Of a DNA stretch of 52,977 nt, positions 1 to 52,977 are shown piece by piece. A program made the translations under genes and the position numbers. The stretch comes from an uncultured Alphaproteobacteria bacterium (GTDB lineage: Bacteria; Pseudomonadota; Alphaproteobacteria; Caulobacterales; Hyphomonadaceae), in contig CAIKWZ010000032.1 of the NCBI GenBank assembly GCA_903831255.1, positions 1 to 52,977 of the forward strand. Reading direction: 5' to 3'. The notes beneath the pieces are model-generated. The model saw nothing but the letters and a program-made list of their open reading frames with translations, ran no database searches and had not been told where the DNA came from. Position 1 is the stretch's first letter; each line of letters begins with the position of its first letter.

Positions 1-137
1 CGATGGCTGACCGTCCACGCTCCCAACCGAAACCACGGTTCGTGGTCGGGATCCGCCGCGAGATCGTCTGTAAGATCAATCTGTGGAATCGTCGACAGAT
101 CGTCGGGTAAATCCGCAATGTCAAAGAGCGCGGTCAT
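1..137 (-). CDS. unknown protein, N-terminal 45 codons only (cut by window edge)
   Basis: An ATG on the minus strand overlaps the stop of the AbiEii-type gene in an ATGA arrangement, and the frame stays open to the window edge. The visible residues start MTALFDIADLPDDL and are acidic, with no recognisable domain and no signal peptide. The 4-nt overlap suggests translational coupling as third gene of the abiE operon. AbiE modules are normally bicistronic, so this partner is unusual. The product cannot be named from this fragment. Confidence 0.6.
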   Translation of the reverse strand, partial: MTALFDIADLPDDLSTIPQIDLTDDLAADPDHEPWFRLGAWTVSH

Positions 138-1066
138 CGGGCGGCATTCCCTGCAGCGGTCAACACATGTGTTAGTTCAGTGACATTCGCGGCCCGGCGC
201 TGCGCATCAAGCCCCAGGATATTCTGTAGCCGCCACTTCACGGCGGGAAGATCGGCAGCGCCGGGGATATCGACAAGGGTCCAGTCGGGCTGCCCTGTTT
301 CAACGGAAAGTAGCAGATTGCGATGACTGGCAGGCATCTGCGCGGCGAGCGTTTCGACCAGTTTGGTACGGACCGCTTCAAGATCGGCGACAGTCACCGT
401 CTCGTCGGTCATGCCGGCGAAGTTGGTGTCGAACTCTGGCTGTAGGGGCTTGGGGCGACAGCCGAGAAGTTCGGCGACAGGCCGCTTGTGGCTGATGAGA
501 TAGACCAGGAAGGCGCACCGCAGGTCCTCATCAACACCCTCGTTGGCCAACAGGGCGCGCGCGTCGAAGAGGTCGCGCGGATGCTGGCGATCGAGCGCCG
601 CGACCAGCTTGCCGGCATAGAGATCGGCGAATGACAGGACCTGGATTTCAGCAAAGCCGAACGCAGTCTGGACGCTATCGGTGACGGCCATCAGCACAGC
701 AGGAAACACGGACCCTCGCAGGACGGGCGTCACTTCGATCTTGATCTGCGCGCCCGGGATGGCCACCACCAGCTTGACGATCTTGTTTTCGGGCTGGGTG
801 CGTGACGTCGTCACCGTTGCGCCCGGAATGCCGCCTTCGATGGCTGTCTTGATCCGCAGGAGCGCGGCTTCAATGTCGGCGAGCGACGCGGCGCGGTCTG
901 CAACCGGGAGATACGCCAGATCGATATCGACGGAGAGACGTGGCAGGTCGCGGACGAAGAGATTGATCGCCGTACCGCCCTTCAGCGCAAAACAGTCTTC
1001 GGCCGCCACGAATGGCAGCACGCGGACCAGCAGCTGGACCTGGGCTTTGTAGACTTCAGTAGTCAT
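134..1066 (-). CDS. abiEii: AbiEii/AbiGii-type nucleotidyltransferase toxin
   Basis: This is the toxin half of an AbiE-type toxin-antitoxin and abortive-infection module; family members are nucleotidyltransferases that act in the cytoplasm. The start chosen (MTTEVYKAQ) gives 310 aa and an 11-nt overlap with the upstream antitoxin gene; a longer open frame reaching 1195 runs inside that gene and is unlikely. The nucleotidyltransferase motif is visible: GGT at residues 30-32, then D47 and D49 in SVDIDL. The later family motif is also present as a conserved Lys followed by DRQHPRDLFDA. Length is normal for the family. It is co-transcribed with the antitoxin and probably with the gene starting at 137. 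Confidence 0.9.
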   Translation of the reverse strand: MTTEVYKAQVQLLVRVLPFVAAEDCFALKGGTAINLFVRDLPRLSVDIDLAYLPVADRAASLADIEAALLRIKTAIEGGIPGATVTTSRTQPENKIVKLVVAIPGAQIKIEVTPVLRGSVFPAVLMAVTDSVQTAFGFAEIQVLSFADLYAGKLVAALDRQHPRDLFDARALLANEGVDEDLRCAFLVYLISHKRPVAELLGCRPKPLQPEFDTNFAGMTDETVTVADLEAVRTKLVETLAAQMPASHRNLLLSVETGQPDWTLVDIPGAADLPAVKWRLQNILGLDAQRRAANVTELTHVLTAAGNAAR

Positions 1067-1928
1067 CCTGCTTTTGTAGCAGGAACTCCGGAACCGTGAT
1101 CTGGAATTTCTTGTCGTAGCGACCGTTCGCGACAAGGGCGCGTTTTCCGGCGCCGAGGTCGATCCGGTTCCGGTCCAGCTTGGCCAGCCAGGCATGGCCG
1201 TGCCGCTCAGCCAAAAACAGGAACAGGCGCTTCACTTTGACGGACCGGCAGGCTTCGAGCAGGTGCTGCTGCAGGCGGGGCCGCAGGTTGGCGAGGCCGT
1301 CCATGATCTTGTCAGCCTGTTCGAAGCTTTCAGCGCCCGGAAGCTCATCGAGAAGTTCGAGGATGGCGCGCTCGGGTATGGCGACGGGGAATGTCCAGCG
1401 CTCGCGGTCGACCGACATGCGCGCGCGACCAGAGAGCAGCAATGGGTCTGTTGTCGCGTTGCCAAACTTCGGCGCGGGCAGCGTCGCCGCCAGCATCGAC
1501 GCATCAAACAGAGGCGCCGTGCGATGGAGACGCCAGGCGACATCGGTCGGCACCCGGGCGAGCCATGCCGGAAGCTTGTCAGCATAGAGGTCCACGGTCT
1601 TGAGCGGGCTCATCGACAGGTAGTGCGCGTGCCCTGTCAGGCTGAGCGCCATGCGACCGCCAACGTGAACGTCGTAGCCTAGCAGACTGGAGAGCGACGC
1701 TAGCAGAAGGCGCCAGTCAACGGTCTCCGGGCCAGTGACCTGCCCGAGCCCGGCGAGCGGGCGGCGGTAGACGCCACGCGTGAGCATGTCGAGCCAGCTA
1801 TTGGCGACATATTTCTGGCGAAGAGGATGAGTGTATCCGTTGGCGTCCAGCCAGGCGGCGTCGACAACCAGTCCTTCCGGAAGGATGCGCTGCAGGTGGT
1901 TTAACTTGGATGCCTTTTGCGATGCCAT
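1056..1928 (-). CDS. abiEi: AbiEi-type antitoxin, DNA-binding
   Basis: Cognate antitoxin of the AbiEii-type toxin, 290 aa. The N-terminal ~90 residues match the winged-helix AbiEi antitoxin domain seen in type IV modules (the stretch VYRRPLAG follows the recognition region). The rest is the C-terminal AbiEi domain. In studied AbiE systems the antitoxin represses its own promoter by binding inverted repeats, and it counters the toxin without a tight complex. The gene starts with ATG behind AAAGAGAT and a sigma70-like promoter. Its end overlaps the toxin start by 11 nt. Family assignment rests on protein pattern and gene order, because the antitoxins are divergent. Confidence 0.85.
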   Translation of the reverse strand: MASQKASKLNHLQRILPEGLVVDAAWLDANGYTHPLRQKYVANSWLDMLTRGVYRRPLAGLGQVTGPETVDWRLLLASLSSLLGYDVHVGGRMALSLTGHAHYLSMSPLKTVDLYADKLPAWLARVPTDVAWRLHRTAPLFDASMLAATLPAPKFGNATTDPLLLSGRARMSVDRERWTFPVAIPERAILELLDELPGAESFEQADKIMDGLANLRPRLQQHLLEACRSVKVKRLFLFLAERHGHAWLAKLDRNRIDLGAGKRALVANGRYDKKFQITVPEFLLQKQDDY

Positions 1929-1944
1929 GGGTATCTCTTTCGAG

Positions 1945-1974
1945 ATAATATCAAACCATAGCGCGGTTTATCAA
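1945..1974 (-). promoter_or_regulatory. abiE promoter with dyad in the spacer
   Basis: Reading the minus strand, TTGATA (1969-1974) is followed by an 18-nt spacer and TATTAT (1945-1950), 16 nt before the antitoxin ATG. The spacer contains the inverted repeat AAACC-N7-GGTTT (1953-1969), well placed for autorepression by the antitoxin. The promoter call rests on hexamer quality and spacing. Confidence 0.6.
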
Positions 1975-1985
1975 TCACTAATTGG

Positions 1986-2002
1986 CGATACCCAAGGTAT
2001 CG
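1986..2002. promoter_or_regulatory. inverted repeat, candidate AbiEi operator
   Basis: CGATACC-CAA-GGTATCG is a perfect 7-bp inverted repeat just upstream of the abiE -35 hexamer. The half site GGTATC occurs again at 1930-1935, between the -10 and the start codon. Repeated half sites around one promoter fit an autorepressor; binding is inferred. Confidence 0.45.
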
Positions 2003-2076
2003 GAGCCGACGAACATATAAACTATCCACGGCAGACTGGGCTCGTCACCCGGTTCTCGCTTCCCAGCTAGGCGCAT

Positions 2077-2091
2077 GTTCGCTATTTGTTC
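2077..2091 (+). promoter_or_regulatory. LexA (SOS) box of alphaproteobacterial type
   Basis: GTTC-GCTATTT-GTTC exactly fits GTTC-N7-GTTC, the known LexA target in Alphaproteobacteria. It ends 5 nt before the ATG of the umuD'-like gene, which leaves no room for an ordinary Shine-Dalgarno. Either the mRNA is nearly leaderless or the operator covers the transcription start. Confidence 0.8.
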
Positions 2092-2096
2092 TCCTC

Positions 2097-2465
2097 ATGG
2101 GACAGTACAAGGGCGACGAGACGACGGGGTTTCAGTCCCCGGCGCAGGACTACATCGAGGGCGTGGTGTATCTTGCCGCCATTCTCGATCTGCGCCGGCC
2201 AGGGCGCTATCCCGTGCGCGTGAAGGGTCAGGCGCTGGCGGCGCGCGGGATTCATGACGGCGATATTCTGGTCGCTGACGCCGCCGCCGAACCGCGCGCA
2301 GGCGTGGTCTGTGTCGCCATGGTCGGGGGCGACGTCATCCTCGCAACGCTTAGCAAGCGCGCTGATGTCTGGGTCCTGAAGCCCTCCTCGGGCGCGCTGA
2401 TCACGATCGCCGATGATGTCGAGGTCTGGGCGATCGTGCAGGCGCTTGTGCGGACGAACGTCTGA
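2097..2465 (+). CDS. umuD: UmuD'-like subunit lacking the protease dyad
   Basis: Accessory subunit of a UmuC-type translesion polymerase, 122 aa. [11 protein letters not shown] near the N-terminus matches the UmuD segment just after its self-cleavage site, and GIHDGDILV matches the conserved core strand. The ~24-residue cleavable arm is absent, so the protein begins in the form UmuD has after RecA-stimulated cleavage. The catalytic Ser position (GDSM in UmuD) reads GQAL here, and the catalytic Lys region (VKKL) reads LATL, so it should not self-cleave. Phage P1 HumD is a known naturally short UmuD' homologue. The stop overlaps the umuC start as TGATG. A LexA box lies directly upstream. Confidence 0.85.
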
Positions 2466-3718
2466 TGTTCGCCCTCATCGACGCCAACAGCTTCTATTGC
2501 TCGTGCGAGCGCGCCTTCGATCCGAAGCTGCGGCCCCTGCCGGTCGCTGTCCTCTCCAACAATGACGGCTGCGCCATTGCCCTGACGCGCGAGGCAAAGG
2601 ACCTCGGCCTCAAGATGGGAGATCCGTATCATCTCGTCGCCAAGCGGCCAGAGCTGAAACCGATCGTCTGGCGCTCGTCGAACTATGCCCTCTACGGCGA
2701 TATGAGCCGTCGCATCTACGAGACGCTGCTCGATCTTGTCCCGGTGGTGGAGCCCTACTCCATCGACGAGATGTTCCTCGACCTCGCCGGGATGCCGGGC
2801 GAACTCGCCCAGTTGGCCGCCGACATCCGCAGCCACGTCCGCAAGATCGCCAAGATCCCGTGCTGTGTCGGCATCGGCCCGACCAAGACCATCGCCAAGC
2901 TCGCCAACAAGGTCGCCAAAAAGGACCGAAACGGACCGGGCGTTTGCGACTACAGCGAAGAATCCGTGCGCGCCGCAGCCTATCCGAGCCTGCCGCTTGG
3001 CGATGTCTGGGGTATTGGGCCAGCGTCGGTCGCGAAACTCGCAGCGCTCGGTGTCGAGACCGTCGGGGCATTTGTGGCGATGCCGGCAGAGTACGTGCGG
3101 AAGGTTTTGACCGTCACGGGCGCCAAGACCCATGCCGAGCTGCAGGGTGTCATCTGCTTCCCGTTCAACACGGCGCCCGCGACCAGGAAGAGTCTGGCCG
3201 TCACGCGCAGTTTCGGGCGGGCGGTGACAACCTGGCCCGAGATGCGGGACGCTATCGCCAGCTACACCGCGCGCGCCGCCGAGAAGATGCGCCGCCATGG
3301 GCTGGTCGCTTCCGCCATGCAGGTATTCATGCTCACCAACCGCTTCAACAACGACCCGCGCTACGCCAACCAGGTGACGTTTGCTGTCGAGCCGACGGCC
3401 GACAGTTTTGCGCTGATCGCCTCGGCCGTGCACGCCGCTGAGCGGCTGTGGCGGCCTGGCTATCGTTTCGCCAAGGCTGGCGTTGTGTTCGTCGACCTGC
3501 ATCGGCCGGACGATCTGCCGATCCAGATGCTGCCCTCACGCGACCCCGAACGGTCTGCCCGCCTGATGGCGGCGCTTGATGGCGTCAACGGCCGGTTCGG
3601 CCGGAACACTCTCCGCCCCGGCGGCACCGGTCCCAAACCGCAATGGGGCATGCGCCGCGCCCGGCTATCCCCCGCCTATACAACGCGGCTAGACGACGTT
3701 CTGGAAGCGCAAGCCTAG
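2465..3718 (+). CDS. umuC: Y-family DNA polymerase V catalytic subunit UmuC
   Basis: Error-prone translesion polymerase, 417 aa against 422 in E. coli. The N-terminal [19 protein letters not shown] carries the first metal-binding Asp, and [10 protein letters not shown] carries the second Y-family catalytic motif (SIDE). Helix-hairpin-helix residues follow ([14 protein letters not shown], then [12 protein letters not shown]), and the little-finger region fills the last third. It is translationally coupled to the UmuD'-like gene (TGATG) and shares its LexA box. It should therefore be SOS-induced and pair with a permanently active UmuD' partner. It converges on the helicase gene, with 26 nt between the two stops. 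Confidence 0.95.
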
Positions 3719-3744
3719 AGGTAGGGTTAGTGCGGCCGACCGGA

Positions 3745-6489
3745 TCAACGAGCGGCGCGCAAGCGAGAGAGAAGCTTTCCGCCACAACGCGGAAAGTTCG
3801 AGCATCTCATCGACTTGCTCTGATCATCGAAAAGTTCACGTAGAACTCCGGTGGCGCAGCGAGTGCAGGGTTCGGCCTTGACCGGGCGAGGCCGCGGCGC
3901 TCCGACGCGGTAAACGGCGCCTGCGGCCCCGAGAAGCTCCTTGATGAAAGGCGACGCGCGCCCGCGGCGTGTCAGGATGTGGCAGCGGTGCTTGGCGCGC
4001 GTCAGCCCGACGTAGAACAAGCGGCGTTCTTCTGCGAACTCCATCGCTTCCGGCTTGGGCAGCACCATGTTGAGCAAAGGGTCGTCTTCGATGGTGCTTG
4101 GCAATCCGAATGCGCCCTGATTGACGCCCAGAATGAAGACGTAGTCGGCCTCCAGACCTTTCGAACGATGCAGCGTCAAAAAGCGGATGTCTGCCGACTG
4201 TGCGAATTGGCGACGCCAGCGTTCGAGTTCTGTCGGCCGCAAATGTCGAAAGCGTCCGAGGATCAGAATCGAGATTTTCGCGGATCGCTGAGCAGCGTTC
4301 TTGGCCAGAGCCTCGATCTCGGCTTCAAGTATCGCCGCCAACTCATCGTCCTTGCCATACTCCAGCAGGTGTACCGTCGAATGGGTCCGCGGGTTCGCAG
4401 CCGTGATCTTCTTGCCGATCTGGTCCGGATTGCGCTGGATGAAGGCGGAGGCCGTATCAACAATTCCCTGATTGGAGCGGAACGTCTGCGTTAGAAAGGT
4501 TGTTTCGGTCGGCCCGAATTCGTCTGCGAAAGCGCGCATGATACTTTGGTCTGCGCCTGAGAACCGATAAATGGACTGCCAATCGTCGCCGACAGCGAAC
4601 AACTTACATGCAGGGTTCTGCTGAAGCATAGCGGCGACGAGCTTAGCCCGGCATCGCGAGATATCCTGAAACTCATCGACGAGAATAAGCTGATAGGGAT
4701 GGACGTGCCGACCGCTCTCAACATAGCGAACGGCAGCCCAGATCATGTCCTCGAAATCGATACAGCCGAGCGATTTTAGCCTTGCTTCATAGGCTTCGAA
4801 CAACGGTGTTGCGACACCCAGGAACAGGCGCGCGCGGAAAGCGTCGTCCTGAGTTCGAGCTAATTCCGCAAGTCCAGCCGGCGTCAGCCCATTGGATTTC
4901 GCAAGGGTAATGAATGTTTTCACCAGACCGGTGAAGGTGGGAACACGTAGCTCGGTGAGTATCGCTTGCACATCGGCGCCGGAGCGTGGGCGAAACGCTT
5001 GACCGCGGTGCTTCAGCTCACGCTCAAGATGATCAAACAGAACTTGATCGCGATACTGACTGCTGGTCGTCTCGATCAAAGCGGTCGCCCTGTCGGCGTG
5101 CAGCGCGCGCTTCCACTCGACTCCCGCAGCGTAGTCGCCGGCCATGAAAGACGGCGGCTTGCCATCAGATCCCAGCGCGAAGTGCTCGTGGTAGCAGTCA
5201 ATCTCCGGATAGTAGAAGTCTGGATGGTACTGGCGGTGCTGTTGGTCGGCGGTGTCGTAGGCGTAGGCCTTCTCATATTCGTATGGGACGCCATTAAGGA
5301 ACAGCCAGTTGGCGATGGCGAGCTCCTCCATTGACCTCACAAGCTCTCCGTTAAGGGTGCGGATGCCTTTGTGCCCGTCGCGGTCCTCCCCAACCTGAGC
5401 GATGTAGTCATTGTAGTCGCGCTGCGATGCGAAGCGCGGAAGCTCGCGGTTCGGCTGCGCGGCAAGCGCCCGGAAAAGGTTCCAGCGAACCAAGAAGCCA
5501 AGGTCGGATGCTGATAGTTCGGCAACGAGTTCGTTGATGATCGCGCCCTCGTTGTCTGGCGTTTCGTTTGCCCACGGCGCGAGGTCCGGTTTTCTGCCCT
5601 CAACTGCAGAAATGATGTCGAGCCCCACCTTGTGGAACGTCTGGGCAGTAAGCTCATCGAGGTGATTCACTCGGCCTGCCAGTCGCCGCGTCAGACGATC
5701 ACGCAGCTCGTCGGCTGCCGATTTGTTGTACGCGATGGCTAGAACGCCGCGCGGCTGGCAGTGGCCCGCGCTAAGCGCATAGCCAACCTTTGCGACGAGA
5801 GTGGAAGTCTTGCCTGAACCGGCAGCTGCAATCACCAAACAGCGATCTTCCATAACCAGGCTGGCGCGCCGTTGCTGTTCCGTCAGCGGGGTTGACTCGA
5901 TTGTGTCGAAGAACCCTTTCCAAGCGACAAGCTCCGAAGCCAAGTGTCGCGCATTCCGGTCGGCAAGTTCCTGTGAAGCGCCGGTGGCTAGGGCCTTCAG
6001 GCGGGAAACGGGGTCTGCCTGCGACGGGGCTGTCGCATACAGCAACGGATGAACCAGCAGCTGAAGGAGGGAAGTAGAGGACAGATCTCCAGTGTCCTTT
6101 TCCGCCAGCCAGAGGGCGATGTCTCTGCGAGCAAGGTAGCGGGGCGTCTTCAGAAACCTGTCAATTTCGGCATCGTCGATGCCTTGCTTGGCAGCGTGTT
6201 TTGAGGCTTCAGCTGCAACCGCTGCCGAAACCGCTGCGGTCAGCTTGTCCCGAAACTTTGCAGCAGGAAAACGAGCTGCGCCTCGAAATTGGAGTTCGCC
6301 CGCCGGAGTGACGATTGAGACTGTGCACCAGCCGTCAACGAGCGAGACTCGAACAATCCTGACATTCGCGAAGTCGATCTTTGTCTGCTGTCCACCGTCA
6401 CGGATCTGGAGGTTGTTGTCGGTGAGGAGGAGACGCCAGTTACCGGTGTTTCCGAACAATCGGCTCAAGAATGGCGGCGCTAGTTCCAA
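3745..6489 (-). CDS. helD: UvrD/Rep-family helicase, HelD (helicase IV) type
   Basis: Superfamily 1A helicase of 914 aa. A HelD-like N-terminal region precedes helicase motif I (GSGKT at 224-228), motif II (VDEFQD, 604-609) and a UvrD C-terminal core (TLHRSKGLEADYV). An insertion around 385-440 (HPDFYYPE then EHF) matches the PD-(D/E)XK-like insert of helicase IV. The C-terminus has a four-Cys zinc ribbon (C875, C878, C896, C902). Start TTG is preceded by GAGG at suitable distance. The role is probably in DNA recombination or repair; in this neighbourhood a defence role is also possible. The gene 86 nt upstream may be a partner. Confidence 0.88.
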   Translation of the reverse strand: MELAPPFLSRLFGNTGNWRLLLTDNNLQIRDGGQQTKIDFANVRIVRVSLVDGWCTVSIVTPAGELQFRGAARFPAAKFRDKLTAAVSAAVAAEASKHAAKQGIDDAEIDRFLKTPRYLARRDIALWLAEKDTGDLSSTSLLQLLVHPLLYATAPSQADPVSRLKALATGASQELADRNARHLASELVAWKGFFDTIESTPLTEQQRRASLVMEDRCLVIAAAGSGKTSTLVAKVGYALSAGHCQPRGVLAIAYNKSAADELRDRLTRRLAGRVNHLDELTAQTFHKVGLDIISAVEGRKPDLAPWANETPDNEGAIINELVAELSASDLGFLVRWNLFRALAAQPNRELPRFASQRDYNDYIAQVGEDRDGHKGIRTLNGELVRSMEELAIANWLFLNGVPYEYEKAYAYDTADQQHRQYHPDFYYPEIDCYHEHFALGSDGKPPSFMAGDYAAGVEWKRALHADRATALIETTSSQYRDQVLFDHLERELKHRGQAFRPRSGADVQAILTELRVPTFTGLVKTFITLAKSNGLTPAGLAELARTQDDAFRARLFLGVATPLFEAYEARLKSLGCIDFEDMIWAAVRYVESGRHVHPYQLILVDEFQDISRCRAKLVAAMLQQNPACKLFAVGDDWQSIYRFSGADQSIMRAFADEFGPTETTFLTQTFRSNQGIVDTASAFIQRNPDQIGKKITAANPRTHSTVHLLEYGKDDELAAILEAEIEALAKNAAQRSAKISILILGRFRHLRPTELERWRRQFAQSADIRFLTLHRSKGLEADYVFILGVNQGAFGLPSTIEDDPLLNMVLPKPEAMEFAEERRLFYVGLTRAKHRCHILTRRGRASPFIKELLGAAGAVYRVGAPRPRPVKAEPCTRCATGVLRELFDDQSKSMRCSNFPRCGGKLLSRLRAAR

Positions 6490-6575
6490 CCCTTATCCCT
6501 CTTTCGCGCGTAGGCGCATGGCGAACATGAGAGGAAGGCCTCTGGCCCGAACCGTCAAAGACGTCACCCCCCGCC

Positions 6576-7190
6576 CTAGTCTGCCATGAGAGTTTCAATC
6601 CGAACAGCATGCCATCCGGCCTCGGTGTACTCGAAGAATCCTGAGGCATTTGCCGAAAACATGCGCTTGCCCGGAAAGTCGCTTAGAATGGCCGGGAAAG
6701 AGACTGACTGCTCTATCTCGGTCTCGCCTATGTCCGGCAGATCGACCAGCTGGCGGACGTAGTATGGCGGCCCAAGAATGAAGATCCCGATCGGTCGAAA
6801 ATTCGAGACGCGCCACTCGTTGCTGTCACTTCGCTTGGAAATGCTGTCAGTGCACGTAGTCCGGGAGGGGGGCTTTCCGAGAGAGCCAACCGCGCTGCTG
6901 CCGCTGTCCTCGTGGTGAACTGAACGAACAACAGTCTCGGGTCCAAGGTCGACGAGCAGACCGACGCTGCCTTCAGCGCCGCCGCGCCCTCCCTGAGCCT
7001 GTTTGAATGTGTCACCGGGCAAGATCGTCGAGAAACTTAGCTCAAGATCGCTCCGGGTCCATGCGTTGTGCAGGTCATCGGGAAAGCGATACGGATGCGA
7101 ACTCATGACGGTCGAGAAGTGGACCAAGAGTGCGTTGTGGCTGCGCAAGAAGCTTCGGATTTCTGTGTATCCCCATTCCACTATTGTCAC
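6576..7190 (-). CDS. unknown protein upstream of helD
   Basis: A 204-aa frame beginning GTG with GGAG six bases upstream, which supports a real start. No domain is recognised. The protein is soluble, with no signal peptide or membrane helix. The middle (residues ~95-130) is Ser/Lys-rich and the C-terminal part is aromatic-rich (FILGPPYYVRQLV, then SANASGFFEYTEAGW), suggesting a folded beta-rich domain. It reads the same way as helD 86 nt downstream, so the two may be co-transcribed. No function is proposed. Confidence 0.55.
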   Translation of the reverse strand: MTIVEWGYTEIRSFLRSHNALLVHFSTVMSSHPYRFPDDLHNAWTRSDLELSFSTILPGDTFKQAQGGRGGAEGSVGLLVDLGPETVVRSVHHEDSGSSAVGSLGKPPSRTTCTDSISKRSDSNEWRVSNFRPIGIFILGPPYYVRQLVDLPDIGETEIEQSVSFPAILSDFPGKRMFSANASGFFEYTEAGWHAVRIETLMAD

Positions 7191-7625
7191 TCGCTACTCC
7201 GAGAGAATGGGTCGCGTTGCTCCAACCTACTGCACCAGAAGTGCACCAACGGGGTGCCACGACCTTGTATCTAAAGTTCAGTCGGCCCCATCCATCATGG
7301 GCGCAATAGCGAATCTATGGGTCTGAAAATTTGGCACTTAACTCTTTACTTCAATGCGTTGGGTTGGCCGCCTCGCCGCCGGTTTTATGACCCAGTACGC
7401 TACTTTTCGTTACGCTTCTTCGTCCCACTGTACTCATAGAGGACACTAAACTGGCCTCCTTCGTGAAGCTTCCATCGAGGTCCTGGCGGGCCATGGTGCG
7501 ACGCAAGAGCGGCTACATCAGTGAGACCTTCAGGCGCAAGGAGGACACTCGGGCCTGGGCGCTCAACGCTGAGCGAACGTCGCCCTCCCCTTATTGCGCG
7601 AACCACCAGTGCGCGCCGCCTACCC
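7191..7625. other. gene-poor stretch between helD locus and RES module
   Basis: No convincing gene is seen. Short frames on both strands here (for example 7463-7666 and 7400-7606) lack ribosome sites and protein-like composition. The left part must contain the promoter of the 6576-7190 gene, but no clear hexamers stand out. Confidence 0.5.
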
Positions 7626-7667
7626 TTGCATCGCGCCTAACCGCCTATATATTGACCGTAAAATAGG
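7626..7667 (+). promoter_or_regulatory. promoter and candidate operator of the Xre-RES module
   Basis: TTGCAT (7626-7631), a 16-nt spacer and TATATT (7648-7653) precede the antitoxin ATG by 29 nt. The arms CCTAT (7644-7648) and ATAGG (7663-7667) form an inverted repeat over the -10 and start region, a usual place for antitoxin autorepression. AAGGAG at 7671-7676 is the ribosome site. Confidence 0.45.
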
Positions 7668-7682
7668 ACAAAGGAGCGCCAT

Positions 7683-8105
7683 ATGGCTTCGGCAGCTAAG
7701 AAGGCCTCCTCGACGGGCAGCTTCGTCGGGGGCATCTCGGCGTCGGGCCGCTTCTCGATCCTCAGCCTGATGGACGAACGCGGCGCCGTGAAGGTCGATG
7801 ACGTTGCCAAAGCCTTCGCCATGTCCAAAGCTCAATTGGCGGACACCGCTGGCCTTGCACGTGAAGTCTTCCAGAAGGCTAGCCGCCGCGACGGCCCCAA
7901 GGCCCAAAGCCGGATTCGGGAAATGCTGGAGATAATCAACCTCGTCCAGACCTGGGCTGGGGGCGCAGCCCAAGCCATGGCCTGGTATCGCGCTGAACCC
8001 ATCCCAGCCTTTGGAGGTCGGACCGCCGAAGCGCTGGTCAAATCAGGCAAGGCCAGCGCCGTGCGAGATTATGTCGACCACCTGGCCACAGGCGGATACG
8101 CTTGA
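7683..8105 (+). CDS. MbcA/ParS/Xre-family antitoxin (DUF2384)
   Basis: Antitoxin partner of the RES toxin that follows, 140 aa. The N-terminal half is a helix-turn-helix-like region (VDDVAKAFAMSKAQLADTAG). The C-terminal ~50 residues carry the DUF2384 toxin-binding pattern (EPIPAFGGRTAEALVKSGKA, then VRDYVDHLATGGYA). ATG is placed six bases after AAGGAG. In the family the antitoxin blocks the RES active site and the complex represses its own promoter. Its TGA overlaps the TTG start of the toxin, a coupled arrangement typical of such modules. Confidence 0.92.
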   Translation: MASAAKKASSTGSFVGGISASGRFSILSLMDERGAVKVDDVAKAFAMSKAQLADTAGLAREVFQKASRRDGPKAQSRIREMLEIINLVQTWAGGAAQAMAWYRAEPIPAFGGRTAEALVKSGKASAVRDYVDHLATGGYA

Positions 8106-8620
8106 GGTTCAGGGGCGAATGTTTCCGGGCCCACGACCCAAACTGGGCCTGGAGCCCGTTGTCGGGCGCAGGCGCCGCGCTCAAGGGGCGCCGGTTCAAT
8201 TGGCCGGGTCTTGAAACCCTCTATCTGTCCCTAACCTACAATACCGTTTTTCGTGAAGTCTCAGGCGGCTTTGCGCACAGGCTGACGCCTTATGTGCTGT
8301 GCAGCTACGACGTCGATTGCGATGGCATCGCCGACCTGCGGACGGACGCAGACCGGGCTGCACTTGGAGTAGATCTCAGTGACCTTGCCTGCGCCTGGGG
8401 CAATGCGCTGGTCGCAGGGCGTGAGCCTGACTCTTGGACCGTTGTCCGGCGTCTGATGACTGCCGGTCATGCCGGCATCCTAGTCCCAAGCTTCGCCAAT
8501 GGCGCGACCGCCGATGACCAGAACCTGGTGCTGTGGCGTTGGGGGCCTGACCTGCCGCACAAGGTTATGGTCTACGACCCGACCAGAAAAATTCCGAAGA
8601 ACCAGCTATCTTGGACCTGA
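8102..8620 (+). CDS. RES-domain toxin (NAD+-degrading family)
   Basis: Toxin of an Xre-RES module, 172 aa, near the family norm. The RES family is named for conserved Arg, Glu and Ser; visible here are YRAHDP-like FRAHDPNWAWSPLSG, RRFNWPG (usually GGRFNxxG), LYLSLTYNTVFREV with the Glu, and a Ser near the C-terminal LSW. Characterised members degrade NAD+ (for example MbcT by phosphorolysis). The start is TTG overlapping the antitoxin stop by 3 nt, with no ribosome site of its own, so translation probably depends on the antitoxin. One of the two Gly residues before RFN is Arg here. Confidence 0.9.
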   Translation: MRFRGECFRAHDPNWAWSPLSGAGAALKGRRFNWPGLETLYLSLTYNTVFREVSGGFAHRLTPYVLCSYDVDCDGIADLRTDADRAALGVDLSDLACAWGNALVAGREPDSWTVVRRLMTAGHAGILVPSFANGATADDQNLVLWRWGPDLPHKVMVYDPTRKIPKNQLSWT

Positions 8621-9083
8621 CGCGATGTCGATGAAGTTGCACTCGACCGCAGTATGGCGCTCTTCGACGGCGAGGTAGATTCCGTGTCGTCCTTTGTCCA
8701 CGCGACGATTATCGCAAACGGCCTCGTGCAGTCGATGCGCGAACACATCACTCGATTAGTTCAATTACCCTCTCGCGGAACGTTGCACGACGAGAGTTAT
8801 GCCTGGCCTGCGCAATTCGACAGGCAGGCGGGCCATTTTGTGGCTCGACATAGATGAAGATGGAATACTTGTTCGTGTGCTCACAGTCTTTTTCACCGGA
8901 CAGGATCATATCCGGAGAATGCTGACCCGATTGCTAGGTGACTAGCTCGATGGCGCGATCGGATCGTTCCTGCCTGTCGCCAACAATGATGATCGGCGCC
9001 AACCTGCCCCATTTGCGACCTTCGCCAAACCGTCTAAAATTGAGGCCTCGGTTTGTTGGGGCCAAGATTTAGACGGGGACATA
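8621..9083. other. gene-free stretch after the RES toxin
   Basis: No supported gene. A 67-codon frame at 8654-8857 has no ribosome site and no recognisable fold. No terminator-like hairpin with a T-run was seen after the toxin stop. Confidence 0.4.
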
Positions 9084-10133
9084 ATGCCTGGAGGTCGCGC
9101 CTTCGAGGGATACGAGCTCGAGGGCCTGTGGGAAGATTCCGACTACTCGAGGCGCTCTTACGTCGAGCCAGCCCCCAGCGATGAGCTCGTCGCGTCTATT
9201 GAGGAGGAGCTCGGAGGTTTTCGGCTGCCTCCAGCCTATGTCGAATTGGCGCGAATTCAAAACGGCGGGCTGCTCAAGCGCAATTGCCATCCGATGAATG
9301 AGCCAACGGGTTGGGCGGAAGATCACATCGCGATTGACGGCTTATATGCCGTAGGCCGCACATCGGAGTATTCACTGTGCGGCAAGACAGGGTCTAAATT
9401 CTGGGAGCAAGAGTGGGGGTACCCGCCCGTTGGCGTATACTTCGCCGGCACCCCGACTGCGGGGCATGAGATGATCGCGCTCGACTATCGTGCGTGTGGC
9501 AAACGCGGCGAGCCGCGTGTCGTGTTTGTGGACCAAGAGGACAGTTATAGAATTACAGTGATCGCGCCTGACTTCGCTGCCTTCGTCAAAGGGCTAGTAG
9601 ACGAGAAGCAATACGACACCACAGAAGACGATCGGCAGAACGCAGAGAACAAAGTCGAGCAAGGCACGCTTTCGCCAATCTTGCTACGAGCGTTGATTGT
9701 CGCCAACGGTGACTTGCCGAAAGGCGAGCGCATGCTTCGCCGGCTCGCACGTTTGATCGTCGATGAGAAGGGCCACTTTTCGCTACATGCCGACGAGAAT
9801 TCCCATCTGATGTACGACCTACTGTTCTGGCTCTATTCGAAACTGACTACAGCTTCATCCTTTGAGGACTTCTTGAGCTATCCGGAGGGCGAAGCCTCCT
9901 ATGAGCGTCCCTGCTACGAGCTCATGATTGCGTTCTGCATTCTCGCCCAGCCCTATGAGTTTCGCACTGGGGGGTACGCGCCCGCATTCGTCCGAGATTG
10001 GTGGGATGCCAGGATTGCCTCAGGCGAGATCCGAAAAACGCTTGAGGGCTATCGTTTGACGCCCAGAGCGGAGACGACGCTCTTGCGCCAGATTGCGATT
10101 GTCACTGAGACACCAGACCTCGGAGTAACTTGA
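9084..10133 (+). CDS. SMI1/KNR4-family protein with C-terminal extension
   Basis: A 349-aa protein whose first ~170 residues fit the SMI1/KNR4 (SUKH) fold: an N-terminal helix (SDELVASIEEELGGFRLPPA), YVELARIQNGG, a central IDGLYAVG and a terminal DFAAFVKGLV helix. SUKH proteins often act as immunity proteins for polymorphic or contact-dependent toxins. The remaining ~180 residues look alpha-helical and are not recognised. No toxin gene is adjacent. Codon use is AT-richer than the 12-15 kb genes, which fits an acquired segment. It stands alone, flanked by gaps on both sides. Confidence 0.8.
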   Translation: MPGGRAFEGYELEGLWEDSDYSRRSYVEPAPSDELVASIEEELGGFRLPPAYVELARIQNGGLLKRNCHPMNEPTGWAEDHIAIDGLYAVGRTSEYSLCGKTGSKFWEQEWGYPPVGVYFAGTPTAGHEMIALDYRACGKRGEPRVVFVDQEDSYRITVIAPDFAAFVKGLVDEKQYDTTEDDRQNAENKVEQGTLSPILLRALIVANGDLPKGERMLRRLARLIVDEKGHFSLHADENSHLMYDLLFWLYSKLTTASSFEDFLSYPEGEASYERPCYELMIAFCILAQPYEFRTGGYAPAFVRDWWDARIASGEIRKTLEGYRLTPRAETTLLRQIAIVTETPDLGVT

Positions 10134-10557
10134 GCGGCGGGGCGGGCCTGCGACACGCCGAAGAACGCCTTATGGCGATGTCGCGCCTGATCCCCAGGGA
10201 AAGCACGACCGGCAAGTCAGGAGCGGCCCTGCCATCGGTACCAATTCGGCGCGCCCGGCGTTCATAGCCCGTAGCTGCCGGTCGTCATGGGAGCTTAAAC
10301 AGTCTCCCTACGGTGAGACCGGTCATCCGGGTCATGCTGTGCACCTATGCGTGCGCTTAACGACACTCGTAAGCGCACAGCATCCTGTTCAGATCACGAT
10401 CCCACAAGGCGGCTGTCGCCGGAGCAATACGTGGATGATGCCCTTTCCTTTTCAGCGCAGATCTAAAACTGACCGCACCGGAGTACCGCTTGATGGGCGA
10501 CCTCGGTCCGCCAAGCGGACGTCGGGAACGACCCAGACGGGCCGATCGCTGCCTTCA
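10134..10557. other. gene-poor stretch with an inverted repeat
   Basis: No gene is supported. A long plus-strand frame beginning at 10339 is antisense to better minus-strand candidates and is not accepted. The stretch holds the inverted repeat listed at 10334-10383. Confidence 0.4.
10334..10383. repeat. inverted repeat, 9-bp perfect inner arms
   Basis: GTGCGCTTA (10351-10359) and TAAGCGCAC (10370-10378) form perfect arms around a 10-nt loop. A second pair, ATGCTGTGC (10334-10342) and GCACAGCAT (10375-10383), overlaps it. The right arm is thus complementary to the left arm with a 12-nt insertion. No T-run follows, so it is not a standard terminator. Confidence 0.5.
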
Positions 10558-10821
10558 CTATCTGTCGACTTCGAGCAAATTTTGCAGCTTCGCTATCAGG
10601 TCTTCTACCTCGTGTTCGCCAAGATCGAGCGGGTCGCCATAAGACCCAACCGCTATGCTGCAGATTGCCGATCCATCGCGCCAAACCTCCAACCTGTCCT
10701 GCCCGATCGGCTCGCTCGATGCCGATGCCATTGCTTCTGCCGCGCGTCCCAGTTTTGGCTTATCCGTCAGGACAGATCCTCCACTTTGAGCTCTATTAAC
10801 CGATGCGCCTTTGGCAAACAC
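10558..10821 (-). CDS. small hypothetical protein
   Basis: An 87-aa frame starting GTG three bases after the stop of the frame at 10825-11292. The C-terminal half is protein-like (a beta strand around AICSIAVGSYGDP followed by an amphipathic helix, HEVEDLIAKLQNLL). The N-terminal part is low in structure, and an internal ATG (MASASSEP) is a possible alternative start. It may be the second gene of a small operon with the damaged frame upstream. No family is recognised. Confidence 0.45.
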   Translation of the reverse strand: MFAKGASVNRAQSGGSVLTDKPKLGRAAEAMASASSEPIGQDRLEVWRDGSAICSIAVGSYGDPLDLGEHEVEDLIAKLQNLLEVDR

Positions 10822-10824
10822 ACC

Positions 10825-11292
10825 CTAGCGCCAATCTCTCGGCGGATCGCGGACCCAATGTCGATTTGCATTGGCTTCGAACCGCGCAAGCTGCGCCAAG
10901 TCTATCTCGTAGCGAAAAAAAACCAACAATTCAGGCAAGTCGTCCATCGTGGGCCTGCGCCTTACCGATCTGAATTGGTCGCGCGCTTCACCACTCACGC
11001 CGCAAAACGTCCACCCGAATTCCGCAATCCTCGATTTTCGGACCTCTGCGCCCCACTCCGCAATTTCGTCGCTGGGGCAGGCTTCACTGCTTTCCGATGG
11101 CTCGAATGAGGCAGTGTACGACAGCTTGATTGGAGGGCGCCCAGAGCCACCATTGAGCGGACGAGGCCAGCTTCTCCGGTGCGGAAACCCTTGGATGGCA
11201 TAAGGCAGATAAGGATGCCCCCGATACGCTGTTTTGTTTCCCTCCCAAAAACCGACCGCAACGGCGCCCTGACAATCGTCACCCAGAGAACC
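10825..11292 (-). pseudogene. probable frameshifted gene, 155 open codons
   Basis: Translating the minus strand by hand gives an uninterrupted 155-codon frame that reads like real protein: GFWEGNKTAYRGHPYLPYA, then DEIAEWGAEVRKSRIAEFGW, then LPELLVFFRYEIDLAQLARF, ending RDPPRDWR at TAG. The frame is closed upstream by TAA at 11293-11295. No ATG, GTG or TTG lies in its first 35 codons, so it has no usable start. In another frame just upstream, an ATG at 11366 gives a protein-like stretch (FASYEHYIPAPPC), consistent with one frameshift near 11270-11300. The 87-aa gene follows at once. It could be a decayed gene, a sequencing error or a gene with a rare start. No function is known. Confidence 0.45.
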
Positions 11293-11356
11293 TTACCGCC
11301 GCCACTGCACGGCGGGGCCGGGATGTAGTGTTCATAGGAGGCAAAGGAGAACTGCC

Positions 11357-12268
11357 TTGTCCTCATCTTCCTCGTCTCCCGTCGCCCGCCTGACCAGGGC
11401 CACCAAGTCTTATGCCGGAAAACAGGTCTTAAACGGCGTCAATCTTGCCTTGGAACCAGGCGTCGTCACAGCGCTTCTGGGCCCCAACGGCGCAGGAAAA
11501 TCCACCCTTGCAGGCGTTCTGACCGGCCGCCTTGAGCCGAGCTCCGGCGAAGTCGCCCTGTTTGACCGCGATCCCCGGGACCCGGAGGCACGCGCCCGTA
11601 TGGGCGTTATGCTGCAGGCCGCAGGCTTGCCCGACGGGCTCACGGTGAGCGAGGCGATCAATCTGCAGGCGGGATATTTCAAGCGCCGTCTCAAGACCAC
11701 AGACATCCTTGAGCAAGCCGGCCTCACGGCCCTCGCCAAGCGCCCGTGCGCCAGGCTCTCCGGCGGCGAACAACGCCGGGTGCAGTTCGCCTGCGCCATC
11801 GCCGGCTGCCCAGACTTCCTGGTGCTTGACGAACCCACCACCGGCTTTGACGCCGATGCGCGCCACGCTTTGTGGAGCAATGTGCGCGCCAAGGCCGCCG
11901 AAGGCGCAGCGGTATTGCTGGCCACCCACTACATGGAGGAGGCCGATGCGCTCGCGGACCGGATCATCGTAATCGCTGATGGCCGAATCGTGGCCGACGA
12001 CACCCCGGCCGCCATCAAAGCCAAGGTGGCGGGCTCGACCATCCGCCTGCGAACGGCGCAGACGGCATTGCTCCTGGCAAGATTGCCGGCGGTGGCGAAA
12101 GTCGAGAAAAAGGGCGCAGACACCTCGCTCGTTACCACGAACGCGCGCGCAACTCTGACTGCGCTTTTCCAAATGGACCCGACCCTGACCCACTTCGACG
12201 TCATGGCGGCATCGCTCGAAGATGCGCTGGCCGACATCATCACCAACTTCGACAAGGAGGCTCTGTAA
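11357..12268 (+). CDS. ABC transporter ATP-binding protein (ABC-2 exporter)
   Basis: ATPase subunit of an ABC-2 type exporter, 303 aa. Walker A is GPNGAGKST, the signature is LSGGEQRRVQFA, Walker B is FLVLDEPTTGFD and the switch His is in LLATHYMEEAD. The last ~80 residues form the extra C-terminal domain common in drug and antibiotic exporters. The start is TTG, chosen because AAGGAG sits 8 nt upstream; the N-terminus is a Ser run. It is followed by its permease with a TAATG overlap and then a two-component pair, an order like Bacillus modules that sense and expel antibiotics (for example LnrJK-LMN). Confidence 0.92.
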   Translation: MSSSSSSPVARLTRATKSYAGKQVLNGVNLALEPGVVTALLGPNGAGKSTLAGVLTGRLEPSSGEVALFDRDPRDPEARARMGVMLQAAGLPDGLTVSEAINLQAGYFKRRLKTTDILEQAGLTALAKRPCARLSGGEQRRVQFACAIAGCPDFLVLDEPTTGFDADARHALWSNVRAKAAEGAAVLLATHYMEEADALADRIIVIADGRIVADDTPAAIKAKVAGSTIRLRTAQTALLLARLPAVAKVEKKGADTSLVTTNARATLTALFQMDPTLTHFDVMAASLEDALADIITNFDKEAL

Positions 12269-13020
12269 TGTCTTCACTCGTCGCTGCCGCGCGCGGCGTT
12301 TACCTTCGCGAAGCGGGCGCAGAGATCCTGAAGTCCTGGCGCCTGCCGCAATTCGCAATCCCGACAATTGTTCTGCCGCCCGCCTTCTATGCGCTTTTTG
12401 CCTTCGGCATGGGGCGGGGCGATCCGGATGTGGCCACCCAGATGGTCGCCACGTTCGGTGTCTACGCTGTCATGGGCCCGGCCCTGTTCGGATTCGGCGC
12501 TAATGTCGCGGCCGAACGCGAGAGCGGCCAACTCGAATTGAAGCGCCTGTCCCCGATGCCAGCCGGCGCACACGTCACCGCGAAGCTCATCGCCACCATG
12601 ATGTTCAGCGCTGTGGCGATTGCGCTCATCTATGCCTTGGCCCTGGCAGCCGGCGTCCGACTGGGCATGGCGCAATGGCTTACCCTCGCCGCTGTGCAGA
12701 TCATCGCCGTCATTCCATTCGCGCTTATAGGCCTGGGATTTGGCTATCGCATGGCCCAGAAAGGGGCCATCGCTGTCGTCAACATTCTGTTCCTCGGCAT
12801 GGCCGTCATGGGCGGCTTGTGGATGCCTATTGCAGCCCTGCCCGAAGTCATCCAGACGATCGCATGGGGCTTGCCTTCCTATCACCTCGGCGAAATCGCC
12901 CTGATGGCGGTGGGCCGCAGCAGCAGCGCCAATCTGTGGCTGCATGCAGGCCCGCTGGCGTTGATCACGCTTGCATCTGCGATCTTCGCCTTGACCGGCC
13001 AAAAGCGGCACGCGGCTTGA
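12268..13020 (+). CDS. ABC-2 type permease
   Basis: Membrane subunit of the exporter, 250 aa, with about six hydrophobic helices (for example TIVLPPAFYALFAFGMG, VAIALIYALALAAGVRLG, AVQIIAVIPFALIGLGFGY). FGANVAAERESGQLELKRLSPMP is the typical cytoplasmic loop of ABC-2 permeases that contacts the ATPase. The start overlaps the ATPase stop (TAATG). Only one permease gene is present, so the transporter is probably a homodimer of both subunits. Substrate is not deducible; a membrane-active compound or lipid is plausible from the linked DesKR-type regulators. Confidence 0.9.
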   Translation: MSSLVAAARGVYLREAGAEILKSWRLPQFAIPTIVLPPAFYALFAFGMGRGDPDVATQMVATFGVYAVMGPALFGFGANVAAERESGQLELKRLSPMPAGAHVTAKLIATMMFSAVAIALIYALALAAGVRLGMAQWLTLAAVQIIAVIPFALIGLGFGYRMAQKGAIAVVNILFLGMAVMGGLWMPIAALPEVIQTIAWGLPSYHLGEIALMAVGRSSSANLWLHAGPLALITLASAIFALTGQKRHAA

Positions 13021-13052
13021 CCGCGCCGCTTGTCCAGAGGAGTCTTCGCCGC

Positions 13053-14147
13053 ATGAGACACCAGAAGCGAAAGCTCGGGACGTACCGTGATTGGGTGAGT
13101 ATCGACGGCCCGCTCATATGGCTCGGATACCTGCCGCTGTTCTTCATCCCCTGGTATTTCGAGCCGCCGCCTCAGCCGCAGATGATTTGGGCGTTCGTCG
13201 GGGTCGGCGTCTTTCTGGTCCTCTACTTTTTAGGTGGCTCGGCAAAGGGACTGACCCTTGTCGCGTTAGCGACCGCGATCCTCCTGTTGTCATTCGCGTT
13301 GCTCTTCACCCAGAGCAATTGGACGGTCATCGGCGTCTACGCAGCCGCGATGATCGGCAATCTTCGCCCGGCCTGGCGCGCCGGCATGTTTGTCGGAGCC
13401 TTTGCGGCAGCAACCGCTGGCATAGGGCTGATGACGGGCCAGCATCCGTTCTACTGGGGCATTGGCGTCTTTATGATAATCATGATCGGTCTCGCCAACA
13501 TTTCCCGTTCAATGCTTGAAGACAAGAACCGCTCCCTCGTAAAGGCTCAGGATGAAGTCAAGCACCTCGCCGCCACCGCAGAGCGCGAACGCATCGGGCG
13601 CGATCTGCACGATCTTCTGGGCCGCACCCTGACCCTGATCGCCATCAAAGCCGATCTCGCCGTAAAGCTGAACGCCCGCGAGCCTGCAAAGGCCGAAGCA
13701 GAAATGCGCGAGGTCGCCGGCGCCGCCCGTGAGGCGTTGGCTGAAGTCCGCGCCGCCGTCGCTGGCATGACCAACGCCACGCTCGGGCGCGAAATCGCCG
13801 GTGCCCAACGCGCCCTTGCCGCCGCAGGCATCGCCTGCATCGTCGAAGGAGAAGTTGATCAAATCGACCAGGGCGCAAGCGCAGTTCTCGCCATGGCGCT
13901 GCGAGAGGCCGTCACCAATGTCATTCGCCATTCCGGCGCAAAAACATGCACGATCGCGCTGAAGCGACGCGAAAACGCGATCAACCTGACGATTAGCGAC
14001 GATGGTGACGGGGCCGCCATCCGCGAAGGTGGCGGCCTTGGGGGCATCCGGGCGCGCCTTGCTGCTGCTGGCGGTGAATTGGCTGTGAGCGGCGACGGCT
14101 CAGGCGCCCGGATCGTCGCCCAGCTGCCTATGGAGACCAAACCGTGA
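13053..14147 (+). CDS. DesK/NarX-type sensor histidine kinase
   Basis: Membrane sensor kinase of 364 aa. The ATG was chosen because AGAGGAG lies ten bases upstream; the open frame extends earlier, inside the permease gene, and that part is not protein-like. Residues ~20-150 hold about five membrane helices with no large periplasmic domain, as in DesK, which senses membrane state. The HisKA_3 site is ERERIGRDLHDLLG with His186, followed by a HATPase domain (NVIRHSGAKTC, then SDDGDG and GGLGGIRARL). It overlaps the regulator gene by GTGA. It probably senses the compound or membrane stress relieved by the upstream exporter. Confidence 0.92.
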   Translation: MRHQKRKLGTYRDWVSIDGPLIWLGYLPLFFIPWYFEPPPQPQMIWAFVGVGVFLVLYFLGGSAKGLTLVALATAILLLSFALLFTQSNWTVIGVYAAAMIGNLRPAWRAGMFVGAFAAATAGIGLMTGQHPFYWGIGVFMIIMIGLANISRSMLEDKNRSLVKAQDEVKHLAATAERERIGRDLHDLLGRTLTLIAIKADLAVKLNAREPAKAEAEMREVAGAAREALAEVRAAVAGMTNATLGREIAGAQRALAAAGIACIVEGEVDQIDQGASAVLAMALREAVTNVIRHSGAKTCTIALKRRENAINLTISDDGDGAAIREGGGLGGIRARLAAAGGELAVSGDGSGARIVAQLPMETKP

Positions 14148-14749
14148 TCCGCATCGTCATCGCCGAAGATCAGGCGCTTGTGCTCGGCGCTCTGGCTGCT
14201 CTCCTGTCTATGGAGGCCGACATGACGATTGTCGCCCGTGCCTCCGATGGCGCAGCCGCGCTGGCGGCAGTGCGCGAACACAAACCGGATATCCTCCTCA
14301 CCGACATCGAAATGCCATCGCTCACAGGGCTCGACGTGGCCGAGGCCGTCGCCAAAGACAACCTTCCCACTAAGGTCTTCATCGTCACCACATTTGGTCG
14401 GGCCGGCTATCTACGCCGCGCCATGGATGCAGGCGTGCGGGGTTACCTGCTGAAGGATACACCATCTGATGACCTCGCCAGCGCCATCCGCAAAGTTGTC
14501 GGCGGCGGCCGAGCGATCGCGCCGGAATTGGCGGAAGCCGTATGGGACCTGCCGGCCAATCCGCTCTCCGATCGCGAGCGCGACGTCCTGCGTCTTGCGG
14601 AAGAGGGCCGCTCAAACAAGGAGATCGCGCGGGTCCTGGACTTATCGCCAGGAACTGTGCGCAACTATCTTTCGGAGTCCTCCGCCAAAATTGGCGCCGC
14701 CAGCCGCATCGAAGCCGCGCGCATCGCCCGTGATAGGGGATGGCTGTGA
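14144..14749 (+). CDS. NarL/DesR-family response regulator
   Basis: Transcription factor partner of the upstream kinase, 201 aa. The receiver domain has acidic residues E8/D9, phospho-acceptor D54 (LLTDIEMP) and the conserved Lys in LLKDTP. The C-terminal ~65 residues form a LuxR-type helix-turn-helix (LSDRERDVLRLAEEGRSNKE, then LSPGTVRNYLSE). The start is GTG in a GTGA overlap with the kinase stop. A palindrome at its own 3' end, ahead of the hydrolase gene, is a likely target. It presumably controls the exporter, the hydrolase or both. Confidence 0.94.
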   Translation: MIRIVIAEDQALVLGALAALLSMEADMTIVARASDGAAALAAVREHKPDILLTDIEMPSLTGLDVAEAVAKDNLPTKVFIVTTFGRAGYLRRAMDAGVRGYLLKDTPSDDLASAIRKVVGGGRAIAPELAEAVWDLPANPLSDRERDVLRLAEEGRSNKEIARVLDLSPGTVRNYLSESSAKIGAASRIEAARIARDRGWL

Positions 14750-14788
14750 CATGACCTTTGTCACGTCCCACAGCTGATCCCCTACACT
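14746..14788 (+). promoter_or_regulatory. palindrome and promoter before the hydrolase gene
   Basis: GTGACA-N7-TGTCAC (14746-14764) begins inside the last codons of the response regulator gene. TTGTCA (14758-14763) inside it can serve as a -35 hexamer, with TACACT (14783-14788) as -10 after 19 nt. The hydrolase ATG is 63 nt further. The layout fits control by the regulator just encoded; binding is inferred. Confidence 0.5.
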
Positions 14789-14851
14789 TCCTCCTTACAC
14801 AGGCATCCGGCACCCTGGTCCGCATGAACTTGACGCGGAGGAGCAGGCTTC

Positions 14852-15853
14852 ATGCGCTGGAAAAATGGCCTTGCAATCACTGCAGTTGTGGTCGCGCTCA
14901 TGGGGAGCGCAGCCCTCTTTCGGTTGGCTGCGCCAGAAAACTACGGGCTACCGCAGATCGAGGTGCGAGACCCCGGCCCGACGGGCGTGCGTGTCGATGA
15001 ACCGGGCCTGTTCGGCAATTACCTTCCAGCCGATGGCGAAGGGCCCCATCCGGCCGTGCTGCTCTTGGGCGGATCAGAGGGCGGCCTCGGCATCGGCTCT
15101 TTGAGCACGGCGTTGGCGCTGCAGCAGGAAGGCTTCAGTGTCTTTCAATTGGCCTATTTCGGCGCCCCAGGCACACCGGACACGCTGGAGCGCATTGCGC
15201 TGGAGCAATTTGATCGCGGCCTTGACTGGCTCGCGAGGCAACCCGGGGTCGCCCCTGACCGCCTCGCGCTTGTCGGCGCTTCGAAGGGGGCAGAAGCTGT
15301 TCTGCTTATTGCTACCCGCCGGCCCGACGTCCGCGCCGTTGTCGCAGGCATGCCCTCCAGCGTCGCTTGGCCAGGCCTCAACTGGGCCGAAGGTGGACAG
15401 AGCCGGCACAGCTCCTGGACGATAGCTGGCCAGGAACTGCCGACCATGCCGTTTTCGGCCTGGAACCAGGCCGAAGGAGTGATCAGCGTCTATCGTTCCA
15501 TCGAAGATTCTGCCCTCTCTCATGAGGCCATGCGCGCCGCAATCCGCATCGAGCAAGCCCGCGCCGCCACCTTGATGGTGTGCGGCGAAGCCGAAACCAT
15601 GTGGCCGGCCTGCCCTATGGCGCGGGCGGTGCAAGCCCGCGCAAGAGAGCGCGGTGGGCCCGCGGTATCGGTTCTGGCCTATCAGGATGCGGGCCACCTC
15701 GTGTTTGGACCGCCGCTCCGCCAGGACAACCTGTTTTATGAACGCCTCGCGATGCTGGGCGGGACAGTCGAAGGCAACGCCGCGGCCCGCGCGGACAGCT
15801 GGCCTCGCGTCGTAGCATTCCTGAAAAACATGACTGCCGCACCGAGGGATTGA
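14852..15853 (+). CDS. membrane-anchored alpha/beta hydrolase, BAAT/acyl-CoA thioesterase C-terminal type
   Basis: A 333-aa alpha/beta hydrolase. An uncleaved N-terminal helix (ITAVVVALMGSAALFRLAA) should anchor it in the inner membrane with the enzyme outside. The oxyanion region is LLGGSEGG, the nucleophile elbow is VGASKGA with Ser144, and the catalytic His is H282 in DAGHLVFGPP; an acidic residue near E248 may complete the triad. The G-x-S-K-G elbow is typical of the BAAT C-terminal family. GGAGGAG precedes the ATG by 8 nt. Placement after a DesKR-type pair and its candidate operator suggests a role in detoxifying or remodelling an acylated compound. Substrate is unknown. Confidence 0.85.
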   Translation: MRWKNGLAITAVVVALMGSAALFRLAAPENYGLPQIEVRDPGPTGVRVDEPGLFGNYLPADGEGPHPAVLLLGGSEGGLGIGSLSTALALQQEGFSVFQLAYFGAPGTPDTLERIALEQFDRGLDWLARQPGVAPDRLALVGASKGAEAVLLIATRRPDVRAVVAGMPSSVAWPGLNWAEGGQSRHSSWTIAGQELPTMPFSAWNQAEGVISVYRSIEDSALSHEAMRAAIRIEQARAATLMVCGEAETMWPACPMARAVQARARERGGPAVSVLAYQDAGHLVFGPPLRQDNLFYERLAMLGGTVEGNAAARADSWPRVVAFLKNMTAAPRD

Positions 15854-16516
15854 CACAGCCACAATGGGCGGGATGAGCCAGTCTCTGTCCGCAGCCGGAA
15901 TCCGGATTGCCGATGAATATCCAGGTCGTCCATCGCGCCTGCCCTGGAAGTCTCCAGAATGTGGACAAGAGACGCGGGTCTCACCAGCAAAAATGAGCTG
16001 GGCGGCGCCAGTTTGGATCGCAATCACTTCCGAGGAGAGACTGTATCTCGTCAGAACGCTTGGAGCCTACGGGGCAGATCCCTTTTGATGTCGCCATAGC
16101 GCGATGGCGCGAATGATCACATTTTGGGACCCAAGCAGCCCCCTTCTACAAAACGGACACTTACATTCTGGGGTTTGGCCCGCCCCCACCCAGATCACGC
16201 CCCGGCCGCCGCGTGGTCGGCGCGCGTGCGTGATCCCGGATCGTTCAAAGGTCTGGCGCTCGCCATAAACTGCACCGCGCTGATTGATCCGCTCCCTTGG
16301 AACTGGTCCCACTTTGGTATGTCTTCAGGGGGCACTAAGCGAGCATGGTTCGAGAGGAGTAGCTCGCCGCGAGGCAGTGATGGGTATACGGCGGGAAAAG
16401 ACCCGCGCCACGCGGTCAGTCGGTCCGCCAGAGGACTCCAGCCGATAATTGCCGATTGCAGCCGATTAGAGAATTCGCGACAGTGCAGCAGCGTTCCTCC
16501 AGCATCAGCTGAGTCA
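15854..16516. other. 663-nt stretch without an accepted gene
   Basis: No gene is accepted. A perfect inverted repeat CGCCAT-N6-ATGGCG lies at 16092-16109 with no T-run. A minus-strand frame at 16195-16551 (118 codons) is somewhat protein-like near its end (PKWDQFQGSGSISAVQF), but it overlaps the start of the MerB-like gene and has no recognisable family; it may be a remnant. Confidence 0.4.
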
Positions 16517-17182
16517 ATGATCTCCGACACCGACATGGATTTGCGCGGCACGCTGACAAGGATGATCGCAAACCTTGGGTACGCGCCGTCTATCGAGGAT
16601 CTTTCAGACCGCGTGGGGCGGACTGCCGGGGAAGTAGAAGCCTCTCTGCGCCGGCTTCATGATGGGCACGCGCTTCTGCTGCATCCTCATGGCGGCCGCC
16701 CCTGGGTCGTCCATCCCTTCGCCTTGTCGCCGGGTTCGTGCTGGGTGCAAACGGCCCAACGCGGATACTGGGCCAATTGCCTCTATTGCGCCTTCGGGAT
16801 TTCAGCGGCGCTTCGCCGCGATGCCGTTATAACGACACGCATTGGTGGTGAGGCGGAGACCGTACGCTACACGATTGAAGGCCAGCGTCCGCACGAAACG
16901 GAAGACATCTTTCACCTGTCGACACCAGTGGCCCGCTGGTGGGACAACGTGGTGCACGCCTGCGCCTCATTCCAGCCATTCCACACGGGAGCGGAGGCTG
17001 ACAACTGGTGTATCCGTCATGACATGCCCAAGGGCGCGATGATGAGCATACCGGCCCTCTGGGCCTTCGCTCAGGACTGGTACGGCGGCGCCCTCGATCA
17101 ACCCTGGCGGAAGCGTACCGCCCCTGAGGCGCGCGAACTGTTCGCGCGCCATGGCCTGATATCAGACTTTTGGGCGATCTAG
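16517..17182 (+). CDS. alkylmercury lyase (MerB)-like protein with altered catalytic residue
   Basis: A 221-aa protein matching the organomercurial lyase family in length and layout: an N-terminal winged-helix part (residues 9-55), the core HPFALSPGSCWV, the motif ANCLYCAFGISAAL and the C-terminal HACASFQPF followed by DNWCIRHD. Aligning the usual NCxxD motif puts the first catalytic Cys at C88 and C149 at the second catalytic Cys. The position of the catalytic Asp is C91. MerB cleaves C-Hg bonds with Cys96, Cys159 and Asp99. No merA, merR or merT gene is near, so true mercury resistance is uncertain. ATG 16517 was chosen because the earlier part of the open frame is not protein-like; ATG 16535 is also possible. 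Confidence 0.75.
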   Translation: MISDTDMDLRGTLTRMIANLGYAPSIEDLSDRVGRTAGEVEASLRRLHDGHALLLHPHGGRPWVVHPFALSPGSCWVQTAQRGYWANCLYCAFGISAALRRDAVITTRIGGEAETVRYTIEGQRPHETEDIFHLSTPVARWWDNVVHACASFQPFHTGAEADNWCIRHDMPKGAMMSIPALWAFAQDWYGGALDQPWRKRTAPEARELFARHGLISDFWAI

Positions 17183-17686
17183 CTGTCAGACGCTTGGAAC
17201 GTTCTGGACACTCGACTGACCCCGCTGGGCCGACTCTGATCCGACCGCTCTGCAGCACGGCCAACGATGACAACACCGTCGGTTCGGGGAGATCCTGTCG
17301 CCTCCCCTCTGAACGATCCGACAAAAACCACCGGAGGCATTGTTCGTAATGTCGACGCCGCCTCCGGGGCGCAAAGGCCTCTCCTCGCCAGAGCTGATGA
17401 CACGCACAAGCTGGCGCAGGAGCGGCGCCTCCATCGGGTAAGCTTTACCTGGCGCATGGAACCCTATGGAAATAGACAAGCAACCTTCCCGCCATATCGT
17501 AGCGACATCAAAAGACCATTGCCCCCAATGCTGCCGGAAGGCTCACCGCGCCATCCCCAATCACGATCCAGACAGACAATCCTTCCCTCAACCCATCGAA
17601 AAGACGCACGGTCCTGCGTTGTTCCGATGGCGCGCCCGCCAAAACCAACAATCTCCTGCTTCAGCCAGGCGCCGGCGGGGCCCAAT
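17183..17686. other. gene-free stretch, possible region boundary
   Basis: No accepted gene. A minus-strand frame of ~75 codons ending at 17464 continues past the TetR stop in another frame (GAWLKQEIVGFGGRAIGTT is somewhat protein-like) and could be a decayed gene. Gene style seems to change across this gap: toxin-antitoxin and resistance-type modules lie to the left, metabolic and signalling genes to the right. Confidence 0.4.
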
Positions 17687-18340
17687 TTACGGAGTGCTGA
17701 CACCAGCCCCTCGATAAAGCGCCTCAGACAGATAAAGGTCGCTGACCGTCTCAGCATCATCTCTGGACACACCCAGAGCGACAAGGGCGTGAACGATGAG
17801 TTCACTGACACTCGCGTCTGAAGTGGAAGAACGCTTATCGAGAATGTCTCTAATCCCGGCAGAAACGATACCGATCACGGTCGTAACAGCAGCCTCAATC
17901 GAACGAAAATCGAAGCGCCCGCAAGCCAGACCCGCTTCAAGCGTTCCACGAAGACGCAGATTCATCTCCGCGTCCGCATTCGAGGCCCCTGCGAGCATCA
18001 TCGAAAGGATTCGGGCCCGATGAGGCCGAACGCGAGCGAGGTCCAGAAAGAGGGCGATCGCGATAGCCAGATGAACGGCAGGATCAGAGCTGACGTTCTT
18101 GAGCGGCGCGATGCGATCGCGCACCTCGTAGCGGATCTCCAGCGCCAGATGCCTGCCGATGTCATCCTTTCCCGAGAAATGATTGTAGAATGTCCCCTTT
18201 CCGACGCCAGCGCGGTCAACGATATCGTCGATTGAGACCGTACCGAAGCGCTGCGCGCCAAACAGTTCCTCTGCGGCGCCCAGAAGAGCCTCTCGGCTGC
18301 GCGTGCGGCGAACGCCTCTGTAGGCCGATCGGGAATTCAT
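17687..18340 (-). CDS. TetR/AcrR-family transcriptional regulator
   Basis: A ~217-aa repressor. The N-terminal helix-turn-helix is clear: LLGAAEELFGAQRFGTVSID, then IVDRAGVGKGTFYNHFSGKD. The C-terminal ligand domain is helical and unassigned. ATG 18340 is preferred; an in-frame GTG at 18352 would add four residues. It is divergent from the HXXEE membrane protein gene, with a dyad between them that suits repression of one or both. The inducer is unknown. Confidence 0.93.
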   Translation of the reverse strand: MNSRSAYRGVRRTRSREALLGAAEELFGAQRFGTVSIDDIVDRAGVGKGTFYNHFSGKDDIGRHLALEIRYEVRDRIAPLKNVSSDPAVHLAIAIALFLDLARVRPHRARILSMMLAGASNADAEMNLRLRGTLEAGLACGRFDFRSIEAAVTTVIGIVSAGIRDILDKRSSTSDASVSELIVHALVALGVSRDDAETVSDLYLSEALYRGAGVSTP

Positions 18341-18362
18341 AAGGACGATCACTTTAAGGCGC

Positions 18363-18395
18363 TAATCGACTGGATAGTCAGATATCCGCGGATTA
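18363..18395. promoter_or_regulatory. nested dyad, candidate TetR operator
   Basis: Two inverted repeats are nested between the divergent genes: GGATA-N6-TATCC (18372-18387) inside TAATC (18363-18367) and GATTA (18391-18395). The symmetry axis is shared to within half a base. Operators of TetR regulators usually lie in such divergent gaps. Confidence 0.55.
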
Positions 18396-18426
18396 ACGGT
18401 CAGAGCAAGACACCTGGAGATCACCT

Positions 18427-18981
18427 ATGCCGCGTTTGTCTTTCCAGACCTCCCTTCTGCTGGCTCCTTTGGCCTACGCCATTCACCACGGAGAAGAGCA
18501 TATCCTGTTCAATTTCAGGGAATGGAGACTGCGTCACTTCCCTGACAACAATGCGCTCAGCACAGAGACCGTGCTCGCCATCCTGATGGGCATTACAATG
18601 GTCTACCTGCTTCTCCACGCGACAATCCGAAAACGTGAAACCGCATGGGTGACTATCCTCTTTCTGATGGCGACACAGACCCACAACGCCATCTACCATC
18701 TGGGCGGAACGATTGTCTTCGCAGACTTCAGTCCCGGCCTGATAACGGCGCTCATTCTGTACGTTCCAGTGAGCATTCTCATCGCGCGCGCCGCACTCGC
18801 AGAGGGCCTTGTAACGATGTCACAGCTAGTCCTGCTGTTCGTCGCTGGAGGCATCCTTTTTTGGGCCTTCGAATTCATCGGGCCCATCGTCCTGCTCGTG
18901 TCGACTCTGGCCTCGTGGCTTTGGGCCGTCGGTCTAGCCAGAACATCGACAAGCAAAGCGGGATCTCAGGAGGGAGGATAA
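18427..18981 (+). CDS. HXXEE-domain membrane protein
   Basis: A 184-aa integral membrane protein with about five hydrophobic helices. It shows the family's naming motif HHGEEH (H21 to H25 area, AIHHGEEHILFNF) and a second His-bearing motif THNAIYHLGG, which together could bind a metal in the membrane. The biochemical role of the HXXEE family is not established. GGAGA lies six bases before the ATG. It is probably controlled by the divergent TetR regulator. Confidence 0.85.
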   Translation: MPRLSFQTSLLLAPLAYAIHHGEEHILFNFREWRLRHFPDNNALSTETVLAILMGITMVYLLLHATIRKRETAWVTILFLMATQTHNAIYHLGGTIVFADFSPGLITALILYVPVSILIARAALAEGLVTMSQLVLLFVAGGILFWAFEFIGPIVLLVSTLASWLWAVGLARTSTSKAGSQEGG

Positions 18982-19239
18982 GGTCCGCAAGACGGCCCAT
19001 GGACAAACCCGTCAGACGCGGCGCGATGCAAGCCCGGCGACACAGCAGAGATCCTGCAGCACGGCTTGAACGATCCACGAGCGGGGGAAGACGGTGAAGC
19101 CCGCCCGGGTCACAAACAGGCATCCGGGATTGTCAGACGTTTCTCGAGACTTGATGGAGCGCCCCGATCAATCATCCTGCGCTCTTGCCTGACGATCATG
19201 GCCCCTCATAACCGACCTCATTAATTGAGCCGAGACTGA

Positions 19240-19809
19240 TCACTCCTTCAGGACCGAATGACGAAGAGCGACAATGCCTGACCTATAAGCCTTCACCTCA
19301 AGAAGATGCAGTCTCACATCACAGTTCAGACCTTCAAAAAACCGAAGACCATCTCCAATCAGAACCGGCAAAATGGAATAGCGGACCTCGTCGGCAATCT
19401 GGCGGCGAAGAACCTCACCCGCTACCTGGCCGCCTCCCGCAACCCAAATATTCTGGAAAACAGGCTTCAGCTTTTCCTGGAAAAGAAGACCCAGATCGCC
19501 GGACAGGAATTCCACCGTATCCCGCATTTTTGGCAGCGCCCGCGTGGTGAGGACAAAGACTGGCTTATCCCCGTACGCCCATCCCAAACCCTTCGCCTCG
19601 AAGCCAAGGGCCGTCTCATAGGTGCGCGAGCCCATGACGTAACAATCGATCGAGCGAAGAAAGGCCGTGACCTCGTCAGGCCCGAGGTCCTCACCATCAT
19701 CAAAAGCGTCCGATGTCTCCATCCAGTCCACGCCGCCATCCCGTCGGGCGATAAAGCCGTCAAGGCTCGCCGCCATATGGATCGTCACGATCGAACCGTT
19801 CCCACACAC
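19240..19809 (-). CDS. dihydrofolate reductase-like (RibD C-terminal family) protein
   Basis: A 189-aa NADPH-dependent reductase-like protein of the YyaP/YwjB kind. The start MAASLDGFIARRDGGVDW matches the family N-terminus, YVMGSRTYE is the second motif, VFVLTT the central strand, and IWVAGGGQVAGEVLRRQIAD the nucleotide-binding segment. Such proteins are annotated as dihydrofolate reductase family but the substrate is usually unknown. The start is GTG at 19809. It stands alone between gaps and reads the same way as the nitroreductase upstream. Confidence 0.9.
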   Translation of the reverse strand: MCGNGSIVTIHMAASLDGFIARRDGGVDWMETSDAFDDGEDLGPDEVTAFLRSIDCYVMGSRTYETALGFEAKGLGWAYGDKPVFVLTTRALPKMRDTVEFLSGDLGLLFQEKLKPVFQNIWVAGGGQVAGEVLRRQIADEVRYSILPVLIGDGLRFFEGLNCDVRLHLLEVKAYRSGIVALRHSVLKE

Positions 19810-20117
19810 GGATGATTTTCCTTCTTCACGACCTGATTTCCAGCCAGACTGTGGGAGCGTTTATTGCTTCCCCGTTGAGTGCAACCATCGCAGACGTCCG
19901 GCACCGACTTTAGCTAAAGATGCACACCCCCAAGGCAGTCCAAATCCGATCACACACTGCAATCTGCGAGGGCGCAGTCCGGTTTAGTCACCCGATCTCC
20001 TGCAAAAGTCCTGGGTAAGAGCGCGACACCGCCAACGGAAGAACGACAGGCGAAAGCAGCGCCTGACAGAGTTTCTCCCGGCCTCACGAACAACCGCACG
20101 CACGGTGCAGGACCCGC
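19810..20117. other. gene-free stretch
   Basis: No gene, terminator or repeat is seen between the nitroreductase stop and the DHFR-like start; the promoter of the DHFR-like gene probably lies here. Confidence 0.4.
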
Positions 20118-20795
20118 CTAATCGTCGAAGCCCACAAAAACAGCGGCCTCAGAGACTGACTTGCGTTCAGAGATCACGGAATTGGCCGGGAAGGTTTCGT
20201 CGGGCCATCCAAGGGCGATGCTCTTCATGATAACCTGATCCTCCGCAATTCCGGCATGCTCGCGAACCACCGGAGACTGCATTATGCCCTGACTGTTGAT
20301 GACTGCGCCAAGACCCCGCGACCAGGCCGCGTTGACAAGAGCGGTTGCGACCGCCCCGCAATCGAAGGGCGTATCATCGCTTCCGTCCAGAACGCGATCA
20401 TAGGTCAGGATCACGCAGACGGGCGCATCAAACTGCCGGAACCCGCGCAGCACCCAGTCCTGACGCTTCTCCTTATCATCCCGTTCAATGCCCATCGCCG
20501 CAAAGAGCTGCTTGGCGACCCCGACCTGCCGATCTCTATGCTTGCCTGCGAAAGGCTGGCCGGTTCGAAACTCACGGGACTGAGGCACGCCAGCCAGTGT
20601 GCGTTCAGTGTTTCCGGCCCGAATACGGTTCAGAGGCTCCCCCGTCAGAACATAGAAATTCCAGGGCTGGACGTTCATGGACGATGGGGCGCGCATGGCG
20701 AGCGCGATGATTTCCTCAATGAGAGATCTCGGAACAGGATCGGGCTTATAGCCGCGAATGCTCCGACGACCGAGTATCACATCATCAAATTGCAT
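20118..20795 (-). CDS. nitroreductase-family FMN oxidoreductase
   Basis: A 225-aa flavoprotein. RRSIRGYKPDPVP is the FMN-binding N-terminal motif (basic residues contacting the phosphate), APSSMNVQPWNFYVLTG follows it, and the C-terminal LGWPDE and ERKSVSEAAVFVGF match the family end. Members reduce nitroaromatics, quinones or enones with NAD(P)H. The start ATG has GGGAGAGG just upstream. The natural substrate cannot be told from sequence. Confidence 0.92.
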   Translation of the reverse strand: MQFDDVILGRRSIRGYKPDPVPRSLIEEIIALAMRAPSSMNVQPWNFYVLTGEPLNRIRAGNTERTLAGVPQSREFRTGQPFAGKHRDRQVGVAKQLFAAMGIERDDKEKRQDWVLRGFRQFDAPVCVILTYDRVLDGSDDTPFDCGAVATALVNAAWSRGLGAVINSQGIMQSPVVREHAGIAEDQVIMKSIALGWPDETFPANSVISERKSVSEAAVFVGFDD

Positions 20796-21039
20796 TTTGC
20801 CTCTCCCGGCGCCGCCACGTCCCGGTTCGTCCTTAAAGACTGATGACCCGAATGGAAACCACTCGAGGTGGCCGGAGCAGGAAAACGGAAGAACCGGCGG
20901 CGCCCCAGCTGACTCCCGTCAGCGCGCGCCCTGACCCGCGTCCGCTGCGGCCGCTCTGACGGAACAAAACATTCCCAGCAGTCAAGCGCAAGCTGGAACG
21001 CCTAGAGCCATCACGCCACGCCGGAGGTCAGGCGAGGGA

Positions 21040-21492
21040 TCAGGATGCCGGTATCAGGAGATCTCTGTCGGGCCTTCGGATCGCCCACCCCGTCATCGCC
21101 CCGATGCCCCCTACCAGCACGCCGGACAGAAGAAGAAACGCGCCCCCAAGTATGTTGCCAAGATCGAACTTAGGCCCCAGCGCCGTACCCACAGCGATGA
21201 TCACGAAAACAACCGCAAAGCCTGTCGAAGCGCCGGCCGCCAGATAATGACGCTTCAAAACCAGACCGCGTTTTTGCATCCAGACAAAGACCGGACCACC
21301 CAGAACAAGAACTGTGGGATACGCAAGGAAGGCGGAGGAGAGGGTCCCAATATAGCCAAAGACAAAGAAAGCGGCGGGATCTGAAAAAATCAGAAACGGG
21401 ATCCCGATCAGCAGACCCAGCGCCAAACAACCCGCCAGAGGCGCAACCACAAACGCTGCGATCGTCTTGGATTTCGGTCGGATCAACGCCAC
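21040..21492 (-). CDS. small membrane protein, four helices
   Basis: A 150-aa hydrophobic protein with about four membrane helices (for example TIAAFVVAPLAGCLALGLLI, AFFVFGYIGTLSSAFLAYP and VVFVIIAVGTAL). GTG 21492 was chosen as start because AAGGAGA lies seven bases upstream, although the frame is open to 21510. No family is recognised and no partner is adjacent. Confidence 0.65.
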   Translation of the reverse strand: MALIRPKSKTIAAFVVAPLAGCLALGLLIGIPFLIFSDPAAFFVFGYIGTLSSAFLAYPTVLVLGGPVFVWMQKRGLVLKRHYLAAGASTGFAVVFVIIAVGTALGPKFDLGNILGGAFLLLSGVLVGGIGAMTGWAIRRPDRDLLIPAS

Positions 21493-21767
21493 GTCGGATC
21501 TCCTTCGCACGTTACCGTTAGGCGATCACAAGCTCATAAGCGTCACAATGCGACGAAACGTACCCAAGCAGTCTTAACGCGGTTCCGGCGACCTGGACAT
21601 TCGTCAACAGCCCGTGGTCGATCGTCCCATCACCCGAGCAAGGGACGTATGGCGGCGCTTGCCCTCCAGCAGAGGCGGCAGGCAGCCCAAGCGACCTTGA
21701 GGCCCCTTTGTCGCCAACAAGGACCTACGCATCGCTTCATGGCGCATAACCCCTCTACTGTCCGCGG

Positions 21768-22403
21768 CTACAAAGCTCCCAGACATCTCCAGGCCGCAAG
21801 ACACGCAGCCTTCTGTTCTTTACGCCACGGCGCTCCGGCCTCGCGGCCAAGTCTCCGGATGTGAGCGTCGATATCATCAGAAGACAGCGAAAGATCTCTG
21901 AACACGAGATCGGGAAGCGATGTCTCATCAACCTCCTCATACCTGAGACCAACGATGTCGAACGCCGACCGAAGGGTCTCCCGAACCGCCAGCCCCTCGG
22001 CAACGGGAGGATGATCCGCCCACTGGAGAGAATAGGTCAGAAGATCGCTTACCCATCCGGCCCGATTGACCAGCAACCCTGCCAAAACTGGATCAAGACC
22101 CCTGCCCCGGAGCGTCTCCAGCATGTCGCTCAGCCCCCGGACAGCGCACTCAACCTGTCTCCGGCGTCCCTCGGCGACCAGCGCGGCGACCCGGTCGAGC
22201 CCGCTCTCTCCACAACTCCGATAGTCCTCGGCCGCGACATGATAAGGCTCGAAGGCCAACCGATCATCTTCGTTGGCGGTCGGCAAAAACGACGACATCA
22301 CCAGACACGGGACGTGCTCCTCCAGACGCACCGCGACCATAACAGCCCCGCCGCGCATCGCGCGAAAACCCAGAGCGACTGGATTCATTCCCTCAGAGCC
22401 CAT
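21768..22403 (-). CDS. hypothetical soluble protein
   Basis: A 211-aa protein with no recognised domain. The first ~35 residues look like a beta strand pair (AVMVAVRLEEHVPCLVMSSF). The rest is mostly helical and acidic (DRVAALVAEGRRRQVECAVRG, then WVSDLLTYSLQWADHPP). There is no signal peptide or membrane helix. Several starts are possible (MGSEG, MNPVAL or MRGGAV); none has a strong ribosome site. Confidence 0.55.
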   Translation of the reverse strand: MGSEGMNPVALGFRAMRGGAVMVAVRLEEHVPCLVMSSFLPTANEDDRLAFEPYHVAAEDYRSCGESGLDRVAALVAEGRRRQVECAVRGLSDMLETLRGRGLDPVLAGLLVNRAGWVSDLLTYSLQWADHPPVAEGLAVRETLRSAFDIVGLRYEEVDETSLPDLVFRDLSLSSDDIDAHIRRLGREAGAPWRKEQKAACLAAWRCLGAL

Positions 22404-22480
22404 GCCAGCGGCCAGATGAGATCATACCGTCATTTGGCGCCGTTATCACACGTATCAGCCCTGCGCGATGCAAACGCCCG

Positions 22481-22849
22481 TCAGTCCCGAAAGGCCACAC
22501 ACCTGACATCCGAGAGAGATATAAAAGCGCCGGTCTCCTCCCGCAGGAGACCGCAGACGCCACCCCGGATCTGAAGATGGAAAACGCTCGGAAGAACGAG
22601 ACTCCGATCTTCGAGCGGGCCCGGCGGAACCGGGAGGACGGTGATCACAGAACCGCGGGAAGGATCGGAAGGCCCAAGATCCAATGGAGAGCGACCTAAT
22701 TCTTTTTCGAGCGCTGCCCTGAGACGTCCCTCCGCCTGACGATCGCCGCTCCCGATGAGCGCGGCTCTCGGAGCACTCATCAGATGACAGCCGGAAAGGC
22801 CTGAAAGGCCAAGACCTACAATAACACAAAGGACAAAGGCGCGGCTCAT
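22481..22849 (-). CDS. small lipoprotein coupled to the S41 protease
   Basis: A 122-aa protein with a lipoprotein signal (hydrophobic VLCVIVGLGLSGLSGC, lipidated Cys about residue 21). Three further Cys residues lie in the mature part. The rest is not recognised. The ATG overlaps the protease stop as ATGA, so the two should be co-translated and may act together at the same membrane face. Confidence 0.65.
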   Translation of the reverse strand: MSRAFVLCVIVGLGLSGLSGCHLMSAPRAALIGSGDRQAEGRLRAALEKELGRSPLDLGPSDPSRGSVITVLPVPPGPLEDRSLVLPSVFHLQIRGGVCGLLREETGAFISLSDVRCVAFRD

Positions 22850-24516
22850 GAGCCCCCCGGCGTCTGTGTTGGCATTCGAAGGTCTCTCATCGACCTGAGA
22901 ATTTGCGCCGCAGACGAGCGAGCGCTGGTCTCAATGGACGCGCCCGTGTCCGCAACACGCGCCGGCGCCTGCCCTGAGGGAGGCGCAACCGGACAGCTTC
23001 CGGTCGAGCGATATCCCAGCGCTGCAGCGAGCATCGCCTCGGCAGGATCGCCGAGATCCCGGGACAGATCATCAGCCACCGAGCAGCCGGTGATCTTCGT
23101 CACGAAGGCGGATGACGAGTTGGCAGGCGCAAACCCATCAGGATAGTCCCCGAACCCCTTCTGATTGACGCCATTGAACTGGATCGAGAAATAGGTCTGG
23201 CCGCAATTATCTGCAGGGTAGAACCCGTAAGGTTTGCCGCATGTCGTCGCGCCGATCAGAACCACCTCGACATCGATCCCCCTCAAACCATTGATGACGG
23301 ACTCGCTGGCGCTGCACGTGCTCGCTGTCGACAGGATGAAAACTCTGGGAAGACTGAGCGACTGGATTGCGGCGCCGTTGGTCACCGAAAACCCAAGCCC
23401 TGTGGAATAGAACGGCGTCGCATTATTGGCGCCTCCCGTGACAGGATTGGTCGTGCCCGCCGCCGCGTTGAACTGCAGCCGCTCAAAGATACGACCGGCT
23501 GTCCGCGTCGGGCCGGCGATCATGTAGCTGAGCTGCGAGGCGACAGCCAGGAGCCCGCCGCCATTATAGCGCAGGTCGAGCACGACATCATTGACCCCTT
23601 CAGCCTTGAGGGAGGCCATCGCGTCCACCAGCGCCTTTTCCGAGCTGTAGGGACTGAAGGTATTGAACAGAAGGTAGCCAACCTTGCCCGTCGGCGTGGT
23701 GAGAACCGCCTGCCTGTTTAGCGGCTCTTCGACAAGCAGGGCCGACTGAAGCGTGACCGTTCTCTGGGTTTGATCGGCATAAAGCACCGTAAAGGTGTGG
23801 CTCTCGCCCGAGGTTTTAGGAAACAGGCCTCGATTGAGAGTGTCGATCTCCGCCTGCGTCGCGCCGCCATTGACGACATCCACGCCATCGACGGTCAGGA
23901 TGCGGGCGCCTCTCGCAAGCTTGGGGCGCCCGCCGAGGAGCTCAGAGGCCGGAGTGGAGGCGGCCGTATAAAGCACCCGGACATCGCGCGGCGGCGAATT
24001 GGCGAAGACCTTGATCTCAGCGCCGTAGCTTGCCTCTGGAGCGGAGGTGACCTGAGCGAGGTAATCCGCCGTCGAGAGGGTGAAGTGAAACCGGTCCTTC
24101 GCCTTTCCTGAGGCGGCGGTGGCGTTGGTCTTGAGGACGTTGAAGTAAGCGACCCGATCCGTGAAGGAGGCAGGGTTCTGATCGGCGACCTCCGTATTCC
24201 AGAGATAGGTTTCATTGGTCCAGGACCGCAGCCAGAAGAGCTCCTGGGCAAGGGACCCCACCTTATCCGCAAAAGGACGCCCCTGGCTGTCGCTGCCGGT
24301 GCGAACAACGGCGCAGAAATCCTTAAACGTGCTGGCGGGCTGATAGACGCCCTGGCTCCAGGTCGGCCCTGAGACAGGCGGCGGCGTGACCGACGGAGGA
24401 GCCGCGCTGCCCCCGCCCCCGCATCCGGCCGCCAGGCAGGCCATCAGAACAAGGACAAGACGTCCCAGACCCAACCCCGAGGGCCCGCCTGCAATTCCGT
24501 TCACACCCACAGCCAT
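22846..24516 (-). CDS. S41-family (tail-specific) serine protease lipoprotein
   Basis: A 556-aa protease. The start MAVGVNG gives a signal ending in a lipobox (LAAGC, Cys32), followed by a Gly run and a Pro-rich linker; an in-frame GTG at 24576 is less likely. A PDZ-like region (LARGARILTVDGVDV) precedes the S41 core. DVVLDLRYNGGG is the conserved core strand and CSASE (Ser402) is the nucleophile motif; a Lys in TTCGKPYGF may complete the dyad. It should sit in the outer or inner membrane facing the periplasm or outside. A small lipoprotein is coupled downstream. Substrate is unknown. Confidence 0.9.
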   Translation of the reverse strand: MAVGVNGIAGGPSGLGLGRLVLVLMACLAAGCGGGGSAAPPSVTPPPVSGPTWSQGVYQPASTFKDFCAVVRTGSDSQGRPFADKVGSLAQELFWLRSWTNETYLWNTEVADQNPASFTDRVAYFNVLKTNATAASGKAKDRFHFTLSTADYLAQVTSAPEASYGAEIKVFANSPPRDVRVLYTAASTPASELLGGRPKLARGARILTVDGVDVVNGGATQAEIDTLNRGLFPKTSGESHTFTVLYADQTQRTVTLQSALLVEEPLNRQAVLTTPTGKVGYLLFNTFSPYSSEKALVDAMASLKAEGVNDVVLDLRYNGGGLLAVASQLSYMIAGPTRTAGRIFERLQFNAAAGTTNPVTGGANNATPFYSTGLGFSVTNGAAIQSLSLPRVFILSTASTCSASESVINGLRGIDVEVVLIGATTCGKPYGFYPADNCGQTYFSIQFNGVNQKGFGDYPDGFAPANSSSAFVTKITGCSVADDLSRDLGDPAEAMLAAALGYRSTGSCPVAPPSGQAPARVADTGASIETSARSSAAQILRSMRDLRMPTQTPGGS

Positions 24517-24641
24517 GCCCCGCCACTCTGCCGCATCCGGCGCGCCGACCGTATCGGGCGCTATGCGCAAGCACACCGCTTTAGTCTAGGGAGCGACGTT
24601 TTCCGCGTAAATCCCCGCCATCCGCAATCCTGGACTGATCC

Positions 24642-26606
24642 CTATCGACCATCCGGGGAATAGGCGAGGAGAACGTTCGTCCCATTTCCTCCGGTGCTGG
24701 CGGCGCCGTCAAAGCCGGACATAACGAAAATTCGCCCGCCTGCGATGGTCGGACCATTGCCGTCGATCGAGCCTCCGGGCTGATCAGCGACGCCATTGGC
24801 GGTCGCATAGGTTCGGCTCGTGGTGGAATCCTCGAACAACAAGCGACCGGAGCCGCTGTCATAGGCGCGGAACCAACCGTCCATACTGCCCTGAAAAACG
24901 ACCCCGGGCATGACCGCCGGAGCGGCCGACATCGCGTTGAAACAGACCCCGGGGAAACGATCGGACAGCGTCCTGTCGCCTCGGAACTGACAGGGCGCAG
25001 ACGGGGCGGGAACATGCCAGGCAACCTCCCCTGTCACAGGATCGATAGCCGTCAGGCCAGGCTTTCCGGGAGGCTGAGGGTGGATAAAATCCTCAATCGT
25101 CTCACCCCGGGACGACGCATGCGCATACCAGAGATTGGCGATATCCGAGTTGGGCGCAAAGAGATACTTTGGATCCGCCGCGATACCCCATTCGATCCCG
25201 CCCAGAACGCTTCCGGCGCCGACCTTCCTCTCCCACAGCAGTCGACCCGTGTCCGGATCCATTCCATAGGCGATCCCTGATTTCTGGCCTGACAGCAGAA
25301 TCTGACCGCCGCCTGGCGCATCGACAAGCACAGGCGAGGCGCCGAAGTCATAGTCCGGACCAAGCTCCTCCGGGCAATTGGGACCCGGCGTGGCGCCGGT
25401 GCATCCCATCACATAGTTATCGTTCTCGGTGACCTGCGTGTTCCAACGGATGCGACCCGTCTCCATCTCGATTGCGATGATCGCATCGGCCGCCCGTGTG
25501 GCCGCCTCAGTGTAGGAATCTCCGGTCGCGACGTACACGAGCCCCCGACGGGGATCGACGGTCGGGGCCGACCATATCGCGGCGCCCGCGGGACCGTGCA
25601 TCTGGAGACCGCCGCCGTTCTTCCCGAGCAGGACAGAAGGTTCGGTCAGGACATAAGTCTTCCACTTTACCGCGCCGGTTCGGATATCAACCGCCACGAG
25701 GCTTCCCCGGAAGGTGCAGCAGGCATAGCTCGCACTTTGACTTGCGGGCTCTTCTCTGGAGGTGATCCCGACAAAAGCGAGGTCCCCCGAAACAACAGGA
25801 GAGCCAGTGATCGCGGACATCGCATGAGAGTCGAGAATCTCGCTTGACCAGATCTCCTTTCCCGTCGCTGCGTCAAAGCCGGACATGACCTTGTTGTTGC
25901 GGCCGACGACCAGCAGCCAGCCGCTGGGCGATGCGGTCGAACGCAAGACGACCGGTGTGTTGCGAGCCGACACACCGTCGACGCGGAAGCGAACGCACCC
26001 GGAACCAGGGTCCAGCGCGTACATCCGTCCACCGCTCAGGATCCAGAGCCAGTCGCCGATGACGACAGGCTGGGCGTTGCGACTATTGGCGATCGAAAAT
26101 GACCACTTCACCTTCAGGCGGGACACGTCTGAAACCGAAAACCCCGGATCAGGCTGATAGCGCGTATTGGCGCCGTCCCGACCCACCGTGCTCCAGTCCC
26201 GCGCCGTAGGCACGATCGGAGGATTGGACGAACAGGGCATGTCCACCGTTGAAACCTGAGCGCGTCGCCCGCGGGCGGACGCCGCCTCTTTGGAGGGCTG
26301 CTCGGGTCCCTCGATCAGATAGCGAACAACCGACTGGATCTGGTTTCCCGACAAACCCTCCGCCATCGCCGCCATGACGCCCTCTGAGAGGGCCTCGGTC
26401 AGCTCAGAGGCAGGACGCGCAGACAGGGCGCCCCGGCTGGGCGCACGGTCCTGAGCCGGTTCATGGCAGGAGGCGCATCTCTGCTTGAACAGGGCCTCCC
26501 CTTCCGCCTGGCTGGCCCCCTGCGCCCATGCCGGCGCGCTCCCAAGCCCGACAACGCCGGCCCCGAGGACAGCCAGAAGGCTCGCAAACCTGACGATTGA
26601 TCTCAT
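24642..26606 (-). CDS. PVA-dehydrogenase-like quinoprotein with N-terminal cytochrome c
   Basis: A 654-aa periplasmic protein: Sec signal ending APAWAQ, cytochrome c domain with CASCH (44-48), then a PQQ-type beta-propeller from about residue 140. Propeller repeats are visible as AATGKEIWSSEI, ETGRIRWNTQV and DTGRLLWERKV. An adjacent Cys pair in SYACCTFRG could form the vicinal disulphide typical of PQQ alcohol dehydrogenases. The layout matches polyvinyl alcohol dehydrogenase, but the alcohol oxidised is not known. GGGGAGAT precedes the ATG. Electrons probably pass from PQQ to its own haem and on to respiratory cytochromes. No PQQ synthesis genes lie in the window. Confidence 0.88.
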   Translation of the reverse strand: MRSIVRFASLLAVLGAGVVGLGSAPAWAQGASQAEGEALFKQRCASCHEPAQDRAPSRGALSARPASELTEALSEGVMAAMAEGLSGNQIQSVVRYLIEGPEQPSKEAASARGRRAQVSTVDMPCSSNPPIVPTARDWSTVGRDGANTRYQPDPGFSVSDVSRLKVKWSFSIANSRNAQPVVIGDWLWILSGGRMYALDPGSGCVRFRVDGVSARNTPVVLRSTASPSGWLLVVGRNNKVMSGFDAATGKEIWSSEILDSHAMSAITGSPVVSGDLAFVGITSREEPASQSASYACCTFRGSLVAVDIRTGAVKWKTYVLTEPSVLLGKNGGGLQMHGPAGAAIWSAPTVDPRRGLVYVATGDSYTEAATRAADAIIAIEMETGRIRWNTQVTENDNYVMGCTGATPGPNCPEELGPDYDFGASPVLVDAPGGGQILLSGQKSGIAYGMDPDTGRLLWERKVGAGSVLGGIEWGIAADPKYLFAPNSDIANLWYAHASSRGETIEDFIHPQPPGKPGLTAIDPVTGEVAWHVPAPSAPCQFRGDRTLSDRFPGVCFNAMSAAPAVMPGVVFQGSMDGWFRAYDSGSGRLLFEDSTTSRTYATANGVADQPGGSIDGNGPTIAGGRIFVMSGFDGAASTGGNGTNVLLAYSPDGR

Positions 26607-26904
26607 GGAAGATCTCCCCGAGCATTAGCGGCCGCCGTCGCGCACCGCCTTAGGGCCGGTGTCCGACCCCTCCCGACCCTTGCCGGAACGCATGAGTCGT
26701 ATCCTGAAACGCCATCAGCGGTCCAGAACGCTGTTCATGGCCGGGCACAGGAAAGGTGACAAACCAGGGGAAGCGGGAGAAGCGCCAGGCGACAGGAACC
26801 CGACATCAGACCGACGAGCGCCCCTCTCGTCGCCGGCGACAAGGTCGACCGCGGGACATAGCCTCGCACGCAGGACGTCCCCACGGACAGGCCTCTGAGA
26901 GGAA

Positions 26905-27333
26905 CTAGTCCGGACGACTGACGATGGACGCCGTCGCGACAAGGTCCAGAAGCAGCGACATCGTCGCCCCGCCGGACATGTCGAACGGATCGATTTCCGG
27001 GCGCTTGAAGTATTTCAGGATCAGAGCGCGATTGATCCGCCCGCCCTGAACCTGACCCATGGTCCATGCGCCGAATTTACGCTCCGTGATCTCCTCAAAA
27101 GTGAGGATACGCACCTGCTTGTGGCGGTCATCCCGGACAATCTGATTGTAAAGCTCACAGACCTCTTCGCGCCCGCCCTCGAGGACCTGCATAAACACAT
27201 CGTCAGCCACAACCAGAAGCCCGGTCACGCCCAGGGCGGGATTGTTCTGACGGCACTGGGCGAGAATCCCATCGAGAGTGGAGGATGCGACCGGACCGTC
27301 GGCACGGCTGGCGTAGAGGAGGCGAACGAGCAT
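26905..27333 (-). CDS. BLUF-domain blue-light photoreceptor
   Basis: A 142-aa stand-alone FAD photoreceptor. BLUF key residues are at the right spacing: Y7 (LLYAS), N31 (NPALGVTG) and Q49 (FMQVLEG), equal to the Tyr-Asn-Gln spacing of AppA. LYNQIVRDDRH and FGAWTMG complete the domain. Residues 100-142 add a short helical tail often used for protein contact; there is no EAL, GGDEF or other output domain. The ATG lies 3 nt after the folE stop, so they form one operon. The partner may be the GTP cyclohydrolase itself or another regulator. Confidence 0.95.
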   Translation of the reverse strand: MLVRLLYASRADGPVASSTLDGILAQCRQNNPALGVTGLLVVADDVFMQVLEGGREEVCELYNQIVRDDRHKQVRILTFEEITERKFGAWTMGQVQGGRINRALILKYFKRPEIDPFDMSGGATMSLLLDLVATASIVSRPD

Positions 27334-27336
27334 GTT

Positions 27337-28083
27337 TCAGGCCCTCAGATTAATGAGTGAGAGGAACTCACGGCGCAGCGTGTGATCCTTCAGAAATGAG
27401 CCGCGCATGACGGAGTTGATCATCTTCGTCTCATCATCCTTGACCCCACGCCAGTGCATGCAGAAATGATCAGCCTCCATCACGACGGCGAGACCGTCAG
27501 GATGGACCTTATCGTTCAGCAATTCAGCCATCTGCGTGATCGCCTCTTCCTGGATCTGCGGTCTCGACATGATCCATTCCGCGAGCCGCGAATACTTGGA
27601 AAGCCCGATCAGGTTGGAATGCTCGTTGGGCATCAGTCCGATCCAGAGACGACCCATGATCGGACAGAAGTGGTGACTGCAGGCGCTGCGGACCTTTATG
27701 GGACCAACGATCATCAGCTCATTGAGCGCCTCAACGTTCGGAAACTCCGTAACCTGCGGCGCCGGAGCATACCGCCCGCGAAAGACTTCCGTCAGGTACA
27801 TCTTCGCCACGCGGCGGGCTGTATCCTGGGTGTTGTGATCGCTGACAGTGTCGATCACAAGGCTTTCCAGGACGCCCCGGAATTTGCCCTCCACCTCATC
27901 AAGAAGACCCTCGAGTTCGCCAGCTTCCAGAAACTCGGCGATGGAATCATTGGCGTGAAACCGGCGTCCGGCGGCCTGAATCCTGGATCGGATCCGGGCG
28001 GAAACGGGCGTCTCACCCGTTGAGCCCCTGTCGCTCCGCTTGTCCGCCGCCATATCGCACCCGTGGAAATTGAAGAGGTTCAT
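27337..28083 (-). CDS. folE: GTP cyclohydrolase I
   Basis: Converts GTP to 7,8-dihydroneopterin triphosphate, first step of folate and pterin synthesis. 248 aa with a ~60-residue N-terminal extension over the shortest bacterial forms. Zinc ligands are C135 and H138 (CSHHFCP, usually CEHHFVP) and C208 (HFCMHWRGV, usually HMCMxMRGV). DTARRVAKMYLTEVFRGRY is the substrate-binding helix region. An internal ATG (MAADKRS) is an alternative start. It is followed at 3 nt by a BLUF photoreceptor, which suggests light-linked pterin production, for instance for a photolyase antenna. That link is inference. Confidence 0.94.
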   Translation of the reverse strand: MNLFNFHGCDMAADKRSDRGSTGETPVSARIRSRIQAAGRRFHANDSIAEFLEAGELEGLLDEVEGKFRGVLESLVIDTVSDHNTQDTARRVAKMYLTEVFRGRYAPAPQVTEFPNVEALNELMIVGPIKVRSACSHHFCPIMGRLWIGLMPNEHSNLIGLSKYSRLAEWIMSRPQIQEEAITQMAELLNDKVHPDGLAVVMEADHFCMHWRGVKDDETKMINSVMRGSFLKDHTLRREFLSLINLRA

Positions 28084-28393
28084 TCCGATCCGACAGAGCG
28101 TCGACGGAACAAGTTCGTTCGGCCCTTATACACGAGAGCCGCGCGCCGTCAGCATCGCTTATCGCCTCGGGCTTCGAACCCGCTCATTCTGGAAGGCGGG
28201 AGATAGAACCTTGTCGACCATACGGAGGGCCGACGCCGACGGCGCTCAGATCGAGCGGATGGACGAACGGCGCGCATCATGAGAGAAATTGCCGTAGGTC
28301 AGGCGCATGTTCATGCCGGACCTGAGACCCCGATGGGAGACCATGGTGTTAGGGACAGGACCGAACTCCGCAGGTCGCCGCAGGCAGCCCGCC

Positions 28394-28732
28394 ATGCGAG
28401 CCGCGGTCGTGTGCCTGTCCGCTCTGGGGCTCGTCCTCACCGGGGCGGTTGCGGCTGAGGCTCAGGAGCCCCCGGGCGCCGAACGGCCCCTGAACGGGGA
28501 GGAACTCTACCAGCAGCGCTGTTCATCCTGTCATGAAAGCGGGTCAAGGAGCATTCCGACACGAGCGATGATCGCGCGTCATACGCCGGAGGACATTCTC
28601 GACATCCTCACCACAGGGTTCATGGCCGCCGTCGCGTCCTTCATGACTGAGGACGAGAAGCTGACCCTGGCTCGTCATCTCAGCTCGCAACCGCCGCCTT
28701 CTCCCCCCGCCTCCGGCGCGGCTCAGCGTTGA
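28394..28732 (+). CDS. periplasmic c-type cytochrome
   Basis: A small cytochrome c of 112 aa from this start (Sec signal LGLVLTGAVAAEAQ); ATG 28343, with GGGAG upstream, is an alternative that lengthens the signal. CSSCH binds haem. The mature part parallels the cytochrome domain of the quinoprotein at 24642-26606: GEELYQQRCSSCHE against GEALFKQRCASCHE, and GFMAAVA against GVMAAMA. It could be the electron acceptor of that enzyme or a detached paralogue of its haem domain. It is divergent from folE. Confidence 0.85.
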   Translation: MRAAVVCLSALGLVLTGAVAAEAQEPPGAERPLNGEELYQQRCSSCHESGSRSIPTRAMIARHTPEDILDILTTGFMAAVASFMTEDEKLTLARHLSSQPPPSPPASGAAQR

Positions 28733-28783
28733 CAGGACGGGTGTGTTAGCGATATAGAACACCGCTGTGCCTTTTCGAGGGGG

Positions 28784-29665
28784 GTGTCCGTGCTGTCCAT
28801 TACCGATCTGTCTCACGTCTATTCCAACGGCGTGCGCGCCCTCGACAGCGTGAGCCTTGAAGCGCCTGCCGGCATGTTCGGCCTCCTGGGACCGAACGGA
28901 GCGGGTAAATCCACCCTCATGAGGATTATCGCGACCCTCCAGACGCCAACCTCCGGCAAGGTCGTCTTCGATGGGATCGACGTCCTCGCGGAACCCGACC
29001 GAATTCGGCTGAGCCTCGGCTACCTGCCCCAGGATTTCGGGGTCTATCCCAGGGTGACCGCCCGGGACCTGCTTGATCACATGGCGATCCTGAAAGGGTT
29101 CAGGGAGGCCGGCCCGCGCCGCGAACTGGTCGACCAGTTGCTCAATCAGGTCAACCTCTGGGGGGCCCGCAACAAGGCCGTCGCCAGCTTCTCGGGAGGA
29201 ATGAGGCAGCGCTTCGGGATCGCTCAGGCGCTGATTGGCAGGCCCCGGCTGATGATCGTCGATGAACCCACCGCGGGTCTCGATCCGGAAGAACGGAACC
29301 GTTTCCTGAACCTCCTTGCGGATATCGGTCAGGATGTTCTGGTGATCCTCTCCACGCACATCGTCGAGGATGTCGCCGACCTTTGCCCGCGCATGGCCAT
29401 CCTGGCCGGCGGCCGGATTATCGCCGAAGGAGCGCCTCAGACCCTGATCGAGGGTTTGGCGGGACGAATCTGGAAGGCGGTCATTCCACGACCCGATCTG
29501 GAGACCTACCGAAGCCGTCACAATGTGATCTCGACCCGCCTCAACGCTGGGGCCACGATGATCCATGTCCTTTGCGACCACCCGCCCGGACCGGAGTTCG
29601 TTCAGGTCGCGGGGGGCCTTGAGGATGTGTATTTCTCAACCCTCTCCGCCCTGCGCGCCGCCTGA
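28784..29665 (+). CDS. ABC transporter ATP-binding protein
   Basis: A 293-aa ATPase. Walker A GPNGAGKST, Q-loop LPQDFGVYP, signature FSGGMRQRFGIA, Walker B LMIVDEPTAGLD and switch His in LSTHIVEDV are all present. The start is GTG at 28784 or more likely the second GTG at 28790, since GAGGGG lies just upstream. It partners the permease/M1 fusion 12 nt downstream. The transported substrate is unknown; the fused peptidase suggests peptides or peptide-modified molecules. Confidence 0.93.
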   Translation: MSVLSITDLSHVYSNGVRALDSVSLEAPAGMFGLLGPNGAGKSTLMRIIATLQTPTSGKVVFDGIDVLAEPDRIRLSLGYLPQDFGVYPRVTARDLLDHMAILKGFREAGPRRELVDQLLNQVNLWGARNKAVASFSGGMRQRFGIAQALIGRPRLMIVDEPTAGLDPEERNRFLNLLADIGQDVLVILSTHIVEDVADLCPRMAILAGGRIIAEGAPQTLIEGLAGRIWKAVIPRPDLETYRSRHNVISTRLNAGATMIHVLCDHPPGPEFVQVAGGLEDVYFSTLSALRAA

Positions 29666-29677
29666 GGTCCGCGCATC

Positions 29678-32600
29678 ATGATAGGATCCGTCGCCCGTTT
29701 CGAACTCCGCTATCAGCTTAGCAATCCGGTCCTGTGGACCAGCCTTGTCCTGTTCACTCTGCTGACCTTCGCCTCTGTCACCATTGACCAGGTGCAGATC
29801 GGCGCTGGCGGAAATGCGAACATCAACGCGCCCTACGCTGTGATCCTCACCGTGGCGGTCATGGGCATCCTCAACCTGTTCGTTCTTGTAGCCTTAGTGG
29901 CCAACGCCATTCTCCGGGATGATGAAACGAGATTTGGTCCGATCCTGAGGAGCAGCCGTCTTAAACCCGCCCCCTACGTGCTCGGCCGGTTCATAGGGGC
30001 AAGCCTCGCCGCCTCAATCGCCTTTGCCGGGGTTCCCCTGGCCCATCTCCTCGGATCTCTCGCCCCATGGCTTGACCCGGAAGAGCTCGGCCCTTTCCGG
30101 TTGTCGAGTTATCTCTACGCCTACTTCGCAGTCGGCGTGCCGATGATTGTCATTTTCGGGGCGATGCTTTATGCGATCGCATCCCTGACACGATCCATGA
30201 TGGGCGCCTATCTTGGCGCGGTGGCCATTCTCATCGGATGGACGCTCGGCGGTATCCTCCTGGATCGGCCGGAGCTGGAAACGGTGGCGATGCTCACGGA
30301 TCCGACCGGCCTGACCGCTCTCCTCAATGAGACGGAATACTGGACAGCGGCAGACCGTAACACCCGGCTGCCCGAGTTCAGCGGCGATTTCCTGATGAAC
30401 CGAGCCGTCTGGACAGGTGTCGCCGTCATCTGCCTGACCCTCCCTCTCTTCACGCGCTCATTCGATGCGCAGGATCGACGGCCAAAGCCTGCCCAACGCG
30501 CGCAGCGAAATGACAGTCCGTCGATATCGATAGGCGCGGTTCACGCTGCGCCGGCGAGGAATTTCAGGACGACGGGCGCTCAGCTGGCGGCGCGAACAGC
30601 CTTCGACCTGAGATACGTACTCCTCAGCCCGGCCTTCCCAATTCTTCTGATCCTGGGGCTCTTTAACTCAGCCGGCGCTCTCTGGCTCAGCACAGAGATA
30701 GGGGGCGCCGATCTCCTCCCGGTCACCCGCCTGATGGTCAACACCCTCTCAGGCGCATTCTCCATCATCCCGGTCGTCATCGCAGGTTACTATGCGGGCG
30801 ACCTCGTCTGGCGGGACCGCGAGCGCCGCATCCACGAGCTGATCGACTCAACCCCCACCAGCGACTGGTCCTTCATCGCACCCAAGGCTCTGGCCATAAT
30901 CCTGGCTCTGTCGGCGACTGCTGTCGTGGGCATCTTCGCTGGCGTCTGCGTTCAGACCCTCAAGGGCTACTTCGCAGTCGAACTGGATCATTATGTTCTG
31001 TGGTACGGCCTGCCGACCCTCATACTTTCAGCCCAGCTCGCCGTCCTCGCCCTCTTCCTCCAGATCCTCTCTCCCAACAAATATGTGGGATGGGGTCTCC
31101 TTCTCCTCTGGTTCATAGCATCGACCACCTTCGTGAACCTGGGATGGGAGCATAAGCTCTATGACTTCGCAGCCTCTCCGGCCGCGCCGATCAGCGATTT
31201 TAACGGGCGGGCCCACTTCTGGATCGGTCAGGCATGGTACAACGCCTACTGGACACTGGCCTCGATCATTCTGCTGATGCTGGGCTGGGCGCTGTGGTCC
31301 CGGGGCGCCGACCGGCGTCTGCTCCCGCGCCTGAAGGCCCTGCCCGGAAGATTTGTCGGAAGCCCTCGATGGGTCCTCGCCGGAGCCGTGGCGATATTCG
31401 CATCCATCGGCGGATGGATTGTCTACAATACGACGATCCTCAATCCCTATGTAACAGGCATCGAGGACGAGAGACGCATCGCCGAAGCCGAAAAGGTCCT
31501 GAGCCGCTACGAGACGGCGCCGGGTCCCACGATCCGTCACGTCACCCTTGAGGTCGATCTTCATCCCCGCACCCGAACGGTCGCCACAAGGGGCAGTTAC
31601 GAGATCCGCAACAATACGCCAGCGCCCATCTCCGAATTGATCATGGCATGGCCGGACCTCGATGAGGTTGTAGATGTCGCAATCCCGTCCGGGCGGTTAA
31701 AGACCGTCTGGGACGACTACAATGTCCAGCTGTGGACGCTGGATCAGCCGCTGGCCCCGGGCGAAGCCCGGACGCTGTCGTTCGCCACCCGGATATCAAA
31801 TCCGGGCTTCACCAACGATGCCGGGCAGTATCAGATCGTCAGCAATGGCGCCTTTCTCTCAAATGACCGCCTCTCGCCCTACCTCGGCCTCAGCCGGTCG
31901 CTCTGGCTTCAGGACCGGGCGAAGCGGCGCAAATACGGCCTTGAGCCGGAGAGACGGCCTGCTCCTCTGGAGGATCCCGCGGCCTCGGCTCATCACTATC
32001 TCCGTCCCGACAGCGACTGGGTGACGGCCGACATCACAGTCTCAACCGATGATGATCAGATCCCCATTGCGCCCGGCTACCTGGTTTCAGAGGATCGCAA
32101 AGGCGGTCGGATCACCCGACGGTTCTCTACAGAGGCCCCGATCCATCACTTCTTTTCGATCCAGTCGGCCCGCTATGCGATCCGGACGGCAGAGGCGACG
32201 ACCCCAACGGGTCCGGTGCGTCTGGAGATTTATCACCATCCCTCCCACGACCGGAACACCGGGCTCATGGAAGAGGCGATGAAAGCCTCTCTCAGGGTCT
32301 TCTCTGAGCGTTTCTCCCCTTTCCAGTTCCGTCAGATGCGCGTTCTCGAATTCCCCGCCTACGCCACATACGCGCAGTCGTTCGCGAACACCGTTCCGTT
32401 CTCAGAGGATATTGGTTGGCTGCAGGCGAACCCGGCTGAGGACGACATTGACCTCGTGACCTATGTGACCGCCCACGAAATCGCCCATCAGTGGTGGGCC
32501 CATCAGGTGATCGGCGCGGATCAGCAGGGCGCCACCATGCTCTCCGAGACATTTTCCCAGTACTCCGCCCTGCTGGTGATGGAAGAAATGTACGGTCCCG

Positions 32601-33274
32601 AAAAGATACGACGCTTCCTGAACCGGGAACTCAACACCTACCTGTCGGCGCGTGGATCGGACGTCGTGGAGGAAGTCCCATTGATGCGGGTGGAGAACCA
32701 GCCCTACATCCACTACAATAAGGGATCTCTGGTGATGTACTTTCTGCGCAGCGAGATCGGAGAGGAAGCCGTCAACAGGGCGATGAGGCGTCTCATCGAA
32801 CGTTACGCCTTTCAGCCTGCGCCTTACCCCTCCAGCCTCGATTTCATAACGATGCTTCGTGAAGAGGCTGGCCCGCAACACGACGAGCTGATCACAGACC
32901 TTTTCGAGCGTATAACCCTTTACGACGGAAGGACGACCGCAGCTCAGAGGCGCCGTCTGCCTGACGGCAGGTGGGAGGTCACTCTCAGCCTCGATGTCAG
33001 AAAGTACTATGCAGACGGAGAAGGAGTGGAGACCGAAGCCCCCCTGGAGGAGGCTTTCGAGATCGGAGTGTTCACCCGCAAGCCGGAAGATAAGGATTTC
33101 TCCAGCTCAGACATCCTGTTCTTCGAAAAGCGTATCGCCAGATCGGGGGAAAACACGCTTGTCATCACTCTTCCCTCAGGACCCGAGCCCCTGCACGCTG
33201 GCCTTGATCCATACCTGAAGCGCATCGACCGCAATGGAGACGACAATCTCGCCGAAGTGACTGAAGGTCCATGA
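29678..33274 (+). CDS. ABC-2 permease fused to M1 aminopeptidase
   Basis: A 1198-aa fusion known from many Gram-negatives. Residues 1-580 hold two ABC-2 permease halves with about 12 helices, separated by a loop near 270-310. After a last helix (WVLAGAVAIFASIGGWIVYN) comes an M1 peptidase domain. The zinc site is HEIAHQWW (H933, H937) with the third ligand E957 in MLSETFSQYSAL, spaced one residue wider than in classical M1 enzymes. The peptidase faces the periplasm if the topology is standard. It shares an operon with the ATPase before it and overlaps galM by ATGA. Physiological substrate is unknown. Confidence 0.93.
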   Translation: MIGSVARFELRYQLSNPVLWTSLVLFTLLTFASVTIDQVQIGAGGNANINAPYAVILTVAVMGILNLFVLVALVANAILRDDETRFGPILRSSRLKPAPYVLGRFIGASLAASIAFAGVPLAHLLGSLAPWLDPEELGPFRLSSYLYAYFAVGVPMIVIFGAMLYAIASLTRSMMGAYLGAVAILIGWTLGGILLDRPELETVAMLTDPTGLTALLNETEYWTAADRNTRLPEFSGDFLMNRAVWTGVAVICLTLPLFTRSFDAQDRRPKPAQRAQRNDSPSISIGAVHAAPARNFRTTGAQLAARTAFDLRYVLLSPAFPILLILGLFNSAGALWLSTEIGGADLLPVTRLMVNTLSGAFSIIPVVIAGYYAGDLVWRDRERRIHELIDSTPTSDWSFIAPKALAIILALSATAVVGIFAGVCVQTLKGYFAVELDHYVLWYGLPTLILSAQLAVLALFLQILSPNKYVGWGLLLLWFIASTTFVNLGWEHKLYDFAASPAAPISDFNGRAHFWIGQAWYNAYWTLASIILLMLGWALWSRGADRRLLPRLKALPGRFVGSPRWVLAGAVAIFASIGGWIVYNTTILNPYVTGIEDERRIAEAEKVLSRYETAPGPTIRHVTLEVDLHPRTRTVATRGSYEIRNNTPAPISELIMAWPDLDEVVDVAIPSGRLKTVWDDYNVQLWTLDQPLAPGEARTLSFATRISNPGFTNDAGQYQIVSNGAFLSNDRLSPYLGLSRSLWLQDRAKRRKYGLEPERRPAPLEDPAASAHHYLRPDSDWVTADITVSTDDDQIPIAPGYLVSEDRKGGRITRRFSTEAPIHHFFSIQSARYAIRTAEATTPTGPVRLEIYHHPSHDRNTGLMEEAMKASLRVFSERFSPFQFRQMRVLEFPAYATYAQSFANTVPFSEDIGWLQANPAEDDIDLVTYVTAHEIAHQWWAHQVIGADQQGATMLSETFSQYSALLVMEEMYGPEKIRRFLNRELNTYLSARGSDVVEEVPLMRVENQPYIHYNKGSLVMYFLRSEIGEEAVNRAMRRLIERYAFQPAPYPSSLDFITMLREEAGPQHDELITDLFERITLYDGRTTAAQRRRLPDGRWEVTLSLDVRKYYADGEGVETEAPLEEAFEIGVFTRKPEDKDFSSSDILFFEKRIARSGENTLVITLPSGPEPLHAGLDPYLKRIDRNGDDNLAEVTEGP

Positions 33275-34359
33275 GACCTTCCTCGCCCGGAGTGAAGGTC
33301 GACCGCAGAACGTGGGGTCGCGCAGCCGACGGCGGCGCCCTTGAAGAAATCACCCTGGCCGCGCGCGACGGCGTCACGGCAAGGATCTTTTCATTCGGCG
33401 CGACGATCCACAGTCTCTCATGTCCGGACCGCACAGGCCATATCGACGATATCCTTCTTGGCCCGGCGGATCCCCGCGATCACGTCCTGCAGAGATGTTT
33501 CTTCGGATCCACAGTCGGTCGCGTGGCCAACAGAATCGCCTTTTCACGATTTGAGCTAAACGGGCGTTTCCATCAGCTCGACAGCAACGAGAACCCTCAC
33601 CACCTGCATGGCGGACCGCACGGTCTTGACCAGAAATCCTGGCGCGTGGCGTCTCTTCACGAGGGTGACGCAGGCGAAGCGGTTCTTGAGTGCGTCTCTC
33701 CCGATGGCGAGTGCGGTTATCCGGGAACCCTCAGAGCCGAGGCCCGCTTCCGTCTTTCAGAGGGGGGCATCCTGGAGATTGTCTACTCAGCTGTGTGCGA
33801 CGCTCCAACAATTTGCAACCTGACCAACCACAACGTCTACAATCTTTGCGGTTCTGGGTCCGGCGAAAGCATTCGCGACCATCTCATCACAGTTGCGGCC
33901 GACGACTATCTGCCGGTTCATCCCGATCTGATCCCCACAGGAGAGCGACGATGCGTCCATCAGACAGCCTTCGACCTCAGGCGCCCTCGAAGACTGGGAG
34001 ACATTCTGAGTGACACGCAGGACGAGCAGCTGCGCATCGCCCATGGCCTCGACCACAGCTTCATCCTGCGCCAGCCACACAAAGTCGATCGCCCTGATGT
34101 GACGCTCTTTCATCCGGGTTCAGGACGACAGCTGGAGCTTCGTACGACGTCTCCCGCTGTACAGGTGTACACCGGGAACTTCCTGTCTGGAGCGGTCGTC
34201 AGCAAGGGGGGGCGAGACTATCGTCCGCATGACGGGGTGTGTCTCGAGCCTCAGGGATACCCCAACGCGCCCAATGAGCCCTCATTTCCTTCGGTCCGCC
34301 TCACGCCTGGAGACGTCTATACGAACAGGGTCTCAATCCATCTCTCCGCAATGACCTGA
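33271..34359 (+). CDS. galM: aldose 1-epimerase
   Basis: Interconverts alpha and beta anomers of aldoses, 362 aa. The family features are visible: FSFGATIHSL near the N-terminus, GRVANRIAFSRFELNG, HHLHGGPHGLDQKSW, the catalytic His in NLTNHNVYNLCG, VYTGNFL, and the catalytic Glu in CLEPQGYPNAPNEPSF. There is no signal peptide, so it should be cytoplasmic. The start overlaps the stop of the permease/M1 gene as ATGA, an unusual partner for a sugar enzyme and a hint that the transporter may handle glycosylated substrates. Confidence 0.93.
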   Translation: MRPSSPGVKVDRRTWGRAADGGALEEITLAARDGVTARIFSFGATIHSLSCPDRTGHIDDILLGPADPRDHVLQRCFFGSTVGRVANRIAFSRFELNGRFHQLDSNENPHHLHGGPHGLDQKSWRVASLHEGDAGEAVLECVSPDGECGYPGTLRAEARFRLSEGGILEIVYSAVCDAPTICNLTNHNVYNLCGSGSGESIRDHLITVAADDYLPVHPDLIPTGERRCVHQTAFDLRRPRRLGDILSDTQDEQLRIAHGLDHSFILRQPHKVDRPDVTLFHPGSGRQLELRTTSPAVQVYTGNFLSGAVVSKGGRDYRPHDGVCLEPQGYPNAPNEPSFPSVRLTPGDVYTNRVSIHLSAMT

Positions 34360-34420
34360 TTGGATACCCAGGGGCAGGCCCATGCCACGTAACCTTGCGG
34401 AGGGCACAAGCATTGAGGAG

Positions 34421-34454
34421 ATTGAACCGCACTCTGGCCAGAGTTAACCTCAAT
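34421..34454. promoter_or_regulatory. 34-bp centred dyad before the lipoprotein gene
   Basis: ATTGA-N5-ACTCTGG|CCAGAGT-N5-TCAAT: a perfect 14-bp palindrome (34431-34444) flanked at exactly equal distance by ATTGA and TCAAT. It ends 21 nt before the lipoprotein ATG. It is probably an operator for a dimeric regulator; with no T-run it is not a terminator. Confidence 0.55.
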
Positions 34455-34475
34455 CGTTCCTTAAGGGTCTGATTG

Positions 34476-35063
34476 ATGTTGCTCCGCACTGTCGCCTTCA
34501 TGTCGGCTCTGGCTCTGGCGCTTGCGGCCTGCTCAGGCCCGTCCCTGGACGAGACGCCTGCTGAGACCTCTGCGACCGTGTCGCAGGGCGGCGCTTCCGG
34601 ATGCGAAGCACAGGCGAGTTCGCGCTGGACGACTGGCCCCGAGACAAACCTCACCCTTGAGGCGCGTTCCCTGGGTGAGAGCTGCGCTGAGGCCCTCGCC
34701 ACGCTCATCATTCGAGGCTCTGACGGGGCCCTGCTCTGGGCAAGCGCCTATCCAACGGCGGATGTCATGACCCTTCGGGACGCGAGCGATGCGACGGGCA
34801 TGGAGGCTGCGCTGACCCGCTGGATAGAGGCAGGCGACAGGACAACCGCGGACCTCCCTGAGTGGCCCACAGGAAAAGACGCGCCGAACGCCGGAGAATT
34901 CCCATTCTATCCGGAGGAGGGATGGGATGCAGCGTCATTCTCTGAATTGCGCAAAGCTGCCGCGCCGATGTTCTGTCACGTGCAGGGCATGGAGAGCCTC
35001 CGATGCCTGTCCGCGAAAGATGGCGCCGTGTCCACGATCGGCGTCCAGACCTTCCCCGGATGA
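34476..35063 (+). CDS. lipoprotein of unknown function
   Basis: A 195-aa protein with a lipoprotein signal (SALALALAACSG; lipidated Cys about residue 19). The mature part contains four further Cys residues (SGCEAQ, ESCAEAL, MFCHVQG, LRCLSAK) that could form two disulphides in the periplasm. No family is recognised. The ATG at 34476 follows AAGGG; a TTG three bases earlier is in frame. It sits between the GalM operon and the repeat protein, downstream of a striking dyad. Confidence 0.7.
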   Translation: MLLRTVAFMSALALALAACSGPSLDETPAETSATVSQGGASGCEAQASSRWTTGPETNLTLEARSLGESCAEALATLIIRGSDGALLWASAYPTADVMTLRDASDATGMEAALTRWIEAGDRTTADLPEWPTGKDAPNAGEFPFYPEEGWDAASFSELRKAAAPMFCHVQGMESLRCLSAKDGAVSTIGVQTFPG

Positions 35064-35127
35064 CGCTCCAGGGTCCGGCACCTGAACCGTTATGACACAC
35101 GATCTCGCCCATTAAGCGACTTTTCCG

Positions 35128-35277
35128 GCACAAGCGCCTGAAAATGTCCTCAAAATGAGGCCGCAGGGCGACATAAGTCACTGAAGTTATGAGTATTTAT
35201 CATCACAGCACCCTTTGAGAGGTCGGAGCTGTAACCGGCAGAGTTCCTGCAGAGGTCGTGGCAGCACAAGCGCCTGA
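35128..35277. repeat. 14-bp direct repeat in the leader of the repeat-protein gene
   Basis: GCACAAGCGCCTGA occurs exactly at 35128-35141 and again at 35264-35277, 136 bp apart, in the 273-nt gap before the secreted repeat-protein gene. It could be a pair of regulator sites or the trace of a duplication. Confidence 0.5.
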
Positions 35278-35336
35278 CAAGGACGTGCTGCAAAGTCGGC
35301 CAACGGGCGTTCCGCCTCATTGAAAGGGAATTTATC

Positions 35337-36329
35337 ATGTCGCTGTCCATGCTCCGCCTTCTTGGCGCCGCATCCGTCCTCGTCATCGCCTGCGCGCCCG
35401 CCGCGTTCGCCCAGGCGAAAGTCAACAAGGTCAACAACTCTCAGTCCAACTGGGCCGAGACGCGCGCGACGATCAATGCAAACCTTTCAAAAGTGACAGA
35501 AGACGTCTCGATGACCTCAGCGTCGATCGCGAACTCCTTCTCCGCGTCACTCGGCGGCAACTCCACCGTCAACAACTTCCAGGACAGCTGGAAGAACGGC
35601 TCAGCCAACCTGAACATCAAAGCCAACGACACTCTGGGTTCGCTTACCGCAACGGCGGCGACCATCGGAAACTCGGCTTCGATCGAGATCGACGCTCTCG
35701 CCGGCGGCAGCACGAGCGGCAACTCGGTGGTCAAGAGCACGCAGCTGACCCACCTCGGAAAGTTCACCTCCAACCTCAACATCGAAGGTTCGAACATCTC
35801 CGGCACGACACCGGACGGCGGCGGCCCTGTGACCGCCATCTCGGGCACGGCGGCTGCGATCGCGAACTCGCTGTCGGTCAACGTGAAGGGCGACCTTAAC
35901 GCGACGAACACTCAGTATTTCAATGGCGACGTTCGCTCCACGATCAACGCCAAACTGAACGACGTCACGGGCGACGTAACTCTGACCTCCGCGGCGATCG
36001 CCAACTCCGCATCGTTCGAAACGACGGACTCAAAAGTCGTCAATATCAGCAACACGCAGATGGCCGGCTACGATCCGACCGCCCTGACGAACCTCCAGCT
36101 TGGCAAAGTGGTCGGCGACGTCTCTGTCACCACGGCGGCGATCTCAAACTCGCTCAGCGTCTCGACCCTGCCCGCGACGGCCTCGCTCAACGTCAACACC
36201 AACCAGCAGAACCGCGCCTACACCGAGGCCACGGCGAACATCAATCTTGGAGATGTGACCGGATCGGTTTCGGCCACGTCGGCGGCGATCGGGAACTCTG
36301 TCTCGATCAATAACCTTCCGAAGTTCTGA
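35337..36329 (+). CDS. secreted Asn/Thr/Ser-rich six-repeat protein
   Basis: A 330-aa exported protein with a signal ending PAAFA-Q (a lipobox-like VIAC at residues 16-19 is a weaker alternative). The mature part has six degenerate repeats of about 46-65 residues. Each ends in T-x-A-A-I-x-N-S-x-S, at residues 60, 106, 171, 217, 265 and 314, and four are led by GDVTGDV-like strands. A Gln-bearing segment begins each repeat (NNSQSN, NNFQDS, KSTQLT, TNTQYF, SNTQMA, TNQQNR). Regular beta and Asn/Gln ladders suggest a beta-solenoid or curlin-like fibre or adhesin. No exact family is recognised. AAAGGGA precedes the ATG, and a strong terminator follows. Confidence 0.8.
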   Translation: MSLSMLRLLGAASVLVIACAPAAFAQAKVNKVNNSQSNWAETRATINANLSKVTEDVSMTSASIANSFSASLGGNSTVNNFQDSWKNGSANLNIKANDTLGSLTATAATIGNSASIEIDALAGGSTSGNSVVKSTQLTHLGKFTSNLNIEGSNISGTTPDGGGPVTAISGTAAAIANSLSVNVKGDLNATNTQYFNGDVRSTINAKLNDVTGDVTLTSAAIANSASFETTDSKVVNISNTQMAGYDPTALTNLQLGKVVGDVSVTTAAISNSLSVSTLPATASLNVNTNQQNRAYTEATANINLGDVTGSVSATSAAIGNSVSINNLPKF

Positions 36330-36367
36330 GACAACAGGCGCCAGTCTCTGTCGCCGACACCACTCGA

Positions 36368-36395
36368 GGGCGCCTCTTCCGGGAGGCGCCCTTTT
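36368..36395 (+). terminator. rho-independent terminator
   Basis: GGGCGCCTC (36368-36376) pairs perfectly with GAGGCGCCC (36383-36391) around a six-base loop, followed by TTTT and then CGTTTT. It ends the repeat-protein transcript and separates it from the convergent HTH gene. Confidence 0.85.
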
Positions 36396-36433
36396 CGTTT
36401 TGATCGAGACATACTTCCGCCGGGACCGGGGGC

Positions 36434-36844
36434 TTACCGCAGCCGTTCAGAAAATTCGGCGGCGACTGGCTCAGCGGCCGATAACAGTCGGGCCTCCAGA
36501 CTTCGATAAAGGGCCAGAACCTCCCGCCCCTCCGGGGTTAACCTCGCCCCGCCGCCCCGCCGTCCACCCGCAGATGTCTCAACCAGGGGCGCCCGGAAAA
36601 GACTGTTCATCGTCTCCACAAGTCGCCAGGCGCGCGAATAACTCATCTCCAGAGCCAGAGCAGCCTTCGAGATAGACCCGCTGGCGTCAATCTGTTCGAG
36701 CAAAGCCGCCTTCCCTGGACCCAGAGCGGGTTCATCCGGACCGATAACACGCAGTCGAATGTCGAAAACGCGCGGAGAATTCGCCGGATCGATGCTTCCA
36801 GCAGACCTTCGCATATCGGCAAGTCGCCCCCCGCGCCTCATCAT
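36434..36844 (-). CDS. ModE-type winged-helix DNA-binding protein without molybdate domains
   Basis: A 136-aa regulator. The ModE N-terminal wHTH pattern is clear: LGPGKAALLEQIDASGSISK, then ALEMSYSRAWRLVETMN and GGRRGGGARLTPEGREVLALY. The molybdate-binding (TOBE/MOP) domains of full ModE are missing, so it may not sense molybdate. It begins 7 nt after the aminotransferase stop and is probably co-transcribed with it and with the upstream amidase. Targets are unknown. Confidence 0.88.
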   Translation of the reverse strand: MMRRGGRLADMRRSAGSIDPANSPRVFDIRLRVIGPDEPALGPGKAALLEQIDASGSISKAALALEMSYSRAWRLVETMNSLFRAPLVETSAGGRRGGGARLTPEGREVLALYRSLEARLLSAAEPVAAEFSERLR

Positions 36845-36851
36845 TCAATCC

Positions 36852-38018
36852 TCATCCCGAGGTCCCCATCAGATTACGGGCGATCGCGAGCCGTCTCACA
36901 CCCTCCTCCAGCGTTTGCTCCGACTTCGCAAAACAGAGACGAACGAGGGCGTCCTCAGGAGGAGACGCGTAGAACGCAGAAAATGGAATCGTCGCCACGC
37001 CCGCTTCCTTCACTGCCCGAAAAGCGAACTCGGCGCATGATGCACGAACCCCGGAGCGCGCAAGATCGACCGACAGAAAATAGGTGCCTGCAGCCGGCAG
37101 AACGTGAAACCCCTCCTCAGACAACCGCCGGGTGAGAGTGTCCCTTAATCCCTGAAGTCTCCCTCGCATCGCGCTTAACCTGTCGGCCGCGGTCTGCAAC
37201 CCGAATGCGACAGCGGTCTGAAGCATGGGCGGGGTCGTGAAGGTAAGAAACTGATGCGCCCTCGCAAACGCCTCCGTCAGCTCCGGCCCGGCGCAGGCGA
37301 AACCAACCTTCCACCCCGTCATGGAAAACATCTTGCCAGCCGAGCCGATCTTGATGGTTCGATCCCGCATACCGGGCATCCCCATCATGGAGCGATGGAC
37401 CGCCGGTCCGAACACACATTCTTCCCAGACCTCATCGCTGATGCAGATGCAGTCGTTCTCAATGCAGAGCCTCGCGATCAGTGAAAGGTCCTCCTCATCC
37501 ATGACGGATGCGGAGGGATTGAGCGGAGTATTAATAATGACAACGCGTGTTTTCGACGAGAAGGCGTCCAGGAGACGCTGCGTGTCCACCTTCCAGCTCG
37601 GCGGCCGAAGGCGCACAAATCTGGCCTCGGCGCCCGCCCGTCGAAGCATCGGCAGGTAACTGTCATAAGCCGGCTCGAAAAGAATGACTTCATCGCCGGG
37701 ACTGAGGACGGCCAGAAGGGCGGCGGCGAGGGCCTCGGTTGCGCCTGAAGTGACGGTGATGTTTCGGCGCCAGTCCAGATCGAGGCTCTGCGTCGTGTTG
37801 TAATGATCGGCGATGGCGGAGCGCAGTTCGGGGAGCCCCCTCATCGGAGGGTATTGATTGGGCCCCTCCATGACCGCTTGCGCCGCCCTCGCCCTCAGAT
37901 CCTCCGGGCCATCCCACTCAGGAAATCCCTGACCAAGATTGATCGCGCCGGTTTCCCGCGCAAGACCAGACATGACATCAAACACCGTCTCGCCGAGACC
38001 TGAAAAAACAGGGTTCAC
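36852..38018 (-). CDS. class I/II PLP aminotransferase
   Basis: A 388-aa enzyme of the methionine/glutamine (kynurenine) aminotransferase branch. INLGQGFPEWDGPEDL is the family N-terminus, NTPLNPSASV holds the PLP-contacting Asn, ISDEVWEE the Asp, and SAGKMFSMTGWKVGF the Schiff-base Lys (K229). The start overlaps the nitrilase-family amidase stop as ATGA. Such pairs are known as transaminase/omega-amidase routes, in which glutamine-dependent transamination (for example closing methionine salvage) is pulled forward by hydrolysis of alpha-ketoglutaramate. Substrate preference is inferred from this pairing. Confidence 0.92.
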   Translation of the reverse strand: MNPVFSGLGETVFDVMSGLARETGAINLGQGFPEWDGPEDLRARAAQAVMEGPNQYPPMRGLPELRSAIADHYNTTQSLDLDWRRNITVTSGATEALAAALLAVLSPGDEVILFEPAYDSYLPMLRRAGAEARFVRLRPPSWKVDTQRLLDAFSSKTRVVIINTPLNPSASVMDEEDLSLIARLCIENDCICISDEVWEECVFGPAVHRSMMGMPGMRDRTIKIGSAGKMFSMTGWKVGFACAGPELTEAFARAHQFLTFTTPPMLQTAVAFGLQTAADRLSAMRGRLQGLRDTLTRRLSEEGFHVLPAAGTYFLSVDLARSGVRASCAEFAFRAVKEAGVATIPFSAFYASPPEDALVRLCFAKSEQTLEEGVRRLAIARNLMGTSG

Positions 38019-38854
38019 TCAGGCCTCTCCCCATCGCGTAGCTGGTAGGCGCGGTCATGCCGCAGCGCCGGTATCTGCCGACGAACCCGTGCGACCTCCT
38101 CCAGATCCAGGCGAGCGTGGATCAGTCCGGGCCCGGTCGCAGCTTCCGCCAGAACATCGCCCCACGGCCCGATGATAAGCGAGTGACCGAAGGTTTCCCG
38201 TCCATCCTCGTGGCGACCCTCCTGGGCCGGTGCAATCACAAACGACCCTGTCTCGATGGCCCGCGCCCGCAGAAGAACATGCCAATGAGCCTCCCCCGTG
38301 ATCCGGGTGAAGGCCGCGGGAACGGCAATGATATGAGCGCCGGCCTTCGCAAGATCGCGGTGGAGATGAGGAAAACGCACATCATAACAGACAGTCAGAC
38401 CAATGCGCCCGCCAGGAATATCGGCGACGACAGCCTCGTCTCCGGGAGCGAAGCTGGAGGATTCCCGATGCACCTGACCATCCTTCAGTTCCACATCAAA
38501 CATGTGGATCTTGTCATATCGGGCGCGCACCGCCCCGTCCGGACCGATGAGAAAACTCCGGTTTGCGCATCGCTGGTCCTCCAGTCGGATGGGGAGCGAG
38601 CCCACTAGCAGCCAGACCTCCAGCTTTGCAGCGAGTTTACGAAACGACCCCAGGGCCTCGTCCGACGCTTCAGAGCCCGACTTCGCAAAGACAGACCCGG
38701 GAGAGCGATCCATCAGCGATGTCATTTCAGGCGTAGCGATCAGCTGGGCGCCCTCCCGGGCCGCACGCGAGATAAGATCGCTGGCGGTGGCGACATTATC
38801 AGACACGGAGATCCCGGAACGCATCTGAACGCATGATACCCGAATTTCTGACAT
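38015..38854 (-). CDS. carbon-nitrogen hydrolase, omega-amidase/Nit type
   Basis: A 279-aa nitrilase-superfamily amidase with the catalytic triad E43 (TPEM), K115 (YDKIHMFD) and C156 (TVCYDVRFP). The KIHMFD and CYDVRFP motifs are those of Nit1/omega-amidase-type enzymes, which hydrolyse alpha-ketoglutaramate or deaminated glutathione. It is coupled (ATGA) to the aminotransferase that would make such keto-amides. It is cytoplasmic. A second, more distant nitrilase-family gene lies at 45760-46650. Confidence 0.92.
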   Translation of the reverse strand: MSEIRVSCVQMRSGISVSDNVATASDLISRAAREGAQLIATPEMTSLMDRSPGSVFAKSGSEASDEALGSFRKLAAKLEVWLLVGSLPIRLEDQRCANRSFLIGPDGAVRARYDKIHMFDVELKDGQVHRESSSFAPGDEAVVADIPGGRIGLTVCYDVRFPHLHRDLAKAGAHIIAVPAAFTRITGEAHWHVLLRARAIETGSFVIAPAQEGRHEDGRETFGHSLIIGPWGDVLAEAATGPGLIHARLDLEEVARVRRQIPALRHDRAYQLRDGERPE

Positions 38855-39146
38855 GATCGGCGGGTCCTGAAGGATTGAACTCGGCGTTCATCTTAACGAT
38901 CCCTGTCGCCGGAAACAGCCCGTCAGAACGGCGAAGCAGGGAAAAACGCCTTCGGCGATCCCCTCTGACGGGCGCACGGGCGACGGACGCCGCGCTCTAT
39001 GGTATGCGCCTTGCTAAGTGATGGTCCTCTGCCCCATGCAGCCGGCCAGTTTTTGCGGATTCGTTATCGTGCGCTCCACCCCCTCGCCGGCACAGATAGA
39101 GCCGTCAGGCCGCCCAGGGTCCCTCGGGAATGGGCGCGCGGTCTTC

Positions 39147-40364
39147 ATGGGCAAATCGCTCAGTGAAGCGATGGATATGGCGGCGCTCCTGATCTGGGTG
39201 ACCATCTCAACCATCCCCCTGCCCGCCGTATCGGTTTTCAACTACATGCTCGCGGGTTTCTTTCTGTCCGGTTTCGGCCGCGACCCCAGGCAGTTGCTGC
39301 CCGCAGCGGCTCGAAGCTGGCCGGTCTTCCTGCTTCCCCTCCTGGCTATCCTCTCAAGCCTCTGGGCGCCCTCTGCCGCCGATGCGATCCGACGGGGCGT
39401 TCTGCTGGCGCTGACAGGCGTTTTCGCCATCTACCTCGGAAGTCGGCTGAGCGGGCGACAGATCATTTCGGGATATTTTCTCGTTGAGCTGGTGGCAGGG
39501 CTGCTGAGCATCGCTGCGCCCAACGTCGAGGGCGGGGTCGCCAGGGGGATCTTCGATCAGAAGAACGTGCTCGCCATTCACATGTTCTTTCTCTACGTGA
39601 CCAGCCTCGCGATCATTCTCGATGGACGGTTCTATCTGCCTTTGCGCCTTGCAGCGCTGGCGGGGGCCCCGATCGCTGTGGTCCTTATCATCCTCAGCCA
39701 ATCTGCAACGACGCTGGGTTTCCTCGGGGTCGCCTCCCTCGCCTTCGTGCTTCATGCGCTGATCTGGACCCCCGCAAGCCGGATCCGCCACCTTCGAACC
39801 GCGCTGAGCCTCGTCATCGTCGTTCTGGTTTCTCTCGCCCTGTTCGCAGCTCTCGGCATCCTCCAGATCAATGTGTACGAGGAGGTTCTCAACCTTCTGG
39901 GTAAGGACAGCACCCTCACGGGCCGCACCTACCTCTGGGACCAGGCCAGACGCCTGATGGCGGAAAATCCGCTGACGGGCCTTGGAGCCAACGGGTTCTG
40001 GCGACCCGAGACCGGCCAGGCGAACTCAATCCTGACCTACTTCTCCTATGAAAGGTACACCGGGTTCAGCTTTCACAACTCCTACCTCGAGAACGGCGTC
40101 CAGATGGGCTACCCGGGAATGTTCGCCACCATCCTCCTTGCCGCCTGGGGCCTGCTCTCTGCGCTCCGTAACTGGGTGCTCAGCCAGACCATCATCAACG
40201 CCTTCTTCCTCGTCGTCACCACGCTGGTGGTCATACGTTCCAATACGGAAGTCGATCTCGCAGGCGAGCTTGGCATCACGAACATCCTGCTGATGATCGG
40301 CGCTGTCCGACGAAATCCCCCAGCCGCCGCGCAGACACACCCGTCCAAGGGAAAACAGCCATGA
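39147..40364 (+). CDS. O-antigen ligase/ExoQ-like polysaccharide polymerase
   Basis: A ~405-aa membrane protein with about 10-12 helices. The large periplasmic loop has the family pattern: KDSTLTGRTYLWDQARRLMA, PLTGLGANGFW and FSFHNSYLENGVQMGYPG. This resembles ExoQ-type polymerases of exopolysaccharide clusters and WaaL ligases. ATG 39147 (MGKSLSEAM) was chosen because the longer frame upstream to 39018 is not membrane-like. It overlaps a family 2 glycosyltransferase gene by ATGA. Confidence 0.9.
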   Translation: MGKSLSEAMDMAALLIWVTISTIPLPAVSVFNYMLAGFFLSGFGRDPRQLLPAAARSWPVFLLPLLAILSSLWAPSAADAIRRGVLLALTGVFAIYLGSRLSGRQIISGYFLVELVAGLLSIAAPNVEGGVARGIFDQKNVLAIHMFFLYVTSLAIILDGRFYLPLRLAALAGAPIAVVLIILSQSATTLGFLGVASLAFVLHALIWTPASRIRHLRTALSLVIVVLVSLALFAALGILQINVYEEVLNLLGKDSTLTGRTYLWDQARRLMAENPLTGLGANGFWRPETGQANSILTYFSYERYTGFSFHNSYLENGVQMGYPGMFATILLAAWGLLSALRNWVLSQTIINAFFLVVTTLVVIRSNTEVDLAGELGITNILLMIGAVRRNPPAAAQTHPSKGKQP

Positions 40365-41335
40365 CTGAACCCCTGAAGACGCCGGACGTCTCCATCATCG
40401 TCGCGGCGTGGAGATGCGGCGATAAAATCAGACCCGCCATAAACTCAGCCTTAGCCGCCAGGGACGTTTCCATCGAAGTTGTCGTCGTGGATGACGCATC
40501 GCCCGACGATACCTTTGAAGTTCTGCGGGACATCGCCGCGCAGGACCCGCGCGTGCGAATTGACCGGCTGCCGGCCAACTCAGGCCCCTCGGGAGCCCGA
40601 AACAGGGCTATCGATCTCGCCTGCGGCGAGTTCATCGCGGTTCTGGATGCAGACGACGCAATGTCCCCGGAGCGCCTGGGGCACATGATGGAGTGCGCAC
40701 GAACCAACGGCGCCGACATCGTGATAGACGATCTGATCGCGGTGGACGCAGACGGTCGCAGATCAGAAGACCGGCCTTTCCTGAAATCGTCATTCTTTCG
40801 CCAATCCCGTCCGATCGACCTTGCAACCTGGGTGCGCTACAACACGCCGGCCCGGGGACGTGACTCGATCGGCTATCTGAAGCCCCTCATTCGGCGAACA
40901 CTGCTCAACCGTATGGGGCTGCGCTACGATCCGGAGCTGAGAAACGGCGAAGACTACGATCTTATCGCGCGGCTCCTCGCGTGCGGGGCGCGCATGCACT
41001 TCACGGCTCAGGCAGGCTATTTCTATCAGCGCTCACCCGGGTCTATCTCGCATCGGCTGACGCCTAAACACACGCGAGACTGGATCGAGGCGGATATCCG
41101 TTTCAACAACCGGTTCGGCGCATCCCTGGCCCCCGACGCCCGAAGGGCGCTCTTATCGCGCAGACGCGGATTGAACGATGCGCATCTGTTCATTTGCGCT
41201 GTAGACGCGATCAAACAGGGAAGAGGACGCGACCTTCCCGGGCTCTTTCTGAAGTCTCCGCTATCGGCCCCCTTCAGCGCCGGAGTGCTCGGCAAGATCG
41301 CGCTTGGCAAAGTCATCGGCCGACGGATCGTCTGA
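40361..41335 (+). CDS. glycosyltransferase family 2
   Basis: A 324-aa GT-A glycosyltransferase. VSIIVAAWRCGDKI starts the nucleotide-sugar fold, VVVDDASPDDT carries the first Asp motif, GPSGARNRAID follows, and AVLDADDAMSPERL carries the metal-binding D-x-D. The C-terminal third (YDPELRNGEDYDLIARLL) is of the type seen in ExoO-like succinoglycan transferases. It is coupled to the polymerase upstream and converges on a GH16 gene, forming a small polysaccharide locus. Confidence 0.92.
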   Translation: MTEPLKTPDVSIIVAAWRCGDKIRPAINSALAARDVSIEVVVVDDASPDDTFEVLRDIAAQDPRVRIDRLPANSGPSGARNRAIDLACGEFIAVLDADDAMSPERLGHMMECARTNGADIVIDDLIAVDADGRRSEDRPFLKSSFFRQSRPIDLATWVRYNTPARGRDSIGYLKPLIRRTLLNRMGLRYDPELRNGEDYDLIARLLACGARMHFTAQAGYFYQRSPGSISHRLTPKHTRDWIEADIRFNNRFGASLAPDARRALLSRRRGLNDAHLFICAVDAIKQGRGRDLPGLFLKSPLSAPFSAGVLGKIALGKVIGRRIV

Positions 41336-41361
41336 CAGGAAAACTCGGCGCCGGGTCCGCG

Positions 41362-42216
41362 TCATCTCGTCGGGAAGATATCGCTGCACTGAGACCCCGC
41401 CTCTCCCAGCGGGACGTGTGACATGCAGCGATAGGCGGCGGAGGCCTTACGAAACCGCGGAACCCCGGCCCACTGCAGGGCTGAACCGGCAGGCGCCCAG
41501 ATATTGGCGATCACGCGGCTGCTGGCGGTGGGAACAGGTATCTTCGCTCCCGCGCTGACCGCCGTATGGACAAGACGCCCGTCGACAAACCACCGGATCG
41601 AACCGGGAGACCATTCAAACGCATAAAGATGATAAGCCGCCGACGCGTCAAACCCAAGATCGATAGGCAGAGAGCCGACAGGATCGCCGCTGAAGTAATT
41701 CACATGAACCTGTCGGGGATTGCGTCCAAGAAATTCAAAATCGATCTCGTGATGGGGGTCATCGAATCCTGGACCAGTATGGGTGAAGAAGGACGCGATC
41801 ACGCCTGGCTCGCGAGGGGCTCGCATCACCACTTCATAGCGTCCGTATCCGAAAAAACCCTTCTGTTGAAATTCAGCGCCCGTGTAGGGGTGTCTGCCGA
41901 TCCTTTTTTTCTCCAAGTTTAATGTCATTCCGGAGGCGTCGAACCGGATATTGGCAGGCTTGTAACCAGTCTGCAGCCACTCCGCATACATCACGTAATC
42001 CGCCCGATAGTGGAGATTTCGATCCAGTCCCTTTCTGAAATCCGTCACAAACCCGGCATCCGGCGCTCGACCCGTATTCTGGGAGCGCGCCCGCACAGGA
42101 TCAGCCAGCGCAGCGTCGCCCCCCCCGGGCTTGAGAAAGCTCCCCCCCCCCAAAACCAGGATGAAAGCCGAAACGATGGGGACCGCGAATGCCATCCATC
42201 TCCGCTTACTGATCAT
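41362..42216 (-). CDS. glycoside hydrolase family 16 endo-beta-glucanase
   Basis: An exported GH16 enzyme of ~284 aa. The catalytic motif HEIDFEFLG contains nucleophile Glu and acid/base Glu in the E-I-D-x-E pattern. YGRYEVVMRAP, FEWSPGSIRWFVDGRLV and NIWAPAG complete the fold. The N-terminus has a membrane-inserting segment (AVPIVSAFILVLGGG). ATG 42216 is preferred, with GGGGGAT upstream; the frame is open to 42354. It resembles ExoK/ExsH-type glycanases that trim exopolysaccharide, which fits the convergent polymerase and transferase genes. Confidence 0.9.
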   Translation of the reverse strand: MISKRRWMAFAVPIVSAFILVLGGGSFLKPGGGDAALADPVRARSQNTGRAPDAGFVTDFRKGLDRNLHYRADYVMYAEWLQTGYKPANIRFDASGMTLNLEKKRIGRHPYTGAEFQQKGFFGYGRYEVVMRAPREPGVIASFFTHTGPGFDDPHHEIDFEFLGRNPRQVHVNYFSGDPVGSLPIDLGFDASAAYHLYAFEWSPGSIRWFVDGRLVHTAVSAGAKIPVPTASSRVIANIWAPAGSALQWAGVPRFRKASAAYRCMSHVPLGEAGSQCSDIFPTR

Positions 42217-42409
42217 CTCATCCCCCATACCTGACCCAAAGATGGCGGAAGCACGTTCACTGACCGGCTCGTTAAGGGCAATGCAATTCCCGTCGACAGG
42301 GAACCCTCGCGGCGTGCGAAAACTTGAAAGCAGGAGTTGCCTCAGCCCGGACAATCATCAGATGCTGACAACCAAACATAAGGCGTCGCGCCAAGGGGAG
42401 ATATCCGTC

Positions 42410-44737
42410 ATGCCGATCCGCTCGCTCCATTCGGGCGCAGCCGCCCTCCTCATTTCGGCCTGTCTTGTTCAGGGATGTGCTGGGCCCGGCTCACCGGCTG
42501 ATCCCGGTCCCTCGCAGTCAGGAGCATCCTATGACGCGGGAGAGTGGCTTTACTGGGGAGGAGATGCGGGACAGACCCGTTACGCGCCGCTCAACCAGAT
42601 CAACGCCGACACTGTTGAAGATCTGAAAGTGGCCTGGCGGTGGAGCGCAGATACCGCAGGCGGACCGGAAAGTTCGAATTTCAAGGCGACGCCTCTGCTT
42701 GACGACGGGGTTCTCTATATTCCCTGGCTCAATCATGGCGCGGCGGCGATCGATGCTGCGACAGGACGAACGCTGTGGACTTATCAGCCTGATCAGATCG
42801 ACATCGGCGGCCGGGCGTCGTCACTCGCAATGCGTTCCCTCGCCTACTGGACGGACGGTGTTCAGAAGAGGGTCTTTCACAACTCGATGGACGGGCGATT
42901 GCTCGCCATCGACGGCGCCACCGGTCAGGCGGTCAGATCCTTCGGAAAGAACGGTGTCGTCAACCTTCGCGAAGGGCTCACGGAAGGACGTCCGGTTCAG
43001 GATGTCGGATCAGTCTCGCCTGCCCTGGTTGTTGGAGATGTGATTGTCGTTCAGGTCATACCGGGCGGATCCCGCAACAAGGAATCGACCCCCGGCGATA
43101 TTCGCGGCTTCGATGTGCGCACCGGCAAGCGCCTGTGGACCTTTCACACGATACCCAGACAGGGAGAGTTCGGATACGAAACCTGGGAGGACGGAAGCGC
43201 GGACTTCACCGGAAATGTCGGCGTCTGGTCCATGATGAGCGCCGACCCCGATACCGGGTATGTCTACCTCCCGACCGAGACCCCTTCGAACGACTTCTAC
43301 GGCGGTCATCGCAAGGGCGACGGGCTTTTCGGGGAAAGCATCATCTGTCTCGACACGAAGACCGGCAAACGGGTCTGGCACTTCCAGTTCGTTCATCACG
43401 GGATCTGGGACTATGATGCTCCGGCGGCGCCCATTCTGCACGACATCGTCAAGGACGGTCGTCGGATCAAAGCGGTGACCCTGCTGACCAAGCAGAACAT
43501 GTCCTTTGTCTTCGACCGCCTGTCGGGCGAACCCATCTGGCCGATCGAGGAACGTCCGGTCCCCCAAAGTGTTGTGCCGGGGGAAAGGACCTCCCCCACG
43601 CAGCCCTTCCCGACGCGTCCGGCCCCTTATTCGCGCCTCGGATATGACGAGAACGATCTGATCGATTTCACCCCGGAGCTGAGGGCCGAGGCGGTGAAGA
43701 TCGCTGAGCAATATGCCAGAGGGCCGATCTACGAACCTATGGTGGTGGTCAGGCCGGGCTTGAGGGGAACCTGGATCTCTCCGGGCTATGGCGGGGGAGC
43801 GAACTGGAACGGAGCAGCCTTCGATCCCGAAACCGGCGTCATGTATGTGCCTGTCCGCCACAAGCCCTATGCGGCCGGACTGACGAAAGGAGACCCCGCC
43901 CGCACCAATCTGGACTATGTGCAGTCGGGAAATCACGTGATCTCCGGACCGAGGGGACTTCCAATCCTCAAACCGCCCTACAGCGAACTGGTCGCCACAA
44001 ACATGAACCGCGGCGAGCATATCTGGCGCATTCCGACGGGCAAAGCTTCGGACTTCATACGCAATCACCCCGCCCTGAAAGACCTTCCTCTGGACTTCGA
44101 CTCCATGGGGCAGTTCGATATCCGGCCGAGCCCCTTGTTGACGCGCCAGCTGCTCTTCCTGGGAGAAAGCGGCAATATCTCCGGGGGATCAGGTGGACCT
44201 GTGTTCCGGGCCTATGACAAGACAGACGGAAAGGTGCTGTGGGAAAAGGAGATGCCGGCACTCGTAACCGGAGCGCCCATGACCTACCAGCTCGACGGCG
44301 TTCAGTACATTGTTGTCGCGGTCTCAGCGCGCGGCAAGCCGGCCGAGCTGATTGCGCTGACCCTTGGGGGCCGGAGCGGCGCCGGAACAAGCCCAAATGG
44401 CGATCCACCCCTGTCGCCGGCGCCGATATCGGCCACGCGCGCAGCTGCATCCATCAGCGCCACACCTGAGGAGCTCGAGCTCGGCCGCCAGGGTTTTGAT
44501 CGCAGCTGCGCCCTGTGTCACGGTCCCGGCGGCGCCGGCCTCGCCGGAGGCAATGCCCCGCCGCTCACAGGACGCGTGGATCTGGCGAACATCGCACGAA
44601 CGATCAGTCAGGGCGCCGGAGAGATGCCGGCCATGGGCGCATCACTGTCGCAAACAGAGATCAACGCCATCGCCACCTATGTCGTGAAGACGCTGGGAGC
44701 GCCGCGGGCGAGACCACGACCTTCGGTGGAAGACTGA
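42410..44737 (+). CDS. PQQ-dependent dehydrogenase lipoprotein with C-terminal cytochrome c
   Basis: A 775-aa periplasmic enzyme. The start ATG follows AAGGGGAG by 9 nt. A lipoprotein signal ends LVQGC (about Cys22). The propeller has quinoprotein repeats (GEWLYWGGDAGQTRYAPLNQ, DTKTGKRVWHFQF, FVHHGIWDYDAPAAPIL). The C-terminal cytochrome has CALCH (700-704) and a likely Met ligand in EMPAMG. The layout matches quinoprotein glucose/quinate-type and related dehydrogenases with fused haem; the substrate is not assignable. It heads a tight operon with an NTF2-like protein, a GNAT and a nitrilase-family enzyme. Confidence 0.92.
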   Translation: MPIRSLHSGAAALLISACLVQGCAGPGSPADPGPSQSGASYDAGEWLYWGGDAGQTRYAPLNQINADTVEDLKVAWRWSADTAGGPESSNFKATPLLDDGVLYIPWLNHGAAAIDAATGRTLWTYQPDQIDIGGRASSLAMRSLAYWTDGVQKRVFHNSMDGRLLAIDGATGQAVRSFGKNGVVNLREGLTEGRPVQDVGSVSPALVVGDVIVVQVIPGGSRNKESTPGDIRGFDVRTGKRLWTFHTIPRQGEFGYETWEDGSADFTGNVGVWSMMSADPDTGYVYLPTETPSNDFYGGHRKGDGLFGESIICLDTKTGKRVWHFQFVHHGIWDYDAPAAPILHDIVKDGRRIKAVTLLTKQNMSFVFDRLSGEPIWPIEERPVPQSVVPGERTSPTQPFPTRPAPYSRLGYDENDLIDFTPELRAEAVKIAEQYARGPIYEPMVVVRPGLRGTWISPGYGGGANWNGAAFDPETGVMYVPVRHKPYAAGLTKGDPARTNLDYVQSGNHVISGPRGLPILKPPYSELVATNMNRGEHIWRIPTGKASDFIRNHPALKDLPLDFDSMGQFDIRPSPLLTRQLLFLGESGNISGGSGGPVFRAYDKTDGKVLWEKEMPALVTGAPMTYQLDGVQYIVVAVSARGKPAELIALTLGGRSGAGTSPNGDPPLSPAPISATRAAASISATPEELELGRQGFDRSCALCHGPGGAGLAGGNAPPLTGRVDLANIARTISQGAGEMPAMGASLSQTEINAIATYVVKTLGAPRARPRPSVED

Positions 44738-44762
44738 CCGGAAGATATAAACAGAGGACCTC

Positions 44763-45173
44763 ATGGACAGGGCGACCGCCACCGACCTCATCGCTCGCTA
44801 TTACGCGTGCTTCAACGCAGGCGACAGCCCAGGCATGCTCGCCTGCCTGTCTCCCGATGTCGTCCACGACATCAATCAGGGAGACCGGCAGGAGGGCCTC
44901 CTTGCATTCGGAGCATTTCTGGAGCGCATGAATGAACGCTATCGTGAAACGCTGCGGGATATCTCGATCCTCGCCAGCGACGATGGCAGACGGGCGTCAG
45001 CTGAGTTTATCGTCGATGGGACCTATCTTCGGACAGACCATGGCCTGCCCGATGCGCGGGGACAGGACTACTCTCTTCCCGCCGGAGCGTTCTTCGCGCT
45101 CGATCGCGGCAGGATCTCCCGGGTCACGGTCTACTACAACCTCGCGGACTGGATAAGACAGATCGAACGATGA
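44763..45173 (+). CDS. NTF2-like/SnoaL-type protein
   Basis: A 136-aa cone-shaped alpha+beta barrel protein of the ketosteroid isomerase-related group. The family pattern is LIARYYACFNAGDSPGMLAC, then HDINQGDRQEGLLAFGAFL, and C-terminal beta strands ending YYNLADWIRQI. Such proteins are isomerases, dehydratases or binding proteins, and the exact reaction is unknown. It sits 25 nt after the quinoprotein and overlaps the GNAT gene by ATGA. Confidence 0.85.
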   Translation: MDRATATDLIARYYACFNAGDSPGMLACLSPDVVHDINQGDRQEGLLAFGAFLERMNERYRETLRDISILASDDGRRASAEFIVDGTYLRTDHGLPDARGQDYSLPAGAFFALDRGRISRVTVYYNLADWIRQIER

Positions 45174-45763
45174 CGATGGACGTGACCATCAGAAGGATCA
45201 CCGGGCCGGAGCTCATCGACGTCTTACCGGGGCTCGCTCGCCTTCGTATCGAGATTTTCGCCGGATGGCCCTATCTCTACGAAGGGGACCTTCTCTACGG
45301 GTCGAACTACCTTCGCGAGTTTTCCCGGGCGCCGGACGCGGTGGTCGTTGCAGCGCTCGATAACGAAAACCTTGTCGGCGCCGCGACCGCCTCTCCCATG
45401 CGGTCCCAGAGCGAGACCTTCCGCAGACCGTTTGAAGAGCGGGGTATGGACACCTCCCGTCTCTTCTACTTCGGTGAGAGCGTGCTCTTTCCGGAGTATC
45501 GGGGCCGCAAAATCGGCCATGCATTCTTCGACCATCGGGAAGCTCAGGCCCGCAGCTGCGGCGCGACCGCGGCGGTTTTCGCGGCTGTGGTCCGACCGGA
45601 GACACATCCCCACAAGCCTGAGGGATACATGCCCCTGGACGCTTTCTGGATGAGACGAGGGTACAGGCCGATCGAGACTTTGACGACGCAGTTATCGTGG
45701 CCTGAGCGCACAGACGGGGTATCGACCGTCAAGACGATGCAATACTGGCGGCGTGACCTTTGA
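45170..45763 (+). CDS. GNAT-family N-acetyltransferase
   Basis: A 197-aa acyltransferase-like protein. The GNAT core is seen as VVAALDNENLVGAATA, YFGESVLFPEYRGRKIGHAF (acetyl-CoA pyrophosphate loop R-G-R-K-I-G) and RRGYRP near the C-terminus. The acceptor is unknown. Genes on both sides overlap it (ATGA upstream, TTGA downstream). Pairing of a GNAT with a nitrilase-superfamily enzyme also occurs as fused proteins elsewhere, which supports a joint pathway. Confidence 0.88.
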   Translation: MTMDVTIRRITGPELIDVLPGLARLRIEIFAGWPYLYEGDLLYGSNYLREFSRAPDAVVVAALDNENLVGAATASPMRSQSETFRRPFEERGMDTSRLFYFGESVLFPEYRGRKIGHAFFDHREAQARSCGATAAVFAAVVRPETHPHKPEGYMPLDAFWMRRGYRPIETLTTQLSWPERTDGVSTVKTMQYWRRDL

Positions 45764-46650
45764 GCTTCATTCTCGCAACCGCGCAATATCCGATCGATCC
45801 CGTTTCGACGTGGGACGACTACGTCCGGAAGCTGAATGGGTGGCTGGAGCACGCGGTCAGAGAGGGCGCAAGTCTGGCCATGTTTCCGGAGTACGGAGCG
45901 ATGGAACTCGCGGCCCTTGATCCGGGCTCAAGCAGCGATCTGTCAGGGTCGCTTCAGGCCGTCGCATCTCTGGCCCCGCGCATCGACGAGTTGCACGCAG
46001 ACCTGGCCCGGAAGCATGGCGTTTACATTCTGGGATCCAGTGCGCCCGTCAGGCTCGAGGATGGACGCATCGTCAACAGGTCACGCCTGGTCGGTCCCTC
46101 GGGACGTCTCGGATGGCAGGACAAATGTGTAATGACCCGCTTCGAACGCGAGACATGGGGGATCTCCGCTGGCGACCGCCTGACGATTTTTGAAACTGGA
46201 CTGGGACGCATTGGGGTCCTGATCTGCTATGACGTCGAGTTTCCAATGCTGGCGCGTCGCCTGTGCGAGGCGGGGGCCGACCTGCTTCTTGCCCCCTCCT
46301 GCACGGATACGCTTCAGGGATACTGGCGCGTGCGTCTGGCCTGCCAGGCGCGGGCTCTCGAAAACCAGCGCCATGTGGCCCAGTCCGTCACCGTAGGCGA
46401 AGCTCTCTGGTCACCAGCCGTTGACGTCAATCGAGGCGCGGCGGGCATCTTTGGCCCGCCTGACGGAGACTTCCCTGACGACGGCGTCTGCATGGTCGGA
46501 GCGATGGATCAGCCTGGCTGGATCTTTGGCCGGATCGATCTTCAGATGACACAACGACTTCAGCGTCAGGGGGCCGTCCTGAATTTCAGGGACTGGTCCG
46601 AGGCGGAAAAGGGTCCGCTTCTGACGCCGGTTGAACAAATGCTGGTGTGA
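45760..46650 (+). CDS. carbon-nitrogen hydrolase (nitrilase superfamily)
   Basis: A 296-aa amidase/nitrilase-like enzyme with triad E44 (FPEYG), K122 (WQDKCVMTRFE) and C156 (LICYDVEFP). The start is TTG overlapping the GNAT stop, without a separate ribosome site. The motifs differ from the omega-amidase gene at 38015-38854, so it likely acts on another amide or carbamoyl compound. It is the last gene of the PQQ dehydrogenase operon. Confidence 0.9.
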   Translation: MSFILATAQYPIDPVSTWDDYVRKLNGWLEHAVREGASLAMFPEYGAMELAALDPGSSSDLSGSLQAVASLAPRIDELHADLARKHGVYILGSSAPVRLEDGRIVNRSRLVGPSGRLGWQDKCVMTRFERETWGISAGDRLTIFETGLGRIGVLICYDVEFPMLARRLCEAGADLLLAPSCTDTLQGYWRVRLACQARALENQRHVAQSVTVGEALWSPAVDVNRGAAGIFGPPDGDFPDDGVCMVGAMDQPGWIFGRIDLQMTQRLQRQGAVLNFRDWSEAEKGPLLTPVEQMLV

Positions 46651-46800
46651 CCGTACGCCGACCAGAAGGGCAAGGTTCAGCGCCTGCCAGTCCCCTTACA
46701 TATTCGGAAGACGTAATCGGACATCGGTGGCGGGACGGATCTGGCTGTCGATCCCCGGCAGTCTCCGCCAGTGGACCGCCGACGGAGGCGGCGAGGAGGC

Positions 46801-46876
46801 TGGTGGGCGGTGACGGGATCGAACCGCCGACCCTCTCGGTGTAAACGAGATGCTCTGCCAGCTGAGCTAACCGCCC
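46801..46876 (-). tRNA. tRNA-Val (anticodon UAC)
   Basis: The minus strand folds as a complete 76-nt tRNA with encoded CCA: acceptor GGGCGGT pairs with ACCGCCC, the D-arm is GCTC/GAGC, the anticodon stem is TCTCG/CGAGA around loop TTTACAC (anticodon TAC), and the T-arm is GGCGG-TTCGATC-CCGTC. It is not interrupted. Confidence 0.95.
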
Positions 46877-46962
46877 CTTTGTCAGGAGACGCCTTATAGC
46901 GGCTGGACTGGCGGAAAGGAAACCCCCGGCCTGATAGGCATATTCAACCCTTGCAGGGCGGC

Positions 46963-47697
46963 TCACCTGCCGCGCTGACGACGCCAGACATAGGCCTCTA
47001 AAATCTCAGGCGAGGGACCTGAAGTAAAACCAAAACCAGCGTCCAGCATAAGAAAGGCCGCTCCAGCCGAGGGGCCGTGGATCAGCCGCCACCAGCGCAT
47101 CGCCTCCGTCGCCGAGGAAAAGGCCGCCCACCCCGAGGAATACATCACCCCAGGAGGCCCGGCCTCAGGCCGCCCCCCAAGAAAAGCACCTTCCGAGGAA
47201 GATCCGACGCCGGCGACCGCCAGAGAGGCGAGCCATCGTCTGGCGCCCGGAGACTGCCGGGCCGCCGCCTCCGCGAACGCCAGGCTGAGGGTGTCGAAGA
47301 CCGGATAGGCGACGCCCGGGGAGTAGGCCCCCCGATAGCTTCGGATCTCGGGCCCGGGCCACGCCCCGCCTTCCGTCCAGGAGAGCAGCATCATGGCGCC
47401 CGGATCGTACATGACGCCCTGACTGAAGGACGCAGACCCGGGGTCTATCGAGAGCAGGCCAAATGGAGATGTCTCCATCTCGTCCGGGGACGAAGGCTCT
47501 GCGCCGCCCTGATACTGAGAAAGAGCCATACGCCAGGGCGCAACCGGCTCTGGCGAGACCTCGTGCTGTTCCGGGACAACCTCAGGCTCGGACTCACCTG
47601 TCGTTGAGGAAACCGGAGCATCCTGAGCGTGAGCGACCGCCGCCTCGCCAAGCGAAACGACCAGACATCCAAGGATGATCGCCAGAAACCGCCTCAC
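46963..47697 (-). CDS. secreted protein of unknown function
   Basis: A 244-aa exported protein. GTG 47697 is chosen because GGAGGG lies seven bases upstream, although an ATG 15 nt earlier is in frame. The signal is VRRFLAIILGCLVVSLGEAAVAHAQ-like with cleavage after AHA. The next ~55 residues are acidic and Pro/Glu-rich. The rest is Gly/Ala/aromatic-rich (YDPGAMMLLSWTEGGAWPG, RWWRLIHGPSAG) with no recognised family. It lies just downstream of tRNA-Val on the same strand. Confidence 0.65.
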   Translation of the reverse strand: MRRFLAIILGCLVVSLGEAAVAHAQDAPVSSTTGESEPEVVPEQHEVSPEPVAPWRMALSQYQGGAEPSSPDEMETSPFGLLSIDPGSASFSQGVMYDPGAMMLLSWTEGGAWPGPEIRSYRGAYSPGVAYPVFDTLSLAFAEAAARQSPGARRWLASLAVAGVGSSSEGAFLGGRPEAGPPGVMYSSGWAAFSSATEAMRWWRLIHGPSAGAAFLMLDAGFGFTSGPSPEILEAYVWRRQRGR

Positions 47698-47866
47698 ATG
47701 CGTTCCCTCCAACCCGCCCTCACTTGCAAGCTGCGAGCCATGACGAGGCCCCGTTCAGACCACAGGCATCAGCCTCCCGAAGCAATCATGGGGAATGCGC
47801 CGGAAAAACCCCTCCCGCTCTTCATCAAAAGTTAGCGAGCAAAGGTTAATTTCAGCAGTCATCCCA

Positions 47867-47885
47867 TTTCGGCTCAAAACCGAAA
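47867..47885. promoter_or_regulatory. inverted repeat upstream of the H-NOX gene
   Basis: TTTCGG (47867-47872) and CCGAAA (47880-47885) are perfect arms around seven bases, 65 nt before the H-NOX ATG. It may be a regulator site or a small hairpin in the leader. Confidence 0.35.
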
Positions 47886-47950
47886 CGCCCAGATAGGTCA
47901 TTGCAGAGGCATCCCGCAGGTTGCGTCTCAACCCGAAGATGGAGGTCATT

Positions 47951-48490
47951 ATGTACGGAATGGTCCATCGCGCCGCCAGAGAGCTGGCGATCCTGCGTCA
48001 TGGTGAAGGCAAATGGAATTCGATCGCCGAAAGGGCTGGCGTATCGGAGCGCGAATTCATAAGCGCAGAGGTTTTCAGCGACGCGGTCACCATCTCCATC
48101 GTCAGCGCCGTAGCCGATGCGGACGGCTCTCCGATTGACCAGACCCTTCTGGAGCTGGGCAGACACTGGATCGATTTTGCGGGACGAAGCGCCTACTCGA
48201 ACGTCATGGGGATGGCGGGGGACACGCTTCCGGAGTTTTGCAGAAACCTCGACCGGATGCACACCTCGATCCAGGCGACGATGCCCGATGCGATCATGCC
48301 CTCCTTCGAGGTCGAGACCATGGACGACACAGGGATCACCCTCATCTACAGATCGCAGCGTACGGGACTGGAGACCTTCGTTCAGGGCCTGCTGGAAGGT
48401 CTGATGGCGCGCTTCAAGGTCGATGGCGCGGTCAGCCGCGTGGATGACGCTCACCCTGTCCGGTTCAGGTTGACTTACAAGCCCGTTTGA
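47951..48490 (+). CDS. H-NOX haem nitric-oxide sensor
   Basis: A 179-aa haem protein of the H-NOX (soluble guanylate cyclase haem domain) family. MYGMVHRAARELAILRHGEG matches the family start and is preceded by GGAGGT. The proximal haem ligand is H104 (LDRMHTSI). The haem-propionate motif Y-x-S-x-R is Y133-S135-R137 (IYRSQR). H-NOX proteins bind NO (and sometimes O2) and control a partner kinase or cyclase. The next gene, 10 nt downstream, is a histidine kinase with an H-NOX-associated N-terminus, a standard pair. Confidence 0.95.
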   Translation: MYGMVHRAARELAILRHGEGKWNSIAERAGVSEREFISAEVFSDAVTISIVSAVADADGSPIDQTLLELGRHWIDFAGRSAYSNVMGMAGDTLPEFCRNLDRMHTSIQATMPDAIMPSFEVETMDDTGITLIYRSQRTGLETFVQGLLEGLMARFKVDGAVSRVDDAHPVRFRLTYKPV

Positions 48491-48500
48491 ACGCCTGGCG

Positions 48501-50099
48501 ATGTCCCCTGTCCTCAGCCTTTCCACGGACGAAATCAGCGGCCTGTTTCCCGGATACGTCCGGCTGTCAGCTCTGGGGGTGATCGAGGCTGTCGGTCCTG
48601 TACTGACGCGCAGAACAAAGGGCTCGCTGATCGGACGGCCCTTCATGGATTGCGTAGAGGTTATGCGGCCGCGGGGTATATCGAATTTTGACGACCTCCG
48701 GACATGTCGCGGCCAGCTCATTATTCGCTGTCCAGAGGCGGCCGGGATCGTGCTCAAGGGTGTGGTTCTTCAGCGAGACGACCACTTTTATATCTGCGCC
48801 GGGCTGTCGGTGGATGTATCGGGACAATCCTCAGGCTCCTATCGGTTCGAAGATTTCTCGATGGCCGACAGCACCCTCGAAACCTTCCTTGCGGCCGACC
48901 TCAGACGGAACCTCCTGATCGAAGCTCAGGACCTCGCAACGAGCCTCACCGAAGCCAGAAACCGGGCGGAAGCGGCGGACAAGGCGAAATCCCGCTTTCT
49001 TGCCGAGATCAGCCACGAGATCCGAACGCCGCTGAATGGCGTTATCGGCATCGCAGATGTCATGGCGCATGGAGAATTGAGCTCGGAGCAGGCAGGGCGA
49101 CTGAAGCTTATCAGGTCGTCAGGGAGAACCCTGGAGCGGCTTCTCAATGATCTTCTGGATCTCGCCAAGCTGGAGAATAATCGCCTGCAGCTGGCCCCTG
49201 TGCAAATTGATCTGATCGCGGAAATCCGCGACGCGCTGGGGCCTGTTGAAGCGCTGGCCCGTGTCCGCGGTCTTGATTTCATCATCGATCTGAAAACGAA
49301 CAGCCCGGATCATGTCATCGCCGACCCGATCCGGCTGCGGCAGGTTCTGTCAAACCTGGGCTTCAACGCCGTCAAATTCACCCAGAAAGGATCGATCACC
49401 GTCTCGATGACCCGAACGGGCGATGACGTGGCCATCACGATCGCCGACACAGGGCCAGGCCTCACCGATAAGGCCATGGCGCGCCTGTTCCAGCGCTTTG
49501 AACAGGGGGACAAGGACGTCTCGATACGATATGGCGGCTCCGGTCTCGGCCTCACTCTGAGCCGTGAGTTCGCCCGTCTGATGGGGGGCGACCTGAATGT
49601 GTCGTCAGTTCTTGGAATGGGGAGCCGATTTACGGTCACCCTTCCGCTCCCGCCTGCGCCCCCTCAGGAAGCGGCGAGCATCGCCTCTTCATCCCAGCCG
49701 ACCCTGAGACCGACGGCGGGGGCGGGTATCAGAGGTCTGGTGGTCGACGACAATCCCGCCAATCTCGAGATTCTGCGCGTCATGTTCGACGCCTTCGGGA
49801 TCGAAATCGATTTCGCCGACGGTGGTCGCGCCGGGGTCGAAGCCTGGCGAAAGAACCGCTACAACCTGATCCTGATGGATCTCCAGATGCCCGAAATGAA
49901 TGGTCTCGAGGCCATTAGTAAGATCCGGCAGCTGGAGGCCGACGGCGACAGTAACGAAGAAAAGACGCGCATCCTCATCGTCTCGGCTGACGCAACGGAG
50001 GAAGCCATAGCCGAGAGCCTTGCGGCGGGCGCCGACGGCCATCTCGCAAAGCCGCTCAGGCCTGAGAGCCTCTTCCGTGCGGTCTGGTCTCTGTTCTGA
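48501..50099 (+). CDS. HNOBA-type hybrid sensor histidine kinase
   Basis: A 532-aa soluble kinase. The first ~140 residues match the haem-NO-binding-associated (HNOBA, PAS-like) domain, followed by a signalling helix. HisKA has FLAEISHEIRTPLNG with His172. The HATPase domain has N289 (LSNLGFNAVKF), DTGPG and GGSGLGLTLS. A receiver domain ends the protein with phospho-acceptor D460 (LILMDLQMPEMNG). NO bound to the upstream H-NOX is expected to change kinase activity. No separate response regulator with output is adjacent, so a remote HPt or regulator is needed. Confidence 0.94.
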   Translation: MSPVLSLSTDEISGLFPGYVRLSALGVIEAVGPVLTRRTKGSLIGRPFMDCVEVMRPRGISNFDDLRTCRGQLIIRCPEAAGIVLKGVVLQRDDHFYICAGLSVDVSGQSSGSYRFEDFSMADSTLETFLAADLRRNLLIEAQDLATSLTEARNRAEAADKAKSRFLAEISHEIRTPLNGVIGIADVMAHGELSSEQAGRLKLIRSSGRTLERLLNDLLDLAKLENNRLQLAPVQIDLIAEIRDALGPVEALARVRGLDFIIDLKTNSPDHVIADPIRLRQVLSNLGFNAVKFTQKGSITVSMTRTGDDVAITIADTGPGLTDKAMARLFQRFEQGDKDVSIRYGGSGLGLTLSREFARLMGGDLNVSSVLGMGSRFTVTLPLPPAPPQEAASIASSSQPTLRPTAGAGIRGLVVDDNPANLEILRVMFDAFGIEIDFADGGRAGVEAWRKNRYNLILMDLQMPEMNGLEAISKIRQLEADGDSNEEKTRILIVSADATEEAIAESLAAGADGHLAKPLRPESLFRAVWSLF

Positions 50100-50147
50100 C
50101 GCGAGGCGGCGCCGTACAATCGCCGGCGCAATGCGACGGAGGCCCCC

Positions 50148-51026
50148 ATGCGAATCAAGTCGTTTCTGATCGCCCTGTCTGGATTGTATGCAGCGTCCTG
50201 TTCGGCCGGGCCTGAACCCCTGACGAAGCCGATCGTCCTCGCCTCCTGGAACCTTGAACATCTGGCGGAAGCGGACGGGTCGGGTTGCAAACCCCGCACG
50301 GAGGCGGACTATGCGGCTCTGAGAGAGCGTCTGCGATCGCTCTCAGCGGACATTATCGCCTTCCAGGAAGTCGAGACCCTCGCCGCCGCGCAGCGCGTCT
50401 TTGATCCGAAGGTGTACGACATCCTCATTGAGGAGCGTCCCGGATCAAAGAGAAAGCCCGGCTGCAACGGCCGACCGGGATTATTCCTCAATCGTCAGGC
50501 GGTCGGGTTCGCTGTGCGAAAAGGCCTTGAAGTCGAACGCAGGCCCGACCTCGTCGACTTGCAGCTGGGCGATCCGAATCTCAGATCCGGGGTCGAGATC
50601 GTGCTCGCTGGCGGCGATGGCCAGACGCTGACCCTGCTCTCCATTCACCTGAAGTCAGGGTGCGCATCCGGTGAGGCTTCCGACGCCTGCGATACGCTTC
50701 AGCGACAGACGCAGGCCCTCCGCAGCTGGGTTCAGACCCGCGCGGGCGCAAGCGAGACAGTGGCGGTGTTGGGGGACTTCAACCGGCGCCTGAGCCGACC
50801 AGGCGATCGCCTGTGGACGCTCCTCGACTCTCCGGGAGCTCCCGGCGATCTCAGTCTCGCAGCTGACGGCCGCAAGGCGCAGTGTGACCCGAAATACAGC
50901 GAGTTTATCGATCACATCGCTCTGGATGCTCGCCTCGAAGCCTCAGCAGCGACATTTCAGGAAGCGCTGTATTCGGGCGAACGGCTCTCAGATCACTGCC
51001 CCATCCTGGTGACGATAGCGCCCTGA
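50148..51026 (+). CDS. endonuclease/exonuclease/phosphatase-family lipoprotein
   Basis: A 292-aa exported EEP-fold hydrolase. The lipobox is LYAASC (about Cys18). Catalytic motifs are ASWNLEHL, IIAFQEVET with the metal-binding Glu, LLSIHLKSGC, VLGDFNRRL and C-terminal LSDHCPI. Six or more Cys residues suit a disulphide-bonded periplasmic protein. Targets may be extracellular DNA, phosphate esters or phospholipid heads. It lies 48 nt after the kinase, so co-transcription with the NO-sensing pair is possible. Confidence 0.9.
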   Translation: MRIKSFLIALSGLYAASCSAGPEPLTKPIVLASWNLEHLAEADGSGCKPRTEADYAALRERLRSLSADIIAFQEVETLAAAQRVFDPKVYDILIEERPGSKRKPGCNGRPGLFLNRQAVGFAVRKGLEVERRPDLVDLQLGDPNLRSGVEIVLAGGDGQTLTLLSIHLKSGCASGEASDACDTLQRQTQALRSWVQTRAGASETVAVLGDFNRRLSRPGDRLWTLLDSPGAPGDLSLAADGRKAQCDPKYSEFIDHIALDARLEASAATFQEALYSGERLSDHCPILVTIAP

Positions 51027-51196
51027 GAGACCAGCCGAGACGCAAGGTCCGAATTCCCTGGGCGCATCTCCGTTCACACATGCGTGATTGGCTGGAGGGA
51101 TCGTGCGAATGCGCGTTCATCATCCCCGGGGACGTTGACCCGCTCCCCCTCGGAGGTGCAGGAAACGGTCAGGTTTCCTTGTTGAGGTCAAACGGG

Positions 51197-52977
51197 ATGA
51201 AAGCGATCGCCGCGACAACTCCGCCTGTTCCACGGGCGCTCGCTCTTTCGACGGCCCTCCTCCCATTGCTGGCGGCAGGGGTGCTCGCTCCGGAAGCGGC
51301 GGGGCAGCAGCCTGCGGCCGGATCAGCGGTCGAACAGACCCGATCAGCGACACCGGCCCCTGAAAGCGCCGCCCAGGTCTTCGAGGCCGCGTTTTTCAAG
51401 ACCTACAATCCTGTCACGGCGGCTGATATGGTTGTGCGCGTGCCCGGCTTCGAAATCATCGATGGCGAGGATCGCCGCGGCTTCGGCGCGACAGCCGGAA
51501 ACGTCCTCGTCAATGGAGAGCGACCAAGCTCCAAGACATCTATTTCCGATCAGCTCAAACGCATTCCCGCTGACTCCGTTCTTCGACTTGAACTGATCTC
51601 CGGAAGTTCAGGATCAGCGGATGCGCGGGGACAATCCCGCCTCGTAAATGTCGTCCTGAAACCCGCCAGCTCAGGCTCAAGTCCGCTGACCTGGGTCGCC
51701 GGCGTCCGCAACCTGCAGTACTCCGACCGTCTTGGTTACACTCTCCAGCTGTCAAAATCCTTCAGCCTCTCCAAGGATATCGACCTATCGGTCGACATTC
51801 AGACGCCGAACATACGGGGACGCACCGTATCAACAGAGATTGTTCGCGCCGCAAATGGCGGGCTCATCGAATACCGCCAGCAGTTCCAGCAACCCAACTT
51901 CAACGGCGTCCAGGCCGCAGCCAATCTCAAATGGCGCGCCGGCCCGTCCGACAGACTTAGCTTCAACGCGCTCGTGACACCGACAGACAATTCAATCGGG
52001 ATCGCCTCCGTCGTCTACCTTCCGGGCGGCGCCGTCAGGAGTCAGACCTTCGGTCGCGCCGACTACACCACCAACGTCAAAGGTGAAGTCGGCGGCGACT
52101 GGGAGCACCGCGTCTCGGACGTGTTCAACGTCAAGCTGATCGGTCTGGCGACGTTTTCAGCCGCAGACCTTTCCCAGAAGCTCGACACTTTCCTCCCAGC
52201 CGCTCTCGCCAATACGCAGCGACAGACCTCGTCAACAGAGACCGGCGAACGGGTCGGACGTCTTTCGGCCAGCTGGACGGTGAACGACGCCCACACGCTC
52301 GAATTTGGCGGCGAAGGCGCGTTCAATTTCCGTGATACGACCCTGGGTCTGACCAATCAGAAGCCCGGCTTTGCGCCTGTGCCGGTTGTCTTCGCGGTGG
52401 CCGACACACGTGTCGAGGAAGTACGGGGCGAGGTGTTCGTGACGGACGTCTGGACGCTCTCCGACACCCTCACCCTGGAAAGCGGACTGACCTTTGAGGC
52501 GTCCCGCATCACCCAGACCGGCGATGCGACCAAGGAGCGGGAATTCACCTATCCGAAAGCTCAGATCGCGGCGACCTGGAAGGCGGGGCCCGGCAATGAA
52601 CTGCGCGCCAGCGTCAAGCGCGACATAGCTCAGCTCGACTTCTCTGAATTCGCCTCTTCGTTCAATTCCATAGATGCAACCACGATCGTCGGAAATCCGG
52701 GCCTTGAGCCGGAAAAGGCCTGGAAAGCGAAGGTCGAATGGGATCGGCGCTTCGGGAAGAAAGGCGCATTTACACTGGGCGTGTTTCATGACGCGGTCGA
52801 AGACGTGCGGGATCTCGTCGTCATCGGGTCAAATGACGCCTATGGCAACATCGGCGACGGAACGCGCACGGGTGTCGAACTTCGGGCCTCCCTTCCTCTC
52901 GACGGCTTCGGCGTCAGGGGAGGAGAGTTTCGGTTTAACGGATCCTACCAGAAGACGAGCGTCACGGACCCTCTGAC
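51197..52977 (+). CDS. TonB-dependent outer-membrane receptor, 5' part (cut by window end)
   Basis: The frame opens at ATG 51197 and stays open for ~593 codons to the window edge. There is an N-terminal signal (TALLPLLAAGVLA) and a plug domain (AADMVVRVPGFEIIDG, VLVNGERPSSKTSISDQL, RIPADSVLRLELISG). Beta-barrel strands with alternating pattern follow, with late receptor features such as NPGLEPEKAWKAKVEW and FTLGVFHDAVEDV. No clear TonB box is visible. The ligand cannot be told. A weak AACGGG precedes the ATG. Confidence 0.9.
   Translation, partial: MKAIAATTPPVPRALALSTALLPLLAAGVLAPEAAGQQPAAGSAVEQTRSATPAPESAAQVFEAAFFKTYNPVTAADMVVRVPGFEIIDGEDRRGFGATAGNVLVNGERPSSKTSISDQLKRIPADSVLRLELISGSSGSADARGQSRLVNVVLKPASSGSSPLTWVAGVRNLQYSDRLGYTLQLSKSFSLSKDIDLSVDIQTPNIRGRTVSTEIVRAANGGLIEYRQQFQQPNFNGVQAAANLKWRAGPSDRLSFNALVTPTDNSIGIASVVYLPGGAVRSQTFGRADYTTNVKGEVGGDWEHRVSDVFNVKLIGLATFSAADLSQKLDTFLPAALANTQRQTSSTETGERVGRLSASWTVNDAHTLEFGGEGAFNFRDTTLGLTNQKPGFAPVPVVFAVADTRVEEVRGEVFVTDVWTLSDTLTLESGLTFEASRITQTGDATKEREFTYPKAQIAATWKAGPGNELRASVKRDIAQLDFSEFASSFNSIDATTIVGNPGLEPEKAWKAKVEWDRRFGKKGAFTLGVFHDAVEDVRDLVVIGSNDAYGNIGDGTRTGVELRASLPLDGFGVRGGEFRFNGSYQKTSVTDPL

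Follow-up and report, generated by a model that had tools for sequence, protein, structure and literature searches.

A 52,977-nucleotide stretch of DNA (hereafter the window) was analyzed, where a two-gene operon was found near one contig end. It is composed of a umuD'-like gene and a umuC gene, with a one-base overlap between the stop codon of the former and the start codon of the latter, and it is located between an AbiE toxin-antitoxin pair and the gene of a UvrD-like helicase (Table 1). Besides the operon, 20 ORFs drawn from the 42 mechanical ORFs of at least 200 aa were scanned with Pfam, and the 17 that are not its neighbors either looked chromosomal or had no match. An ORF matching the MerB (alkylmercury lyase) domain was observed at 16124-17182. 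The operon had been described in a first-pass annotation as part of an accessory segment, and both its AbiE and UvrD-like flanks and its occurrence in the family, where matches were found in five of 105 genomes including its own, agree with that description.

Table 1. Features of the umuD'-umuC operon and its neighbors in the window
Feature	Position	Strand	Description	Evidence
AbiEii-type toxin gene	134-1195	-	Neighbor	Pfam match
AbiEi antitoxin gene	1056-1928	-	Neighbor	Pfam match
LexA-type operator	2077-2091	+	GTTC-N7-GTTC, GTTCGCTATTTGTTC; last base five bases before the umuD' start codon	
umuD'-like gene	2097-2465	+	122 aa, about the length of cleaved UmuD	ORF, profile matches, alignment, model
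10-codon N-terminus	2097-2126	+	Clade-conserved YxGxxTT where the cleavage arm is expected	Alignments
Ala46 codon	2232-2234	+	Position of catalytic Ser60	Alignment to E. coli UmuD
Ala83 codon	2343-2345	+	Position of catalytic Lys97	Alignment to E. coli UmuD
umuC	2465-3718	+	417 aa, Y-family DNA polymerase; D6, D101, E102 and clade-specific M103 (YSIDEMF)	
UvrD-like helicase gene	3745-6489	-	Neighbor	Pfam match

The homology of the short protein to UmuD is far above chance. It matched PHROG 811 (E 4.3e-20) and the Pfam family Peptidase_S24 (E 7.5e-11; 42.2 bits against a cut-off of 23.3), and its best sequence matches among solved structures were chains of UmuD (E 2.1e-11) and UmuD' (E 1.7e-10). 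A predicted model had a mean pLDDT of 79.8, with residues 1-7 and 9-20 under 50, and its best fold match was UmuD' (1umu; E 1.4e-6, TM-score 0.65/0.74, rmsd 6.7), while the rmsd to the UmuD of 8gmt was 2.7. The score for NCBIfam NF007621, the autoproteolytic UmuD subunit of pol V, was 63.3 bits and below the cut-off of 110. In place of the arm and Cys/Ala-Gly site of that family, the window protein has 10 residues and a Thr-Gly, and in place of the Ser60/Lys97 dyad it has Ala and Ala.

Relatives of the operon form a clade of 39 intact loci, the window included, which encode 38 distinct proteins and occur on plasmids (mostly of Acetobacteraceae), viral or prophage contigs, and MAGs. These counts refer to related copies, several of them closely similar and on viral contigs, and not to independent events. 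The plasmid members, identified by tblastn, were from Acidiphilium, Acetobacter, Lichenicola, Roseomonas, Swingsia, Acidithiobacillus, and one Sphingomonas. Clade members were carried by 24 viral or prophage contigs; the profile scans gave 15 and then 40 loci, of which 24 belong to the clade, whereas no viral relative was found when just the window protein served as the query. Five MAG loci also carry members, and two of the contigs appear to recur in the same-family genome set. In a clade-profile survey of 385 genomes of the class, nothing besides the window (192.6 bits) scored above 92.8 bits, and a plain protein search of the class genomes returned one partial relative (G164), with 57% identity over residues 34-100. 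No description of the clade was found in the literature searched, most subscription papers lying outside that search.

Of the 39 intact clade loci, 38 also encode a UmuC of at least 200 aa. It was placed in 33 loci, and its start there ranges from 25 nt ahead of the umuD stop codon to 14 nt past it. The umuC of L004 is a 65-aa stub, L094 has a shortened one of about 200 aa, and that of L039 is cut by the contig end. Broken or partial relatives were also found (L005/L038, L006, L040/L041, L050, L051, L054, and L104), and nine A. pasteurianus plasmids matched only residues 1-52 of the L055 query. Carriers of the same genus accounted for four of the 15 listed, and two of these four had no UmuC match at E 1e-60. 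As indicated by the broken relatives, the L004 stub, and these two carriers, the cassette is often lost. Additionally, L043 and L045 have a divergent gene for an SOS-response-associated peptidase next to the operon. In L042 such a gene is about 3 kb away, and a "damage-inducible mutagenesis protein" gene is directly upstream of the operon.

The ATG start codon of the window umuD' is 10 codons ahead of a GF.SPA block, which normally follows the cleavage site. The nearest start was 9-13 codons before GF in 35 of the 39 intact clade loci, and 16-21 codons before it in L046, L090, L118, and L119. The reading frame of the window gene is open back to position 1962, 45 codons upstream, as it could be if the start were misread and a full-length, cleavable UmuD were made. 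However, no ATG, GTG, or TTG occurs in this frame between 1962 and 2097, so that no longer UmuD' can be made from a standard start, and the LexA-type box is located inside the open stretch, where its position against the start leaves no room for a cleavage arm. The translated upstream stretches of the relatives also looked mutually unrelated by eye, and the dyad would be missing regardless. A misread start is hence barely conceivable, and a longer N-terminus was rejected as a candidate. The sole in-frame standard start, 10 codons before GF, bears out the earlier claim of a UmuD homologue born in the cleaved form. A Shine-Dalgarno-like stretch between the box and the start was seen by eye in many clade loci, but not in the window.

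The first-pass annotation had also claimed that Ala stands in place of the catalytic Ser and that the catalytic Lys is missing, and the alignment confirmed both, as Ser60 and Lys97 of E. coli UmuD correspond to Ala46 and Ala83 of the window protein. Ser60 is named as the active-site residue of UmuD in one source (PMC3901139), and according to another, UmuD carrying K97A is unable to undergo conversion to UmuD' (PMC4552617). The loss is shared by the clade: Lys97 was absent from 39 of 39 intact loci, and Ser60 was replaced, by Ala among other residues, in 38, the exception being L049, which keeps Ser. The residues at positions 60 and 97 were T/A in 11 loci, A/A in 10, A/C in seven, and G/A in seven, while A/G, S/A, G/C, and P/A occurred once each. 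The residue before the Gly of GF was Thr throughout, or Ser in L052. By comparison, 60 of 93 other aligned rows had S/K at these positions, a set that includes duplicates, clade fragments, HumD and gp26, LexA-like proteins, and viral groups II and III (described below). A dyad elsewhere in the protein was also looked for in the alignments. None was found at the catalytic columns, and the 27-row clade alignment contains no conserved Lys column at all, which makes a conserved Ser/Lys dyad at another site unlikely. Among UmuD proteins that have an arm (armed UmuD), Cys was observed at position 60 in L031, L034, L073, and L108, the last from a Caulobacter plasmid. Those of L056 and L058, from Sphingomonas and Sphingobium plasmids, have the arm, an Ala-Gly site, and Ser60, but Arg at position 97.

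The GTTC-N7-GTTC box before umuD' is of the type that we take to be the alphaproteobacterial LexA motif. The same type of box was found upstream of the gene read as lexA in the source genome, and another precedes a weak IMS match, taken for imuB, by about 800 bases; none was found within the stretch examined for recA. When 75-nt stretches of the window were taken at random, 0.5% had such a box on either strand. The genome contained 140 exact boxes against 42 for a reversed control pattern, and the box alone therefore proves little; the argument for LexA control comes from where it is placed relative to the start codon and from its repeated presence among relatives. In the clade, 27 of the 39 loci have an exact box in the same orientation no more than 90 nt from the GF codon, and the gap is 31-63 nt. 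In armed UmuD loci, the gap between box and body was 78-125 nt and had no overlap with that of the clade, in a comparison of 23 loci that includes duplicates and counts only those with a same-orientation box within 300 nt. Among the other 12 clade loci, upstream DNA was lacking in L102 and L115, the box had one mismatch in L111, L114, and L116, and L113 had a box in the opposite orientation at -62. The remaining six (L042, L046, L090, L112, L118, and L119) had no box within 90 nt, and each had one further upstream. A LexA-type operator is thus present at the promoter of the window operon, as at the putative lexA, and LexA would be expected to bind it and the operon to be induced by DNA damage. 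The box had earlier been held to be the only control of the operon. Its presence stands, whereas "only" was too strong, as RecA may also be needed to activate the polymerase and other turnover may play a part.

The umuD' gene is under purifying selection. Its dN/dS in the window was 0.068 against L002, 0.075 against L003, and 0.089 against L039, and a pseudogene reading was rejected on these values. The ratio was 0.043-0.170 in 16 of 20 chosen pairs; two pairs had saturated dS, and the constraint was weaker in L046-L090 (0.23) and L118-L119 (0.54). The existence of several broken relatives might suggest a decaying umuD' remnant beside a UmuC that acts alone. Yet the pN/pS of umuD' was equal to or below that of umuC in 16 of 19 compared pairs, the three window pairs included, and the UmuD' body was intact in 39 loci, which makes such decay very improbable. 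In the source genome (99.99% complete), just two S24 proteins were found, the window UmuD' and the one read as LexA, and no full-length UmuD was seen that could act in trans.

The claim that UmuC looks intact was upheld, as the window protein matched the Pfam domains IMS, IMS_C, and DUF4113 and has the catalytic residues D6, D101, and E102 of the Y-family, which were kept in 35 of 35 aligned clade UmuC. Its score for NF002955 was 356 bits, under the cut-off of 431. A degenerate stretch, QMLP, aligned to the clamp-binding-like QLNLF of E. coli; the motif was of an LLP type in L002 and most of L111-L117, and most other clade members kept LF. In all 35 clade sequences the catalytic Asp-Glu is followed by M103 (YSIDEMF), where 24 other UmuC have Ala, Ser, Cys, or Thr.

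Both proteins also include conserved residues that may point to a gate that was moved and not lost, where the YxGxxTT peptide of UmuD' together with M103, K130, and H56-L57 of UmuC would form another control of activation or turnover. Every one of the 35 aligned clade UmuC has both M103 and K130, and neither residue occurs in the 24 others (groups II and III not counted). In UmuD', Y4, G6, T9, and G11 were invariant and T10 nearly so among 27 aligned clade members, though no protease needs them. However, this invariance is partly inflated by the search: TTGF and RYPVR patterns were used to find the viral loci, and the script for the clade required T[TS]G[FV], while the plasmid loci came from tblastn; the broken relative L041 carries TNGF. 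Moreover, scans of Pfam, NCBIfam, and PHROGs gave no match that would account for the ten N-terminal residues of the window protein, and their conservation could equally serve dimerization, UmuC binding, or RecA binding. A relocated gate is a possibility that we regard as rather doubtful.

Phylogenies of UmuC and UmuD provided further insights into the origin of the short proteins. In the unrooted UmuC tree (59 rows), 25 clade rows formed one group (100/100), joined (99/90) to the plasmid UmuC of L105-L110, whose UmuD have arms. Similarly, 27 clade rows formed one group (100/99) in the unrooted UmuD tree (58 rows), on a long stem of 1.22 changes per column, where a long-branch warning applies and the nearest neighbor is unsure. 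HumD and gp26 were placed among armed UmuD, apart from the clade, although the branch to them is also long. The simplest reading is that the arm and the dyad were lost once, in the ancestor of the clade, separately from HumD.

Two further, distant groups of short UmuD were found in viral sequences with a pattern that holds TTGF, so the motif they share with the clade proves nothing. Group II (L120-L122 and L126) is composed of distant short UmuD with Asp or Glu at position 60 and Arg at 97; UmuC was in four of four loci, and no plasmid match was found at E 1e-12. A promoter-like TTGACA...palindrome...TATAAT stretch was observed upstream in L120 and the identical L121 and L122. Group III (L123-L125 and L127-L135) includes low-GC, UmuD-like proteins of about 105 residues, with Ser at position 60 in five of 12 and otherwise Lys, Asn, Asp, or Thr, and Arg at position 97 in 11 of 12. 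Eight of the 12 loci also include a UmuC. L139-L160 are relatives or repeats of this group. In AU tests on the UmuC tree, a grouping of the clade with III (p 0.013) and of all three together (p 0.0045) was rejected, and short, dyad-impaired UmuD therefore likely had at least two origins; the clade with II (p 0.13) and II with III (p 0.25) were not rejected.

Error-prone synthesis after DNA damage is, in the textbook view, held back by the cleavage of UmuD, which acts as a gate. We consider it quite probable that the window holds a LexA-controlled pol V operon in which the accessory subunit is made directly as UmuD' and the RecA-cleavage gate has been lost. The short protein would fold as the UmuD' body, presumably dimerize, and pair with the UmuC of its own operon. 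As the arm, the cleavage-site residue, and the Ser/Lys dyad are gone, RecA-stimulated self-cleavage would be neither possible nor needed, and inactivation of LexA would yield a ready UmuD'2C complex with no post-translational delay. This agrees with the first-pass annotation, in which the gate would be gone. Polymerase activity of the pair, UmuC binding, and lesion bypass of faster onset without a cleavage step are likewise expected. In E. coli, UmuC leaves the membrane only after UmuD cleavage, which K97A blocks (PMC4552617). The UmuD arm bears the recognition sequence for ClpX, and a Lon signal is removed by cleavage; UmuD without 18 of its residues undergoes no appreciable cleavage, although its active site can still act on another arm (PMC5342242). 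The ClpX and Lon signals of the E. coli arm would be missing from the window protein as well.

Alternatively, the short protein could bind RecA filaments and dampen cleavage of LexA or a prophage repressor, or recombination, for the benefit of a mobile element, with the polymerase being secondary. The occurrence of the clade on plasmids and viral contigs would fit such a role, as would the inhibition of RecA-mediated recombination by elevated UmuDC products in E. coli, reported in PMC5342242. A pure RecA decoy, however, would not need umuC, which was retained with its catalytic residues and under purifying selection, and we regard this role as improbable. Under the favored reading of a lost gate, a natural and selectively maintained clade allows one to ask directly what cleavage serves: the timing of mutation, the release of UmuC from the membrane, or the turnover of UmuD'. 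A broader proposal, made here only tentatively, is that a mobile pol V lineage swapped proteolytic activation for control through YxGxxTT and the UmuC residues, and that short, dyad-impaired pairs arose more than once, in the clade and at least one viral group. If true, UmuD cleavage would be an optional feature of SOS mutagenesis.

The window operon is similar to the UmuD/UmuD'-UmuC system (pol V) of E. coli in gene order, UmuD' fold, LexA-type control, and the catalytic residues of UmuC. It differs in the absence of the arm, the Cys/Ala-Gly site, Ser60, and Lys97, and in the presence of the conserved YxGxxTT N-terminus and of M103 in UmuC. The plasmid loci L105-L110 (rhizobial, Bosea, and Caulobacteraceae) include the closest UmuC relatives outside of the clade in the UmuC tree. 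As in the window, a LexA-type box was found upstream of the body in L105, L106, L108, L109, and L110. Unlike the clade, their UmuD have an arm of about 20 residues or more that ends in Cys-Ala-Gly or Cys-Cys-Gly; the Ser/Lys dyad is present in L105, L107, L109, and L110, position 60 is Cys in L108, and the gene is interrupted in L106.

Activation by cleavage is, according to PMC7092418, seemingly common to Y-family polymerases encoded as the second gene of an operon, with P1 HumD as the exception. HumD had been offered as a precedent for the window protein, and the likeness holds for length: both HumD and gp26 of phage N15 are encoded at about the length of UmuD', and HumD is right behind an annotated LexA site, as the window gene adjoins a LexA-type box. 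In other respects the precedent did not hold. HumD and gp26 start at MGFPSPA, unlike the window N-terminus, and belong to a separate UmuD lineage. By alignment, HumD has both Ser and Lys (the Ser being tentative, next to a gap), gp26 has Thr and Lys, and no umuC was found within the stretches of about 1.15 kb examined around them. Orthology to HumD was rejected, as the window protein scored 32.2 bits for NF051876 (HumD) against a cut-off of 120 and has a separate place in the UmuD tree. The clade would be the second exception after P1 HumD, and one with its own umuC.
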